Assembly (NCBI GenBank): GCA_000634515.1
Contig: JFNU01000004.1
Span: 124,001-188,000, forward strand
DNA: 64,000 bases
Reading direction: 5' to 3'
Source of the DNA: Prochlorococcus sp. scB245a_520K10
GTDB lineage: Bacteria > Cyanobacteriota > Cyanobacteriia > PCC-6307 > Cyanobiaceae
Shown one piece after another: positions 1-64,000 of this stretch. Within the stretch, counting starts at the first letter, position 1. Every line of letters starts with the position of its first letter. The notes below the pieces were generated by a model. That model had not been told where the DNA came from, did not search any database, and worked only from the letters and a program-made list of their open reading frames with translations. Both the position numbers and the translations under genes were made by a program.

Positions 1-196
1 TTTTCACATAGATACTCCTGAGAGAATATCTGTTGAAGAAAACTCTATATTGCATAAACCACTAGGATCAGATTTAGAACTTAAAAATAATTTTTTACCT
101 AGTGGAAATATTAATGTTGGAATTACTTCTGGCGCATCTACTCCTGACAAAGTTGTTGCTGATGTTATTGAAAAGTTAATTGCTATTGCTTGCTGA
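1..196 (+). CDS. ispH: 4-hydroxy-3-methylbut-2-enyl diphosphate reductase, C-terminal fragment
   Basis: Only the last 64 residues or so are inside the window; the reading frame starts at base 2 and ends at the TGA at 194-196. The tail [16 protein letters not shown] is the hallmark C-terminal segment of IspH (LytB), the [4Fe-4S] enzyme that makes IPP and DMAPP in the last step of the MEP pathway. These isoprenoids feed the chlorophyll phytyl tail, carotenoids and quinones. The catalytic cysteine regions lie upstream of the window, so only the C-terminal match can be judged. The ORF on the opposite strand over the same bases is a shadow. Confidence 0.9.
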
Positions 197-299
197 ATTT
201 GGATAAGCATTGAAAACTTTGCTTAGTTTTTTTAATTTATTACTCAGATATTTCCTAAAGATCTACTTATTTACTAGAATAATGGAAAATTTATGAAGT

Positions 300-860
300 A
301 TGGAAGACAAAACGCAGGCTAATCAGGTTCAAACAGCAAGTATGAACAGAACTAAAGCTCCCCAAAAAGTTGAAGTTGTTGTTGCTAATTCATCTTCAGG
401 GTCAGAAGTAAATATCCTTGGAGAATTATCAATTTTTATTTTAAGAATTGGGTTTTGTGCTTTGATGATTCACCATGGCCTAGAGAAACTTCAGGATCCT
501 CAGGGTTTTGCTGAGTTTGTAGTTGGTAAGTACTTCCCTTTTTTGCCAGGTGATCCTGTTATTTGGACTTTTGGAGCAGCTATCACTCAATTAGTTTGCC
601 CAGTAGGATTGGCTTTAGGGATTTTTGCTAGGCTTTCCTCTCTAGGACTATTCTCCACAATGGCATTTGCGGTTTATTTTCATCTCTTAGATACTGGATT
701 AGAAGGTTTTCCTCTTGCAGTAGTCGAGGCTCACAATTATGCTTTCGAATTGTCTTTTATATATGGGGCTATTTCTCTTTACTTTCTATGTGCAGGCCCA
801 GGAAGACTCTCTTTATTTAGAAAGACTAACAAGATTACATATTATCCAAAATCAACCTAA
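300..860 (+). CDS. DoxX family membrane protein
   Basis: 186 residues. A hydrophilic N-terminus of about 45 residues precedes four predicted hydrophobic segments (about 47-63, 83-107, 113-130, 145-163). The pattern RIGFCALMIHHGLEKL followed by a proline/glycine-rich loop and GxxxQLVCPVGLALG is typical of the DoxX/SURF4-like family. Members are small inner-membrane proteins whose role is mostly unknown; some are linked to sulfur or redox stress. It follows ispH by about 100 bp on the same strand and converges with purH, leaving 1 bp between stop codons. An internal ATG at codon 15 is an alternative start. Confidence 0.8.
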   Translation: MEDKTQANQVQTASMNRTKAPQKVEVVVANSSSGSEVNILGELSIFILRIGFCALMIHHGLEKLQDPQGFAEFVVGKYFPFLPGDPVIWTFGAAITQLVCPVGLALGIFARLSSLGLFSTMAFAVYFHLLDTGLEGFPLAVVEAHNYAFELSFIYGAISLYFLCAGPGRLSLFRKTNKITYYPKST

Positions 861-861
861 C

Positions 862-2415
862 TTAATGCAAAAAATGTCTTTTTTGCGTAAACACCATTGA
901 TATTCCTTTCGAATTACACATATCAATACTTTCTTGGTCCCTCAAACTACCTCCAGGTTGGATGATTGCTTTTATTCCATAGTCATTTGCAAGTTCTACA
1001 GTATCAGCAAATGGGAAAAACCCATCGCTTGCTAAAACAGCTTCAGAACATGATTCTTTAGCTGCTGTCAATGCTATTTTTGCCGCTCCAACTCTATTCA
1101 TTTGTCCAGCTCCAATTCCAATAGTTTTTTGGTCTTTTGCAATTACAATTGCATTTGATTTTACGTGTTTACAAATTTTCCATGCAAAATTTAGATCTAA
1201 ATTCATCTGATTGCTGGGTTTCTTTTTAGTTACTGAAATCCAACTTTCAGTTTTATCTTCACCATCATCATTTTCTTGAACAAGTAATCCTCCCATTATT
1301 GATTTATTAGAATTTTGGTTCTTTGTTTGAAGCGCATCTTTTGATAATTTTAAAATTCTTAAATTCTTTTTGATTTTTAAAATTTCTAAAGCTTCTTCAT
1401 CAAAGGATGGAGCAACAACACACTCTAAAAAAATATCTTTAAGGTTAATTGCCGTTTCAATATCTACATTAGAATTAAAAGCAACTATTCCTCCAAATGC
1501 ACTAACTGAGTCGCATTCCAAAGCATTCAAAAATGCTTGAGAGGCTGAATTACTTATAGAGGCACCACAAGGATTATTATGTTTTAGAATTATAGAGGCA
1601 AATGTATTTGTTAAGATATCACCTGTCTGGTCATAGCCAAATTCTAAAACTGTCGAAAGAGCTGACTCAAGATCCAATAGATTGTTATAACTTAATTCTT
1701 TACCTTGTAATTTTTCTGCTGCGTTCCATCCAATCTTATTTAAACCATACCAAAAAGCTTTTTGATGAGGATTTTCACCATATCTTAAGGTCTTGATCAG
1801 TGGATAAGATTTAATATATTTGGAAGATTGTAAACTTTTCTCTTTACTTATCCAATTAGATATTGAAGTGTCATAGTCAGCTGTATGCTGAAAAGCTTCA
1901 AAGGCTAATTTTGCTTTAAATGATTCATTTAATCCCCCTTTTTTACTTTCTTCGAGAAATTCTTGATATTGACTAGGATCTACTAAAACTGAAACGTCTT
2001 TGTGATTTTTAGCTGCAGAACGAATCATTGATGGCCCTCCGATATCTATATTTTCAATCGCATCTTCCCACTTAGCTCCCTTTTCAATAGTTTTCTTAAA
2101 AGGATATAAATTTACAACTACTAAGTCAATTAGTTCAAGATGGTTTTCTACTATGTCTTTTTTATGTTCATTATCAGTTCTTTTAGCTAATATTCCTCCG
2201 TGGATTTTTGGATGCAAAGTTTTAACTCTTCCTCCTAGGATTTCTGGAGAATTAGTAAAATCTGAAACTTTAACAACTGGAATTTTTGCCTCTATAAGAT
2301 GCTTGGCAGTCCCCCCACTTGATAGAATTTTATAATTAAATTTTTCTACCAATTCTTTACAAAATTGGATTATATTTTTTTTATCTGAGACACTTACTAG
2401 GGCTAATGGTGACAT
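862..2415 (-). CDS. purH: Bifunctional AICAR formyltransferase/IMP cyclohydrolase
   Basis: 517 residues, the normal length for PurH, which performs the last two steps of purine synthesis (AICAR to FAICAR with 10-formyl-THF, then ring closure to IMP). The N-terminal MGS-like cyclohydrolase domain (about 1-195) opens with ALVSVSDKKNI and includes GGRVKTLHPKIHGGIL. The transformylase domain carries the KHNNPCG motif near residue 277 and GQMNRVGAAKIA near residue 437. The start ATG at 2415 is about 33 bp from the divergent esterase start, so the two genes share a short intergenic promoter region. Confidence 0.97.
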   Translation of the reverse strand: MSPLALVSVSDKKNIIQFCKELVEKFNYKILSSGGTAKHLIEAKIPVVKVSDFTNSPEILGGRVKTLHPKIHGGILAKRTDNEHKKDIVENHLELIDLVVVNLYPFKKTIEKGAKWEDAIENIDIGGPSMIRSAAKNHKDVSVLVDPSQYQEFLEESKKGGLNESFKAKLAFEAFQHTADYDTSISNWISKEKSLQSSKYIKSYPLIKTLRYGENPHQKAFWYGLNKIGWNAAEKLQGKELSYNNLLDLESALSTVLEFGYDQTGDILTNTFASIILKHNNPCGASISNSASQAFLNALECDSVSAFGGIVAFNSNVDIETAINLKDIFLECVVAPSFDEEALEILKIKKNLRILKLSKDALQTKNQNSNKSIMGGLLVQENDDGEDKTESWISVTKKKPSNQMNLDLNFAWKICKHVKSNAIVIAKDQKTIGIGAGQMNRVGAAKIALTAAKESCSEAVLASDGFFPFADTVELANDYGIKAIIQPGGSLRDQESIDMCNSKGISMVFTQKRHFLH

Positions 2416-2448
2416 TATGGGAAAGTTTGCTTACTTAAGAATATAAAC

Positions 2449-3066
2449 ATGAATCACGATATCAATCATGAATATGTCTCGATTAGCTCTCAAACTGCAA
2501 CTCATAGAATTATTTTGATACATGGTTGGGGAGCTGATGCAGATGACCTCTTAACACTTGGAAAGGAGATTACTGAAAAAATAGAGTTTGATTTTGAGGT
2601 AATTTCCTTAAGGGCCCCAGGATTACATCCAAGTGGTCAGGGAAGACAGTGGTATGGATTATACCCTCATGATTGGAATGGGGCTGAGAGAGAGGTAAAG
2701 AAACTTTTAGCTACATTAAATAATTTTGATACCGATCAAATTTCACTCAAAAAAACAATTTTGTTGGGTTTCTCTCAGGGAGCAGCAATGGCAATTGATG
2801 CAGGCTTTAGATTGAATTTAGGATTAATTGTTGCTTGTAGTGGTTATCCTCATCCAACTTGGTTTCTAGGAGAAAAATGCCCACCTTTAATTATTAGCCA
2901 TGGTTTATTTGATGATGTAGTGCCTATAGAGGCTTCTAGGAGTATTTATAAAAAAGTTAAAAGTAAGTCTTCTAAATTATGTGAATTGTTAGAATTTGAT
3001 GGATTCCATCAAATCGATTCAAATTTAATTGATTTTATAAGTAAAAAGATAAGTAGTATTTTTTAA
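2449..3066 (+). CDS. Alpha/beta hydrolase, carboxylesterase/phospholipase family
   Basis: 205 residues with an alpha/beta-hydrolase layout: an early HGWGADADD oxyanion-hole loop near residue 25, the nucleophile elbow GFSQGAAMA (Ser near residue 109), an acid in GLFDDVVP (Asp near 149) and a catalytic His in FDGFHQI (near 187). This is the small esterase family related to YpfH and acyl-protein thioesterase; substrate cannot be read from sequence. No signal peptide, so cytoplasmic. It is divergent from purH and its 3' end overlaps the converging DUF3155 gene by 4 bp. Confidence 0.85.
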   Translation: MNHDINHEYVSISSQTATHRIILIHGWGADADDLLTLGKEITEKIEFDFEVISLRAPGLHPSGQGRQWYGLYPHDWNGAEREVKKLLATLNNFDTDQISLKKTILLGFSQGAAMAIDAGFRLNLGLIVACSGYPHPTWFLGEKCPPLIISHGLFDDVVPIEASRSIYKKVKSKSSKLCELLEFDGFHQIDSNLIDFISKKISSIF

Positions 3067-3431
3067 ACGAAAGCATATTCGTATTCTTCAATTTCTTCCC
3101 AATCATCTGCAGTAAGTTCTAGACCTTCAAATATTTTGTCTTCTCCAATGCCTTCAACTACTACTTTTAATGATGGGAACAAAAAATGATTTTCTTCAGC
3201 GTATTGGGCGCTAAATAATCCTTTTTCACCCCAAAAAAATCTATCAGTTGTATGTTCATTTCTTCTAACGTTGAAAACTGAAGGGGCAGATAATGCATTT
3301 TCAGCTATGAATCTTCTTGCAGCTGTAACTGGTTTATGGTTGCCGGTTTCGATATGATAAATAGGTACATGAGCCATTACTCTTTGACCAGCCAATCTTC
3401 TTCTGCTGATTCTTTTTCTTTTTTTTGACAT
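3063..3431 (-). CDS. DUF3155 family protein, conserved in cyanobacteria
   Basis: 122 residues starting with a very basic stretch (MSKKRKRISRRRLAGQRV), then VPIYHIETGNHKPVTAARRFI and an acidic C-terminus (DDWEEIEEYEYAFV). This fits the cyanobacteria-specific DUF3155 family as I recall it; no function is established. The basic N-terminus suggests nucleic-acid contact, an inference only. It converges with the esterase gene with a 4-bp overlap. Confidence 0.75.
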   Translation of the reverse strand: MSKKRKRISRRRLAGQRVMAHVPIYHIETGNHKPVTAARRFIAENALSAPSVFNVRRNEHTTDRFFWGEKGLFSAQYAEENHFLFPSLKVVVEGIGEDKIFEGLELTADDWEEIEEYEYAFV

Positions 3432-3682
3432 TGATTGGTACTCCTGAAATTATTAATTAGATTAGTCTTATTTATTTTTACTAATCTTATATCTATGATC
3501 TTTGAATTCACTTCAAATTACATAGAGGACCCATCAACCCCTGATGTAGCTTAAAATATGATCAAATGTTCATATTTAGGGCTGGCTTAAGTCAGACCTC
3601 TTTATATATCTTAATACTTTTTTCATATTTTACAAGACCTTTTTCAAATTTTTTTTAAAAATTATTCAAAATTTCATTCACT
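3432..3682. other. Intergenic region with a possible structured RNA
   Basis: About 250 bp between the divergent starts of the DUF3155 gene and the sensor kinase gene; promoters of both must lie here. At 3524-3601 a short outer pairing AGAGG/CCTCT encloses three small hairpins: 3532-3546 (CATCA/TGATG), 3556-3575 (ATATGA/TCATAT) and 3582-3595 (a near-palindrome), followed by a T-rich tract. No ORF of note. The structure could be a small RNA or chance pairing in AT-rich DNA. Confidence 0.3.
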
Positions 3683-4819
3683 ATGAACCTCTCTAAAAAA
3701 TTTGAAGAATTAGTCAAAAAACAACTGGAGAGTTTTGGTTGTTCAATGGGAGTTACTCATCTTGTGATGTATCTTGCTTCAGCTAAACAAGGAACCAAAG
3801 CATCTTTTGAAATGATTGGTCAATGGCCGCAAATTGATAAGCTTCTTATATCAATAGAAGATGACCCCTCACTAAAAGTTTCTTCTCCAAATAGAAGATG
3901 GTACCCTCTCCAAGAAAACGACATTCTGCTTGGTGTTCTCAGGGTAGAAACTGATTTAAAAGGGGGTAATTGGCCAGTATCTCTTGATTCTAGATTAAAA
4001 GCACTTTCAATATCTTTAGCTAAATGCGTTTCTATCGAATTAGAACGTCAAAATAAAAATAAAGAAATTAATTTTTTAAAAAATCAGGTTAATGTCATAA
4101 TCCATCAATTAAGGAACCCATTGGCAGCACTAAGGACATATGCAAAATTACTTATTAAAAAACTTGGTTCAGATGATGACTCTATTGAAATAGTCCAACG
4201 CATGATAATAGAGCAAAAACAAATTAATCAATATATGGACTCTTTTGCTCAGTTAAATTCACCTATTCAAATTCCTTTGGCAATTGGAGAAGAAAGATTA
4301 TTATTACCCCCAAATTTAGATAACAATAAAGAAATAACTGTTCAGAGTTTATTGAGGCCAATTCTAGAAAGGGGTAAAGCTAATGCGAAATTAGAGAATA
4401 GAGATTGGATAGAACCTTCTCTTTGGCCAGATTGGGCTTTATCGCCAGTAAAGGCAAAATATGCTGTAATCGCTGAAATAGTGGCCAATTTATTAGAAAA
4501 TGCTTTTAAATATGCTCAAAAAGATGCTGAAATTGGGATCGCCATGACAAGTAAAGGTCTTTGCATATTTGATGATGGAAAAAAAATAACCAAAAATGAA
4601 AATGAGAAAATTTTTCAAAAAGGTTTTAGAGGATCTGCTGCTAAGAAAAAGGACGGTACTGGAGTGGGACTTTTTTTAGCAAGAAAATTAGCACAACAAA
4701 TTGGGGGAGACCTGAAATTGTTAGGAAATTACTCAACTGACCATAGTGAGGAATTAAACAATCTTAAGAAGAAAAATATTTTCTATTTAGAACTTCCTAC
4801 AAAAGAATTGCATACATGA
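3683..4819 (+). CDS. Sensor histidine kinase, Hik2/chloroplast-sensor-kinase-like
   Basis: 378 residues with no membrane segment. N-terminal half (about 1-125) looks like a GAF-type sensor domain. The dimerisation/phosphoacceptor box is VIIHQLRNPLAALRTYAK with His at residue 141, the N box is EIVANLLENAFKYA (about 265-278), and the G2 box GTGVGLFLARKLA is near 325-337. The G1 box is degenerate (DDGKK rather than DxGxG). A Cys at residue 20 sits where the Hik2/CSK family has a conserved redox-active cysteine, so a soluble redox sensor tied to photosynthetic electron transport is a reasonable inference. No response regulator is adjacent. The 3' end overlaps the converging cobS by 23 bp. Confidence 0.85.
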   Translation: MNLSKKFEELVKKQLESFGCSMGVTHLVMYLASAKQGTKASFEMIGQWPQIDKLLISIEDDPSLKVSSPNRRWYPLQENDILLGVLRVETDLKGGNWPVSLDSRLKALSISLAKCVSIELERQNKNKEINFLKNQVNVIIHQLRNPLAALRTYAKLLIKKLGSDDDSIEIVQRMIIEQKQINQYMDSFAQLNSPIQIPLAIGEERLLLPPNLDNNKEITVQSLLRPILERGKANAKLENRDWIEPSLWPDWALSPVKAKYAVIAEIVANLLENAFKYAQKDAEIGIAMTSKGLCIFDDGKKITKNENEKIFQKGFRGSAAKKKDGTGVGLFLARKLAQQIGGDLKLLGNYSTDHSEELNNLKKKNIFYLELPTKELHT

Positions 4820-5561
4820 ATAACATTGCAGTTTCGACTAATACAACACTCGCACCGCAGGCATCCCCATTGAAGCCACCAATTATATTCCCTAGTATGT
4901 TTGGAATAGAATAACTTAAAAAAACACCAATCAAAATAAGAATTAAAAATTTAATTAATATTGCTTGTGATGTAAATGAAAATAATTGGTATGCAATGAA
5001 AATGCAAAGTAAAATAATGGAGATCAAAGATTCTTTTTTAAATCCATTCCAAAATTTTTTATGACTAATTGATTTTTTCTTATAACTCAAATATTTAAAC
5101 TTTTCTATAAAAAATAAATTTGAAAATCTTCCCCAAAATAAGCATATTGGCAAAACAATAATTATTTGATTCTGAATTTTGAGTATGCAACCAATTTGAA
5201 TTAAAGTTATAAAAACTAGAGATTGAACGCCAAAGGACCCAACTTTACTGTCTTTCATAGCTTTTAAACGTTTCTTTTTGCCCGCAAAAATACCATCGAA
5301 AGTATCCATTAAACCATCAAGATGTAGACCACCGGTAATTAAATATCCAGAGGCCAAACAAATTAATGCAGATGCATAAATTGACCAAGAGCTTGCTTTT
5401 AAAAAAATAAAAATAATACTCTGTATTGTTCCAATAAAAAATCCTAAAAGTGGGGCAAATTGTGCAATATTTTTAAATTCTGGATTAATTAAGGGTATCT
5501 TTGGAAATGTCGTATAGAAAATCCAAGACCCTGCAAAATTTTTAATTAAATATTTTTTGAT
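4797..5561 (-). CDS. cobS: Adenosylcobinamide-GDP ribazoletransferase (cobalamin synthase), non-canonical start
   Basis: Joins adenosylcobinamide-GDP and alpha-ribazole in the last assembly steps of vitamin B12; integral membrane protein. The motif GGLHLDGLMDTFDGIFAGKK and repeated hydrophobic segments identify CobS. The first TTG (5357) would give 186 residues and remove conserved sequence: upstream, in frame, the DNA encodes AGSWIFYTTFPKIPLINPEF and APLLGFFIG, matching the normal N-terminus. That extension has no ATG, GTG or TTG before the in-frame TAA at 5583-5585. I set the start at the ATC codon 5559-5561, giving 254 residues, close to the usual length; an ATT slightly downstream is equally possible. 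Confidence 0.8.
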   Translation of the reverse strand: MKKYLIKNFAGSWIFYTTFPKIPLINPEFKNIAQFAPLLGFFIGTIQSIIFIFLKASSWSIYASALICLASGYLITGGLHLDGLMDTFDGIFAGKKKRLKAMKDSKVGSFGVQSLVFITLIQIGCILKIQNQIIIVLPICLFWGRFSNLFFIEKFKYLSYKKKSISHKKFWNGFKKESLISIILLCIFIAYQLFSFTSQAILIKFLILILIGVFLSYSIPNILGNIIGGFNGDACGASVVLVETAMLFMYAILL

Positions 5562-5635
5562 GAGATAAAAATAGATTCGATATTAAATAATAGGGTAGAT
5601 TAATAAAAAAGCATCAAAAAATTTTAAAATTTATC

Positions 5636-6754
5636 GTGTTTAAATTTGAAGTTACATCGAATTGCAGTCACACAGAGGCAAGAACTGGTGTATTTCATAC
5701 CCCAAACGGTAAGGTAAACACCCCAAGATTTATGCCTGTAGGTACTTTGGCAACGGTTAAAGGAATTTCATCTAAACAATTAATCTCTACAGGATCAGAA
5801 ATGATTCTCTCAAATACCTTTCATCTTCATCTACAACCTGGAGAAAAATTAGTTAAAGAATCTGGTGGAATACATAAGTTCATGAATTGGCATAAGCCTA
5901 TTCTTACTGATTCAGGAGGATATCAAGTTTTTAGTTTAGCCAAATTAAATAATATTTCTGATAAAGGTGTGGAATTTAAAAATCCAAGAGATGGGAGTTT
6001 TGTATTCCTATCGCCTGAAAAAGTAATGCAGGTACAAATGGATCTTGGGTCTGATGTTGCGATGGCTTTTGATCATTGTCCTCCGCATACAGCCAACGAA
6101 AATGATATTGAAGATTCTTTACAAAGAACTCATTCGTGGTTGCAAAAATGTGTTGACACACATCAGAAATCAAATCAAGCATTATTTGGAATAGTTCAAG
6201 GTGGCAAGTATCCGAGATTAAGAGAATACAGCGCAAAATTTACAAGCTCTTTTGATCTGCCTGGAATTGCCGTAGGCGGGGTAAGTGTTGGAGAGGCTAT
6301 CGAAGAAATACATAGTGTAATTAATTACGTCCCGAAATTCCTACCAATAGATAAACCAAGATATTTAATGGGAATTGGCTCTTTAAAAGAAATTTCTCTA
6401 GCTGTTTCTAAAGGATTCGATATATTTGACTGTGTTTTACCTACAAGACTAGGAAGACATGGAACTGCATTTTTTAATGATGAAAGATTAAATTTGCGGA
6501 ATGCTAGATTTAAAAATGACTTTTCTCCGATTGACAAAACTTGTACATGCGAAACCTGCAAGTCTTATTCGCGTGCGTATTTGCATCATCTAATTAGAAA
6601 TGATGAAATATTAGGTCTCACCTTAATAAGTTTGCATAATATTGCTCATTTAATAAGATTTACCAATGCCATTTCTAATGCAATTAAAGATAATTGTTTT
6701 ACAATTGATTTCGCTCCTTGGAAAACATCCTCTATTGCTCACCATACGTGGTAA
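5636..6754 (+). CDS. tgt: tRNA-guanine(34) transglycosylase (queuine tRNA-ribosyltransferase)
   Basis: 372 residues from a GTG start. Exchanges guanine 34 for a queuosine precursor in GUN-anticodon tRNAs (Asp, Asn, His, Tyr). Catalytic signatures are [23 protein letters not shown] (nucleophilic/base Asp region), [11 protein letters not shown] and GGVSVGE. The zinc site is complete: Cys303, Cys305, Cys308 and His334. It is divergent from cobS, with psbK 33 bp downstream in the same direction, an arrangement that would let psbK share transcripts with tgt. Confidence 0.97.
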
Positions 6755-6787
6755 CGTCTTATCATAATTAATTAAATTATTAAAAAG

Positions 6788-6928
6788 GTGCTCATTCTAT
6801 TTAATACTTTCGCTGAATTGCCTGAAGCTTACAAGGCTTTTGCTCCAACTGTTGATGTTCTTCCTCTTATCCCTCTATTTTTCTTTTTATTGGTATTTGT
6901 TTGGCAAGCTGCAGTTGGATTTAAATAA
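6788..6928 (+). CDS. psbK: Photosystem II reaction centre protein K
   Basis: 46 residues from a GTG start at 6788. The conserved core [19 protein letters not shown] followed by one transmembrane helix and [10 protein letters not shown] is diagnostic of PsbK, a single-span subunit bound to CP43 that stabilises PSII and its plastoquinone exchange region. It has a purine-rich stretch just before the start (AAAAAG). Located 33 bp after tgt. Confidence 0.95.
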
Positions 6929-6953
6929 AATTCTTTCCGTTAGATAATTTTTC

Positions 6954-7958
6954 TTAGAAGGGATTTTCAAGCAAAATTGCATCTCCAGAATTTTCTACAG
7001 CACTCTCTATAAAATCAGCAATTTTTAAAGCTCTTGAGGCTTGCTCACCATCTACCTCAGGGGTTTCTTTACCTTGTACACATTTAAGAAAATGTTCTAG
7101 TTCTGCATAAAGAGGCTCGATGGAAGTAGTGCTAACTTCTTCGACATATCCATCATTTCTATAAACTAATTCGCCATGCTCTGCCGTGTATGATTCATGA
7201 GATTTTCGATGGATATGTAGTGAGTGATTTAAGAAATCTGTTTCTACTAGCCCATTTTGGCAGTGAGCACTTAAACTTCTAATTTTTTTGTGACTCATTT
7301 TGCTAGCAGTTAAGCTTGCAATAACATTATTTTTAAAAACTAAAGTAGCATTGACATAATCTATTAAGCCTTCGTTGTTTCTTCCTCCAACAGCTGCTAA
7401 TTTTTGTATTTTCGAGTTTACAAGTTCTAAAACAAGATCAATGTCATGAATCATTAAATCCATGACTACAGATACATCATTTGCTCTATCTGCATTAGGA
7501 CTGTGCCTTCTTGCTTCTAAAACAACAATTTCTTCATGATGTACTATTTTATTTAATTCTCTAAAAGCAGGATTAAATCTTTCAATATGCCCTACTTGTA
7601 ATAGACAATTACTTGCATTAGCTGCATCTATTAAAGATTTTGCTTCTAACTCGTTAGCAGCTATTGGTTTTTCAATGAGAACGTTGGTACCTCCTTTAAG
7701 GCAATCTAGGCCTACTTTTTGATGAAGTAGTGTTGGAACAGCGATACAGATAGCGTCAACTTTAGGAATTAAGTCTTGATAATTTTTAAACCATTCACAT
7801 TGAAATTGCTCAATAGCTAATTTGCCTCTCTCTTCATTCGGATCTGCCACTCCAACTAGGTCCGCATCTTTTAGCAAACTGAGCACTCGAGCATGATGCC
7901 AGCCCATATTTCCAATACCAATTACTCCAACCTTTACTGGTGATGAGGTTGGGTGCAT
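6954..7958 (-). CDS. Gfo/Idh/MocA family NAD(P)-dependent oxidoreductase
   Basis: 334 residues. N-terminal Rossmann fold with VGVIGIGNMGWHHARV (GxGxxG, residues 9-24) and the family's EKPIAA motif near residue 97, whose Lys is catalytic. The second half is the alpha/beta dimer domain with GHIERFNPAFRE and DLMIHDIDLVLELV. Such enzymes oxidise or reduce hydroxyls on sugars or inositols; resemblance to MviM/WlbA-type UDP-sugar dehydrogenases is possible but the substrate cannot be assigned. It converges with psbK (25 bp between the genes) and lies downstream of the CBS-domain protein gene on the same strand. Confidence 0.85.
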   Translation of the reverse strand: MHPTSSPVKVGVIGIGNMGWHHARVLSLLKDADLVGVADPNEERGKLAIEQFQCEWFKNYQDLIPKVDAICIAVPTLLHQKVGLDCLKGGTNVLIEKPIAANELEAKSLIDAANASNCLLQVGHIERFNPAFRELNKIVHHEEIVVLEARRHSPNADRANDVSVVMDLMIHDIDLVLELVNSKIQKLAAVGGRNNEGLIDYVNATLVFKNNVIASLTASKMSHKKIRSLSAHCQNGLVETDFLNHSLHIHRKSHESYTAEHGELVYRNDGYVEEVSTTSIEPLYAELEHFLKCVQGKETPEVDGEQASRALKIADFIESAVENSGDAILLENPF

Positions 7959-8008
7959 AACTTTAACTACATATATTTATTATTATTATCCTCTATAAGA
8001 AGACACAT

Positions 8009-9277
8009 TTAGCTTTTTGGAAGAATTATTTTTACACGATCAATTTTTGGACCTGACATAGAAACAACTTCAAATTTTATGTTATTAAAATCTAAAACAT
8101 CTCCAATTTTTGGAACCATTTGAAATTTTTCTAAAAGAAATCCAGCAAGGGTATGGTAATCAGCTCCTTCTGGAATTGAACATTCTAACCTTTTGTTGAT
8201 ATCTATTATTTCTGATTTTCCTGCTAGGGACCATTTTTTAGAGAAATTATCTAACATTTTCATATCTGAGTAAATTTTGTTATTAAGCATTTCTTCTCCA
8301 ACGATTTCGCCATTTAAATCAGCTGCAGTTATTAGACCCTCTGTTCCACCATGTTCATCTACCACAAGTAAGAAGGGATTATAGTCTCTAACTATTGGTA
8401 ATATTTCTGCTAAAGAGCAAGTTTCTATTATTTTTGTAACTGGTAACAGAAATGGCTCTAATAGTGTATTAGCTTGCATTTCGCTCCTAGATATTGGTTT
8501 AGCTAAATAACGCAAATCTAAGACCCCTAAAACATCATCTAAAGACTCTCCAATTACGAAAAATCGAGCATGTCTAGTTTTATCGACTTGTTTCATAAGT
8601 TCTGAAAAGGTTATATTCTTTGGCAAAGTTACCATCTCAGATCTTGGAATCATTACTTCTTTAACCTGAGTATCTTTTAAAGCGAAAACTCCTTCAAGAA
8701 TATTCTTTTCATCAGGCTTTAAACCTGTAACATTGTCTGTTTCTATAAGAGTTTCTAATTCACCTGCCGATAAGCCAGAATTTAAAGAGTCCCATTTATT
8801 ATTTAGATTTAATAAGCTCAAACAAGCACTAGCAAAGAATTCGATTATTGAAACAATAGGTTGCATACCTTTTCTGACTGCATCAAATATCGAAGTTAAT
8901 CTTAATGCAGCAGACTCTGGATTATTAATTACTAAAGCTTTAGGAATTAGACCAGATACAAGCGTAACAATTGTTACTACAAATAGAAATAATAAAAGAT
9001 CAAAAAATCTATTTGGCAAAATATTTTTTTTCCATAATTCATTAGCCATGCTGTTGCTTAGCCATCCAATTGAGATTAATGAAATTGTCACTCCAAATTG
9101 AGAAGCTATTAAGGAGGATCTAAATCTTTTTTGAATCTTTAAAATTGAAAATGCTCCTTTCTTTTTTTCTTCTATTAACCTCAAAACCTTACTTGGCCTT
9201 ATTAATAAAAAAGAAAGTTCACTAGCAGCGAAAAAAGCTGGGAAAAATAAAAGAAATAAAAGTAGAGTTATTTTCAT
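8009..9277 (-). CDS. CNNM/CorC-type membrane protein with CBS domains (hemolysin-like)
   Basis: 422 residues: an N-terminal DUF21/CNNM membrane domain with about four hydrophobic segments (1-20, 55-75, 90-115, 135-155), then a CBS pair (about 205-330, starting near VKEVMIPRSEMVTLP) and a C-terminal CorC_HlyC domain (about 340-420) with a PxxGDVLDF motif. Family members are linked to Mg2+/Co2+ export or homeostasis; the old hemolysin name is not evidence of toxin activity. The start lies 19 bp from the tRNA-CAU gene's 3' end on the same strand. Confidence 0.88.
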   Translation of the reverse strand: MKITLLLFLLFFPAFFAASELSFLLIRPSKVLRLIEEKKKGAFSILKIQKRFRSSLIASQFGVTISLISIGWLSNSMANELWKKNILPNRFFDLLLFLFVVTIVTLVSGLIPKALVINNPESAALRLTSIFDAVRKGMQPIVSIIEFFASACLSLLNLNNKWDSLNSGLSAGELETLIETDNVTGLKPDEKNILEGVFALKDTQVKEVMIPRSEMVTLPKNITFSELMKQVDKTRHARFFVIGESLDDVLGVLDLRYLAKPISRSEMQANTLLEPFLLPVTKIIETCSLAEILPIVRDYNPFLLVVDEHGGTEGLITAADLNGEIVGEEMLNNKIYSDMKMLDNFSKKWSLAGKSEIIDINKRLECSIPEGADYHTLAGFLLEKFQMVPKIGDVLDFNNIKFEVVSMSGPKIDRVKIILPKS

Positions 9278-9295
9278 TCAATGACAAATTAATAA

Positions 9296-9368
9296 TGGGG
9301 GTGGCGAGGATCGAACTCGCCTTAGCCAAATTATGAGTTTGGTGCATTCACCAGATTGCTACACCCCC
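9296..9368 (-). tRNA. tRNA with CAU anticodon (tRNA-Met elongator or tRNA-Ile2)
   Basis: 73 nt cloverleaf: acceptor GGGGGTG/CACCCCC, a short 3-bp D stem, anticodon stem CCAAA/TTTGG with loop CTCATAA (anticodon CAT), T stem GCGAG/CTCGC with loop TTCGATC, discriminator A. CCA is not encoded. The acceptor begins with a full G-C pair, so it is not an initiator tRNA by that test. A CAU tRNA can be elongator Met or lysidine-modified Ile; sequence inspection alone does not settle it, although Met is the more common annotation. Confidence 0.9.
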
Positions 9369-9509
9369 AAGAGAGTTTCTGTAATTTTGATTACATTGAA
9401 TTTCAATATACAATATAAAAATAATATTTCAAAAAACATCTCATTAGGAAGTTTTTGTGAGATTTCTTTTTTTTCTTCTAATCTTTAAATATAAATTTAA
9501 CTTTTACTA

Positions 9510-10070
9510 ATGGGCAATTTTTCCGAAAAGTATGATTCAAATAGAGCAAAATTGTTAAATCAGTTAATTGAAAAATCTTATAAGAAAGGTAACTTCACTC
9601 TATCTTCAGGAAAAAAAAGTAGTCATTACTTGAACTGTAAACCAGTATCATTAAATGGTGAAGGCCTAAACCTAATAAGTGATTTATTTTTAGATTTAAA
9701 AGACTCAAGTTCAAAAGCTGTAGCAGGTTTGACATTAGGGGCAGATCCTCTTGTAAGTGGATTAATCGTTAAAGCAGCTTCGCAAGGCCTAGAGCTTAAT
9801 GGTTTAATAATTCGGAAAGAAATTAAAAAATACGGCACCAAGGCTGGAGTTGAGGGGCCTATATTAGAAGAAGGAACTATGGTAACTGTCTTAGAGGATG
9901 TTGTTACAACTGCTGGTTCAGTAATAAAAGCTATAAAAAAGTTACGAGAAAATAATTATATTGTTGAGGAAGTTTTGTCTATAGTTGATAGACAAGAAGG
10001 GGGATGTGAAGCCCTTAATAATGAAAATGTTAAATTAAAGAGTCTTTTTACAATAAAAGACTTTTTATGA
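9510..10070 (+). CDS. pyrE: Orotate phosphoribosyltransferase
   Basis: 186 residues. Converts orotate and PRPP to OMP in pyrimidine synthesis. The PRPP-binding signature is [17 protein letters not shown] (residues near 128-144), with the flexible-loop lysines in [11 protein letters not shown] and [13 protein letters not shown] near the N-terminus. ygfZ follows after 10 bp, so the two are probably co-transcribed. Confidence 0.96.
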
Positions 10071-10080
10071 TTATCTCAAA

Positions 10081-10917
10081 ATGCAAGATATAAAAAAAAA
10101 GTTTTGGCTTGAAAAATTTGATTGTTTTTCTATTACTGGAAAAGATGCCAGGAAATTTTTGAATGGAATAACAACAAGTAACATTCTAAATTCAGAAAAT
10201 AAAGTTATCAAAACTTGTTGGTTAAATCCTAATGGGGTTCTAAGGTCATTAATTGAAATTAATTTTTTAGAAAGAAACTTAGAAGTAGTTATCTTGGCGG
10301 GTAACACTGATGAAATAATTGGTTCCTTTAATCAAATTATTTTTCCGGCGGATGATGTACTTTTAAGTGCCCCTTGTTTGATTAATAGAATTCAGAAAAT
10401 TGATGAATCTAGTTCATGGAGAACTCACCAGCCTATTTTCTTCAAAACAGAAGATAAAGAATTTGAAATATATAAAAATAAACTAAATTTACTGAATTCA
10501 AATGATTTAAAAATTTGGAAGATTAATCAGGCAATACCCTCTTTAAATATGGAAATAAACGGAAAAAATAATCCTCTTGAACTGGGATTAAAAGATCTTA
10601 TAGATTTTAATAAAGGTTGTTATTTAGGACAAGAAACAATGTCAAAAATAAAAAATGTTTCTTCTTTAAAACAAGAAATAAGAATTTGGAAATCATGTGA
10701 ATCTAATTTTAATTTAGACGTTGAAGATAAAAGTTTATACATAAATTCTGCCAAAGAAATTTCTGTTGGCAAAATCACTAGTATTTTGAAATTAGATTCT
10801 CAAATTAAAGGATTAGCTATGATAAAAAGAAAATATTTAGAACAAGGAAGTTATTTTTATTCAGAAATTTTTGGAAAAATTATTATAAATAAATCTGTAG
10901 GATCAGTTTTTCTTTAG
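10081..10917 (+). CDS. ygfZ: Folate-binding YgfZ/GcvT-like protein
   Basis: 278 residues. Contains the diagnostic YgfZ motif KGCYLGQE at about residues 178-185 (consensus KGCYxGQE), with an N-terminal GcvT-like fold (FSITGKDARKFLNGITTSN). YgfZ proteins bind tetrahydrofolate and help maintain or repair certain Fe-S enzymes such as MiaB. It follows pyrE by 10 bp and its 3' end overlaps the converging nuclease gene by 15 bp. Confidence 0.88.
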   Translation: MQDIKKKFWLEKFDCFSITGKDARKFLNGITTSNILNSENKVIKTCWLNPNGVLRSLIEINFLERNLEVVILAGNTDEIIGSFNQIIFPADDVLLSAPCLINRIQKIDESSSWRTHQPIFFKTEDKEFEIYKNKLNLLNSNDLKIWKINQAIPSLNMEINGKNNPLELGLKDLIDFNKGCYLGQETMSKIKNVSSLKQEIRIWKSCESNFNLDVEDKSLYINSAKEISVGKITSILKLDSQIKGLAMIKRKYLEQGSYFYSEIFGKIIINKSVGSVFL

Positions 10918-12321
10918 TTGATTTTTGATTAAATATTCCGCAATTTGTAGAGTAGCCAAACAATCATCTTTGTTATATTGGATAATTTTTTTTAAAAATA
11001 TTTCGTTTTTTGTAATTTTATATTGAATCCACCAATAAAGGGCTTTCGAGCCACTGACATCTTTCTGTACCCATTTAAATCCCAGCCAATTAGAGACCGT
11101 TTTTAAGCCATAGTTTTTTAGTGGTAATATTAAAGACTTTCTTATTAAGGTATGTAAGTCTATAAATCTTGAGGTTAGTAAATCAATTTCTTCAAAACTA
11201 TAATTAAGGTATCTAGCGATATTAATAATTGCTATTTTTTCAGTCTCTCCGTAATGTAAAACTGGCCATTCATTATTTGAAAAAAGTATTTTAATAATTT
11301 GCCTATAAGATTCACTTTTATTGTTTTCAAGATTTAAGATTGGCTCATAAATAAGATCTTCTTTTTTTGCAAACAAATTATTTATTTTTAAAAAACCATA
11401 TAAAAAGTCATGCTTTTCGTCTGGATTTGACTCAATATCAAATACATAAAATCCCGAAGATGTTTTTTTTAACAGATCATAATTATCATTTTTATTGGCG
11501 ATGTAATATGATTTCCCAGAAATATATGCTTTTGCTTGCTTTACAAACATGGAGGCTTTTAAAAACTTTTGATCATTGAACTGAGATAATTTCTCTCCAA
11601 GTTCTTTTTCACTATACGAAGCTAATTTTTGGGTATTAGATATTCCATTTGTTTTGAGTAATGAGGCCGTTTTGGATCCTATTCCATCTATATCGGTTAG
11701 ATATCCACTTTCTTTTGCTTCTTTGTCACAAAATTTTTGCCATGAACAAATAGTACATTTTTTTCTATCTTGAGTTATTTCTGGCATAAATCCCTCCAAG
11801 CACTCATTCAAACTTAATAAAACATTCAAAACCTTTTTTCTTAATTTTTTATTTAAATAAATTTCTTCAACATAAGGTTTATTACCAAAACTTGAAATTA
11901 CTAATCCCTTTTCAATTTTTGTTTCTTGAAAAGATTCTAAAAGAATAGAATTGAAAGCCAAGTCGAATAAATGTTCTTTAGTAGTTTTATGGCCTAATTT
12001 ATAAACAGCAGGTAGATATTTATATGGTCCCCATTTACTTACACCTTTAGTCTTCAAAAGTAATTGGGGATGTATCTCTGCATAAATATTTTGGAAAAAT
12101 TTTCCTTTAATTTTTAATCCAATTACCCCTTCATAACCATTTTCACAGGCTTTTAATCCCGTATATATTTCACCATTACATAATTTATAGAAAATTTGAA
12201 ATTGGTTAACTTTATCTATGGCTTTATGCGCAGACCATACTTCATAAGATTTATCACCCTTGAAATCTAGCCATGCTTTTCTCTTGCATCTTATAAAACT
12301 TTTTAAATAAAGAGTGTTCAA
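10903..12321 (-). CDS. TM0106-family RecB-like nuclease
   Basis: 472 residues in three parts. The N-terminal PD-(D/E)XK-like nuclease region opens with LKSFIRCKRKAWLDFKGD and ends in a cysteine cluster (CTICSWQKFC plus Cys7 in IRCKRK), reminiscent of the Fe-S-bearing RecB/Cas4-like nucleases. A helix-hairpin-helix-like segment follows (DIDGIGSKTASLLKTNGI). The C-terminal third resembles an RNase H-like/DEDD exonuclease (YVFDIESNPDE ... HYGETEKIAI ... YNKDDCLAT). This matches the TM0106 family found in cyanobacteria; the cellular role is unknown. No CRISPR array or cas gene is near. Confidence 0.8.
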   Translation of the reverse strand: MNTLYLKSFIRCKRKAWLDFKGDKSYEVWSAHKAIDKVNQFQIFYKLCNGEIYTGLKACENGYEGVIGLKIKGKFFQNIYAEIHPQLLLKTKGVSKWGPYKYLPAVYKLGHKTTKEHLFDLAFNSILLESFQETKIEKGLVISSFGNKPYVEEIYLNKKLRKKVLNVLLSLNECLEGFMPEITQDRKKCTICSWQKFCDKEAKESGYLTDIDGIGSKTASLLKTNGISNTQKLASYSEKELGEKLSQFNDQKFLKASMFVKQAKAYISGKSYYIANKNDNYDLLKKTSSGFYVFDIESNPDEKHDFLYGFLKINNLFAKKEDLIYEPILNLENNKSESYRQIIKILFSNNEWPVLHYGETEKIAIINIARYLNYSFEEIDLLTSRFIDLHTLIRKSLILPLKNYGLKTVSNWLGFKWVQKDVSGSKALYWWIQYKITKNEIFLKKIIQYNKDDCLATLQIAEYLIKNQLKKN

Positions 12322-12398
12322 ATTATTTTATTGGCGGTTTTAAATTTTACTTATATAAATTAATATAGATAATTAAAAGAAATCAAGGAAGTCTCAAT

Positions 12399-13853
12399 TT
12401 GCAAGGTGCCACATTAGAAAATGTAAAATTTGGAACTGATGGTTGGAGAGGAATAATTGGATTTGATTTTAACCTTTCCAATCTTTCAAGAGTTGTTGTG
12501 GCTTCATGCCAGGAGTTGCATTATCAATACTATAAAGAAGTTAATTCAAAGAAAATTTTAATTGGATATGATCGTAGATTTATGGCAAGTGAATTTGCCA
12601 AGCACATAGTTCCTTTTGTAAGAGGATGTGGTTTTGAACCAATCTTATCTAATAGCTTTGTTACAACTCCCTCCTGTAGTTTCTATGCCAAAGAAATGGG
12701 TTGTCTAGGAGCTTTAGTAATTACAGCAAGTCATAATCCATATAATTGGCTCGGCCTGAAAATAAAGAGCTTTAATGGATGTTCTGTTGACGAATCTTTT
12801 ACAAGTGAAATTGAAAAAAAATTAATGCTTGGAAATTCAATTGAAAAAATAGAGGGTGCCAATCAATTAGTAGATATTAAGAAGTTTCATTTGGATAGAA
12901 TTAAATCCCTTTTTGATATTGATTTCATTTCCAATAGATTGAAAAAAATGAAATTAAGAATTTTTGTAGATTCTATGCATGGTTCAGCTGCAAATTGTAT
13001 GACTGAGATTTTTGCTTCTAATGATTTAGAAGTTATTTCAGAAATCAGGAAAGATGCTGATCCTTTTTTTGGAGGAAAACCTCCTGAACCTCTTTTGAAT
13101 TATGTAGATGATCTAAATCAACTACTAATGAAAAATTCAACAAATGAAGTGAAAACTCTAGGAATTATATTTGATGGTGATGGTGACAGAATTGCGGCAA
13201 TTGATGAAAAAGGAAGATACTCTAGTACTCAAGATTTACTCCCATACTTTATTAGCTATTTGGGCGAAATTAAAAATAATTCTTATCCAGTTTTAAAGAC
13301 TGTTAGTGGTTCAGATATTATTAAAAATATATCAGAGAGTCAAAATAGAGATGTTTTTGAACTTCCAGTTGGCTTTAAATATATTGCTGAAAAAATGATT
13401 AAAGAGAAAATATTTATTGGAGGAGAGGAATCTGGGGGTGTTGGTTTTGGTGACTTTATGCCTGAAAGAGATGCTTTATATGCTGCGATGGTTTTATTAA
13501 ATGGAATTGCTGAAAAATTTCAATATTTATATGAAACCTTAGATGAAATTCAAAAAGATTTTGGGCCAAGTTTTTATAAAAGAATTGATATTAAATTTCC
13601 AAATCAGTCAGAAAAAAATAACGTAAAAGAATTTATCATAGATAATATTCCTGAGAATATTAATAATCATAAGTTAAAAAGTATCTCAAAGATTGATGGA
13701 ATAAAGTTGAGAATTGATAAAAATTTTTGGCTTCTTTTTAGGTTTTCAGGAACGGAACCTCTTTTAAGGTTATATTGTGAAGCACCAAAAGAATCTTATT
13801 TAGATGAGTTATTAGAGTGGGGTCATCTATTCATAAATTTGGCAGGAAAATAA
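12399..13853 (+). CDS. Phosphoglucomutase/phosphomannomutase family protein
   Basis: 484 residues from a TTG start at 12399, chosen because a Shine-Dalgarno-like AAGGAAG lies about 9 bases upstream and because FGTDGWRG (the conserved N-terminal motif) follows immediately. The phosphoserine loop is TASHNPYNW with Ser at residue 111; the metal-binding loop is DGDGDR (near 262-267); sugar-binding GGEESGG and the C-terminal phosphate loop RFSGTEPLLR are present. It interconverts hexose 1- and 6-phosphates; preference for glucose, mannose or glucosamine cannot be fixed by eye. The XTP pyrophosphatase start is 2 bp after its stop. Confidence 0.93.
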   Translation: MQGATLENVKFGTDGWRGIIGFDFNLSNLSRVVVASCQELHYQYYKEVNSKKILIGYDRRFMASEFAKHIVPFVRGCGFEPILSNSFVTTPSCSFYAKEMGCLGALVITASHNPYNWLGLKIKSFNGCSVDESFTSEIEKKLMLGNSIEKIEGANQLVDIKKFHLDRIKSLFDIDFISNRLKKMKLRIFVDSMHGSAANCMTEIFASNDLEVISEIRKDADPFFGGKPPEPLLNYVDDLNQLLMKNSTNEVKTLGIIFDGDGDRIAAIDEKGRYSSTQDLLPYFISYLGEIKNNSYPVLKTVSGSDIIKNISESQNRDVFELPVGFKYIAEKMIKEKIFIGGEESGGVGFGDFMPERDALYAAMVLLNGIAEKFQYLYETLDEIQKDFGPSFYKRIDIKFPNQSEKNNVKEFIIDNIPENINNHKLKSISKIDGIKLRIDKNFWLLFRFSGTEPLLRLYCEAPKESYLDELLEWGHLFINLAGK

Positions 13854-13855
13854 GT

Positions 13856-14431
13856 ATGAAAAATTTATATTTAGCGAGTAAGAATAAAGGTAAAATTCAA
13901 GAATATAAGAAATTGCTTGCTGCAGTTAATTGTAAATTATTACTCCAGCCAGAAACATTAGAAGTTGAGGAGGATGGACTGACATTTAGAGATAATGCAA
14001 TTAAAAAAGCAAGTGAAGTTTCGAGAAAAACAAATAATTTCTCAATAGCAGACGATTCTGGAATTTGTATTGAAGCACTAGATGGTAAGCCTGGCATTTA
14101 CTCATCTAGATATGCAGAAAATGATCAGAAGAGAATTGAACGAGTTTTAAAAGAACTTGATGGAGTTCAAAATAGAAGTGCTTTCTTTATTGCCAATATT
14201 TGTGTTTGTTCCCCAAATGGTGAAGTGATTATTGAATCTGAGGCTAAGTGTCATGGCAATATTATTTTAAACCCGAGAGGAAAAGGTGGTTTTGGGTATG
14301 ACCCAATTTTTGAGGAAAATTCTACTAGATTAACTTTCGCAGAAATGAATAATGATATTAAAGACTCTTGTAGTCATAGAGGTAAAGCATTAAACAAAAT
14401 TATTCCAGATTTGATTGAAATTTTTTCTTAA
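13856..14431 (+). CDS. rdgB: XTP/dITP pyrophosphatase (non-canonical purine NTPase, RdgB/HAM1)
   Basis: 191 residues from the ATG at 13856, two bases after the mutase stop. An upstream in-frame ATG at 13817 would add 13 residues inside the mutase gene and lacks conservation, so I reject it. Motifs: LASKNKGKIQEYKKLL (substrate/Mg loop), ADDSGICIEALDGKPGIYSSRYA, GKGGFGYDPIF, and SHRGKAL near the C-terminus. It hydrolyses ITP, XTP and their deoxy forms to keep them out of nucleic acids. It converges with the carotenoid oxygenase gene. Confidence 0.95.
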   Translation: MKNLYLASKNKGKIQEYKKLLAAVNCKLLLQPETLEVEEDGLTFRDNAIKKASEVSRKTNNFSIADDSGICIEALDGKPGIYSSRYAENDQKRIERVLKELDGVQNRSAFFIANICVCSPNGEVIIESEAKCHGNIILNPRGKGGFGYDPIFEENSTRLTFAEMNNDIKDSCSHRGKALNKIIPDLIEIFS

Positions 14432-14433
14432 AT

Positions 14434-15918
14434 TCAATTAACCCAAGATCCATGAAGGCCATGAGGAATTGAAATGGGTAATTCATAAACAGCTAATTCT
14501 TTTAAGTCTTTTGCGTCTAATATCACTAAATCGCTTCCTCTTCTTTCTCCGTTCCATAGAAGTATAAACAAAAATCCCTCATCTTCTTTTGAAGAGTTTT
14601 CTGATGGAACCATAATTGGTTCACTTACGAATCCACTTGGACCTGCTGACCAAGAAATCTCTTCCTTAGATATTAAATTGATTTTTTTTATTGCTTGAAG
14701 TGGAGCGTTCCCCAGCTTTTGAGATGTGCTTGCCATCCAACTAAAAGTTGCTTTTAATCCTAAGTTTTTAGGATTAACAACAGCAAATTCACAACATTGT
14801 TCACTTAAAGTTTCAAGTTCACTAGTTTTTTTCTTTAGATCGATAATTGATCTTTTCAGTTTTCCTTCTGGATATTTATCAAAGTCAATATCCCTAAAAT
14901 TCTCGTCTGGACCAACTGAAGGGAAATCATCATAAAAAATACTATCTAATACTATTTTGGAATCTTTTTCAAATGCATTTACATGATGAAAAACGAATCC
15001 TTCTGGAGCATCTATTGTTAACGGTGGCTGACCTCTAAATAATCCACTTTCTCTGGGGATGATAAAAAACTTTGCTTTTTTATTTGGGTTTGACTTTAGA
15101 CATTGTGCAGCTCCTCTTTGACCCATTACAAATGGAAGAGGATTGAAATCAATGGCATTCTGTAAGAATATTGCCCAATTAGTTGTAATTGCGAAATCAT
15201 GGAGGAATGCAAAGCCATTAAAGGTATCTTTTCTGTCGAAAATGAGCTCTCCAGAATTTGTACCAGCATTATTAAATTCCATTAATCTAATGGTGCTTTT
15301 TGGCCCGGTTTGTACCCCAAAAGTGACTAAAAGTTCTGAGGATGAATTTGAATTTAGGTCTGTTTTAGGATGGGCACTGAATGCTTCATTAGGCTTGAGT
15401 ACCCCTTTTAATGTTGATAAACCAATAGTGTCGAGACTATCAGGATCCATTGCATGTGGACCGGCTGCTTCCCATAATGCGAGAATTTCATCTCCTAATT
15501 TAACGACATGAGTATTGGCGATATTCTTGAATTTTAGATCTAATGCATTGTTTAAAATTCCTCCATTTTTTTGTGTCCCAAAAACACCTCTATAAATAAA
15601 TTTATTTATTTTTTCTTCTTCCAAATAGCCTTTAGTTTTAACAAATCTATTTGTTAAGAACGGCTGACCATTTTCGAACTTTATGGATGTGATCATTCCA
15701 TCACCGTCAAATGGATGATGAACCCATTGTCCACCTCTCTCTAATATTCCTGGTCCATTTCTTAATAATGTTCCATTTAAATTTTCAATATTATTACCGT
15801 TGCTAATTTTTAGAGGCTCTTTAGTAAGCTCCTTTTCTACATTTTGATACGCACTGGACCAATCTTCTTTATTAAAACTTTTAATTTTATCAATTTTTTC
15901 TTCTTGTAAATTAGTCAC
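14434..15918 (-). CDS. Carotenoid cleavage oxygenase (RPE65/CCD family)
   Basis: 494 residues, the usual family length. All four iron-ligand histidine contexts are visible: SAHPKTD, FLHDFAITTN, VFHHVNAFE and the C-terminal GLHGSWV. The early GTLLRNGPG and HPFDGDGMI motifs are also typical. It is a non-haem Fe(II) enzyme that cleaves carotenoids or apocarotenoids; substrate and bond cannot be predicted here. No signal peptide. A 72-bp gap separates it from hisB, which is upstream on the same strand. Confidence 0.92.
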   Translation of the reverse strand: MTNLQEEKIDKIKSFNKEDWSSAYQNVEKELTKEPLKISNGNNIENLNGTLLRNGPGILERGGQWVHHPFDGDGMITSIKFENGQPFLTNRFVKTKGYLEEEKINKFIYRGVFGTQKNGGILNNALDLKFKNIANTHVVKLGDEILALWEAAGPHAMDPDSLDTIGLSTLKGVLKPNEAFSAHPKTDLNSNSSSELLVTFGVQTGPKSTIRLMEFNNAGTNSGELIFDRKDTFNGFAFLHDFAITTNWAIFLQNAIDFNPLPFVMGQRGAAQCLKSNPNKKAKFFIIPRESGLFRGQPPLTIDAPEGFVFHHVNAFEKDSKIVLDSIFYDDFPSVGPDENFRDIDFDKYPEGKLKRSIIDLKKKTSELETLSEQCCEFAVVNPKNLGLKATFSWMASTSQKLGNAPLQAIKKINLISKEEISWSAGPSGFVSEPIMVPSENSSKEDEGFLFILLWNGERRGSDLVILDAKDLKELAVYELPISIPHGLHGSWVN

Positions 15919-15990
15919 AATAAATCAAATTCTTTATTTATTTTCGCCAAAAATCAACTGAATTGTGGCTAATCCGAAAAATTTCCTATT

Positions 15991-16599
15991 TTATTGGTTC
16001 TCTAGCATTCCTTTACTGCTAGGAATTGAATCAGATCTTCTCAGATCTATTTCGGTAGCCATTCTCATTGCTCTTGAAAAAGCTTTAAAGCACGCCTCAA
16101 CTATGTGATGTGAATTACTGCCTCGTATTTGATTAATATGCAGAGTTATACCGCTGTTATTTACAAAGGCAATGAAAAACTCTCTTACTAGTTCAGTATC
16201 ATAATTTCCTATTCTAGGGGCTTTTAATTGAAGATCATAAGATAGATGCGGTCTGCCAGAGCAGTCTAAAGTGACTTGAACTAATGCTTCATCTAATGGG
16301 GCAAAGAAATGTCCAAATCTGCTTATTCCTTTTCTTTCCCCCAAGGCTTTTGAAAATGCTTTGCCTAATGCAATTCCTACATCTTCATTTGTATGGTGAT
16401 CATCAATATGGGTATCTCCAATTGCTTTTATTTTTAAATCGAACAAACCATGACTGGATATTTGATGAAGCATATGATCTAAGAATGGTATCCCGGTATC
16501 AATCTCAGAAATTCCATTTCCATCTAAGTTTATAAATACAGAAATATCTGTTTCATTCGTTTTTCTTTTTATTTCAGATTGCCTTAGAAGAGATGACAT
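15991..16599 (-). CDS. hisB: Imidazoleglycerol-phosphate dehydratase
   Basis: 202 residues. Dehydrates imidazole glycerol phosphate in histidine synthesis using two Mn ions. Both metal motifs are present: [16 protein letters not shown] and [17 protein letters not shown], along with [20 protein letters not shown]. Monofunctional, without the phosphatase domain found in enterobacterial HisB. fabI lies 20 bp upstream on the same strand, so the two probably share a transcript. Confidence 0.97.
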
Positions 16600-16619
16600 T
16601 TTTATGCGAAATACTTAGT

Positions 16620-17402
16620 TTACATTCCATTAATGCAGTAACCCGCATCAACATAAATTGTTTGGCCTGAAATGCCGCTAGAGAGATCACTTAATAAAAA
16701 AGCAGCTGTATTACCTACTTCTGTTTGAGTGACTGTTCTGCGTAAAGGAGCCTTTTCTTCAACATTGTGAATCATATCTAAAATGCCACCTATAGCAGAA
16801 CTCGCAAGTGTTCTTATAGGCCCAGCACTTATTGCGTTAACTCTGACTTGTTTTTCGGGACCAAGTTCTGCAGAAAGATATCTTACTGAAGCTTCTAAAG
16901 CTGCTTTAGCAACTCCCATCACGTTATAGTTAGGAATCGCCCTTTCTGAACCTAAATAAGTTAATGAGACAACTCCAGCACCATCACTAAAAAGTGGTTT
17001 TGCTGCTTTACATAAGGGTGCTAACGAATACGCACTTATATTAAGAGCCCTATCAAAACCCTCTGAAGTGGTAGCACTATAATCTCCAATCAATTCATCG
17101 CGTCCTGCAAATGCTAGGCAGTGAACTAATCCGTCAATTTGCCCCCAATTGTCTTTTATATTTTTAAAGATTTCTTCAATTTGAGCTGGATTTTGAACAT
17201 CAAGAGGCAAAAATAAAGATGGGTTTAAAGGTTCAGTTAGTTCTCTAACTTTAGACTCGAATCTTCCCTTATCATCAGGCAAATATGTGATTCCAAGTTC
17301 TGCGCCAGCTTTTGAAAGTTGTTGAGCGATGCCCCATGCTATTGAACGATTGTTGGCAATTCCCGTAACAAGAATTTTTTTCCCAGTTAGATTTAGAAGC
17401 AT
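16620..17402 (-). CDS. fabI: Enoyl-[acyl-carrier-protein] reductase (NADH)
   Basis: 260 residues, SDR fold. Cofactor site VTGIANNRSIAWGIAQQL; catalytic pair in YNVMGVAKAALEASVRYLSAEL, the Tyr-X6-Lys arrangement that distinguishes FabI from ordinary SDRs; substrate loop SAGPIRTLASSAIGG. It performs the last reduction of each fatty-acid elongation cycle and supplies acyl chains for thylakoid lipids. The gene is divergent from the thioredoxin-fold gene and followed by hisB. Confidence 0.96.
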   Translation of the reverse strand: MLLNLTGKKILVTGIANNRSIAWGIAQQLSKAGAELGITYLPDDKGRFESKVRELTEPLNPSLFLPLDVQNPAQIEEIFKNIKDNWGQIDGLVHCLAFAGRDELIGDYSATTSEGFDRALNISAYSLAPLCKAAKPLFSDGAGVVSLTYLGSERAIPNYNVMGVAKAALEASVRYLSAELGPEKQVRVNAISAGPIRTLASSAIGGILDMIHNVEEKAPLRRTVTQTEVGNTAAFLLSDLSSGISGQTIYVDAGYCINGM

Positions 17403-17507
17403 TTTGTTTATTATTTCTATTATTCTCCTATATAAAAGTACCTATCTTTACGGATTACTGCAAAATATACAATAATTTTCAAATATCAAAGAATTTTTAA
17501 CTTGAAC

Positions 17508-18101
17508 ATGGTAAGAACAAATTCTATGGTTTTGGAATTAGGTTTTCAATTACCAAATTTCGAAATGTTAAATGCTAATTCTTCAAAACATGAATATTTT
17601 AATTCTCATAATCTAGATAATCGGCATTTACTTTTTATGTTTATTTGTGCCCATTGCCCATTTGTTAAATATATTGAGAATCAAATTTTCACCTTAAGTA
17701 AAGAAATTGAAAATACAGTTCAAACAGTTGCAATTTCTAGTAATGATATTGTCACTCATCCTTCAGATTCTCCTAAAAATTTGAGATTACAGGCACAATC
17801 ACAGAGATGGAGTTTTCCTTATCTATATGATGAAAATCAAAATTTTGCTAAGGAATTAAAAGCGGCTTGCACCCCTGATTTTTATCTTTTTTCAAATGAA
17901 GGAGATGGTGATTTTTTATTGTATTATCATGGTCAATTAGACGATAGTAGACCAGGTAATAATATCCCTCTATCTGGAAAAGATTTGCGCTCTGCTGTAA
18001 AAGATTTGAATCATGATAATTCTTATCCTTCAAATCAGATGCCTTCTTTAGGTTGCAATATAAAATGGACTCCTGGTAAAGAACCAAGTTGGTTTAAATG
18101 A
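17508..18101 (+). CDS. Redoxin (thioredoxin-fold, AhpC/TSA-like) protein
   Basis: 197 residues from the ATG at 17508; a TTG two codons upstream and an ATG at 17526 are alternatives. The thioredoxin-fold core has FICAHCPFVKYIENQI, a CxxC pair placed like the peroxiredoxin/thioredoxin active site, then AISSNDIVTHPSDS and CTPDFYLFSNEG (cis-Pro region). This matches the thioredoxin-family proteins common in cyanobacteria with the GxxCxxCPxxK-like active site. Role likely in thiol redox or peroxide handling; the substrate is unknown. The aminotransferase gene follows in the same direction after 53 bp. Confidence 0.8.
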   Translation: MVRTNSMVLELGFQLPNFEMLNANSSKHEYFNSHNLDNRHLLFMFICAHCPFVKYIENQIFTLSKEIENTVQTVAISSNDIVTHPSDSPKNLRLQAQSQRWSFPYLYDENQNFAKELKAACTPDFYLFSNEGDGDFLLYYHGQLDDSRPGNNIPLSGKDLRSAVKDLNHDNSYPSNQMPSLGCNIKWTPGKEPSWFK

Positions 18102-18154
18102 ATTAAAAAATTTTTTTACCCGTAGAATTATGGTTTAGGGTTAATATATTTACT

Positions 18155-19360
18155 ATGCAGATACCTCCATTTACTTTAAATAGGCAGTACCACGAAATTG
18201 GCTCAGAAATTGAGAGTGAGGTTTTTAAAGTTTTAAAAGGGGGCCAGTATATTGGAGGACAAGAAATTGCCAAATTTGAGGAGAGTTTTTCAAATCTGAT
18301 TGGTGTTGAAAATACTATTGGATGTAATAGTGGAACTGATGCTTTAGTTTTGGCTTTGCGCGCATTAGATATTGGTGTGGGTGATGAAGTTATTACCTCT
18401 TCTTTTAGCTTTTTTGCAACTGCAGAGGCTATTAGTGCAGTTGGTGCTAATCCTGTTTTGGTAGATATAGATCCAGAAACTTATCTCATTAATACTGAAC
18501 TAATAGAACAAGAAATAAATTCTAATACCAAGGCAATTATGCCAGTTCATCTATTTGGTAATGCAGTGAATATGACCTTAATAAAATCTTTGGCCAAGAA
18601 ATATAACTTAAAAGTAATCGAAGATTGTGCTCAGGCAACATGCACAATGTGGAAAAATTCCAAAGTTGGTAGTATCGGTGATATAGGATGTTTTAGCTTT
18701 TTCCCTACTAAAAATTTAGGAGCTGCTGGAGATGGCGGAGCAGTAACAACTTCAGATCACAAGATTGCAAAAAAAATTAGAGAACTGGCTGTTCATGGCA
18801 GCCCAATAAGATATCATCATACCCAAATTGGATATAACAGCAGACTTGATACCATTCAAGCTGCCATATTAAACATTAAAATTAAATATATTTCAAAGTG
18901 GATTAATAATCGCCAAAAAATTGCTAATAATTACCTTGATTTATTAGAAAAAAATCCATTTATTAGTTTTCCAAAAATTAGCTCTGATTCAATTTCCCAT
19001 TCTTGGAATCAATTTGTCATCAAATTAAAAAACGATAAATATTTTTTAAATGAAGATTTTTCAAATTTATTTGATACTGATTGCAAAAAATACTATTCAT
19101 TAAGGAATTTAGTAAAACAACAACTTTTTGAAAAAGGTATTAATTCAATTATTTATTATCCAATTCCAATACACGCACAAATAGCTTACAAAAATAAAAA
19201 TTTTTCTAGAACAAAACTCATTAATACAGAGAGAATTTGTACAGAAGTTCTTAGTCTTCCAATGTTTCCTGAAATTTCTTATGAAGAGCAAGTTTATGTA
19301 GCAGAAAATTTAAATAAAGTTTTAAAGAATTGTATAGAGGAAATTCAAATTTCAGCATAA
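18155..19360 (+). CDS. DegT/DnrJ/EryC1/StrS family aminotransferase
   Basis: 401 residues, PLP fold type I. Visible motifs: GCNSGTDALVLALRALD, SSFSFFATAEAI, EDCAQATCTMW, and the PLP-lysine region FSFFPTKNLGAAGDGGA. These enzymes usually transaminate keto-sugars attached to a nucleotide for lipopolysaccharide or surface polysaccharide. Compared with typical members there is an insert-like segment (about 285-325) rich in Asp, Asn, Lys and Tyr. No other sugar-nucleotide genes are adjacent. The 3' end overlaps the converging photolyase gene by 16 bp. Confidence 0.9.
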   Translation: MQIPPFTLNRQYHEIGSEIESEVFKVLKGGQYIGGQEIAKFEESFSNLIGVENTIGCNSGTDALVLALRALDIGVGDEVITSSFSFFATAEAISAVGANPVLVDIDPETYLINTELIEQEINSNTKAIMPVHLFGNAVNMTLIKSLAKKYNLKVIEDCAQATCTMWKNSKVGSIGDIGCFSFFPTKNLGAAGDGGAVTTSDHKIAKKIRELAVHGSPIRYHHTQIGYNSRLDTIQAAILNIKIKYISKWINNRQKIANNYLDLLEKNPFISFPKISSDSISHSWNQFVIKLKNDKYFLNEDFSNLFDTDCKKYYSLRNLVKQQLFEKGINSIIYYPIPIHAQIAYKNKNFSRTKLINTERICTEVLSLPMFPEISYEEQVYVAENLNKVLKNCIEEIQISA

Positions 19361-20778
19361 AGTGATTTAAATAATCTTTGTTGTATGTTGTGATTGACAA
19401 TAGGGCTTGAATAATTATTTTTTTCTAAATTAGATATCTCCCCATTTAATAATTCTGAATTTGACACTTTAGATAATTCAGGAATCCAATATTTTATATA
19501 TTCGCAAATAGGATCAAATTTTTTTGCTTGGGTATATGGATTAAAAATTCTAAGTGGTTTTGGATCCATACCGCTACTGGCACTCCACTGCCATCCACCA
19601 TTATTTGCAGCTAAGTCTCCATCAACTAAAGTTTCCATAAATTTTTTCTCGCCCATTTGCCAATTGCATATAAGATCTTTTACCAGAAATGAAGCGACTA
19701 TCATCCTACATCTGTTATGCATCCATCCAGTACTATTTAGTTGACGCATTGCAGCATCAACTATAGGTACTCCGGTCTCTCCGTTGCTCCAATGCTGAAA
19801 CCATTCATTATTGTTTTGCCATGGAAAGTGATCCCATTTTTTTCTATATGGACCTTTCTCTAGCTCTGGGAAATGGAATAAGCAATGATGATAAAATTCA
19901 CGCCAAACAAGTTCTTTTTGCCAAGTTTCAATTGATAGATAATTTCCTTGATTTTCCAAATCTGAATTTAATTTTAATGTGGCGTTCCAAACTTTTCTAA
20001 TGCTGATGGTGCCGAATCTGAGAGATGCACTTAGAAAAGATGTTCCATTATGGGAAGGAAAATCTCGTGCAGAATTATAAGAATATATTTTTTTTTCGTT
20101 AATGAAGTTTTCTAATAATGTTTCTGCAGCATTCTCTCCAGGCCTACATGGACAAATATTCGAACCAAGAAATTTGATATTTTTTATAAATTTCTCTAGA
20201 ACAGAATCAGATGAATTTATTGTCTTATCTTTGAGTTTATTATCTATATCTTTGAACTGGAAACCAACTTTATCTTGTTCATATGAACCTAATAAATTTA
20301 TTTTTGATTTAAGGTTTTTATAAAAAGGTCCATAAACTGAATAAGGATTATTATTCCCTGAAAATATTTTTAAAGGTTCTACTAATAAGTGATCCCAACT
20401 TTCAATAACTTGAATATTTTGTTCTTTTAAAATTTTTTTTATTTGTAAATCGCGATCAATCTCATAAGGTTCAATTGATCTATTCCAAAAAACAAATTTA
20501 GCATCTATTTTCTTTGCTAATTGAGGGATCATTAATATTGGATCTCCCTCTTTTAAAATTAATCTACTTCCCATTTTCTTCCAATTATTTCCTAATTCTT
20601 GTAGTGAATTTCCTAGAAACCAAGCTCTTGAACTTGCATTGAAATCGTGTGAGTAATTTTTATCAAATATATAAGTTGAAGTAATAGCATTTGATAATGA
20701 AAATGCTTTGATTAAAGCTTGATTATCAAATATTCTTAAATCCTTTCTATGCCAAAAAAGTATTCTAGGTTTATTCAT
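19345..20778 (-). CDS. phrA: Deoxyribodipyrimidine photolyase (class I CPD photolyase)
   Basis: 477 residues. N-terminal alpha/beta antenna domain beginning LFWHRKDLRIFDNQAL, C-terminal FAD domain with WQKELVWREFYHH, GETGVPIVDAAMRQL, WMHNRCRMIVASFLVKDL and DGDLAANNGGWQWSASSG. The last motif, with the FAD-proximal Asn (NNGGWQW), is typical of DNA repair photolyases rather than plain cryptochromes. It repairs UV pyrimidine dimers with blue light, fitting a near-surface phototroph. It overlaps the upstream Nudix gene by 4 bp (ATGA-type overlap), so the two are translationally coupled. Confidence 0.93.
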   Translation of the reverse strand: MNKPRILFWHRKDLRIFDNQALIKAFSLSNAITSTYIFDKNYSHDFNASSRAWFLGNSLQELGNNWKKMGSRLILKEGDPILMIPQLAKKIDAKFVFWNRSIEPYEIDRDLQIKKILKEQNIQVIESWDHLLVEPLKIFSGNNNPYSVYGPFYKNLKSKINLLGSYEQDKVGFQFKDIDNKLKDKTINSSDSVLEKFIKNIKFLGSNICPCRPGENAAETLLENFINEKKIYSYNSARDFPSHNGTSFLSASLRFGTISIRKVWNATLKLNSDLENQGNYLSIETWQKELVWREFYHHCLFHFPELEKGPYRKKWDHFPWQNNNEWFQHWSNGETGVPIVDAAMRQLNSTGWMHNRCRMIVASFLVKDLICNWQMGEKKFMETLVDGDLAANNGGWQWSASSGMDPKPLRIFNPYTQAKKFDPICEYIKYWIPELSKVSNSELLNGEISNLEKNNYSSPIVNHNIQQRLFKSLYAEI

Positions 20779-21338
20779 GATTTATCTAAAAATTGTTTAG
20801 CTCTAAACCAAGCCGTCACAGTTTTTGCGTCAAGAATTTCATCCCCACTAGAAATAAGATTATCTAGTTCGTCTGGATCTAAAATTAATACTTCTATATC
20901 TTCATCTAGATCTCCTTTAACCTCGGAATTGAGTTTGTTTAAATCACGGGCTAAAAATAAATAAATTTCTTCATCTGCATAACCAGGAGCAGGGACAAGA
21001 GTTCCTAGTTCATCCCATTTGTTTGCACTGAATCCAGTCTCTTCTTGTATTTCTCTTTGAATTGAATTAATAGGTGTTTCACCTATTTCTAATGTACCTG
21101 CTGGAAATTCTAATAAATATCTTGAAACAGCAAATCTATATTGCCGAAGAATGATAACTTTATTGTCTTTTGTAATAGGTACGGCTAATGCTGCCCCAGG
21201 ATGCTTGATGTATCCATATTCACCTTCATGTCCATTTGGAAGCTCAATTCTATTTATTTCGAAACTAAATTTTTTTGACTTTAACTCAGATATTTTTTCT
21301 TTAAAAATTGATCTTCTTATAAGGTTTTTATTTCCCAT
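20775..21338 (-). CDS. Nudix hydrolase, ADP-ribose pyrophosphatase-like
   Basis: 187 residues with a perfect Nudix box at residues 81-103 (G-x5-E-x7-REIQEETGF), preceded by VIILRQYRFAVSRYLLEFPAG, the arrangement of the NudF/ADP-ribose pyrophosphatase subgroup. The product would hydrolyse ADP-ribose or a related nucleoside diphosphate derivative. Stop overlaps the photolyase start by 4 bp, and folK lies about 50 bp upstream on the same strand, so folK-nudix-photolyase looks like one transcription unit. Confidence 0.88.
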   Translation of the reverse strand: MGNKNLIRRSIFKEKISELKSKKFSFEINRIELPNGHEGEYGYIKHPGAALAVPITKDNKVIILRQYRFAVSRYLLEFPAGTLEIGETPINSIQREIQEETGFSANKWDELGTLVPAPGYADEEIYLFLARDLNKLNSEVKGDLDEDIEVLILDPDELDNLISSGDEILDAKTVTAWFRAKQFLDKS

Positions 21339-21389
21339 AATTTTTAAATAAAAACAGCCTAACAGTTATTTTTTAGTTTTGTAAATCAT

Positions 21390-21953
21390 TTATATAGACC
21401 ATTTTGGGACATCAAACTTTGTGATTTTTTGGCTTCTACTTAAGATTTCAGATAGTGGCGTAATAACAAAATTCCGATTCATGAATCTAGGGTGAGGCAA
21501 TGTTAATTCCTCGTCAACCATATGAAAATCTTCCCACCAAAGAATATCTAAATCGAGACATCTTGATAGCCATTTCTTGCCCTTTGGCGTCTCTTCTCGT
21601 CCGAAAAATCTCTCTAACTTTTTTAGCTCTTTTAGAAGTGATTTAGCTTTTTTATTTGATGGTTGTGGAAAAGAATTACTTTTTATAAGTAATAGAGTAT
21701 TTAAATAATTTGGCTGCTCATTTTCAACACCATGGGGTAATGTCTCATAAATTGAAGACCAAAAAAAGTTTGCATGAAATTTGCTTTTCTCTTCTTTTTT
21801 TTTGTTAGAACTATCTCCCCACTCATTTATTATTTCCTCTATTTTTGGTTTGCAAATTAATAGTGACTCAAGAGGGCTTCCGAATTTACTATCAATATTT
21901 GCTCCGAGGGATATACATAGTCCATTTTTGATATTAAGATTTGATAATTCCAT
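21390..21953 (-). CDS. folK: 6-hydroxymethyl-7,8-dihydropterin pyrophosphokinase
   Basis: 187 residues from the ATG at 21953; a TTG four codons upstream also opens the frame. [12 protein letters not shown] (N-terminal strand and glycine loop), [25 protein letters not shown] (metal-binding Asp pair) and [16 protein letters not shown] are HPPK signatures. The enzyme transfers pyrophosphate from ATP to the pterin in folate synthesis. The gene is longer than E. coli FolK, with inserts around residues 35-60 and 85-100. It is divergent from chlD with about 50 bp between starts. Confidence 0.9.
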
Positions 21954-22001
21954 TACAAAAAACAAAGTTATTGGATAAATTCTATATCAGGCATTTTTAA
22001 A

Positions 22002-24185
22002 GTGATTTTGAACTCCGAGTTAAAAGAAAAAGGAGAAATAAAAGATTTAATGAATTCAAAGGATTCTTTTAGAGCTTTTCCTTTGGCGGCAATTACAGGT
22101 CATAGCTTATTGAAATTATCTTTACTTTTGGCAGCAGTTGATCCAAGTTTAGGAGGAGTGATTATCGCTGGCGGAAGAGGTACTGGTAAGTCAGTATTAG
22201 CAAGGGGTTTGCATACTTTACTCCCTCCTGTAGAAGTATTGGATAATGAATCAATACTGGAAATATTATCTAAGAGAAATAGTAATACTTCATTAAGACC
22301 TATTGGTAGGAACCTAGATCCAGATAAACCAGAGGAATGGGATATTAGTACTAATAAATTGCTAGAGGAGACAATTGGAAGTGATTATTTGAATCAAATT
22401 GATGAAGTTCCAAAAAAAGTAAAAGAGGCACCATTTGTTCAAGTTCCAATTGGTATAACTGAAGATAGACTTGTTGGATCAATTGATGTAGCTGCCTCAT
22501 TAAGTACGGGAGAACAAGTGTTTCAGCCTGGAATTTTAGCAGAAGCTCATAGAGGTGTTCTGTATGTAGACGATATAAATTTGTTGGATGATGGAATTGT
22601 AAATTTAATTCTTGAAGCTATAGGAAGAGAGCAAAATAATATTGAAAGAGATGGTTTGAGCCTCTCTCATCCTTGTAAGTCCCTTTTAATAGCAACTTAT
22701 AATCCTGAAGAAGGTGCTTTACGAGATCATGTTTTAGATCGTTTTGCTATTGTGCTTTCGGCAGATCAATCTATTGATAATGCTCAAAGAGTTGAGATTA
22801 CAAAATCTGTTTTATCACACGCAGAAAATAATATTAAATTTTCAGAGACATGGTCTGAAGAATCCGATAATTTATCTACTCAATTAATTTTTGCAAGACA
22901 ATGGTTAAAGGATGTCAAGATAACAAAAGAGCAAATAACCTATTTAGTGAATGAAGCTCTTAGGGGAGGAGTAGAAGGGCATAGGTCAGAATTATTTGCA
23001 GTAAAAGTAGCAAAGGCTAATGCAGCTCTTCGAGGCGATGAGAATGTAAATTCTGAAGACCTAAAAGTCGCAGTAAGGTTAGTTATTCTTCCACGAGCAA
23101 TGCAAATACCTCCAGAAGACGATGATATTCAACCCCCCCCTCCAGAGGATCAGAGTCCTCCACCTCCACCTCAATCAAACAATGAAGAGTCTGAACCTGA
23201 TACTAATGAAAATGATAATGAGCAGGACCAAGAACAAGAAGAAGATAATTCTGATGGAGAAGAGGAATCTACTCCCGAAATACCAGAAGAATTTATACTA
23301 GATCCTGAGTCATGCATGGTCGATCCTGATTTATTACTTTTTTCATCAGCTAAAGCAAAAGCAGGAAATAGTGGAAGTAGATCAGTGATATTTAGTGATA
23401 GTAGAGGAAGATATGTAAAACCAATAATTCCAAGAGGTAAAGTAAAAAGAATTGCGGTAGATGCAACCCTTCGAGCTGCTGCTCCTTATCAAAAATCAAG
23501 AAGATTAAGGAATCCTAATAAATCAATAGTTATAGAAGAAAATGATTTTAGGGCAAAGCTTCTTCAAAAAAAGGCGGGTGCTTTAGTTATTTTTCTGGTT
23601 GATGCGAGCGGCTCCATGGCTTTAAATAGAATGCAAAGTGCTAAGGGTGCAGTTATCAGACTTTTGACTGAGGCATATGAGAATAGAGATGAAGTTGCTC
23701 TTATTCCCTTTAGAGGTAACCAAGCAGAAGTTCTTTTGCCTCCAACAAGATCCATAACTGCAGCGAAAAGAAGGCTAGAAACGATGCCATGTGGAGGTGG
23801 ATCGCCTTTGGCTCATGGACTAACACAATCAGCAAAAGTAGCAAAAAATGCTCTTGCAACAGGAGATATAGGTCAAGTGATTGTTGTTGGGATTACCGAT
23901 GGCCGAGGAAATGTTCCATTAGAAGTATCTCTAGGACAAAGTGACGTTGAGGGAAAAGATAATGAAAATGAAAATGTCAATTTAAAACAGGAGGTTCTAG
24001 ATATCGCTGCAAAATATCCCATGCTTGGTATAAAACTCTTAGTAATTGACACAGAGAGAAAATTTATAGCAAGCGGATTTGGTAAAGAATTAGCAGAGGC
24101 AGCTCAAGGGAAATATGTCCAACTGCCAAAAGCCACAGATAAAGCAATCGCAGCTATGGCTTTAAATGCTATAAATGAGTTCTAA
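22002..24185 (+). CDS. chlD: Magnesium chelatase subunit D
   Basis: 727 residues from a GTG start; an ATG at codon 17 is an alternative. N-terminal AAA+ module has the P-loop GGRGTGKS at residues 57-64. A proline-rich then acidic linker (about 370-430, with PPPPPQ and runs of Asp/Glu) leads to a C-terminal integrin-I/VWA domain whose MIDAS motif DASGSMA starts at Asp534, with TDGRGN later. With ChlI and ChlH it inserts Mg2+ into protoporphyrin IX, the first committed step of chlorophyll synthesis. It converges with the MCE gene. Confidence 0.97.
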
Positions 24186-24192
24186 ATATTTC

Positions 24193-25038
24193 TTATGGAT
24201 AAATTTCGTTAAGGAATTTTGAAAGTCCAATTGTTAAATCTCTTATAGATTTAGTTAATTCTTTATCTTGAGTTAATTTTTCAAAATCATCACTTATATC
24301 ATCTATTTTGGTTGAGATAGATCTAGCAGCATTAATTGTCAACTTAATGTCATTAAGGGTTTCTTTGTCATCGATAGTAGACAAAATGTTATTCAAATGA
24401 TTGGCAGCAATTGTCATTTCTTTTATTAAAGGTTCAACTCTTTGTATTTCTTTTTTTGACAAATAAATTAATTCATCAAGGTTTTCCTGTGTTCTGTCAA
24501 ATTGGTCAATTGAGTTTACGATGTTTTCAATTAAGTTTTCTTGATTTGATTCTTTTAAAAGTTGATTTATTCTATTAGTTATATTTGAAAGACTTGATAA
24601 TTGTTTCCCTGTAATAGTATCTCCCTGACAAATAATTAATTTGGTATCACAATTTTCGGATGTCGGTTTTTCAATATTTTTAGGCAGTGATTTTTCGCTT
24701 GTCTCTAAAGCTACTTGCACATCTCCTCCAAGAAAAGAATTAGTTACTACTCTTGCAAATGTTGGCCTAGGAAGAATAATATCTGGATTGTTTAAAACTA
24801 TTTTTGCTTTAATTGATTCATTAGTAAATAAGATATCTTCTATTGATCCAACTAAAATACCTCTGTAAGTAACTGGGGACTTTTTTGATAAACCGCTTGC
24901 GTTATTGAATTCAGCAAAGATGTGCCAATCTTTTGAGGACAATCTTACTCCTCTTAGCCAAAAAGAAAAAAATGTGAATATTAAAAATCCTCCTAATAAG
25001 GAAAATCCAACTATTGAATCTCGTAAGCTTTTACGCAT
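24193..25038 (-). CDS. MCE (MlaD-like) family substrate-binding protein
   Basis: 281 residues. One N-terminal membrane anchor (about 10-30), then an MCE domain (FAEFNNASGLSKKSPVTYRGILVGSIEDI, residues 42-115), then a long helical region with predicted coiled coil (about 150-280). MCE proteins carry lipids across the periplasm for an ABC permease; in cyanobacteria and plastids (TGD2) the cargo is polar lipid. The ATPase partner gene lies 5 bp upstream in the same direction; no permease gene is in the immediate neighbourhood. Confidence 0.88.
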   Translation of the reverse strand: MRKSLRDSIVGFSLLGGFLIFTFFSFWLRGVRLSSKDWHIFAEFNNASGLSKKSPVTYRGILVGSIEDILFTNESIKAKIVLNNPDIILPRPTFARVVTNSFLGGDVQVALETSEKSLPKNIEKPTSENCDTKLIICQGDTITGKQLSSLSNITNRINQLLKESNQENLIENIVNSIDQFDRTQENLDELIYLSKKEIQRVEPLIKEMTIAANHLNNILSTIDDKETLNDIKLTINAARSISTKIDDISDDFEKLTQDKELTKSIRDLTIGLSKFLNEIYP

Positions 25039-25043
25039 AATTT

Positions 25044-25829
25044 TTAAATGTCTTTGGGTTGCATTGGACCATCAAGTTTCCCATGCCTAAATTGAAATAC
25101 ATAGGGATCATTACTCTCTTTAAATTCATCAATTGAACCTGCCCATCTAAATTTGCCCCCGTAAAGCATTAAAACTTTATCTGAAGTCCTTTCTATAGTA
25201 CTAAGAACATGGCTAACCACAATAGATGATCCCTTGGCTTTATTGTTTGTCTTGTTAATTAAATCTTCAATTCTTGATGAGGCTATTGGATCAAGCCCTG
25301 CAGTTGGTTCATCAAAAAGTAATAAAGGCTTAGTATTTGTATTAAGAGTTTGATCAGTAATTAAAGCTCTGGCAAAACTCACCCTTTTTTGCATTCCTCC
25401 GCTTAATTCATTTGGAAGTTTGTTCTCAACATTAAATAATCCAACCTCAGCTAAACATTCACTTACTATCTCATGGATTAACTTTTTAGTTAGATTTTTG
25501 TTTCTCTTAAGGAGAAAACCCACATTTTCTTCTACAGTTAAAGATCCTAATAATGCTGGGTTCTGAAAAACTAGTCTTACATCAGGAGGACTATTTTGAT
25601 CTAGTCTCAAATATTTTTGTTTTTCACCAAAAATTCTTAATTCCCCTTCGGTAGGCAAAATCAGGCCGGCTAATATTTTTAAAATTGTTGATTTACCAGA
25701 ACCTGAAGGTCCAACTATAGCTAATTTCTCTCCTTCATTAAGTTCAAAATTTAGTTGATCAAGCACATTGATTGCCCCCCAGCTTATTGAGAGGTTCGTT
25801 GTTTCAACTGCATGCTTTGATTTTTTCAA
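25044..25829 (-). CDS. ABC transporter ATP-binding protein, MlaF/TGD3-like
   Basis: 261 residues. Walker A GPSGSGKST (residues 39-47), Q-loop VFQNPALLGSLTVEENVGFLL, signature LSGGMQKRVSFARAL, Walker B PLLLFDEPTAGLDP and switch His in VVSHVLSTIERTSD. The MQKRV form of the signature is typical of the Mla/MCE-type lipid importers, in line with the MCE gene 5 bp downstream. It energises lipid movement between membranes; the transmembrane subunit must be encoded elsewhere. Confidence 0.92.
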   Translation of the reverse strand: MKKSKHAVETTNLSISWGAINVLDQLNFELNEGEKLAIVGPSGSGKSTILKILAGLILPTEGELRIFGEKQKYLRLDQNSPPDVRLVFQNPALLGSLTVEENVGFLLKRNKNLTKKLIHEIVSECLAEVGLFNVENKLPNELSGGMQKRVSFARALITDQTLNTNTKPLLLFDEPTAGLDPIASSRIEDLINKTNNKAKGSSIVVSHVLSTIERTSDKVLMLYGGKFRWAGSIDEFKESNDPYVFQFRHGKLDGPMQPKDI

Positions 25830-25963
25830 AATCTATAAGAAAGAAAAGTCATCTTCTATTACATATTGCCTATTTTTAGAAATAAAAAAAGGATGTATGA
25901 ATTTGATTTATAATGAATATTATGAAGTTTTTTAAAATTGAGAAAATAATTTAAGAGGTTTTA

Positions 25964-27349
25964 ATGAATAAGCGCAAAAAAAGAGTGAGAAGATATTATA
26001 AAAATTTTAAAGAATCTAATTTTGTCTTTTTAAACAAAATTTTAAGAATTTTAAGTTGGCTTTTGCCAGGACTGGTCATTAAAAGATGGATGGTTACATC
26101 TGCAATAGGATTTTTAACTTCATTATTAGGCCTTGCAATTTGGACAAATTTAAGGCCACTCTATTGGCTTATTGAAATATTTTTTTGGTTAATGACAGGT
26201 TTAACTAGTATCTTACCTGTTTCATTATTGGGTCCTTTGATTTTTGTTATTGGACTTTTATTAATAGGGATTGGACAAAATAGAAGTATTAATTCTATTC
26301 AAAAAGCGCTTGTTCCAGAAAAAAATACATTTTTAGTTGATGCATTAAGAGTAAAGAGCAAATTAAATAGAGGTCCTAATATTGTTGCAATTGGTGGAGG
26401 TACAGGCTTATCTACTTTATTAAAAGGCTTAAAAAATTACAGTAGTAACATTACTGCAATCGTAACTGTATCCGATGATGGTGGTAGTAGTGGAATTCTT
26501 AGAAAACAATTAGGCGTCCAACCTCCTGGTGATATCAGAAATTGTTTGGCTGCATTATCAAACGAAGAACCTACTCTAACTAGATTATTTCAATATAGAT
26601 TTTCAGGAGGAAGTGGTTTAGAGGGTCATAGTTTTGGAAATCTATTCTTGTCAGCTTTAACAACAATTACTGGCAGTTTAGAAAAAGCAGTTCAAGCTTC
26701 TAGTAAAGTTTTGGCGGTACAAGGTCAAGTTTTGCCGGCAACAAATATTGATGTTATGTTATGGGCCGAATTAGAAGATGGTGAAAAAATTTTTGGCGAA
26801 AGCAAGATCAGCAAATCTAGAAAATTAATTTCAAGGATTGGTTACCTTCCAGAAAATCCTCCTGCCCTTTCAAGTGCTCTAGAATCTATAAGAGAGGCTG
26901 ATTTGATCGTACTTGGACCAGGTAGTCTATATACTTCACTATTACCTAATTTGTTAGTACCAGAGATAGTGGATGCTTTATTGCAAAGTAATGCTCCCAA
27001 AATTTACATAAGTAATTTGATGACTCAACCTGGGGAAACAGATGGACTTGATGTCTATCAACATATCAAATCAATAGAAAAGCAATTATCAAATTTTGGA
27101 GTTAATACAAGAATTTTTAACGCAATCTTATCTCAGGTCCAATTTGAAAAGTCTCCATTAGTAGACTATTACGAAACTAGAGGGGCAGAACCTGTCAAAT
27201 GTAATAAAGAAAAATTATTATCTGAAGGTTATTATGTTCTACAGGCACCATTGTATTCAAGAAGAATAACTCCAACTCTAAGACATGATCCGAGAAGGCT
27301 AGCGAGAGCAGTAATGTTCATATACCGTAAATTAAAGAAATTAAATTAA
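25964..27349 (+). CDS. yvcK: YvcK/CofD-like gluconeogenesis factor, membrane-anchored
   Basis: 461 residues. The first 110 hold two or three hydrophobic helices (about 43-65, 72-95, 97-112), an N-terminal extension seen in cyanobacterial members. The YvcK domain begins at about residue 137 with [19 protein letters not shown], followed by [39 protein letters not shown] and LWAELEDGE. Bacillus YvcK binds UDP-GlcNAc and links carbon metabolism to cell-wall growth. The basic N-terminus ([13 protein letters not shown]) fits a cytoplasmic start before the first span. Converges with ndhJ (4-bp overlap). Confidence 0.9.
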
Positions 27350-27876
27350 TAAGCATCTTGAAGTTCATAAAAGTCCGGCTGAATATAGTCTTTTCTCAAT
27401 GGCCATCCTCTCCAGTCTTCAGGCATTAAGAGTCTTTTAGGATTTGGATGGTCAATAAAATTTATTCCATACATGTCATATGTTTCTCTTTCTTGCCAAT
27501 CACTTCCTCTAAAGATTTTATATAAACTAGGGATTGATAAATCAGAATCTCTTTTTAAGAAGACTTTTAATCTCACTTCTTTAATTTTTTCGATCTTTTG
27601 AAAGTCGTCAACAGTTATAAAATGGTAGAAACTAACAAGATTTTTGCCTGGCCCTTCATCATAGCCACCTTGACATTGAAGATAGTTGAAACCGTAATTT
27701 CTTAAGGCCGATACTGCTTCATATAAATTGCTTGGTTCAACAGAAATGTTTTCAATTCCTATGTGGTCATTAGCTAATGATTGATTTGGAATCCCATCTT
27801 TAGATAAAGTTTGACTAATAAAACCTTCTTTTTCTATTGAAGTGTCTGAGGATTTGGCTAAACCGTCTTTTTCCAT
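27346..27876 (-). CDS. ndhJ: NAD(P)H-quinone oxidoreductase subunit J
   Basis: 176 residues. The NuoC/30-kDa signature [20 protein letters not shown] is near the C-terminus. Peripheral-arm subunit of the photosynthetic NDH-1 complex used in cyclic electron flow and respiration. The start shares one base with the ndhK stop; order ndhC-ndhK-ndhJ on the minus strand is the classic cyanobacterial and chloroplast operon. Confidence 0.97.
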
Positions 27877-28610
27877 TAATCTTCTTCACTATTGATAATT
27901 TCAACTTTTTCGCTGTTTTCCTGCGACTCAGTTATTTTTTCTTTTTTGGAGGTAGGAATAACATTCGTTGAAGTTTTGTTTAGATATTCACCAGTATTTT
28001 CAGAGAAAACAAGATTCATTTCGTGATCAGATGTTATGTATCTGTGAGTTTGCTCTGTTTTTGTGCGCTCTAAAATTGATTCATTACCAACTTTTTTTCT
28101 TAATTTAATTACAGCATCAAAAATCGCTTCTGGTCTTGGAGGGCATCCTGGGAGGTATAAATCAACTGGTATCAATTTATCAACGCCTCTTACAGCAGTT
28201 GTAGAATCTGCGCTGAACATTCCCCCTGTGATTGTGCAAGCACCCATTGCAATCACATATTTAGGTTCAGGCATCTGCTCATAAAGTCTTACTAAAGCAG
28301 GAGCCATCTTCATCGTTACTGTTCCTGCAACTATTATCAAATCTGCCTGTCTTGGCGAGCTTCTAGGTACTAATCCAAATCTATCAAAATCAAATCTAGA
28401 TCCTATTAAGGCAGCAAATTCTATAAAACAACAAGCTGTTCCATATAGGAGAGGCCAAAGACTACTTAATCTCGCCCAATTATGTAGATCGTCTAAGCTA
28501 GTTAGTATTATATTTTCGCTTAAATCAGTAGTAACTTGTGGTGCACCAATAGGATTACAAGTTCCTTCTCGAATTTCTCTTATTGCTTTTGGGGATAATT
28601 GTGGATTCAA
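27876..28610 (-). CDS. ndhK: NAD(P)H-quinone oxidoreductase subunit K
   Basis: 244 residues. Carries the NuoB-type [4Fe-4S] (N2) cysteine ligands: the pair in [12 protein letters not shown], one in MGACTITGG and one in [10 protein letters not shown]. The last 60 residues are a polar, Glu/Ser/Asn-rich tail beyond the usual core. NdhK passes electrons to plastoquinone in NDH-1. Starts 4 bp after ndhC and shares a base with ndhJ. Confidence 0.97.
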
Positions 28611-28614
28611 TTTT

Positions 28615-28977
28615 TTAACTCCATTCTAAAGCACCTTTTCTCCATGCGTAAGCAAGAGCAATAACAAGTATTGCAATGAAAATTAAAGCCTCAATAAAAG
28701 CTAATAAGCCTAATCTATTGAAGGCAACAGCCCAAGGATAAAGGAATACTGTTTCAACATCAAATATAACGAAAACCAAGGCAAACATGTAATAACGAAT
28801 ATTAAATTGGATCCATGCTCCTCCAATGGGCTCCATTCCAGATTCATATGTAAGTTTTCTTTCACCAGTTCTACCTTTAGGGGCAACTATGAGATTAGTA
28901 GTTAGAGCTAATACTGGTACAGCTGCAGCAATTAAAAGGAAACCTAAAAAATATTCATAGCCAGTTAATAAAAACAT
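28615..28977 (-). CDS. ndhC: NAD(P)H-quinone oxidoreductase subunit 3
   Basis: 120 residues with three transmembrane helices (about 6-28, 65-85, 90-112). Signatures include [20 protein letters not shown] and [18 protein letters not shown], both diagnostic of NuoA/NdhC. First gene of the ndhCKJ operon; divergent from the rubredoxin gene with 76 bp between starts. Confidence 0.97.
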
Positions 28978-29053
28978 CTTAAAAATTAATTTTGAATAAA
29001 AGTCGCTTAATTAAGCAAAATCTTTTAAAGTTCTTAAAGAACAATAATAAACC

Positions 29054-29482
29054 GTGAGTGAAAACATTCAACCAGCCTCTGAGGAAAACAAAATAGTTGA
29101 AGACTTTGGGAAAGAAAAACTTTCTGAAAACTCCTCAGGAGTAAATGTTGAACAACCTGTCCTTAATCTAGAACAAAATAGATTCGAATGTAGAAGTTGT
29201 GGATACATTTATGATCCTTTAGAAGGAAATAAAAAATTAAACATACCTAAAAATACGCCTTTTTCAGAGTTGGATGGGAATACATTCGCTTGCCCTGTTT
29301 GTAGAGCTGGTAAAAATTTTTATAAGGATATTGGATCCAGAGCAAAACCTAGTGGATTCGAAGAGAATTTAGTTTATGGGTTTGGTTTTAATAGTTTGCC
29401 ACCTGGACAAAAAAATATATTGATTTTTGGAGGACTCGCTTTTGCAGCAGCTATATTTCTTTCTTTGTACTCTTTGCATTAA
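29054..29482 (+). CDS. rubA: Membrane-anchored rubredoxin for photosystem assembly
   Basis: 142 residues from a GTG start. A disordered acidic N-terminus (1-42) precedes the rubredoxin domain whose iron ligands are Cys46, Cys49, Cys80 and Cys83 (CRSCGY and CPVCRAG). A single C-terminal transmembrane helix (about 122-139) anchors it. RubA of this architecture is known to be needed for early photosystem II assembly in cyanobacteria and algae. It opens the rubA-ycf48-psbEFLJ cluster, with ycf48 9 bp downstream. Confidence 0.95.
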   Translation: MSENIQPASEENKIVEDFGKEKLSENSSGVNVEQPVLNLEQNRFECRSCGYIYDPLEGNKKLNIPKNTPFSELDGNTFACPVCRAGKNFYKDIGSRAKPSGFEENLVYGFGFNSLPPGQKNILIFGGLAFAAAIFLSLYSLH

Positions 29483-29491
29483 TATAAATAA

Positions 29492-30505
29492 ATGAAAAAA
29501 TCTTTTACCAGTACTACCAATCTTCTCTTATCTGTAATTCTTTGCTTTGTTTTAAGCAGTTGTTCATCTTCAGGAGTCAAGATGAATGAAAGCAGCCCTT
29601 GGAGGACAATTCAGTTTGAAGATCAAGCTAATGCTTTAGATGTTGATTTTATAGATGATAATCATGGTTTTTTAGTTGGCTCTAATAGACTAATTATGGA
29701 ATCAAATGATGGGGGAGAAACATGGGAAAAAAGATCATTAGATATTACTGCCGAAGAGAACTTTCGCCTTCTTGATATTGATTTCAAGGGCTCTGAAGGT
29801 TGGTTAATTGGACAACCCTCTCTAGTAATGCATACCGTCGATGAAGGTAAAAATTGGACTCGACTTTCCCTTGGGAAGTTACCTGGCCAGCCTTTTTTAG
29901 TTACTACCATTGATGAAGGAGTTGCTCAATTGGCGACAACCTCAGCAGCAATTTATGAAACTTCCAATAGCGGTGAGACATGGGAGGCAAAAGTATCAGA
30001 CCCCTCAGAACAGGGAGGTATTAGAGATTTAAGAAGAACATCTAGCGGTGATTATGTGAGTGTTAGCAGTCTTGGAAATTTCTTCTCCACTCTTGATAGT
30101 GATAGCAACACTTGGATAGCTCACCAAAGAGCAAGCAGTAAGAGAGTTCAAAGTATTGGTTTTAATCCAGAGGGAAATTTGTGGATGCTTTCCAGAGGAG
30201 CGGAAATCAGATTTAATGAAGATAATAGTGACGTAGAAAATTGGTCGAAGCCAATTATACCTATCCTTAATGGATATAATTATTTAGACATGGGATGGGA
30301 TCCAAATGGTGATATATGGGCAGGCGGTGGTAATGGGACCTTAATAGTAAGTAAAGATCAAGGTGAAACTTGGAATTCTGATCCTACAGCTTCTGGATTA
30401 CCTACAAACTATATAAAAATAGTTTTTCTTGATAAGGAAGACTTAGATAATACAAAAGGATTTGTACTTGGCGAGCGTGGTTATATTCTTAAATGGAACA
30501 GCTAA
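29492..30505 (+). CDS. ycf48: Photosystem II assembly factor Ycf48 (HCF136)
   Basis: 337 residues. Lipoprotein signal peptide with lipobox LSSC (Cys at about residue 24), so it is tethered in the lumen. The rest is a seven-bladed propeller built from repeats with the pattern SxDGGxTWE (for example [39 protein letters not shown]). Ycf48 binds early D1 precursors and helps PSII assembly and repair. It lies between rubA and psbEFLJ. Confidence 0.95.
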
Positions 30506-30641
30506 GTTTGAATAGCTTGCGTAAATAGTAAAAAAAAACTTAATTTTTGATAAATTTAGCAACTGTCTGTAACCAAGCTGTAAATTTCTTCACGAACTTA
30601 TGATTTTACACTGTAAGATCATAGGGTAAACATTTGTGATT

Positions 30642-30890
30642 ATGGCCGCAGGTTCAACGGGTGAACGCCCATTCTTTGAAATAATCACCAGTATTAGGTA
30701 CTGGATTATTCATGCAGTAACATTACCAGCTATTTTTATAGCAGGCTTCTTATTCGTATATACAGGCTTAGCCTACGATGCTTTCGGAACTCCTCGTCCG
30801 GACAGTTATTTCCAATCATCTGAATCTAAAGCGCCTGTAGTAACACAAAGATTCGACGCTAAGTCTCAACTAGATTTAAGAACAAAATAA
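30642..30890 (+). CDS. psbE: Cytochrome b559 alpha subunit
   Basis: 82 residues from the ATG at 30642 (an in-frame GTG at 30636 is upstream). One membrane span; haem ligand His in [16 protein letters not shown] near residue 23. PsbE with PsbF holds the PSII cytochrome b559 haem and is essential for PSII assembly. The 136 bp before it probably contain the promoter of the psbEFLJ operon. Confidence 0.98.
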
Positions 30891-30892
30891 CA

Positions 30893-31039
30893 ATGACAAA
30901 TTCTCAAGCTCCAATGCAGGCTGCGGAAGTCCGCGTTTATCCAATATTTACTGTTCGTTGGTTAGCAGTTCACGCTCTAGCCATTCCATCAGTATTCTTT
31001 TTGGGTTCTATTGCTGCAATGCAATTTGTAGCCAGATAA
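30893..31039 (+). CDS. psbF: Cytochrome b559 beta subunit
   Basis: 48 residues starting 2 bp after the psbE stop. The haem ligand His is in [20 protein letters not shown] (near residue 27). It forms the b559 heterodimer with PsbE. Confidence 0.98.
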
Positions 31040-31049
31040 ATTAACTATC

Positions 31050-31169
31050 ATGCAAGTAAACGAAAATCCTAACAAAGTTCCAGTTGAACTTAATCGTACA
31101 AGTCTTTACTTAGGCTTATTATCAGTATTTGTTTTGGGAATTTTATTTTCCAGTTATTTCTTCAACTAA
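31050..31169 (+). CDS. psbL: Photosystem II protein L
   Basis: 39 residues; [20 protein letters not shown] is the PsbL core with its single helix. It sits at the PSII monomer interface and is needed for forward electron flow at QA. Starts 10 bp after psbF. Confidence 0.97.
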
Positions 31170-31178
31170 TTTAAAACT

Positions 31179-31376
31179 ATGAGTAAATTAAAAGGACCTG
31201 ATGGAAGAATTCCAGATAGACTTCCAGATGGTAGACCGGCAGTAGCATGGGAAAGAAGATGGACTGAAGGTACTCTTCCTCTATGGCTTGTCGCTACAGC
31301 AGGTGGAATTGCAGTTATCTTTGTTTTAGGCATATTTTTCTATGGCTCATATCAAGGTGTTGGAGCTGGCGGCTAA
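31179..31376 (+). CDS. psbJ: Photosystem II protein J
   Basis: 65 residues. Polar N-terminus ([19 protein letters not shown]) and single helix ending [13 protein letters not shown], as in PsbJ, which lies near b559 and the plastoquinone channel. Last gene of psbEFLJ, 9 bp after psbL. The next gene (mtnP) is on the opposite strand 35 bp away. Confidence 0.97.
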
Positions 31377-31411
31377 CAAAATCTTTACCTTGGCCTGACA
31401 ATCACTTAAAT

Positions 31412-32314
31412 CTAACAAGTCCTATAAGAATCAGTAAATATCCTTAGTTTCTCTTTTGTGAAATTTGGGATATTTTCTTTTTGGGTTATTAAGCCATCTC
31501 TTAATGAAGAATGAGACTTGCTTTTTGGTCTTTCTTTTTCTATTAATTTTGCAAATTCAAATATTATTTGATTAGCCACTTCAGTATTCGACCTAAGATT
31601 ATCCAAAACCATCTCTACAGATACTTCTTGATGGGTTTGATGCCAGCAATCATAATCAGTAACCATGGATAATGAGGAGTAAGCTATTTCAGCCTCTTTT
31701 GCTAATCTTGCTTCAGTATGATTTGTCATTCCAATTATCGAACAGCCCCAGCTTCTGTATAAATTTGATTCTGCGCGTGTTGAGAAAGCTGGTCCTTCCA
31801 TGGCTAAATAAGTTCCTCCTTTGTGTAATTGTCTCCCGTCAGGAATATTTTTTTCTCCAACCTCAGCCAATATTCTGCATAAATTAGTACAAAAGGGATC
31901 TCCCATCGTTACGTGTGCTACAGCTCCCTCGTTAAAGAATGTTGCTGGTCTATTTTTTGTCCTGTCTATAAATTGGTCAGGAACAACTATATCTAGTGGC
32001 CTGATTTGTTCTTGTAATGAACCAACTGCTGATGGAGCGACAATCCACCTTACTCCTATTGATCTTAAGGCCCAGATATTAGCTTTGTAAGGGATTTCAG
32101 TAGGATTTAATCTATGTGTTCTTCCATGCCTAGGAATGAATGCTATCTCTAAATTTCCAAGACTATATACTCTAATTGAATCAGAAGGTTTACCATAGGG
32201 AGTATTGATTTCTATTTCTCTTAAATACTCTATTTGATCCATTGAATAAAATCCACTCCCACCAATTACTCCTAATCTTGATTTTTCAATTGGTAATAAA
32301 TGTTCTTTATTCAT
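31412..32314 (-). CDS. mtnP: S-methyl-5'-thioadenosine phosphorylase
   Basis: 300 residues, PNP/MTAP family 2. Motifs: LGVIGGSGFYSMD, FIPRHGRTHRLNPTEIPYKAN, QEQIRPLDIVVPDQFID and GMTNHTEARLAKEAEIAYSS. It cleaves methylthioadenosine, a by-product of polyamine and related SAM-dependent reactions, giving adenine and methylthioribose 1-phosphate. The start is divergent from the SelD fusion gene with only about 10 bp between. Confidence 0.93.
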   Translation of the reverse strand: MNKEHLLPIEKSRLGVIGGSGFYSMDQIEYLREIEINTPYGKPSDSIRVYSLGNLEIAFIPRHGRTHRLNPTEIPYKANIWALRSIGVRWIVAPSAVGSLQEQIRPLDIVVPDQFIDRTKNRPATFFNEGAVAHVTMGDPFCTNLCRILAEVGEKNIPDGRQLHKGGTYLAMEGPAFSTRAESNLYRSWGCSIIGMTNHTEARLAKEAEIAYSSLSMVTDYDCWHQTHQEVSVEMVLDNLRSNTEVANQIIFEFAKLIEKERPKSKSHSSLRDGLITQKENIPNFTKEKLRIFTDSYRTC

Positions 32315-32324
32315 TGTGATGTAA

Positions 32325-34496
32325 ATGACTTTTAATCATCTAGTACTAATTGGAGGAGGACACACAAATGTTCTTTTAATTAAGAAATGGTTAATGTGTA
32401 CGAAATTAATGCCAGAGATACCTGTTTCAATTATATCTAGAGATTCTCATTTGGTTTATTCGGCGATGTTCCCATCGGTGCTTTCAAAATCCATTTCTTT
32501 AGAGAAGAGTTTAATTGATATAAAATCTTTAGCAAAAAATGCAAAAGTATCTTTTATAGAAGAAGAAGTAAAGGATATTGATTTCAATTTAAAAAAAATT
32601 GTTTTAAGTAATAGACCCTCAGTTAATTATTCGAATTTGGTTCTTAATTTTGGAAGCCAAACAATAATTCCAAATGAATTTGAGTCACTAGTTAAAAATC
32701 GAAATGCTTTTACAATTAAACCTTTTTTGAGGGCTTATGAATTAATACAAGAAGAGGACATTTTTGATTCAGTTAATGAACTTCCATTTGTAATAGTTGG
32801 GAGTGGCCTTGCTGCAATTGAAGTATCATATGCTTTGAGAAAAAGGTGGAGAGGTAGATCTTTAAAATTATTATGTGATTCAAGAAAAATTAATAATGCA
32901 ATTCTAAAAAGTTTACGGAATTCCAATATTGATTTAGTTGAAAACCTTAATTTTGATTATGGCAAGATTCTTTTATGTACTGGAAATACATCTCCTTTGT
33001 GGGTACAAAAAAAATTTTTAGATTCGGATTCTCATGGCAGAATAATCACAAATCAGAATTTGCAATTGAAAAGTTTATCTGGAATCTTTGCTGCGGGTGA
33101 TTGCGCAGTTGTAGATTCAGCAAAAAGACCAGCATCGGGAGTTTTTGCAGTAAAAGTTGTAAATACATTAGTCAAAAATCTAAAAAAAGATATAGAAGGG
33201 GGATCATTAAGAAAGTGGTTTCCTCAAAGGATTGGATTACAAATAGTAAATATATTTCCAAGCCATCATAAGAAGGCTTTTGCTATTTATCGTAATTTTG
33301 TCTTTGGACCTTCTTTTCTTTTTTGGATTTTAAAGCATAAAATTGATCTGAACTTTATTAACAATTTCAGATCAAAAAGGCTAATTATGAAAGGTAGTGG
33401 AAAAAATATTTCATTTAATGATTGCAGGGGATGTGCAGCTAAAATCCCTCAGTCTTTTTTGAATAAATCATTAATAAAATCTAATTTAGATTCTTTTGCT
33501 TCATCCCCTGAAGATTCAGTTGAGATATATCAAAATGGTCAAGATATTATCTTGCAAAGTGTTGATGGATTCCCTGCTTTGGTAAGTGATCCTTGGCTCA
33601 ATGCAAAAATTACTACTTTGCATGCTTGCTCAGATTTGTGGGCATGCGGAGCAAAACTTTCATCCGCGCAGGCTTTAATTTCATTACCAAAAGTTGAAAG
33701 GGAATTTCAGAGTTACCTCTTTTCTCAATCCCTTCAAGGTATTAAATCAACAGTTGAGGATCTTGGAGGTGAATTACTTGGAGGCCATACTTTCGAGTCA
33801 AGAAGTTTAGTAAATAAACCTTATTCATTAGGAATAGATATTTCTTTAACTGTCCAAGGCATTTTAAAAAATGGGACAAAGCCATGGCTTAAATCTGGAA
33901 TGAATGATGGAGATATTCTTATGATGTCTAGACCTCTCGGCGTTGGGATTTGCTTTGCTGGTCAAATGCAAAATATTAATATGCTAGGTAGTTCTTCTGA
34001 AATAATTAATAATTTAGTAAAGAGTCAACAATATTTGATTGATGAAATTTATCTTTTTCAAGATCAATTTAAAGAATCATTAGTTAATGCTGCAACTGAC
34101 ATTACTGGATATGGATTTATTGGACATCTTAAAGAGATGGTTGAGTCATCTAATTTATATAGGGAAATAAATAATCTTGAGCCACTAAAAGTTTTATTAG
34201 ATTTATTTGCATTTAAAGCTTATCCTGGAGTATTTGATTTAATAAGAAAAGATGTTAGAAGTACTTTCTTTGAATCTAATAAAGAAATTTTTGATAATAT
34301 TTATAAAGGAAATCAGCAAAAAAGAATAATTAATTTTTTAAATGAAAATTCATTAGATAAAGAGACCTTTAACGAGAGAATATCATTACTATTAGATCCT
34401 CAAACATGTGGCCCCTTGTTGATTAGTTGTAATCGTAAATACGAAAATACTCTTAAAGATAAATGGTACAAGGTTGGAGAAGTTGTAAAAATGTAA
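32325..34496 (+). CDS. selD: Flavoprotein-selenophosphate synthase fusion
   Basis: 723 residues in two parts. Residues 1 to about 355 are a pyridine-nucleotide/FAD oxidoreductase like type II NADH dehydrogenase: HLVLIGGGHTNVLL, second dinucleotide loop FVIVGSGLAAIEVSYALRK, and GIFAAGDCAV. Residues from about 362 are selenide,water dikinase: the active-site loop CRGCAAK gives catalytic Cys370 and Lys373, with VDGFPALVSDPW, GGHTFESR and ATDITGYGFIGHL (AIR-synthase-like ATP site). The fusion is known in cyanobacteria and other bacteria. Without SelA, SelB or SelU in view, the fate of selenophosphate is open. Confidence 0.92.
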   Translation: MTFNHLVLIGGGHTNVLLIKKWLMCTKLMPEIPVSIISRDSHLVYSAMFPSVLSKSISLEKSLIDIKSLAKNAKVSFIEEEVKDIDFNLKKIVLSNRPSVNYSNLVLNFGSQTIIPNEFESLVKNRNAFTIKPFLRAYELIQEEDIFDSVNELPFVIVGSGLAAIEVSYALRKRWRGRSLKLLCDSRKINNAILKSLRNSNIDLVENLNFDYGKILLCTGNTSPLWVQKKFLDSDSHGRIITNQNLQLKSLSGIFAAGDCAVVDSAKRPASGVFAVKVVNTLVKNLKKDIEGGSLRKWFPQRIGLQIVNIFPSHHKKAFAIYRNFVFGPSFLFWILKHKIDLNFINNFRSKRLIMKGSGKNISFNDCRGCAAKIPQSFLNKSLIKSNLDSFASSPEDSVEIYQNGQDIILQSVDGFPALVSDPWLNAKITTLHACSDLWACGAKLSSAQALISLPKVEREFQSYLFSQSLQGIKSTVEDLGGELLGGHTFESRSLVNKPYSLGIDISLTVQGILKNGTKPWLKSGMNDGDILMMSRPLGVGICFAGQMQNINMLGSSSEIINNLVKSQQYLIDEIYLFQDQFKESLVNAATDITGYGFIGHLKEMVESSNLYREINNLEPLKVLLDLFAFKAYPGVFDLIRKDVRSTFFESNKEIFDNIYKGNQQKRIINFLNENSLDKETFNERISLLLDPQTCGPLLISCNRKYENTLKDKWYKVGEVVKM

Positions 34497-35744
34497 TCAA
34501 TTTCTATTCAAGTTGTCAATTTCCAAATATCTTAATCGTTTGATTTCTTTTCCCATTTCCTTCCCTGGATCCCATCCCTCTTTTTTTAATGTTTCCCCAT
34601 CTTTTTTTGATTTTATGAATTTGTAAATAAATAACCACTTAAACAAGTTACGCCAGTGCAGACCTCCATCACAAATTAATAATTTCACTGTCTCATCATT
34701 AAGGTTTCTGTCCTCAATAAATTCTGTCCAACTTGATGGAGAAAAATGATTGAACTTTTTTTGGTTGGTTTTTAATATCTTTTTTATATTTGAATAATCT
34801 TCTAATATTTTTATCTCACTATTATTTACCAAAAATCTTTGACATGCTTTTTCTAAATCTTCTGAATCTTTTAACAAGTAAAGCATATAATTTCCATTCA
34901 ACTTCTTTATCCAATTTAGTCCTCTTAAAAACCTTTTATCGACTTTAATATTTTCATTTAAGATTGAGATAATTTCCCATTTATGAATTATTGAAATTAC
35001 ATTATTCAAATTATCGTGTTTGCATATTTCAGCTAGTTCCATCCTTATTCGTATGCCGAGTGCAGGAGGGTAAATCATTTTCTGATGAGTTTCTGAACTT
35101 TTCCATGGCCATTGTCTAACTGTTTCTTGAGATTGTTTGAGTGAATTATTTGAAATATTGAAATCTAACCTTGAAGCATATTTTGCACATCTAATTAATC
35201 TACTTGGATCATCTGAAATACTATTACTGTGAAGTAGGTTTAATTTTTTACTTTTTATATCAGAAATTCCTCCAAAAAGATCATAGATTTTCCTTTTTGA
35301 GACCTCGAAGGCTATTGAATTTATAGTGAAATCTCTCCTCCTAAGATCCTCCTCAATAGTACTTTTAGTTACTGTTGGATTTAACCCTGGAGCAGAATAA
35401 ATTTCTTTTCTTGCAGAAGCAATATCAATTTTATAGTCATTAATGTTTATTTCTACAGTGTTGTATAAATTAAATTCCTTGATTAAACATAAATCTACAT
35501 TTACAATATTTTTTTTTATAAATTTTGCCAGAGCAATAGAGGAACCTTCAATAACAAGATCTATATCTACAGGTTCAGAAAAGGATTTTTTGTGGAATTT
35601 ACTTATTAATAAATCCCTCAAATAACCACCAACAAACGCTACCTTAGTATTATTATTAGATTCTATGTATTTAGATATTAGGTTATATAGATTAAATGGA
35701 ATTTTAATTAATTCCCCGTGTATATATTCAGTAATATCATTCAT
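34497..35744 (-). CDS. tRNA nucleotidyltransferase/poly(A) polymerase family protein
   Basis: 415 residues, class II nucleotidyltransferase fold. The head has FVGGYLRDLLI, the metal-binding DIDLVIEG, and EEDLRRRDFTINSIAF, all CCA-enzyme signatures; DDPSRLIRCAKYASRLDF follows. Could be the full CCA-adding enzyme or an A-adding or CC-adding half-enzyme, as cyanobacteria may split the activity. Since the tRNAs in this window lack an encoded CCA, such an enzyme is needed. It is 5 bp downstream of the helicase gene, same strand. Confidence 0.9.
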   Translation of the reverse strand: MNDITEYIHGELIKIPFNLYNLISKYIESNNNTKVAFVGGYLRDLLISKFHKKSFSEPVDIDLVIEGSSIALAKFIKKNIVNVDLCLIKEFNLYNTVEININDYKIDIASARKEIYSAPGLNPTVTKSTIEEDLRRRDFTINSIAFEVSKRKIYDLFGGISDIKSKKLNLLHSNSISDDPSRLIRCAKYASRLDFNISNNSLKQSQETVRQWPWKSSETHQKMIYPPALGIRIRMELAEICKHDNLNNVISIIHKWEIISILNENIKVDKRFLRGLNWIKKLNGNYMLYLLKDSEDLEKACQRFLVNNSEIKILEDYSNIKKILKTNQKKFNHFSPSSWTEFIEDRNLNDETVKLLICDGGLHWRNLFKWLFIYKFIKSKKDGETLKKEGWDPGKEMGKEIKRLRYLEIDNLNRN

Positions 35745-35749
35745 GAGTT

Positions 35750-38158
35750 TTAACTTACATAACGAATTGGAGCTAGTCTAGGATCTAGAATTTTACTTCC
35801 TTTATCACCAAATTTTACTGCTAAAGATATTTTTTCACCGCTCCCAAAAATATGTATGATTTCACCTTTCCCAAATTTTGAGTGAATTAGCTTATCTCCA
35901 ACTATCCAGCTTTTCCCCTTACTGGGTCCTGAATATAATTTTCTTACAGCATTTATTGGTTTGTTAACATACTCATCTGGATTGTTTCGATCAACTCTTG
36001 TTAAACGATCAAGATGCCAATCTCTTCTAATTGAAGCACCACCAGTTTGGGGTAATTCACCATCTATTAAATCTTCAGGTATTTCTGAGAGAAATATTGA
36101 AGGAATTGTTGCTTCACGCATTCCACCCCATAATCTTCTTTCTCTGGCATGACTTAAGAAAACTCTTTCTTTCGCTCTTGTAATACCTACGTAGCATAAT
36201 CTTCTTTCCTCCTCTAGAAGTGAGGGAGTATCTATTGATCTATGGCTAGGGAAGAGACCTTGTTCTAGTCCAGTGATAAAAACATTTTGAAATTCTAAAC
36301 CTTTACTATTGTGCAGAGTCATAAGAGTTACTGAGTTGGGATTATTCTTCTTCGTATCATTATCGGTTGTTAAGGCTGCTGTAGAAAGAAAACCCTCTAC
36401 ATCTCCACTTTCTGTTTCTTCTTCATATTGAGTAGCTGCATTAATTAATTCTTGTAAGTTATTTCTTCTATCTTCAGATTCTTCTGTCCCACTAGCTAGC
36501 AAGTCGCTTAAATAGCCACTTTTTTCTAAAATTAGTTGTAATAGTTGAGCTGGGCCTGAATTTTCTAGATAACAAAGTAGATCATTCATAACTTCAGTAA
36601 ATTTATTAATTCCTTTTGATGATCTGCCTATTGTTTCTTCAAGACTTTGCCTATCATTAAGAACTTCCCATAATGGAATGTTTAACCTGTTAGATAGTTC
36701 ATTAAGTTTTTGAATAGTAGTCTTACCAATCCCTCTTCTAGGAACATTAATGATTCGCAAAAGACTAACGTTATCTGAAGAATTAACCAGAACTTTCAAA
36801 TATGCTATTGCATCTTTAATTTCCCTTCTATCATAAAAACGCAATCCTCCGAAAATTGTGTAGGGAATGCGCCACCTTACAAGAGATTCCTCTAATACTC
36901 TTGACTGAGCTCTTGTTCGATATAAGATTGCAAAATTTTTCCAAATTGGGTTTTGATTGTAATTATTGAGTGATTTTATTTTATTGGTAATTGCTTCTGC
37001 CTCAGAAATTTCATCATCACAGCTAAGTAACTTTAAAAGCTCCCCTTTTTCTTTAGTAGCCCTTAAAACTTTCTCAATTCTTTCAGAGTTGTTTTCAATG
37101 AGTGAATTTGCAGCATCAAGGATATTAGATGATGACCTATAATTTTCTTCTAATTTAATTAAAGATGATTTTGAATCGTCATCAAATGCAGTTTTAAAAT
37201 CTTCTTGAAAACCAATTAGAATTCTGAAGTCAGCTGCTCTGAAACTATAAATACTTTGATCAGCATCCCCTACTACAAAAATTGAACGGTCTTCCCAATT
37301 AAAGAATTTTTTTGGTTCAGTATTCCCAGCAGTAATTAATTTTATAAGTTCATATTGTGTTCTATTTGTATCTTGATATTCGTCAACTAGGATATGTTTA
37401 AATCTTTTGTGCCAGTAATCTCTTACTCCATCATTTTGCCTCAATAAAAAAACAGGCAAAAGTAGAAGATCATCAAAATCTAGAGAATTATTTTTTGAAA
37501 GCGAAATCCTATATCTCTTGTAGGCTTCTGCAACTGTTTTATCAAAATTATTATCTGCTTTTTCTTGAAGATCATTCGAAGTTAAGCATTGATTCTTCGC
37601 ATTACTTATTAATCTTTTAATCTTTTTGGGATCATATCTTTTGGGATCAAGATTCATATCTTGACTGATAATTTCTTTTACTAATGTTTGAGAATCTGTT
37701 TCATCGTAAATAGAAAATTGTCTTGTCCATTTTAATCCTTCTGGATCATTATATTTTTCAATATCATATCTAAGAAGCCTTGAAAATAACGAATGAAAGG
37801 TACCTATCCAAAGGTTTTGAAGTCTCTCTTGATTAACGTTTATTCTTAATTGATTTTGCTCAATTTCTTTAAGAGTTGACCATGGCTGACCAAATTGATT
37901 AAAAGCTAATTCTTGTGCAAGAAGAACTTCTAACCTTGCTTTCATTTCTTTAGCAGCTTTGTTTGTAAAAGTGACCGCAAGAATGTTATGTGGATCTATA
38001 GAGTTGTTTTCAATAAGATTTGCAATTCTGTGGGTAAGAGCTTTTGTCTTTCCGCTACCGGCACCTGCAACAACTAAAAGTGGTCCATAAACATGTTTTA
38101 CTGCTTGAAGTTGTTCATTATTTAAAGACTTAAAAAGGAAATTGTTAGTTTGAGTCAC
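35750..38158 (-). CDS. pcrA: UvrD/PcrA-type ATP-dependent DNA helicase
   Basis: 802 residues, SF1A helicase. Motif I is AGAGSGKTKA (residues 31-40), motif Ia AVTFTNKAAKEMKAR, motif II ILVDEYQDTNRTQYELI, motif III GDADQSIYSFR, motif IV region ENYRSS, motif V VTLMTLHNSKGLEFQNVF and motif VI ERRLCYVGITRAKERVFL. The C-terminal Tudor-like tail (WIVGDKLIHSKFGKGEI ... ) is typical of PcrA/UvrD and helps RNA polymerase interaction. It acts in nucleotide-excision repair and replication-transcription conflict. The cca-type gene follows after 5 bp. Confidence 0.96.
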   Translation of the reverse strand: MTQTNNFLFKSLNNEQLQAVKHVYGPLLVVAGAGSGKTKALTHRIANLIENNSIDPHNILAVTFTNKAAKEMKARLEVLLAQELAFNQFGQPWSTLKEIEQNQLRINVNQERLQNLWIGTFHSLFSRLLRYDIEKYNDPEGLKWTRQFSIYDETDSQTLVKEIISQDMNLDPKRYDPKKIKRLISNAKNQCLTSNDLQEKADNNFDKTVAEAYKRYRISLSKNNSLDFDDLLLLPVFLLRQNDGVRDYWHKRFKHILVDEYQDTNRTQYELIKLITAGNTEPKKFFNWEDRSIFVVGDADQSIYSFRAADFRILIGFQEDFKTAFDDDSKSSLIKLEENYRSSSNILDAANSLIENNSERIEKVLRATKEKGELLKLLSCDDEISEAEAITNKIKSLNNYNQNPIWKNFAILYRTRAQSRVLEESLVRWRIPYTIFGGLRFYDRREIKDAIAYLKVLVNSSDNVSLLRIINVPRRGIGKTTIQKLNELSNRLNIPLWEVLNDRQSLEETIGRSSKGINKFTEVMNDLLCYLENSGPAQLLQLILEKSGYLSDLLASGTEESEDRRNNLQELINAATQYEEETESGDVEGFLSTAALTTDNDTKKNNPNSVTLMTLHNSKGLEFQNVFITGLEQGLFPSHRSIDTPSLLEEERRLCYVGITRAKERVFLSHARERRLWGGMREATIPSIFLSEIPEDLIDGELPQTGGASIRRDWHLDRLTRVDRNNPDEYVNKPINAVRKLYSGPSKGKSWIVGDKLIHSKFGKGEIIHIFGSGEKISLAVKFGDKGSKILDPRLAPIRYVS

Positions 38159-38180
38159 TTTTGTAAGGTTTTTTCAAGAG

Positions 38181-38387
38181 TCAGACTTTACTATGCGGTT
38201 CAGTTTTTGCTTCTAACTTTTCTAACGCTTTTTTTAAATTAATAAGTTCATTATTATTGTGAATTATTTCTTCAAATTTATTTTGAGGCATTCTTAATTT
38301 CATACTTCTGTTAAGAATTTCTTTTTCCAATCTCTTTTTATAAGAGGTAATAAGTTTCTTTGATAATTTTAAATCTTGTTGATCCAA
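38181..38387 (-). CDS. Small conserved-looking hypothetical protein
   Basis: 68 residues, very rich in Lys, Leu, Glu and Asn, predicted to be almost wholly helical with a coiled-coil tendency (LKLSKKLITSYKKRLEKEIL and LINLKKALEKLEAK). Not recognised. It precedes the helicase start by 22 bp on the same strand and may be co-transcribed with it. ATG start; no membrane segment or signal peptide. Support comes from spacing and composition only. Confidence 0.55.
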   Translation of the reverse strand: MDQQDLKLSKKLITSYKKRLEKEILNRSMKLRMPQNKFEEIIHNNNELINLKKALEKLEAKTEPHSKV

Positions 38388-38566
38388 AACTTTATTAGAA
38401 CGTATTTTTATATTAGCGGAAAAAACTTTTTTATTTGAATTATTTCAACTATCACTTTGGAATGAAGTTATTAATTAAGAAGAGTTGCGTTAATTTTTAA
38501 ATTGTATTGTTTTTACTAGCTTTATACTATTCTAAGATTCGAACTTTAATTTTTTTAATTTTAAGA

Positions 38567-39079
38567 ATGTCAGTTTTAAAGAATAACCAACTATTGTCCG
38601 CTGATAAGAAATTAAATGATTTAAGCAATATAAAAGAATTCATTAATAGTGCAAACTCGAGATTAGATGCAATAACCTCAATAACTAAAAATTCACATGC
38701 TATTGCAGCAGATGCCGTAACAGCAATGATTTGCGAAAATCAAGATTCAGTTAATTCAAAAACAGCTTTAAATACTACAAATAAGATGTCTGTTTGTTTA
38801 AGAGATGGAGAAATAATCCTAAGGATTGTTGCTTATCTTTTAATTTCTAATGACGAATCAGTTTTAGAAAAAAGTTGTTTGAAGGATCTTAAAAATACTT
38901 ATCTTGCTCTAGGGGTACCTTTAAGAAATGCAAGAAGGGTTATTAAATTAATGCGAGATGCAACCATCTCTGATTTAAGATCAACAGTTGATAGCATGCA
39001 GGGAAACAAAAAATTTCTTCCTGATTTAATTTCTGAAACAGAGTTTCAATTTGAAAGGATAATTAATCTTTTAAACTAG
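38567..39079 (+). CDS. cpeB: Degenerate phycoerythrin beta subunit
   Basis: 170 residues from the ATG at 38567 (preferred over an upstream in-frame TTG at 38507 because the phycobiliprotein N-terminus starts here). The phycobilisome-subunit fold is recognisable: NSAN.RLDAIT near the start, [13 protein letters not shown] with chromophore Cys77 (the Cys82 equivalent), [14 protein letters not shown] and a C-terminal helix. High-light Prochlorococcus keep only this beta subunit with no CpeA and no phycobilisome, and its role is thought to be minor light-sensing rather than harvesting. It converges with its lyase gene cpeS, overlapping by 17 bp. Confidence 0.9.
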
Positions 39080-39614
39080 CTAGATTCCTTATCTCTGAAG
39101 TATGGGAAGTCTGTAATACAGATTTAGTTTCCTGATTTCTAATAGTAGAAAATCTGGATCTTATATGAGTGGATAAAAAGGAAATTTTTTCTTCGGAAAC
39201 TGTTGATTTATAAACAGTTTTAATGTGTAAATTATTTTGTTCATCAACAAAATAATTTGAAGATGAAATGACAGATTCGGTGTAACCTTTATTTCTCAAA
39301 ACAATTCCTGAATTTTCATCTTTGGGTAAAAAAATCAAAATAGTTTCATCTCCCTCACTGATATCATCATCATCCCAATCACTGATAACTTGCCATTTTA
39401 TAGAAATGGCTATGTTCTCTAAGTTTAAATTTAATTTATAATTTTTAAAAATTTCAACTACTTTTTTATTTTTTGGGTTGATATGTTTTATGTATATTTT
39501 ACTAGTTGAGTTTTCAAATTCTTGAAAAGCTAAAGTGTGAGTACTTCTTATAGATTTCCACTCTCCTATACTTTTATCAATGAATTGATTAATAGTTGTT
39601 AGATTCTTCGTCAA
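39063..39614 (-). CDS. cpeS: CpeS-type phycobilin lyase
   Basis: 183 residues from a TTG start; no ATG exists in the first 180 codons, and the frame upstream of the TTG is not conserved. The S/U-type lyase lipocalin-like pattern is seen in [32 protein letters not shown] and [16 protein letters not shown]. In Prochlorococcus MED4, CpeS was shown to attach phycoerythrobilin to Cys82 of CpeB, consistent with the neighbouring cpeB. An overlapping small ORF lies upstream on the same strand. Confidence 0.9.
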
Positions 39615-39768
39615 GTTTATCTTCTACGGAATGATTTTCTGCCTTTTGTATCATTCTTACCATTGAATCCACCATTAATCTTTTTGCAGAAGTTACTTTT
39701 AATCCAGAAGGAGTGGTTGATATTTGTTCTCCAGGGCGATTATATGAAGTTGGTCTAAATGGAGTCAT
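39589..39768 (-). CDS. Small hypothetical protein upstream of cpeS
   Basis: 59 residues, beginning [18 protein letters not shown] and continuing with [20 protein letters not shown], then an acidic tail. Too short for a routine ORF cut-off. Its 3' end overlaps the cpeS TTG start by 26 bp, an arrangement suggesting translational coupling. Start ATG at 39768. I do not recognise the family; a basic amphipathic central helix is the only visible feature. The overlap, and the absence of stops in a very AT-rich region, support a real gene. Confidence 0.6.
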
Positions 39769-39885
39769 CTAATAACTTTAAAAATTAATCGATTTCTATT
39801 CTTGCATGAATTCTTATTTATGTAGTTGTTGTTTGCAAAAATGTCATATCTTTCTTTTTTGATTACAGAATCATCAACTGTTTTG

Positions 39886-40521
39886 TTATCTAGGCATTTT
39901 ATTTTTTGCCAATCCTGAAATAGTCGCTAAAGCAAACATTCCCAATAAAGCAATTCCTAGAAATAATCCTGCTCCCTGGCTAACTCCAGCACCCACTGCT
40001 ACTAATATAGAGTCACTTATTAGGAGACTTATTAATAATGCTGGAGTAAATATTTTCCAGCGAGTTCCTCCAATACCAATTGCATAGCTTAGAAAATCAA
40101 AAAGGCCTGTCATTAGAAGGCCTGTCATAAGAAAGAAATTTTCTTCTAGCTGGTTTTGATTAAAACTTTCAATCTTTTGCATGGCTTTTGGGCCTACTAA
40201 ATTACGTACAGGGACCCGACCATAATTTCTCGCAATAAAGAAAGCAGCTTGGCAAAAAACTATATCAGAAAAGATTATAGTCATGTAACCTTTTTGAAAT
40301 CCAAGTAATGAACCAGCTAGCAAAGAATAAGCTGAACTTGGAAGGGCAGGTAAAATAATACTTACTCCTCTAAGTATAAATATTCCAAAAGGAGCCCAAA
40401 ACCCCATACTTTCTATTTTGTTCCTTAGAGGCTCAATCCCATAATTTTGGATTAAATAAATCAATACAACAAATATTGCTATAAAAAAAACTACTGAGAG
40501 AAATTTCTGTATTTTATTCAT
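39886..40521 (-). CDS. TVP38/TMEM64 (DedA-like, VTT domain) membrane protein
   Basis: 211 residues with about five hydrophobic segments (8-27, 44-65, 70-92, 130-150, 160-205). The VTT-domain signature is seen in LPALPSSAYSLLAGSLLGFQKG and in FFIARNYGRVPVRNLVG. Such proteins belong to the DedA/VTT lipid-scramblase-like superfamily; transported species unknown. Single gene divergent from the secreted hypothetical downstream. Confidence 0.85.
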   Translation of the reverse strand: MNKIQKFLSVVFFIAIFVVLIYLIQNYGIEPLRNKIESMGFWAPFGIFILRGVSIILPALPSSAYSLLAGSLLGFQKGYMTIIFSDIVFCQAAFFIARNYGRVPVRNLVGPKAMQKIESFNQNQLEENFFLMTGLLMTGLFDFLSYAIGIGGTRWKIFTPALLISLLISDSILVAVGAGVSQGAGLFLGIALLGMFALATISGLAKNKMPR

Positions 40522-40668
40522 TATTTTGCTAATAAATTTATTGGAAGTAAATTCTTAATTTTAATATTTGATTCTATCTATAATAGAAATACTAATCAAT
40601 AAAAATTTTTACAAATTTTTAATCTTATAGTTCTCCCAATAAAACATTTTTGTATTCCATAAGTAGTC

Positions 40669-41088
40669 ATGATTGATTCTAAGAATAAAGTTAATTCGAT
40701 ATTTTTTAGAAATATCATTTATTTAGTCCTTTCGATTATCGTTTCTTTTTGTATTTCAATAAAAAAATCAGATGCTTTGCCTCATAAATGGGTTGGCGTC
40801 CCTAAAAGTGAATATGGAGAACAGTTATGGGATAGGCAAAGTATAAAAAGGAATGAAGACGGTTCTGTAAGAGTATTGAGTAAATTTATTCCCAAAACAA
40901 AAAGTGAAATTACAAATGATATTCTTTATACAATGGATATAAATTGTTTTGAAAAATCATTCAGAGACGTTGATGTATCTATAGATGAAGTAAATAGTAA
41001 TTTCAATGATTCCGCTGATTGGCAAGACCCAAATGGAGATGAACTAATTTTGGGTGTAATTAGTCAAGTATGCAGAATAGAAAACTAA
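40669..41088 (+). CDS. Secreted hypothetical protein, adhesin-E-like fold suggested
   Basis: 139 residues with a clear signal peptide (hydrophobic core about 14-30, likely cleavage around SDA-LP near residue 37). The mature part has WVGVPKSEYGEQLWDRQSIKR, VRVLSKFIP and YTMDINCFEKSFRDVDV, a small beta-rich pattern resembling surface-adhesin E-like or other conserved cyanobacterial exported proteins. Two cysteines in the mature part (near residues 89 and 135) could form a disulfide. It ends about 60 bp before a strong hairpin terminator. Function unknown. Confidence 0.75.
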   Translation: MIDSKNKVNSIFFRNIIYLVLSIIVSFCISIKKSDALPHKWVGVPKSEYGEQLWDRQSIKRNEDGSVRVLSKFIPKTKSEITNDILYTMDINCFEKSFRDVDVSIDEVNSNFNDSADWQDPNGDELILGVISQVCRIEN

Positions 41089-41146
41089 TAAATTTCAAAT
41101 TCTAGAAATAAAATAAAAAATAAGTTTCTACATTTCTAGAAAATAT

Positions 41147-41171
41147 AAAACCCCTTCATAGAAGGGGTTTT
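41147..41171 (+). terminator. Rho-independent-type hairpin after the secreted hypothetical gene
   Basis: 11-bp perfect stem (AAAACCCCTTC/GAAGGGGTTTT) with a 3-nt loop. It has A and T runs at both sides, so it can work in both directions. It lies immediately left of the duplicated tRNA-Phe end. Confidence 0.85.
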
Positions 41172-41206
41172 AAAGGTGCCAGGACCCAGATTTGAAGTGG
41201 AGACAA
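41170..41206 (-). repeat. Truncated duplicate of the tRNA-Phe 3' end (att-like site)
   Basis: Bases 41170-41196 are identical to 42014-42040, the 3' end of the intact tRNA-Phe gene plus flank (27 bp direct repeat); the next 10 bases differ at 3 positions. Distance between the copies is 844 bp. A short copy of a tRNA 3' end at a distance from the real gene is the usual footprint of site-specific integration by a tyrosine recombinase. Confidence 0.8.
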
Positions 41207-41277
41207 TATTAAAAATAGTTAATTTTCAGTATCATAATGATACCAAAAAGACCCTTTTTTGGGGTTAATTTTTTAAC

Positions 41278-41298
41278 TAACATTCCACTAACATTCCA
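41278..41298 (+). repeat. Tandem pair of TAACATTCCA (left)
   Basis: Two copies of the decamer at 41278-41287 and 41289-41298, 11 bp apart, about one helical turn. A similar pair recurs at 41866-41886, and an inverted copy lies at 41346-41355. Position near an att-like repeat suggests recombinase arm-binding sites; this is inference. Confidence 0.6.
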
Positions 41299-41345
41299 TA
41301 TCCATTTAATAAGAATGGTTGTGCAGGATAATTTCTATTACAAAA

Positions 41346-41355
41346 TGGAATGTTA
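41346..41355 (-). repeat. Inverted copy of TAACATTCCA
   Basis: TGGAATGTTA on the plus strand, the exact reverse complement of the decamer repeated on both sides of the element, 48 bp right of the left pair. Confidence 0.5.
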
Positions 41356-41479
41356 TTAACTCCATTAAATATTAGTTGGCTTAATAAAGTATTAAGTATT
41401 ATTTCTAAAAGGCTTTAAAAAAAATATATGTTTTATTTTTAGTCAACCAAAATTTTAGAGAATATAAAGGGATTTTAAT

Positions 41480-41707
41480 ATGAAAGATTTCCTACTAAAA
41501 ATTTTTAACTTTCTAAAAGATCTTTACAATAAACTTATTAAATTTTTAAAAAGTATTTCACCTGAAGAGAAGCCAGTTGAGGAAGAGAAGCCAGTTGAGG
41601 AAGAGAAGCCAGTTGAGGAAGAGAAGCCAGTTGAGGAAGAGAAGCCAGTTGAGGAAGAGAAGCCAGTTGAGGAAGAGAAGCAAGCTGAAGATGAAAAACC
41701 AGTTTAA
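41480..41707 (+). CDS. Small Lys/Glu/Pro/Val repeat protein, possibly truncated
   Basis: 75 residues. An N-terminal amphipathic helix of about 28 residues (MKDFLLKIFNFLKDLYNKLI ...) is followed by six identical EEKPVE units, a degenerate EEKQAE and DEKPV before a TAA. The DNA of the repeats is six perfect 18-bp copies (41564-41671), a sign of recent tandem expansion. Reading past the TAA in the same frame gives 25 more codons including W-C-N-E-C, so the stop may be a recent nonsense mutation. It is the only sizeable ORF in the element; function unknown. Confidence 0.6.
   Translation: MKDFLLKIFNFLKDLYNKLIKFLKSISPEEKPVEEEKPVEEEKPVEEEKPVEEEKPVEEEKPVEEEKQAEDEKPV
41564..41689 (+). repeat. Tandem 18-bp coding repeat
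   Basis: Six exact copies of an 18-bp unit encoding EEKPVE (41564-41671), then one diverged unit encoding EEKQAE (41672-41689). Units are head to tail with no spacers. Copy number is likely to vary between strains through slippage. Confidence 0.95.
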
Positions 41708-41865
41708 AAAAGATGGTGTAATGAATGTAATGCTTATGCAACTACAGCAAGCATTTTAAAAGGACTCAAGAAATGGATGATATGAGTGACAACATCAGAG
41801 CAAACTTCTATGAAGATGGAATGTAAGTTCTGGGGATTAAAAAAGTAGTAATTTTATTGCTCAAC

Positions 41866-41886
41866 TAACATTCCACTTACATTCCA
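41866..41886 (+). repeat. Tandem pair of TAACATTCCA (right)
   Basis: TAACATTCCA at 41866-41875 and TTACATTCCA at 41877-41886, with the same 11-bp spacing as the left pair. The flanking AACTAACATTCCAC is shared between both sides. It lies about 128 bp from the intact tRNA-Phe end. Confidence 0.6.
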
Positions 41887-41897
41887 AATATATGCCC

Positions 41898-41930
41898 CTC
41901 AGAGAGTTCATTTTTGCTCTCTGAGTGTTT
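41898..41930 (+). terminator. Terminator-like hairpin inside the element
   Basis: Perfect 9-bp inverted repeat CTCAGAGAG/CTCTCTGAG (41898-41906 and 41917-41925) with a 10-nt loop, followed by TGTTTCTTT. It could end transcription of the repeat-protein gene. Confidence 0.6.
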
Positions 41931-42020
41931 CTTTAGATATCCTGAAAAGAACTGTCAGAACAAATTTTAGGCATTAAAAAAGCACCTTTTCAGATGCTCA
42001 ATTAATCCTTTTATTAAAGG

Positions 42021-42093
42021 TGCCAGGACCCAGATTTGAACTGGGGACACGGCGATTTTCAGTCGCCTGCTCTACCAACTGAGCTATCCCGGC
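42021..42093 (-). tRNA. tRNA-Phe (GAA)
   Basis: 73-nt cloverleaf: acceptor GCCGGGA/TCCTGGC with one G-U pair, D arm GCTC/GAGC, anticodon loop CTGAAAA with GAA, T arm with TTCAAAT, discriminator A, CCA not encoded. Its 3' end is duplicated at 41170-41206, marking it as an integration site. Confidence 0.97.
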
Positions 42094-42181
42094 TGTAACC
42101 TATATACTTTAAATTAAGATGTGTAGTTTGTGAAACCCTTTTCGCTAAAAATTTTATATCTTCATCAAATATCAAAAATTA

Positions 42182-43411
42182 TTATTTTGAATTAATGGCT
42201 AATAACGCAGCACCAAATGAAGTAGTTTTATTACATGAAACTATTGGTATATTTATAATTTTTTCTCTTATTTTTCTCCACTGAGGGTTTTTTGAACCTC
42301 CGCCAATAGTAATAATTTTTTTTGGAAGCGAACCCGTCAGTTCGCGAAGTTTTTCCCATCCTTTCAATTCAATATTAGCTAGTCCCTCGAATAGTGCATG
42401 TAAATAAAGCGAGTCGCTTACTGGTCTAGGACCAAGAATCGGCTCTAAATTAGAATTATTTATAGGAAATCTCTCTCCTTTACTATTAAGGGGTAAAAGA
42501 TTTAGAGAAGTATTTTTCGATGGATTTATTTGTCGACTTAGTTCTTTGATTTCTAAATTAGAAAAAAATTTAGATAAGATACCGCATCCTGCGTTTGATG
42601 CGCCTCCACAGATCCAATCGCCATTGACTCTATGTGTTGTGATTCCTTGTTCTTTTACTGGCTTATCAATAATTTTTTTAACTACAATAGTTGTTCCTAA
42701 AACTGTCAGACCATCTTCTTTCCCTAAACTTGCCGCTATTAAACTTGCATTAGAATCAGTGGTGCCTGAGATCAATATTAATTTTTTATTCAAGTTAAAT
42801 CTTTTTGCTAAATCAGAATTAACTAGTCCAATAATTTTTCCACTTTTTATTATTTCAGGCAAGCATTTTTGCCATGAAGTATTCAGAAAGCTTATTGGCC
42901 AAGATCCTTTTTTTATATCCCAACCAAGTTTGATATTATTGCCTTCTTCTCCATAAGTCCAATCTTTTAAAAACCAGCCAGTTATCCAATCAGATTGATG
43001 TCTTAAAAGTATATTTGTCCCATATTTATCTATTAAATTCAGTGCTTTTGCAAGACTACTGTATGGAGTTTGTAAATGATCTTCTCCAGAAGTTAACGAT
43101 TCAAGAAGAATCTTATTTTCATTACATGCTTGGTCATATGGTATTGCTTTTCCCATCGGCTCCCCTTTTAAATTGGATGCTATCAAAGTTCCTGAGGTTC
43201 CAGATATAGCCAATTTATTAAGGTTACTTTTTACCTCAACAGGTATACTATCTAAAAGTTTTTCACAAGAGTTGATCCAAGAATTTGGATTTTTAAAACC
43301 ATATAGATAAGGAACTGAATTTGAATATACCAATTCCTTATGAAGATCAATTATTGATATTCTTACACCACTGGTTCCAAAATCTAACCCTCCATAAAAA
43401 TTATCAGGCAT
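42182..43411 (-). CDS. FGGY-family carbohydrate kinase, D-ribulokinase-like
   Basis: 409 residues. N-terminal phosphate loop GLDFGTSGVRISIID, then LAISGTSGTLIASNLKGEP, GTTDSNASLIAASLGKEDG and GGGSKNPQWRKIREKI. The whole pattern closely follows the cyanobacterial/plant XK-1 group, whose Synechococcus elongatus member (SePSK) is reported to prefer D-ribulose over xylulose. Likely phosphorylates a ketopentose; the exact substrate needs assay. metK lies 9 bp upstream on the same strand. Confidence 0.88.
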   Translation of the reverse strand: MPDNFYGGLDFGTSGVRISIIDLHKELVYSNSVPYLYGFKNPNSWINSCEKLLDSIPVEVKSNLNKLAISGTSGTLIASNLKGEPMGKAIPYDQACNENKILLESLTSGEDHLQTPYSSLAKALNLIDKYGTNILLRHQSDWITGWFLKDWTYGEEGNNIKLGWDIKKGSWPISFLNTSWQKCLPEIIKSGKIIGLVNSDLAKRFNLNKKLILISGTTDSNASLIAASLGKEDGLTVLGTTIVVKKIIDKPVKEQGITTHRVNGDWICGGASNAGCGILSKFFSNLEIKELSRQINPSKNTSLNLLPLNSKGERFPINNSNLEPILGPRPVSDSLYLHALFEGLANIELKGWEKLRELTGSLPKKIITIGGGSKNPQWRKIREKIINIPIVSCNKTTSFGAALLAINSK

Positions 43412-43420
43412 AGAGTAAAT

Positions 43421-44665
43421 TTATTTCAAAAATATTTTAGATGCCTTTACTAATTTGGCTGCTTTTTCTTCAACATTTTCCCAAGGGAGCTCAAGATCTC
43501 TTCTGCCAAAATGCCCGTAGGATGCAGTCTTTCTAAAAAATTTCCCACCCTTTTTTTTTGGTAGATTTCTTAAGTTAAATTCTTTTATTATTGCTTCAGG
43601 TCTTAAATCAAAGTGCTCTTTAATAATTTCAGTCAAATTAGCTTGTGAAATCAGACCAGTATCAAAAGTTTCAACGAGAATGGAAATAGGCTTTGAAACT
43701 CCAATTGCATAACTTAATTGTACTTCAGCCTTTTTTGCTAATTTTGCCTTAACAATACTTTTAGCTACGTAACGTGCTGCATAAGCAGCTGATCTATCCA
43801 CCTTTGTGGGATCTTTGCCCGAAAATGCGCCACCTCCGTGTCTTGCATACCCTCCATAAGTATCTACAATAATTTTTCTGCCAGTAAGGCCGGCATCTCC
43901 CTGTGGACCTCCTATGACAAATTTACCTGTGGGATTTACAAGAAATCTTGTTTTGTGAATGTCTGGTTTGATTTCTAAATCTTCAGTGGCAGGTATAACA
44001 ACATTTGTCCATAAATCCTCTTTTATTCTTTGGCGAATTTCTTCATCATCTTTTATCCCATTAATCTCAGGATTATGTTGAGTAGAAATTAAAATGGTGT
44101 TAATTGAAACTGGGACCCCTTTTTTGTAATCAATGCTTACTTGAGTTTTGCCATCAGGGAGGAGATAATCAAGGACTTTTTCATGTCTTACTTTGGCAAG
44201 TTGAATGGCTAATCTATGAGCCAAGCTTATTGGTAAAGGCATCAATTCAGGAGTTTCATCGCATGCATATCCAAACATTATTCCTTGATCACCAGCCCCG
44301 GTATTGTTTTCCAAATCATTATTAGTATCATCAGCTTCGTTAACTCCTTGAGAAATATCTGGTGATTGCTCGTCAAGGGCTACTAATACAGCACAGCTAT
44401 TGGCGTCAAAGCCCCCCGCTTTATGATCTTCATATCCAATTTCTTTAATAACATTTCTAACTAATTTTATATAGTCAACTTTTGCTTTTGAAGTTATTTC
44501 TCCAGTAAGTAAACAAAGACCAGTATTTACTACAGTTTCACAAGCAACTCTGCTTTCTGGATCTTCTGTCAATAAAGCATCTAAAACAGCGTCACTTATT
44601 TGATCGCATATTTTGTCAGGATGACCTTCAGTTACAGATTCAGAAGTGAATATGAAATCACTCAT
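43421..44665 (-). CDS. metK: S-adenosylmethionine synthase
   Basis: 414 residues. Signatures: [21 protein letters not shown] at the N-terminus, [15 protein letters not shown] (ATP-binding hexapeptide region), [21 protein letters not shown] and the P-loop-like [19 protein letters not shown]. Makes SAM from ATP and methionine, needed for chlorophyll methylation, prmC and more. It probably forms a unit with the kinase 9 bp downstream. The 135 bp to rps1 hold no recognisable SAM riboswitch. Confidence 0.98.
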
Positions 44666-44800
44666 TTAAATATAATTTCGTAAGATTGAGTATTATCCTA
44701 AATTAGATTGTGATTACTAATCAATAATTGTAAATTAAAAATATTCAATAAGATAAATAGCCCTGATTTTGGGATATCCCTGCTCAACAAAAAAGTAAAT

Positions 44801-45898
44801 TTAGACTGTTTCAGAAGCTACAGGCATTTCTTCATTTTCGTCAGTTTGCTCAAATAACATTTGCTTATATTTCGCAGCCATTTCTTCAGCTTTACTAAAA
44901 ACTTTTTGAGGATCAGTTAGCATATCGCCTGGTTCGGGTTCAAGTGCTTTTGTAGATAATGAAATTCTTCCTCTTTCCGAATCAAGGTCAATAATCATAA
45001 CTTTCATTTGGTCATTAACATTTAAAACATTATGAGGGGTCTCTATATGTTCATGACTGATCTCAGAAATATGCAATAGACCACTAACGCCTCCAATATC
45101 AATGAAAGCTCCATAAGGTTTAATACCTTTAACAGAACCAACAACAACTTCGCCTACTTCAAGTCTATTCATTTTTTTCTCAACCAAAGCTCTTCTATGA
45201 CTTAGCACTAATCTGTTCCTTTCCTCATCAACTTCAAGGAATTTTAAAGGTAGGTACTCACCTTCTAGGTCATCTTTAATTTTTCGAGCACTTATGTGAG
45301 AACCTGGGATAAAACCTCTCAAGCCTTCCACCCTAACAAGAGCTCCACCTCTGTTTGTTGCAAAAACCTCAGAATAAATAGTCGCATCTTCTTTTTGTAG
45401 TTGTCTAACTCTTTCCCATGCTCTTTGGTATTCAATTCTTCTAATCGAAAGAGCTAATTGACCATCTTCATTTTCTTCACTCATTATGAAAAATTCTCTG
45501 CTTTCCGAAGGTCGTAAAACTTCATTAAGCCCTTCAACTCTATTTATTGAAACTTCCTGAACAGGCATAAAAGCTGCGGTTTTTGCACCGATATCTATCA
45601 TGGCCCCTTTGGGTTCTAGAGCAAAAACAGTCCCTTTTACTAGATCACCAGGCTTAAAATTATAATCATATTTTCCTAAAAGTGATGCAAATTCTTCTTG
45701 AGTGAATCCTGCATTATCAAAGTCTGCATTTGTTCTGCTAGAGGAAGAATCAGCCGAAGGAATATCATTCTTTTCGAACGATAAATCTTCTTCATTTTGA
45801 GATCCTGAATTATTATCTAATTCAGACAAATTTTTAATTTCTTTATCTTCGGAAAGTTCTTTTATGGTTTGGGAAGAATTTTCGTTCATTTTGTGCAT
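44801..45898 (-). CDS. rpsA: 30S ribosomal protein S1 (three S1 domains)
   Basis: 365 residues. An acidic, disordered N-terminus (1-75) is followed by three S1/OB repeats: about 80-150 (GDLVKGTVFALEPKGAMIDIG), 168-235 (IYSEVFATNRGGALVRVEGL) and 253-325 (GEVVVGSVKGIKPYGAFIDIG). Cyanobacterial and chloroplast S1 proteins have three repeats rather than the six of E. coli. It assists mRNA binding to the 30S subunit. Confidence 0.95.
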   Translation of the reverse strand: MHKMNENSSQTIKELSEDKEIKNLSELDNNSGSQNEEDLSFEKNDIPSADSSSSRTNADFDNAGFTQEEFASLLGKYDYNFKPGDLVKGTVFALEPKGAMIDIGAKTAAFMPVQEVSINRVEGLNEVLRPSESREFFIMSEENEDGQLALSIRRIEYQRAWERVRQLQKEDATIYSEVFATNRGGALVRVEGLRGFIPGSHISARKIKDDLEGEYLPLKFLEVDEERNRLVLSHRRALVEKKMNRLEVGEVVVGSVKGIKPYGAFIDIGGVSGLLHISEISHEHIETPHNVLNVNDQMKVMIIDLDSERGRISLSTKALEPEPGDMLTDPQKVFSKAEEMAAKYKQMLFEQTDENEEMPVASETV

Positions 45899-45997
45899 CG
45901 CAGACTACCTAAGGTAGTTAGAAAGGAATGCTACCAGCCTGCAAACTAGTAGCAAAAACATTTGTGTTATGTATTCTACACTTTAGGATGCTGAAAT

Positions 45998-46477
45998 TTA
46001 TAAAATTGAAGCTAATTGGTTTTTTGAACTTCCTTTGAGAGATTCAAGAGTTGATATAAAATCTTTAACGCCATTAAATTTTCGGTAAACTGAGGCGTAT
46101 CTTATATAAGCAACCTCGTTTTCTTTTCTAAGGCTTTTAAGTATTAATTCTCCAATTTGTGAAGATTTAATATCTTTATTAGAATCTTGTATTATTAGTG
46201 ATTCAATTCCATCTACAAAATTAATAATTGCTTCACTAGTGAAGGTAGTTTTTTCGCAAGCTCTAGATATACCAGTGAATAATTTTTGTTTATCAAACAA
46301 TTCTCTACTGCCGTCTTTTTTAATAACTGATATTGGCATTGTCTCAACTCTTTCATAAGTAGTAAATCTAAAACTGCAATTTAAGCATTCTCTTCTTCTT
46401 CGGACACTCTTACCACTATCAGCAGATCTTGATTCCAAAACTCTGCTATCTGTATTTTGACAGGTTGGACACTGCAT
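45998..46477 (-). CDS. nrdR: Transcriptional repressor NrdR
   Basis: 159 residues from the ATG at 46477; a longer frame to 46558 adds 27 residues that pass through a terminator-like hairpin and is rejected. The zinc ribbon starts at residue 1 with ligands Cys3, Cys6, Cys31 and Cys34 (MQCPTC ... CLNC), then an ATP-cone (about 49-139: [20 protein letters not shown]). NrdR represses ribonucleotide reductase genes when dATP is plentiful. It lies between rps1 and psbT on the same strand. Confidence 0.95.
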
Positions 46478-46540
46478 ATAGTGAATTAAGGGGAACTTTA
46501 ACTCTAATAGTAGAGTAATATTTTGATTATGAAAAGTAAA

Positions 46541-46568
46541 AAAAAACCTCTTTAACAAGAGGTTTTTT
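46541..46568 (-). terminator. Hairpin terminator after psbB-psbT
   Basis: Perfect 12-bp stem AAAAAACCTCTT/AAGAGGTTTTTT with loop TAAC. On the minus strand the stem ends in a T run just after the psbT stop, so it should end psbB-psbT transcripts before nrdR. The symmetry allows both directions. Confidence 0.85.
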
Positions 46569-46576
46569 AAAAAAGA

Positions 46577-46675
46577 TCATTTTCTATCAAATTTAGGGGG
46601 ATCTCTAAAGGCGACAGCAAAGAATAAAGTGACAACTGCGAGAGTTAAAATAAGAACGTAAGCGAAAGCTTCCAT
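46577..46675 (-). CDS. psbT: Photosystem II protein T
   Basis: 32 residues: [20 protein letters not shown] then [10 protein letters not shown], the standard single-helix PsbT at the PSII dimer interface, involved in QA stability and recovery from photodamage. It is 23 bp downstream of psbB, same strand, and followed by a terminator. Confidence 0.97.
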
Positions 46676-46698
46676 AAGATTAAGTAATAAAGTTTAGT

Positions 46699-48222
46699 TT
46701 AAACCCTTCCTGGGATTCTTCTTGTGGTTTCATCACCAAGTTTCTTGAATAAACCAAATTCAACTTGGTCCCCAATTTCAGCATCAATACCAGCAAAGGA
46801 ATTTCTGTATAGGGTTCTTGAAGCATGCCACCAATGGCCAAACAAGAATAGTAATCCGAAACATAAATGTGCATATGTAAACCATGCTCTTGGGGAGCTT
46901 CGGAATACACCATCAGACTTATACGTTTCTCTGTCGAACTTGAATGCTTCTCCAAGTTGCGCTTTTCTGGCTAATCTTTTAACTACTGCAGGATCAGTAA
47001 ATGTTTGTCCATTTAAATCTCCACCATAGATAGTTGCAGTAATGCCAGTTTGCTCAAACGAATACTTGGCTTCGGCTCTTCTAAATGGGATATCAGCTCT
47101 TACATTACCTTCTTTATCTTCAAGTATGACTGGGAAGTTCTCAAAGAAATTAGGTATTCTTCTAACTTCTAAATCGTTACCTTCTTTGTCTTGGAAAGTA
47201 ATGTGACCTTGCCAACCAGTTGGTAAGCCATCTCCATTAACAAGAGCTCCTACCCTGAATAATCCTCCTTTAGCAGGACTGTTGCCAACATAATCGTAGA
47301 AAGCTAATTTCTCTGGAATCGATGCATATGCTTCTTCTTTAGTAGCACCATCATCTATAGCCGCTTGAACTCTTCTATTAATTTCAGTTTTGAAATAGCC
47401 TGAGTCCCATTGATATCTGGTAGGACCAAATAATTCTACCGGTGTTGTCGCAGATCCATACCACATTGTTCCTGCAACGACAAAAGAAACAAAAAGTACT
47501 GCAGCTAGAGCGCTTGCTAGAACTCCCTCTAGACTTCCAAGTTTTAAGGCTCTATAAAGTCTTTCTCCAGGTCTATTTGTGATATGAAAAATGCCTCCAA
47601 TAATACCCATTAGGCCAGCTGCAATATGGTTAGCAACTATTCCTCCAGGGTTAAATGGATTAAATCCATCTACTCCCCATGATGGAGCTACTGGTTGTAC
47701 ATGGCCAGTTAAACCATAAGGATCAGAAACCCAAATTCCAACGTTTGCGCAATGAAATGCTCCAAAGCCAAAACATGTAAGTCCAGCTAGAAGAAGATGG
47801 ATTCCAAAGATTCTTGGAAGATCGAGAGCAGGTTCACCTGTTCTTGAATCTTCCCATAAATCTAAGTCCCAGTATGTCCAGTGCCAGATAGAGGCAAGCA
47901 TCAATAGTCCACTAAATACTATGTGTGCTGCTGCAACTCCTTCAAAACTCCAAAATCCTGGATCAACTCCAGTCGCACCAGTTATATCCCATCCGTTCCA
48001 ACTACTTGTGATACCTAGTCTTGCCATAAATGGCATTACGTACATTCCCTGTCTCCACATTGGATTGAGAACAGCATCAGAAGGATCAAAAATGGCTAAT
48101 TCATATAGAGCCATAGAACCGGCCCAGCCGGCTAATAATGCAGTATGCATAAGATGCACAGCAAGTAGTCGACCTGGGTCATTAATAACTACTGTGTGAA
48201 CTCGATACCAAGGCAATCCCAT
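46699..48222 (-). CDS. psbB: Photosystem II CP47 chlorophyll protein
   Basis: 507 residues with six transmembrane helices and a large lumenal loop between helices 5 and 6 (about 260-445). N-terminus [19 protein letters not shown] is nearly invariant across oxygenic phototrophs, and conserved His residues (for example [37 protein letters not shown] context) bind chlorophyll. Core antenna of PSII. The promoter should lie in the 222 bp shared with the divergent ferredoxin gene. Confidence 0.99.
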
Positions 48223-48444
48223 CGGTTAATTTCTAGTAACTATGCTGAATAAACAGCTAAACATCACGATAGTAAGGGTTTTTTAGGCTTTGAGGGATTT
48301 TTGTAAATAAATTTATTTTCCTGTAAAAATCGGTTAGATCAATTTGTACCACTGAAGTTACGAGCAATTTTTAACTAAAAATTGTTAATATTTTGGTCAC
48401 AATTCTCAAAGTAAAACGCCAAAATAGGAGAAATAACAAAAAAA
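48223..48444. promoter_or_regulatory. Divergent promoter region of psbB and ferredoxin gene
   Basis: 222 bp with no ORF. A perfect 8-bp inverted repeat CAATTTTT/AAAAATTG with a 4-nt loop lies at 48365-48384 and could be an operator or an RNA hairpin. Specific promoter boxes cannot be assigned with confidence. The ferredoxin start is preceded by GGAG at 48427-48430. Confidence 0.5.
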
Positions 48445-48807
48445 ATGGCAACTATTAGATTCATTCGTGAAGGTTTAGACGTTCAATGCAATCCTGGTGA
48501 AAACTTAAGGGAATTAGTAATGAAAGAGAACTTACAACTTTATGGGTTAAAAGGCATTTTAGGAAATTGTGGAGGAGCAGGCCAATGTAGTACTTGTTTT
48601 ATTTCAGTTGAAGGAGGAAACAAAAATTCTCTAAGCCCTCTTAGCTCTGCTGAAGAAGAAAAACTTAAAAATAGACCTGAAAATTGGCGACTTGCATGCC
48701 AAACATTAATAAAATCTTCTGCAGTAATTTTGACTAAACCACAATCACCTCCCTCAAATTTAGAAGAACTAAAGAAAATTAGTGAAAATAAAAAATTACC
48801 TCGCTAA
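48445..48807 (+). CDS. [2Fe-2S] ferredoxin
   Basis: 120 residues. The cluster ligands are Cys42, Cys48, Cys51 and Cys85 (C-x5-C-x2-C then LACQT), spacing like adrenodoxin/bacterial-type ferredoxins rather than the C-x4-C-x2-C of photosynthetic PetF. A polar C-terminal tail follows. Electron partners are unknown; the position next to psbB and psbM suggests photosynthetic use but does not prove it. Confidence 0.88.
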   Translation: MATIRFIREGLDVQCNPGENLRELVMKENLQLYGLKGILGNCGGAGQCSTCFISVEGGNKNSLSPLSSAEEEKLKNRPENWRLACQTLIKSSAVILTKPQSPPSNLEELKKISENKKLPR

Positions 48808-48908
48808 TTGTTTAAGACTGTTAATCAGTTAATAAAATTTGTTTATTTTTCCACTTTATTTAAAGTTATATGTCTATAGTCTTAGTACCTAATTGAATTG
48901 CCCACTAA

Positions 48909-49061
48909 ATGGAAACAACTAATTTTGGATTCATAGCTAGCCTTTTATTTGTAGGAGTTCCAACAATATTCCTTATAGGTTTATTTATTTCTACTCAAGA
49001 CGGCGAAAAATCAAGCTTCTATTCAGACTCTAGTAAAGGTAGGCTTGGCCCAAAACGCTAA
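48909..49061 (+). CDS. psbM: Photosystem II protein M
   Basis: 50 residues. METTNFGFIASLLFVGVPTI with one helix is the PsbM core at the PSII dimer interface. The hydrophilic C-terminal tail (about 17 residues, DGEKSSFYSDSSKGRLGPKR) is longer than in freshwater cyanobacteria. It lies 11 bp before prmC. Confidence 0.95.
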   Translation: METTNFGFIASLLFVGVPTIFLIGLFISTQDGEKSSFYSDSSKGRLGPKR

Positions 49062-49072
49062 AACTTTTATAA

Positions 49073-49942
49073 ATGCTCAGCATTTCTGTAAAAGAATTTT
49101 TATATTGGAAAAAGAAGCAATTATCTAAAGGAGGGGATCATCAATCTTTTGCAGTTTTACTAGACTGTATAGGTGGTATATCTACTTTTGATCTCAATTT
49201 ATTGAGCATAAACCCTAAGGAAACTTTATATTTAAAAAAAAATTTAGAACATTTAGAATCTATTTGGAATGATCATTTATCGAATTCTTCTCCTATACAG
49301 TATCTTTGTGGCATAGCATTTTGGAGGGATTTGAAACTAAAAGTCACGGACAAAGTACTTATTCCGAGACCAGAGACAGAACTCATAATTGATATTGTCT
49401 TCAAGATATTTGGAAAACAATCTCAAAAATTAACTTTTGCTGAATTAGGAACTGGATCAGGAGCTATTAGTATTGCTTTGGCATTGGCTTACCCATTGTG
49501 GGATGGAATAGCAACTGATATTGATCAAGATGCATTAGATATAGCAATTAAAAATTTTATAAATTGTTCTAAACAAACAAATTTGAAATTTTATTGTGGA
49601 TATTGGTGGACCCCTTTTGAGAGTTTTAAAGGAAAATTAGATCTCGCTATCTCAAATCCGCCTTATATTCCTAAAGATACTTATGAAAAATTACCTAAAG
49701 AAGTTAAAAATTTCGAGCCAGAAATTGCTTTATTAGGAGGGGAAGATGGCTTAAAACACATTAGGGAAATAATTCAAAAAGCACCGTTATTCTTAAAAGA
49801 AAAGGGATGGCTAATTTTAGAGAATCATTTTGATCAAGGCGAAAAAGTAAAACAACTACTTATTGAAAGTAAATTTAAGTCAGTAGAGATTGTGAATGAT
49901 CTTTCGGGTGTTGGTAGGTTTACCATTGGAAGATATAAATAA
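49073..49942 (+). CDS. prmC: Release factor glutamine methyltransferase
   Basis: 289 residues. N-terminal helical domain, then a Rossmann SAM-binding region with AELGTGSGAISIALAL and the active-site NPPY motif at residues 195-198. It methylates the Gln of the GGQ loop in release factors RF1 and RF2. The IPRPETELIIDI motif precedes the SAM site as in known HemK/PrmC. tsaC-like gene follows 20 bp downstream. Confidence 0.94.
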   Translation: MLSISVKEFLYWKKKQLSKGGDHQSFAVLLDCIGGISTFDLNLLSINPKETLYLKKNLEHLESIWNDHLSNSSPIQYLCGIAFWRDLKLKVTDKVLIPRPETELIIDIVFKIFGKQSQKLTFAELGTGSGAISIALALAYPLWDGIATDIDQDALDIAIKNFINCSKQTNLKFYCGYWWTPFESFKGKLDLAISNPPYIPKDTYEKLPKEVKNFEPEIALLGGEDGLKHIREIIQKAPLFLKEKGWLILENHFDQGEKVKQLLIESKFKSVEIVNDLSGVGRFTIGRYK

Positions 49943-49962
49943 ATCATTGGTTAATAATTTAA

Positions 49963-50544
49963 ATGAATTTAATAAACTGCAAATCAGCTTTGAAGACGCT
50001 TAGAAGTGGTTTACCTATAATTTTCCCGACAGACACATTACCAGCAATTGGATGCTTGCCAAAATTTTCAAAAATTATTTATGAACATAAAAAAAGAGAT
50101 AGAAATAAACCTCTAATTCTTATGGGATCAAAATATAAACAACTAATAGATTATGTTCACGAATCAGCTAGAGAAGATTTCGAAATAATAGCTTCAAAAT
50201 ATTGGCCTGGTGCTCTGACAATGGTTATCCCTGCTTCAGAAAAGCAGAATGAATTGCTCACAAGCAAAGACCATACTCTGGGTTTAAGAATCCCGAATTC
50301 ATCTATTGCTCAATCTCTCATACAAGAAACAGGACCATTGTTAACTTCAAGTGCAAATATTTCAGGCTCTACAGGATCAATTACAGCTGAAGGTATTGCT
50401 TTAGATTTTCCTTCGGTAGAAATTCTGGGACCTATTCCATGGGAAAAAAGTAGTGGAAAAGCTAGTACCATTATATCTTGGAAGAAGATTGGCGATTGGA
50501 GGCTGATTAGAGAAGGTGAAGTATTCGTTAAGGAATTGCATTAA
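49963..50544 (+). CDS. tsaC: Threonylcarbamoyl-AMP synthase (Sua5/YrdC family)
   Basis: 193 residues, YrdC domain only. Motifs: IIFPTDTLPAIGCLP, KKRDRNKPLILMGS (ATP/threonine-binding KxR region), LGLRIPN and LLTSSANISG. Makes the intermediate for t6A37 in ANN-decoding tRNAs. No C-terminal Sua5 domain, so the short TsaC form. Its stop shares a base with the next small ORF. Confidence 0.92.
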   Translation: MNLINCKSALKTLRSGLPIIFPTDTLPAIGCLPKFSKIIYEHKKRDRNKPLILMGSKYKQLIDYVHESAREDFEIIASKYWPGALTMVIPASEKQNELLTSKDHTLGLRIPNSSIAQSLIQETGPLLTSSANISGSTGSITAEGIALDFPSVEILGPIPWEKSSGKASTIISWKKIGDWRLIREGEVFVKELH

Positions 50545-50711
50545 TGTTTTTATTATTGTTTTTTGTTTTATTAATTCAATTTTTTACTTATTGGATATTT
50601 GAACCGCTTGCATATTTTTTAGAGTATGTTCTTGAAATAAGATTATTTCCTGTTCTTGCTTTAATAGGCTTGATTTTTTTATTTTCTACAAAAAATATTG
50701 ATAAGAATTAA
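50544..50711 (+). CDS. Small membrane protein overlapping tsaC
   Basis: 55 residues, missed by a 60-residue cut-off. The ATG overlaps the tsaC stop by one base (TAATG). Two hydrophobic stretches (about 1-18 and 35-50) around a short charged middle (FLEYVLEIRLFP). Overlap indicates translational coupling with tsaC. Not recognised; could be a family-specific small membrane protein. Confidence 0.65.
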   Translation: MFLLLFFVLLIQFFTYWIFEPLAYFLEYVLEIRLFPVLALIGLIFLFSTKNIDKN

Positions 50712-50722
50712 ATAAAACTAAA

Positions 50723-50794
50723 TGCCGGCTAACAGATTTGAACTGATGACCTTCGCTTTACAAAAGCGCTGCTCTACCGCTGAGCTAAGCCGGC
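50723..50794 (-). tRNA. tRNA-Thr (TGT)
   Basis: 72 nt: acceptor GCCGGCT/AGCCGGC, D arm GCTC/GAGC, anticodon loop TTTGTAA with TGT, discriminator A, CCA not encoded. Two stem positions are not Watson-Crick: the outer anticodon pair (G27-A43) and the second T-stem pair (T50-T64). Confidence 0.93.
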
Positions 50795-50858
50795 AATTTT
50801 AATATCTTACATTTACGGTGGATAAATTATAAGTTTTTTTAGTTTTTTTTTAAATTTA

Positions 50859-51194
50859 TTACTTTTTGATATCTTTATCAGTTTTATCAGATTTGTCAGT
50901 TTTTTTAAATTTTATTTCTCCTGAAATAGTTCTTTTGATTGGTAAATTAGCAACTAGTGCAGTCATTCTATCTTCAGTTTCTAAACTAACTGCGACCTCT
51001 TCAAAATCAATCTCAACATATTTAGCAACAACATCAAGAATTTCTTTCCTCATTTTATCCAAAAGATCAGTCGTCAAAGAACTCATATCAACTCTGTCAT
51101 GAGCCAATACAAGCTGCAATCTTTCTCTAGCAGTATTTGCACTAGCCGTCTCTCTGCCTAGTAACTTGTTTATCAGATCTCTGAGAGTCATCAT
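50859..51194 (-). CDS. minE: Cell division topological specificity factor MinE
   Basis: 111 residues. Conserved [25 protein letters not shown]-terminal MinD-activating part, then the dimerising domain ([22 protein letters not shown]). C-terminal tail rich in Lys/Asp/Thr. Works with MinC and MinD to place the Z ring. It is 1 bp downstream of minD. Confidence 0.95.
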
Positions 51195-51195
51195 T

Positions 51196-52011
51196 TTAAA
51201 AAACCTTTGTTTGCATTAATCTCATAAATTTATCTTTAAGGCTTTTACCTTCATTTTTAGGGTCAATAATTGGTACATCCTTACCTGTAAGTCTTTGAGA
51301 AACATTCAGATAGCATTTTTTTGCAGGAGATCTACCATCTGTAAGTGTTAATGGCTCTCCTCTATTTGTACTTATTATTACTTGTTCATCTTCTAAAACA
51401 ATACCTAATAAAGGTAAAGATAGGATCCCTTGAACATCTTCAATTGATAGCATTTCTTGACTAGCCATCATGTTAGGGCGAACTCTATTGATTACAAGTT
51501 GAATAGGTTCTATATCGGATGTATTAAGAATACCTATTACCCTATCAGCATCTCGTACTGCAGATAATTCCGGATTGGTGACAACTATAGCTTCTTTACA
51601 AGCTGCAAGTGCATTTTTAAAGCCGTCCTCTACTCCGGCAGGGCAATCTACTAAAACAAAATCAAATTTTTCACTTAGCACCTCACTAATTTTTTTCATA
51701 TCTTCTGGCTTCATCCAATCAAGCATCCTTGGATCTCCAGCAGGTAGAAGAGCTAGATTAGGTTCCTTTTTATGTCTGACCAATGCTTGGTCAAGACGAC
51801 AATTTTTGTCTAGAACATCTTGAGCAGTATATACAATGCGATTTTCTAATCCGAGAAGAAGGTCTAAATTTCTTAAGCCAAAATCAGCATCTAGTACAGC
51901 AGTGGTTGCTCCGCTATTGGCAAGTGCAATACCTAGGTTTGCAGTTAAAGTGGTTTTACCAACCCCACCTTTTCCTGAACAAATTAATATTGTGCGAGTA
52001 TTTTCCGCCAC
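51196..52011 (-). CDS. minD: Septum site-determining ATPase MinD
   Basis: 271 residues. Deviant Walker [16 protein letters not shown] (residues 12-26), [14 protein letters not shown] (switch II region), and a basic C-terminal membrane-targeting helix ([14 protein letters not shown]). Recruits MinC to the membrane and oscillates through MinE. Middle gene of minC-minD-minE on the minus strand. Confidence 0.97.
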
Positions 52012-52124
52012 GGAATTTAACGATTTTTCAAATAATAAGGCTACCTTTGAGAAAGTTAAATATTTTAAAGATTAAGTAATCCTTAAATTTATCAAGTTTG
52101 AATTAATTTATTTCAAATGATTGA

Positions 52125-52787
52125 TTAATTTTTAGTTTCTATTAGGTGAGGTTTGATAATTATTGTTCGTTTATCTATTAAGGCAATTTCTGGATAATGA
52201 TTTTGGGGCTTTTCTTTTGGGCCAATAGCTATCACATCTGCAATTCTTAACTGTAAAGGTTTTAAATAAAGTGATGCTATAGAGGCATTATTATTTCCAG
52301 TCCTCCCTGCGAAAGCAATCCCTAAAAGTTTGCCCCAAACGTAAATATTATTTTTAGCGGAAACTATAGCTCCTGGATTAACGTCTCCAATAATGCATAG
52401 GTTTCCATTTGAAGATATTCTGTCGCCTGATCTAACTGTCCCTTCATGAAGAATATCGTCCTTCTCTTTTGAATTGAATAAAAGTAATTTATTTTTAACC
52501 TCTTGTTCTTTAAGAAAGGTTGAATTTATCCTTAAAGACTTCCCAGCTAAAATTGTATTTCTGTCATTTGAGTAAATGCACAGAGAAAAAACATTAAGAG
52601 TGTGCAAAAGATTTTTTAATTTTGATAATTGATGAATACTTATTGATTCATTGACTGATAAAATTTTTGCTTCTATAGGTCCTTTTATAGAAAAAAAATT
52701 TCTAAAAGTTTCATGGACATTGTCCAAATCTTCCAAAGAAAAAATTTCAAAATAATTACTTTTAGTATTATTTAAAACGATGTTCAT
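52125..52787 (-). CDS. minC: Septum site-determining protein MinC
   Basis: 220 residues. The C-terminal beta-helix is recognisable: GTVRSGDRISSNGNLCIIGDVNPGAIVSA and GKLLGIAFAGRTGNNNASIAS. The N-terminal FtsZ-inhibiting half is strongly diverged. With MinD it blocks Z-ring assembly away from midcell. A 113-bp gap separates it from minD. Confidence 0.92.
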   Translation of the reverse strand: MNIVLNNTKSNYFEIFSLEDLDNVHETFRNFFSIKGPIEAKILSVNESISIHQLSKLKNLLHTLNVFSLCIYSNDRNTILAGKSLRINSTFLKEQEVKNKLLLFNSKEKDDILHEGTVRSGDRISSNGNLCIIGDVNPGAIVSAKNNIYVWGKLLGIAFAGRTGNNNASIASLYLKPLQLRIADVIAIGPKEKPQNHYPEIALIDKRTIIIKPHLIETKN

Positions 52788-52797
52788 TGAATTTAAT

Positions 52798-54054
52798 TTA
52801 GGAATTATTTTTTAAAACTGAAATTTGAGTTGTAATTTCACTTTTGATTAGATTTGGATAGATTATCAGAGAAATTTCCCTAGACTTTACTAAGGTTCTT
52901 ATTAATTCAGAACTACATTCTAATGAGTTTTGATAAGTTCCATCCCATATTTTAAAAGCATTGTTTGGTTCAAAACCTTTAAATGATCTTTCTTTAATAC
53001 CACAAAATATTTCTGAATCATAATTATTCTTTTCACATAATTTTTTTGCAAATGCAAGTACCTTAAGTCTATCTACTTTATTTAGAAAACTTATGTCTGA
53101 TGCCCTTAATAAATCTCTGTCAATAAACATTTTGCACAGCTTAGAAAGTGGCTCGAAAGATTCATCTTTCCATTTAATTAGATGATAATAGAAAGTTATA
53201 TCATCATTTTTTATGAAATCATCAAAATCGAGATTTTTGGGTGAAAATATCCATTTATGAAGTGAATTATCAATCCATATTTTTTTTTCAAAATTATCTT
53301 TTATTGTGAATATTATTTTTTCAAGAATCCATGTCGATATCTCGTTTATTCTGTGATTGTAGATGGTTCTGTACATTAAGTTTCTTAGTACTAAGAAATG
53401 CTCAATAGCTATAATTCCTTTTGGTTTGATTGCAATATTTCCATCAGGTGAAAAAGTAAGGCCTGAAATAATTCTTTCTAAATCTACTAAGCCATATTTG
53501 GTACCTGTATTGTAACTATCGCGTAAAAGATAATCAAGACGATCACAATCTATTTCACTGCTAATCAATGTTTTTAAAGGATTTGAAAATAGTTGTTTTG
53601 ATTCAAATAATTCACATATTTGTTTCGGTAATTCGTTGTCATACTTCTTGAGTATTGAATTGATTGGAGAATAATTTTTGACTAAGTTCTGAGACCATTG
53701 TTCGTGATTATGATCGAATATAACTTCACTAGTATGGCTCAAAGGTCCATGACCTAAATCATGAAGCAGAGCTGCTCCATAAAGAACAAATTTATTTTCA
53801 TAAAAAGAAGATTTAATTTCAATTAATCTTTGATATATTTTTCTTGCGATACAAAAAACGCCAATTGAATGGGTAAATCTACTCGATTCTGCACCATGAA
53901 ATACTAATGATGCTGCCCCTAATTGTTTTATTCTTCTTAACCTTTGAAAAGCTATAGTATCAATTAATTCCATAATCATTAACTCTTCCGGCTTCCCTGC
54001 ATCAAATACTATCTCTTTGTGAATTGGGTCATGAAAAATTCTTTTGATACTCAT
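52798..54054 (-). CDS. HD-domain phosphohydrolase
   Basis: 418 residues. The HD metal site is visible: H in SRFTHSIGVFCIARK, HD in LLHDLGHGPLSHTSE, and D in DCDRLDYLLRDSYNTG, the pattern of the SPO1-like/YwfO group related to dGTPases. A long C-terminal extension follows. Substrate unknown (nucleotide phosphohydrolase possible). It lies 10 bp upstream of minC on the same strand; whether it functions with Min is unknown. Confidence 0.85.
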   Translation of the reverse strand: MSIKRIFHDPIHKEIVFDAGKPEELMIMELIDTIAFQRLRRIKQLGAASLVFHGAESSRFTHSIGVFCIARKIYQRLIEIKSSFYENKFVLYGAALLHDLGHGPLSHTSEVIFDHNHEQWSQNLVKNYSPINSILKKYDNELPKQICELFESKQLFSNPLKTLISSEIDCDRLDYLLRDSYNTGTKYGLVDLERIISGLTFSPDGNIAIKPKGIIAIEHFLVLRNLMYRTIYNHRINEISTWILEKIIFTIKDNFEKKIWIDNSLHKWIFSPKNLDFDDFIKNDDITFYYHLIKWKDESFEPLSKLCKMFIDRDLLRASDISFLNKVDRLKVLAFAKKLCEKNNYDSEIFCGIKERSFKGFEPNNAFKIWDGTYQNSLECSSELIRTLVKSREISLIIYPNLIKSEITTQISVLKNNS

Positions 54055-54096
54055 ATTGTTTTTAAATTTTTATATAAATCTTTTGCTACTTCAGAG

Positions 54097-55401
54097 TTAT
54101 ATTTCTTCATTGCTTATTTCAGGCGTTTGAATTGAAACTTCTTCTTTTTCTAGAAATGAATCTAAAAATAATTCTGCATTTCTCACCCACTTATCTTCAG
54201 CACTTCCGTATTCACTCGCATCCGGAAGATCCAATAATTTGTCCGGTGTAATACCTTGACCTTGAATATTATTACCTTTCGGAGTTAAATAACTAGCAAC
54301 TGTTATTGCTACCCCACTATTTTCTCCCAAACTTTTTAGGGATTGAATTAAACCTTTCCCATATGTTTGGACTCCCATGAGAATAGATCTGCCGTTATCC
54401 TGCAAAGATCCCGCAAGTATTTCACTAGCACTAGCAGTCCCTTTATTCACCAAAGTTACCATTGGGCCATCATAAGATGTCTCTTGTTGAGAAGTTATTG
54501 CATCTTTGATTCCATTCCTATTTTTCGTCTCTACTATTGGTTTCTCACTCAATAATGAGTCTGCTACTGCGATTCCTGAGCTTACTAGTCCGCCCGAATT
54601 ATTCCTTAGATCCAAAATTAATCCTTCGACCTCTTTTTCTTTTAATTCCTGAAGAGCTTCTTCAACCTTTTTGGGTACGCTTTCGCTAAATTGAGTTATC
54701 CTAAGGTACCCTATTGTGTGGGAATCGTCTCTTAATCTTTTTGTCCTAACTGGTCTGAGGTCTACTGATCTTCTTTCTAAATCTATCTCTCTAATTTCTC
54801 CTGATTCCGAAGATATTTCAACTAAAACTTTGGTTCCTGATTCACCCCTTAACTTAGAGGCAGTATTTGCAAGGCCTAATTCTTCTGATGAAATTCCATC
54901 TACTTTCTGTATAAAGTCCCCGCTAACTATCCCAGCTTCTTCTGCTGGTGAGCCGCCAAGAGTAGAGACAACTTTCACTTTATTGCTATCATTTTCTTCC
55001 CCTAATTGAAGTCCAACACCATTAATCTCGCTACCAAAATTACTTGATTTAAGGAGTTCGTAATCTTTTGGGCGTAAAACTCTTGTGTAAGGATCCTCTA
55101 AAGGTCTCAACATGTCTTCAATTGCCAAATAAGCCTCTTCACTTGTTTCAATTTGTTTCTGTAATGTTTTTTGTCTAATTCTCTTCCAATTTATATCATC
55201 AAACTTTTCTGGGTCATAAAAACCCTCATTCACCAACGTCCAAGCGTCAAGTACTAATTGCTTGCTATCACTAAGAGCTTCCACTCTTTCAATCAATAAA
55301 AAATTGGTAGAAAAAACAATGATCAATAATGCAGTGAACATTGTTTTGAATATTAAAAATTTGTTAAAAGATGAATTCATTGGGTTAAGTCTTAACACCA
55401 A
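54097..55401 (-). CDS. ctpA: C-terminal processing peptidase (S41A)
   Basis: 434 residues. N-terminal signal sequence (hydrophobic core about 16-36), PDZ domain (about 115-195; [11 protein letters not shown] ... [16 protein letters not shown]) and S41 domain with the catalytic Ser in [16 protein letters not shown] and Lys in YGKGLIQS. The family includes CtpA, which trims the D1 C-terminus, and the CtpB and CtpZ paralogues; which one this is cannot be told by eye. It is divergent from petB with 50 bp between starts. Confidence 0.92.
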
Positions 55402-55451
55402 GTATAAGAATTTTAAGTAAGCTCTTTATATCAAAGCTAATTTTTTTTTGG

Positions 55452-56108
55452 ATGGCGAATTCTTCATCCGTTTATGACTGGTTTCAAGAAAGGCTTGAAA
55501 TTCAAGACATAACTGACGACGTAACTTCCAAGTACGTACCCCCTCACGTAAATATCTTTTACTGTTTAGGAGGCATAACTCTAGTATGCTTCCTAATTCA
55601 ATTTGCAACAGGTTTTGCAATGACTTTTTACTATAAGCCAACAGTTACACAAGCTTATAGCTCAGTCAGCTATTTAATGACCGACGTAAGTTTTGGATGG
55701 TTAATCCGATCTGTACATAGATGGAGTGCATCTATGATGGTTTTAATGTTAATCCTTCATGTGTTTAGAGTTTATCTTACCGGTGGTTTCAAAAGGCCAA
55801 GAGAATTAACTTGGGTTACAGGCGTTGTAATGGCGGTCATAACAGTTGCTTTTGGTGTAACAGGATATTCTTTGCCTTGGGATCAAGTTGGTTACTGGGC
55901 AGTGAAGATAGTTTCAGGAGTACCAGCTGCTATACCAATAATTGGTGATTTTATGGTTGAACTATTAAGAGGTGGAGAAAGTGTTGGTCAATCTACTCTT
56001 ACAAGATTCTATAGCCTTCATACTTTTGTTTTGCCATGGTCATTAGCGGTTTTCATGTTGATGCATTTTCTAATGATTCGTAAACAGGGTATTTCAGGTC
56101 CTTTATAA
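55452..56108 (+). CDS. petB: Cytochrome b6
   Basis: 218 residues with four transmembrane helices. The b-haem ligand histidines are in helix 2 ([20 protein letters not shown]) and helix 4 (SLHTFVLPW ... LMHFLMIR), and Cys near residue 38 (FYCLGGI) is the covalent site of haem c(n). It forms the b6f core with PetD. Co-directional with petD 32 bp downstream. Confidence 0.99.
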
Positions 56109-56140
56109 ACTCCTATACTTCAATTATCTTCTAGAGCCAA

Positions 56141-56623
56141 ATGTCTACTTTAAAGAAACCAGATTTATCTGATCCAAAATTAAGAGCAAAATTAGCCAAA
56201 GGTATGGGTCATAATTATTATGGAGAGCCAGCTTGGCCAAATGATTTACTATACATTTTCCCAGTAGTGATTTTAGGCACCATTGCATGCGTGGTTGGAT
56301 TAGCAGTTCTTGATCCTGCAATGTTGGGAGACAAAGCAAACCCATTTGCTACTCCCCTAGAAATACTTCCTGAATGGTACCTTTATCCAGTTTTTCAAAT
56401 ACTTAGGGTAGTTCCTAATAAACTTTTGGGCATAGCACTTCAAACACTAATCCCTCTAGGATTAATGGTTTTACCATTTATCGAAAACGTTAATAAATTC
56501 TCTAACCCCTTTAGAAGACCAATAGCAATGTCGGTTTTTTTATTTGGTACTTTCCTGACAATTTATCTTGGAATCGGTGCATGCTTGCCAATTGATAAAT
56601 CTCTAACTCTAGGTTTATTTTAA
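56141..56623 (+). CDS. petD: Cytochrome b6f complex subunit IV
   Basis: 160 residues with three helices. [20 protein letters not shown] at the N-terminus and the quinol-site [18 protein letters not shown] motif identify PetD. It converges with the invertase gene, leaving 1 bp between stops. Confidence 0.99.
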
Positions 56624-56624
56624 T

Positions 56625-58064
56625 TTAAATTTTAAACATATCTAAGTCATCACTTTCTTGTCTAAGGAAATGATGCATTAATAAGAATCCAACAATCGTC
56701 CAAGTTTGGTATGTTCTTGATTGCTGCCCAACCCAAGTCCCTGTTGGTCCATCAAAATATTCTGCCCATTCTTGCTTAGGTAATTGATTTAGTTGACACC
56801 AATAAGATTCTTCGATTAAAGATTTCATTTCTTCCATAAGAATTACATCATCAGAAGGAAATTTCTTTTGGTGAAGAAGTACAGCAGTACCAAAAAACCA
56901 AAGTAAACTTGGCCAATGACCTCCATTGTGGTAACTCCAGGGCCAATTCTTTGGATCAGAGCCAGTTTTATTTTGCCATTCTTCGACATCCATATGAGGA
57001 TGACAAATTCTCATAGGCATTTGAGCCATCAAATGCTGCCTATTGTGTAAAACTAATCTAAATAAAGCTCTTTGTTCTGCAGGAGGCAGTACTCCAAACA
57101 TACAAGCTAAAGAATTTCCTAAACTATAAAATCGAAAGTCAGGCCTTCCTGTTCTAATATTTCCTATCAAATAACCACCTCTATTTTCTAACCAATCTTG
57201 CAGCCATGATGGTACTACTTGAGGTTGAACATTAAATTCATTGAAGTGTTGATCATCTCCATACTGCTCAGTCGGTCTTCTTCTTAAGATTTGCATTGTT
57301 TGGCTTGTAACCCAATAATGTTTTAAGAGAAAATTTCCTAAGTCCTTTACCCATTGATTTGTGAGAATTAGTCTTTGATCTAAGAGTCTACTTACATGAT
57401 CTGCCCGACTTAATTCCATTAAGTTGATGCAGCTTTTTAAACATCCATGCAGTAAAACTTCAACTTCTAAAGGTGCTCCCCATACATCCATAGGTCTATC
57501 AATCATAAAGGCACAATCTGGAACAAAAAGTACTGGAGTACCTTCAAATGTTGGATGTAGAACTAGATCTAATAAAAGTTGAATACCTCTTTGAACACTT
57601 TGACTTTTTCCGAAGGCATAATCACCGCTTTTATTGACATAATACCAACATAAAATTGGCCACCATAAACTTGCATCAGCTGAAGTAATCCTGCCAATTG
57701 ATCTTTGACCATAGTCTCCAATGAGCTTTCCATCTTCTTCAACGAAACTAGTAGGAAATACTCCACGCGTTTGATAATTAGTGCTTTGTAACTCAAGGCA
57801 AACACTTAGGAACCTTTTGACAATTTCGTACCGTTTTTGGGTAATGAGGTAAATCATTACTGGAACGTTGTCTCTTAAAAATATTTCTCCATAATTTAAC
57901 TTTTTATTCTTTGTTGGGTGTTCTAATGCAGCAACGCTGCCTACTAGCTCTCCTGATATTTCAACAAGAGTCTTTTCGAAGTGTTCTTTTGCATTTGTTA
58001 CAATTTTCTCCTCATCTGAGCTTGGTCGTACTCTTAAATTTTTTTGACTAAATCTTTCTGCCAT
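56625..58064 (-). CDS. Glycoside hydrolase 100 neutral/alkaline invertase
   Basis: 479 residues. GH100 signatures: EIFLRDNVPVMIYLI, TRGVFPTSFVEEDGKL, DASLWWPILCWYYV, and WSYHNGGHWPSLLWF, with QEWAEYFDGPTGTWVGQQSRTYQTWTIVGF at the C-terminus given here as separate short blocks QEWAEYFDGPTG and QTWTIVGF. It splits sucrose to glucose and fructose in the cytoplasm, linking to the sucrose and glucosylglycerate osmolyte pools of marine picocyanobacteria. No signal peptide. Confidence 0.92.
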   Translation of the reverse strand: MAERFSQKNLRVRPSSDEEKIVTNAKEHFEKTLVEISGELVGSVAALEHPTKNKKLNYGEIFLRDNVPVMIYLITQKRYEIVKRFLSVCLELQSTNYQTRGVFPTSFVEEDGKLIGDYGQRSIGRITSADASLWWPILCWYYVNKSGDYAFGKSQSVQRGIQLLLDLVLHPTFEGTPVLFVPDCAFMIDRPMDVWGAPLEVEVLLHGCLKSCINLMELSRADHVSRLLDQRLILTNQWVKDLGNFLLKHYWVTSQTMQILRRRPTEQYGDDQHFNEFNVQPQVVPSWLQDWLENRGGYLIGNIRTGRPDFRFYSLGNSLACMFGVLPPAEQRALFRLVLHNRQHLMAQMPMRICHPHMDVEEWQNKTGSDPKNWPWSYHNGGHWPSLLWFFGTAVLLHQKKFPSDDVILMEEMKSLIEESYWCQLNQLPKQEWAEYFDGPTGTWVGQQSRTYQTWTIVGFLLMHHFLRQESDDLDMFKI

Positions 58065-58676
58065 TTCATGTTAATCCCTCTATTTAAAGCCTAGTTCTTT
58101 AAGGGGACTTTGAACAAAAAAAAATTAATAAAAATTTTTTGTATAAAAGGTTGCAAAATTACAGTCGGATGGTTTAGTATTTTCTTCTGGGCAAAAATAT
58201 AATTTTTTGCATTATTCAAACAATCACCTTAAATCAAATTTTTGGTGAATGAGAGAATTTTTTGGAGATTTGATTTTAATCAGTATTTTCAGCCAGAAGA
58301 AGGGTTCCCCTTCGAAATGAGTTATTCAATTTTTGTCTAACTCTGCACCTAGAAAATTTAAAAACTTAGGAACTGATGCTTTTATTGCGTCAAAACTTTA
58401 TCAAATCTTGATTTGGTAATTTTTAGATGTATTTGCAATAAAGGTGTGAGGTCCCGTCAAGAATATATAAATTGTTTTCAATTGCTAACTTTTAGTCTTT
58501 TGAGAACCAACGGATCTGAGATCTTGGAAAGTCACTTAAAAATATTTTTAATGTGCACTCAAAGTAATCCTTAGTCATCTAAGGAGGCTGAACCTAAATA
58601 ACTTAAGTCAATCTTATATTTATTTGGAGAATGCAATTCATATTGAGTAGATTTATCTACAAAAGGATTTGAACAC
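58065..58676. promoter_or_regulatory. rRNA operon leader and promoter region
   Basis: 612 bp with no convincing ORF. It must hold the promoter of the invertase gene (left end, minus strand) and the rrn promoter (right). Two hairpins stand out: GAAGGG/CCCTTC with a 3-nt loop at 58299-58313, and CCTTAG/CTAAGG with a TCAT loop at 58569-58584. I cannot place -35 and -10 boxes with confidence. Confidence 0.6.
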
Positions 58677-60158
<1,482 letters not shown>

Positions 60159-60285
60159 ACAGGGAGACAACAAAATGTTTAATATTATTATTTTGTCACC
60201 TTAGGTCGATCGGTATCTCACATTCTTAATTTATTAAGGATTTTATTTCCTAAGTTTTTTCTAGGTCACACCCATTACTTTTCCT

Positions 60286-60359
<74 letters not shown>

Positions 60360-60371
60360 TATCTCTATGTT

Positions 60372-60444
60372 GGGGGTATAGCTCAGTTGGTAGAGCGCCT
60401 GCTTTGCAAGCAGGATGTCAGCGGTTCGAGTCCGCTTACCTCCA
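60372..60444 (+). tRNA. tRNA-Ala (TGC)
   Basis: 73 nt, 12 bp after tRNA-Ile: acceptor GGGGGTA/TACCTCC with one G-U pair, anticodon loop TTTGCAA (TGC), T loop TTCGAGT, discriminator A. CCA not encoded. Confidence 0.98.
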
Positions 60445-60572
60445 CTGATTACCACCTCTTCCATAATTATTAAGGAAATGTTTTGAGTAGTGATCAAATT
60501 CTGAACGAATCTAGCTTCCTAATGAATTCATTAAGATGCTGGACTCATTGAATTATTTTCATTGTTTTCAGA

Positions 60573-60593
60573 GAACCTTGACAACTGCATAGA
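60573..60593 (+). promoter_or_regulatory. 23S precursor processing stem, 5' strand, with boxA-like sequence
   Basis: GAACCTTGACAACTGCATAG (60573-60592) is complementary, with one mismatch, to 63610-63629 after the 23S gene; base 60593 adds one more pair. This is the classic long stem around pre-23S rRNA that RNase III cuts. The same stretch resembles the boxA antitermination sequence of rRNA spacers. Confidence 0.75.
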
Positions 60594-60696
60594 TTATTTT
60601 TAAAGACAATAAGCATCTTTATGATGCAGATTTATTATTTGTGCGAATGCATTAATAACAATTCTATTAAGCTGATGCTTCAATTATGAAGTTATT

Positions 60697-63572
<2,876 letters not shown>

Positions 63573-63608
63573 ATAAACTTAATTTATTGTTTTTAATTTA
63601 TATAATTC

Positions 63609-63629
63609 TCTATGCAGTTCTCAAGGTTC
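63609..63629 (+). promoter_or_regulatory. 23S precursor processing stem, 3' strand
   Basis: CTATGCAGTTCTCAAGGTTC (63610-63629) pairs with 60573-60592 with one mismatch, closing the pre-23S loop. It lies between 23S and 5S. Confidence 0.75.
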
Positions 63630-63635
63630 ACACTA

Positions 63636-63753
63636 TCCTGGTGTTCATGGCGATGTGGAACCACTCCGATCCATCTCGAACTCGGTTGTGAAACGCATCA
63701 GCGGCGAAAATATTTAGGGGGTAGCCCCTTGAGAAAATAGCTCAATGCCAGGT
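63636..63753 (+). rRNA. rrf: 5S ribosomal RNA
   Basis: About 118 nt from TCCTGGTGTTCATGGCG to CAATGCCAGG, whose ends pair (CCTGG/CCAGG). Contains the conserved CCATCTCGAACTCGG loop. Last gene of the rrn operon. Ends estimated to a few bases. Confidence 0.95.
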
Positions 63754-63762
63754 AAAAAATTC

Positions 63763-63797
63763 AAAAGGGTTTACTCTGGAAGAGTAAGCCCTTTTTT
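63763..63797 (+). terminator. rRNA operon terminator
   Basis: AAAGGGTTTACTCT/AGAGTAAGCCCTTT stem (one G-T pair) with loop GGA, followed by a T run. It overlaps the stop codon of the converging mutM, so it may end transcription from both sides. Confidence 0.9.
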
Positions 63798-64000
63798 ATT
63801 TTTGACAATTTGGACACCAATGAGTACTTCTTCCAGCAATTTTCTGCCTTTCTATCAAATTTCCACATTTACGACATTTTTTACCAGTTCTCCTGTAGAC
63901 ATTTGTTTGTAACCCAAAATTACCATTCTCGCCTGCCAAGTCTCTAAAATCGCTAAATGTCGTTCCACCAGAACCTATACTTTTTTTTAAAACATTAACA
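63796..64000 (-). CDS. mutM: Formamidopyrimidine-DNA glycosylase, C-terminal part
   Basis: The visible 68 residues run off the window's right edge (start not seen). [10 protein letters not shown] is followed by the C-terminal zinc finger CRKC ... CPNC with [11 protein letters not shown] between, where the Arg of GRST contacts DNA. Removes oxidised purines such as 8-oxoG (base excision repair). Stop codon TAA at 63796-63798. Confidence 0.93.

Follow-up and report, generated by a model that had tools for sequence, protein, structure and literature searches.

Integration at tRNA ends is already known, and in Prochlorococcus the tRNA-bounded cargo elements called tycheposons were reportedly described by Hackl et al. 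in 2023. Tycheposons range from 4 to 200 kb and carry a tyrosine recombinase, according to the available part of PMC10872708. A novel tyrosine integrase (cluster158946) located beside tRNA-Phe or tRNA-Cys in marine picocyanobacteria has also been published already, in a 2023 preprint; in the available part of that paper, the enzyme is often near a small serine recombinase, is distinct from tycheposon integrases, and has a mobilisation mechanism that the authors call 'not yet known' (PMC10187409). Other known kinds of unit, as presented in the available parts of two sources, are CIMEs, which are flanked by att sites, lack integration genes and by definition derive from ICEs or IMEs through decay (PMC5704250), and MITEs and integron cassettes with the related CALIN (PMC11389934).

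The locus described here lies in a 64-kb window, i.e., the whole stretch of DNA that was analysed, and consists of an 844-bp element at the 3′ end of tRNA-Phe. We interpret 41170–42040 as a non-autonomous integrative element that amounts to a single-gene cassette and is mobilised in trans by an integrase of the tRNA-Phe/Cys family, and we give this reading a probability of about three in four. The parts of it that can be read from the sequences are the insertion, the empty sites, the class-specific repeats, the exchangeable cargo, the spread between lineages, and the repeat classes common to integrase-bearing and miniature elements.

The elements examined here agree in hosts and in both target tRNAs with those of the tRNA-Phe/Cys integrase, as far as that text is available (PMC10187409). 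At the same sites we found integrase-like proteins, two of which are near a small serine recombinase. The window element is located at tRNA-Phe, as tRNA-Phe/Cys integrase elements are. Across the elements, end modules are homologous or belong to common repeat classes. It differs from the elements of the available text of PMC10187409, where the phrase 'direct repeat' is absent, in having 844 bp and neither an integrase nor a serine recombinase. It is a tRNA-bounded insertion like the tycheposons but is far below their published size range and has no recombinase. The link to tycheposons drawn in the original prediction is not supported; the putative integrases at tRNA-Phe match by context a family that the available text calls distinct from tycheposon integrases (PMC10187409). 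Like a CIME (PMC5704250, available part), the window element keeps attL and attR and lacks integration and transfer genes, and tandem accretion at one tRNA also occurs (G021, G110). No conjugation gene came to notice in the elements. However, CIMEs are decay products by definition, whereas the present elements are a family whose cargo is exchangeable and which has spread between lineages; related integrase-bearing elements exist beside the miniatures, which bears on CIME-type descent. Integron cassettes and CALIN (PMC11389934, available part) are likewise integrase-less mobile units, sometimes stacked at a fixed site, with the enzyme acting in trans, but here the site of recombination is the 3′ end of a tRNA, accompanied by paired arm repeats. 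MITEs, in the same available text, are short and non-autonomous and have ends common to an autonomous partner; they are moved by a transposase and have no coding genes, whereas the present element carries a gene, has one tRNA target and ends in direct tRNA repeats. Our literature search, which ran without the main tycheposon paper (Hackl 2023), returned no report on integrase-less members or miniatures of the family or on their arm sites. The elements bear on single-gene exchange among the small, streamlined genomes of Prochlorococcus, and they suggest that genes may travel with a few hundred base pairs of mobile-element DNA, an amount that searches based on integrases would miss.

Insertion and occupancy at the tRNA-Phe 3′ end

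The features of the window element and the candidate integrases are collected in Table 1. The two attachment cores, which lie 844 nt apart, are identical at 27 of 27 positions in the repeat comparison within the window and belong to a repeat of 36 nt if 2 mismatches are allowed. A 22-nt tail of tRNA-Phe occurs at exactly two places in the 64 kb at up to 3 mismatches, and two places were found in 0 of 100 shuffles. The element interval gives a single match in the host assembly. The original prediction of a 27-bp tRNA-Phe 3′-end duplication 844 bp apart was thus borne out, as were the 10 further bases with 3 mismatches beyond the repeat.

Table 1. Coordinates of the window element and places of the candidate integrases
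Feature	Location	Strand	Basis or remark
tRNA-Phe(gaa), target gene, left whole by insertion	42019–42093	−	ARAGORN; Rfam RF00005
Proximal attachment core, 27 bp = tRNA 3′ end + TTTAA	42014–42040	−	Direct repeat
Terminator-like hairpin, element-borne, immediately after tRNA-Phe	41980–41999	−	Aligns in end classes A–C
Second hairpin adjoining proximal arm pair	41898–41925	.	Hairpin analysis
Proximal arm pair, two TGGAATGTnAG copies, 11-bp period	41865–41886	−	Present in relatives
Inner inverted single arm copy	41817–41827	+	Motif search
Cargo gene, 75 aa, amphipathic-looking N-terminus + EEKPVE repeats	41480–41707	+	ORF; frame conserved
Inner inverted single arm copy, 1 mismatch	41346–41356	+	Motif search
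Distal arm pair, two TGGAATGTnAG copies, 11-bp period	41277–41298	−	Present in relatives
Palindrome GTATCA-taa-TGATAC between distal arms and core	41229–41243	.	Alignment
Distal attachment core	41170–41196	−	Direct repeat; tRNA similarity continues to 41205, 2 mismatches
Native tRNA-Phe terminator, pushed to far side by insertion	41146–41172	−	Directly follows tRNA in empty sites
Candidate integrase by distal core	G182		Class B
Candidate integrase by distal core	G137		Class D, split over contigs
Candidate integrase by distal core	G034		Own arms; only tRNA-Phe fragment on contig stretch
Candidate integrase by distal core	G134		Class G, one in-frame TAG
Candidate integrase fragment by distal core	G215		Class D
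Candidate integrase homologs near tRNA-Cys	G086, G158, G238		
Candidate integrase homolog	G053		No tRNA on stretch

When the flanks 40901–41196 and 42041–42300 are joined, they align with the empty sites of G254 and G116 without a gap over 556 of 556 columns at 95.3% identity, and with those of G234 and G152 at approximately 90% with small gaps. The hairpin terminator that follows the tRNA in the empty sites is now located beyond the element, and the element's own hairpin follows the tRNA. The 844-bp interval was genuinely inserted at the 3′ end of tRNA-Phe.

The tRNA-Phe gene and the neighbouring kinase are present in 233 of the 266 genomes of the genus. Occupancy was judged from the position of the conserved downstream gene in a sample of the best 150 places of tRNA-Phe and kinase, in which nearer relatives are favoured; 148 of the 150 were used regardless of content, and G167 and G191 were left out because their contigs extend less than 310 nt downstream. 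Among the 148 genomes, 119 sites are empty, 26 are occupied, 2 are rearranged (G006 and G109), and 1 is too short (G085). The occupied sites comprise 24 with a displaced downstream gene and two cut by contig ends (G137 and G190). The tRNA end is duplicated distally over at least 15 nt in 20 of the 24 displaced-gene sites; the exceptions are G019, G159, G245, and G261. Occupant sizes range from 146 bp (G133) to approximately 8.1 kb (G215), with very varied content. Another 16 stretches (G115 and 15 others), chosen for element or end matches or for longer occupied loci, are kept outside these counts. Comparison of the interval across Prochlorococcus genomes, which had been proposed with the original prediction, yielded empty sites in most of the sampled genomes (119/148), so that the same 844 bp is not common to all relatives, as well as other cargo and integrase-bearing versions. 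The predicted insertion of the tyrosine-recombinase type is supported by the empty sites, by the other occupants, and by the versions with an integrase found at this site.

Arm repeats, cargo, and spread of the miniature element

Read in the orientation of the tRNA, the element consists of the core, the terminator hairpin, the second hairpin, a tandem TGGAATGTnAG pair, an inverted copy, and the cargo, followed by another inverted TGGAATGTnAG copy, the second tandem pair, the palindrome, and the distal core. The exact TGGAATGTnAG motif has 5 copies in the 64-kb window, all within the 844-bp element. A stretch similar to the palindrome aligns in end classes A–D and is degenerate in several members. 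The ORF list, with 75 aa as the largest ORF, contains no integrase in the interval, and this ORF size and the lack of a resolvase match likewise exclude a small serine recombinase in the window element. The host genome has two PF00589 matches, both on other contigs, in agreement with the predicted absence of an integrase from the element. Rfam returned the tRNA and a rimP-leader match below the gathering score, which was taken as chance, and a reading of the interval as an RNA element was rejected. Elsewhere in the window genome, a 426-aa weakly PF00589-like recombinase (L296:6234–7514, G000:C169) lies a few kilobases from a tRNA-Pro gene (2247–2320) and possibly marks a separate tRNA-linked island.

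The arms of the window element define class A. The class A repeat TGGAATGT is present in six copies with the same layout in 5 of the 9 class A elements read at both ends and in 4–5 copies in the other 4; G100 and G263 have one arm copy only at the distal end. Outside the element set its frequency is 0.012 per kb, an over-estimate in that a few second fetches of occupied loci remained in the background. At up to 2 mismatches, the arm pair was found in 15 of 266 genomes with 24 matches, all at tRNA-Phe sites, and the reversed pattern had no match in the 266 genomes. A scan of one genome each for 84,980 species located the exact pair in 7 contigs, all picocyanobacterial: six labelled Prochlorococcus, including MIT 9107, and one uncultured Synechococcaceae. 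Neither the 266 genomes nor the exact scans of the species genomes and viral contigs contained an integrase-bearing element with TGGAATGTnAG arms, and all arm-pair genomes among the 266 are without a detected tRNA-Phe/Cys-family integrase. Several occupants have unusual forms. MIT 9107 (G021; L307 and L308) has a class G element followed in tandem by a class A element, and both contigs end in 18-nt repeats of the cargo gene. In G019 (L131, 0–4.2 kb downstream of tRNA-Phe), a decayed class A occupant, for which only proximal arms were found, has three genes, two of which encode a carbamoyltransferase-like protein of 619 aa and an SGNH-like protein of 386 aa (both named by eye). Cargo-less elements of 252 bp in G062 (L102) and 146 bp in G133 (L109) lie downstream of tRNA-Phe; the former looks as though its two arm pairs had merged into a single one, much like a solo LTR, and both look like internal deletions carried to the end.

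The cargo protein of the window begins with MKDFLLKIFNFLKDLYNKLIKFLKSISP and continues into EEKPVE repeats. Its frame is kept in G100, G115, G120, G263, G264, and G021, with a varying number of six-residue repeats. The first 84 coding nucleotides have 0–2 changes relative to the window, 2 positions being different in G263. The sole Pfam match is below the cut-off of that family, and we read it as reflecting composition. The product may be a membrane-associated protein with an acidic repeat tail, which is a guess from the sequence. A 150-aa EEKPVE-repeat relative is encoded in G002 (L298:7203–7655), not within an element of this kind but on a 14-kb stretch with no tRNA gene, and this gene is a possible chromosomal source of the captured cargo. 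Other class A elements carry different genes: a 116-aa lipoprotein-like protein in G219, a 139-aa protein with a DUF2511 match in G211, and a 131-aa exported-looking protein in G059. Alignment of the window element with these three is confined to both termini.

The nearest relatives by flanking DNA (G116, G254, and G234, with kinase identities of 94–96%) are without the element. The element is whole in one distant strain, G115, and about two thirds of it are present in two others, G263 and G264. The entire interior in G115 is 88.6% identical to the window, whereas the flanks are 72.6% (kinase), 79.5% (metK), 80.0% (dedA), and 74.4% (secreted-protein gene, over 313 nt) identical. A 491-nt stretch in G263 is 89.2% identical, with 67.9% for the kinase and 75.8% for metK, and a 545-nt stretch in G264 is 83.1% identical, with 67.0% for the kinase. 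Element identities in G100, G120, and G021 (83–91%) are similar to those of their flanks and are uninformative on transfer. The higher conservation of mostly non-coding DNA than of the neighbouring genes implies that the miniature form already existed when it passed between lineages, and hence that the element travelled as a miniature.

This pattern bears on the three options named in the original prediction. Since the miniature itself has moved between distant lineages, movement in trans and minimal cargo fit better, and a deletion remnant fits worse. Under the last option, an integrase-bearing island would have lost its integrase and most of its cargo, leaving an immobile stub that is vertically inherited. 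Integrase-bearing elements with related ends do occur at the same site, decayed or cargo-less stubs exist (G062, G133, G019, and G159), and miniatures probably began through such deletions. We nevertheless consider an immobile remnant unlikely, given that the same short form and cargo are 83–89% identical where the flanks are 67–80% identical and close relatives are without it, that arm copies are retained at both ends in 9 elements, and that differing single genes lie between the same ends. Ordinary homologous recombination after DNA uptake, with the tRNA repeats as passive homology, would agree with repeats that are identical at both ends and with the lack of an encoded enzyme. It would have to act on only 27–36 bp, which is little homology, the class-specific pairs of 11-bp period and the inverted copies would have no role, and the divergent flanks were not carried along; we regard this explanation as very improbable.

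Candidate integrases and proposed mobilisation in trans

Further tRNA-Phe occupants are marked by short repeats of their own close to either terminus, namely TATGGAAC in class B, TATGTAAG in class C, and GAATGGTAC in class D; further classes are E (TATGGAAG), F (GAGTACAC), and G (CAGTACA). When the repeat cores were counted in the element ends, nearly all fell on the class diagonal, with a background of at most 0.09 per 500 nt; since the counts were made in the very ends from which the classes had been defined by eye, the diagonal indicates tidiness and is not an independent proof. The exceptions are one off-diagonal match, G048 without its core, and the decayed G245, G159, and G261 with one copy each. 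Words shared by the two ends of the same element are clear in 13 of 26 elements (at most 1 in 100 shuffles). The ends of classes A–C, and partly D, align as homologous modules.

A candidate integrase family was detected in 9 of the 266 genomes, with members by the distal core at tRNA-Phe and homologs near tRNA-Cys (Table 1). An alignment of six members has conserved R, RHT, and Y columns. Profile searches of Pfam, NCBIfam, PHROGs, and PDB did not recognise the family as a tyrosine recombinase, and hhalign to two other recombinases was weak. The small serine recombinase of G182 has a Pfam resolvase match, and that of G137 is by eye a close relative of it. The candidates resemble cluster158946 by tRNA, host, and serine recombinase, a match by context to the available part of PMC10187409. 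From the conserved columns and the context common to the published family, we regard the enzyme as a putative tyrosine integrase. No member of the candidate family is detectable in the window genome (G000, 88% complete), and hence no helper is visible there.

The end modules of the integrase-bearing elements were compared with those of the miniatures. G182 has its best match in the integrase-less G103 (264 bits), followed by G102 and G250, and G134 matches G021 (237 bits) and G093. The tRNA-Cys scan covered 73 loci, three of which were picked for their integrase; L309 and L291 are from one genome, L370 has no tRNA, and 30 loci have at most 1.5 kb downstream. Distal copies of the tRNA end were found in 7 elements of 0.74–2.05 kb and in three integrase-bearing elements, and the host genomes of the 7 small elements are without a detected tRNA-Phe/Cys-family integrase. 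Two pairs emerged at this tRNA: G086 with G031 at 321 bits (arms GGGCGGTAAG) and, at 248 bits, G158 with G003 (arms GGATGGTAAG). The same relation between integrase-bearing and miniature elements thus holds at both tRNAs. In the end-module comparison 4 of 6 integrase-bearing ends were paired; for G238 and the G215 fragment, no miniature matched strongly. The class-specific repeats common to integrase-bearing elements and other miniatures suggest mobilisation in trans.

We propose the following pathway for the window element. The 27-bp core of the element would recombine site-specifically with the same sequence of the tRNA, and this would bring the element into the 3′ end of tRNA-Phe. The new tRNA 3′ end and terminator would come from the element, and tRNA-Phe stays whole because the element supplies both. 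The substrate of a lambda-type integrase consists of a core and paired arm sites at both ends. With its core, paired 11-bp arms, inverted copies, and palindrome, the element may represent the substrate side of a tyrosine-recombinase system without the enzyme. Excision, circularisation, and integration would most likely occur when an integrase-bearing relative provides a matching integrase in trans. Binding of the arms by the integrase, its supply in trans, a circular intermediate, and an integrase serving this arm class are the presumed steps of the pathway. Internal deletions in integrase-bearing elements probably gave rise to the miniatures, which took up cargo afterwards. The miniatures would expose the probable DNA code of the tRNA-Phe/Cys integrase, i.e., the core, the paired arm repeats, and class specificity, and such a code makes the enzyme testable in vitro.

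The element could also have been moved in trans by another recombinase, such as a phage, tycheposon, or island integrase. No integrase of this arm class was found in the genomes and contigs searched, and strong PF00589 integrases (at least 65 bits) are present in 5 of 15 arm-bearing genomes and 42 of 251 others (raw counts). This excess is modest, no arm pair turned up in the vicinity of those integrases, and the ends of the element match the architecture of class B and partly class D elements, which carry the tRNA-Phe enzyme; we therefore judge the involvement of another recombinase to be improbable, and mobilisation in trans by a class-matched integrase is the most economical reading. A link to PF00589 island integrases, apparent in 38 occupancy-selected genomes, was dropped in view of the genus-wide counts. 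A phage origin was also rejected: the element interior matches 0 of 50,697 phage records, and a query including the tRNA matched 393, all on the tRNA part among the matches listed (20). Viral contigs contained no relative by exact arm pair, exact tRNA tail, or integrase alignment.

A wider proposal, which we hold tentatively and at somewhat less than even odds, is that tRNA-Phe and tRNA-Cys are two cassette ports of Prochlorococcus. Small integrase-less cassettes, many of them carrying one gene only, of about a dozen incompatible arm classes would be inserted, stacked, and swapped there by passing class-matched integrases, which are often absent from the host genome. If true, this would be integron-like gene sharing built of tRNA ends and arm sites.

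Two of the integrase-bearing loci have other genes nearby. The element of G034 (L290:8134–9308) lies at a tRNA-Phe fragment, with a second fragment and an arm pair (TGGTAGGTGAG) adjoining, and a type I restriction enzyme is encoded at 11961–15062. The 8-kb occupant of G215 (L143) is perhaps a defence island. In the region approximately 1.2–6.5 kb downstream of tRNA-Phe it encodes a protein resembling type II DNA methyltransferases and two proteins named by eye: a GHKL-type ATPase-like protein, for which PADLOC gave no match, and a helicase-like protein whose N-terminus is nuclease-like.
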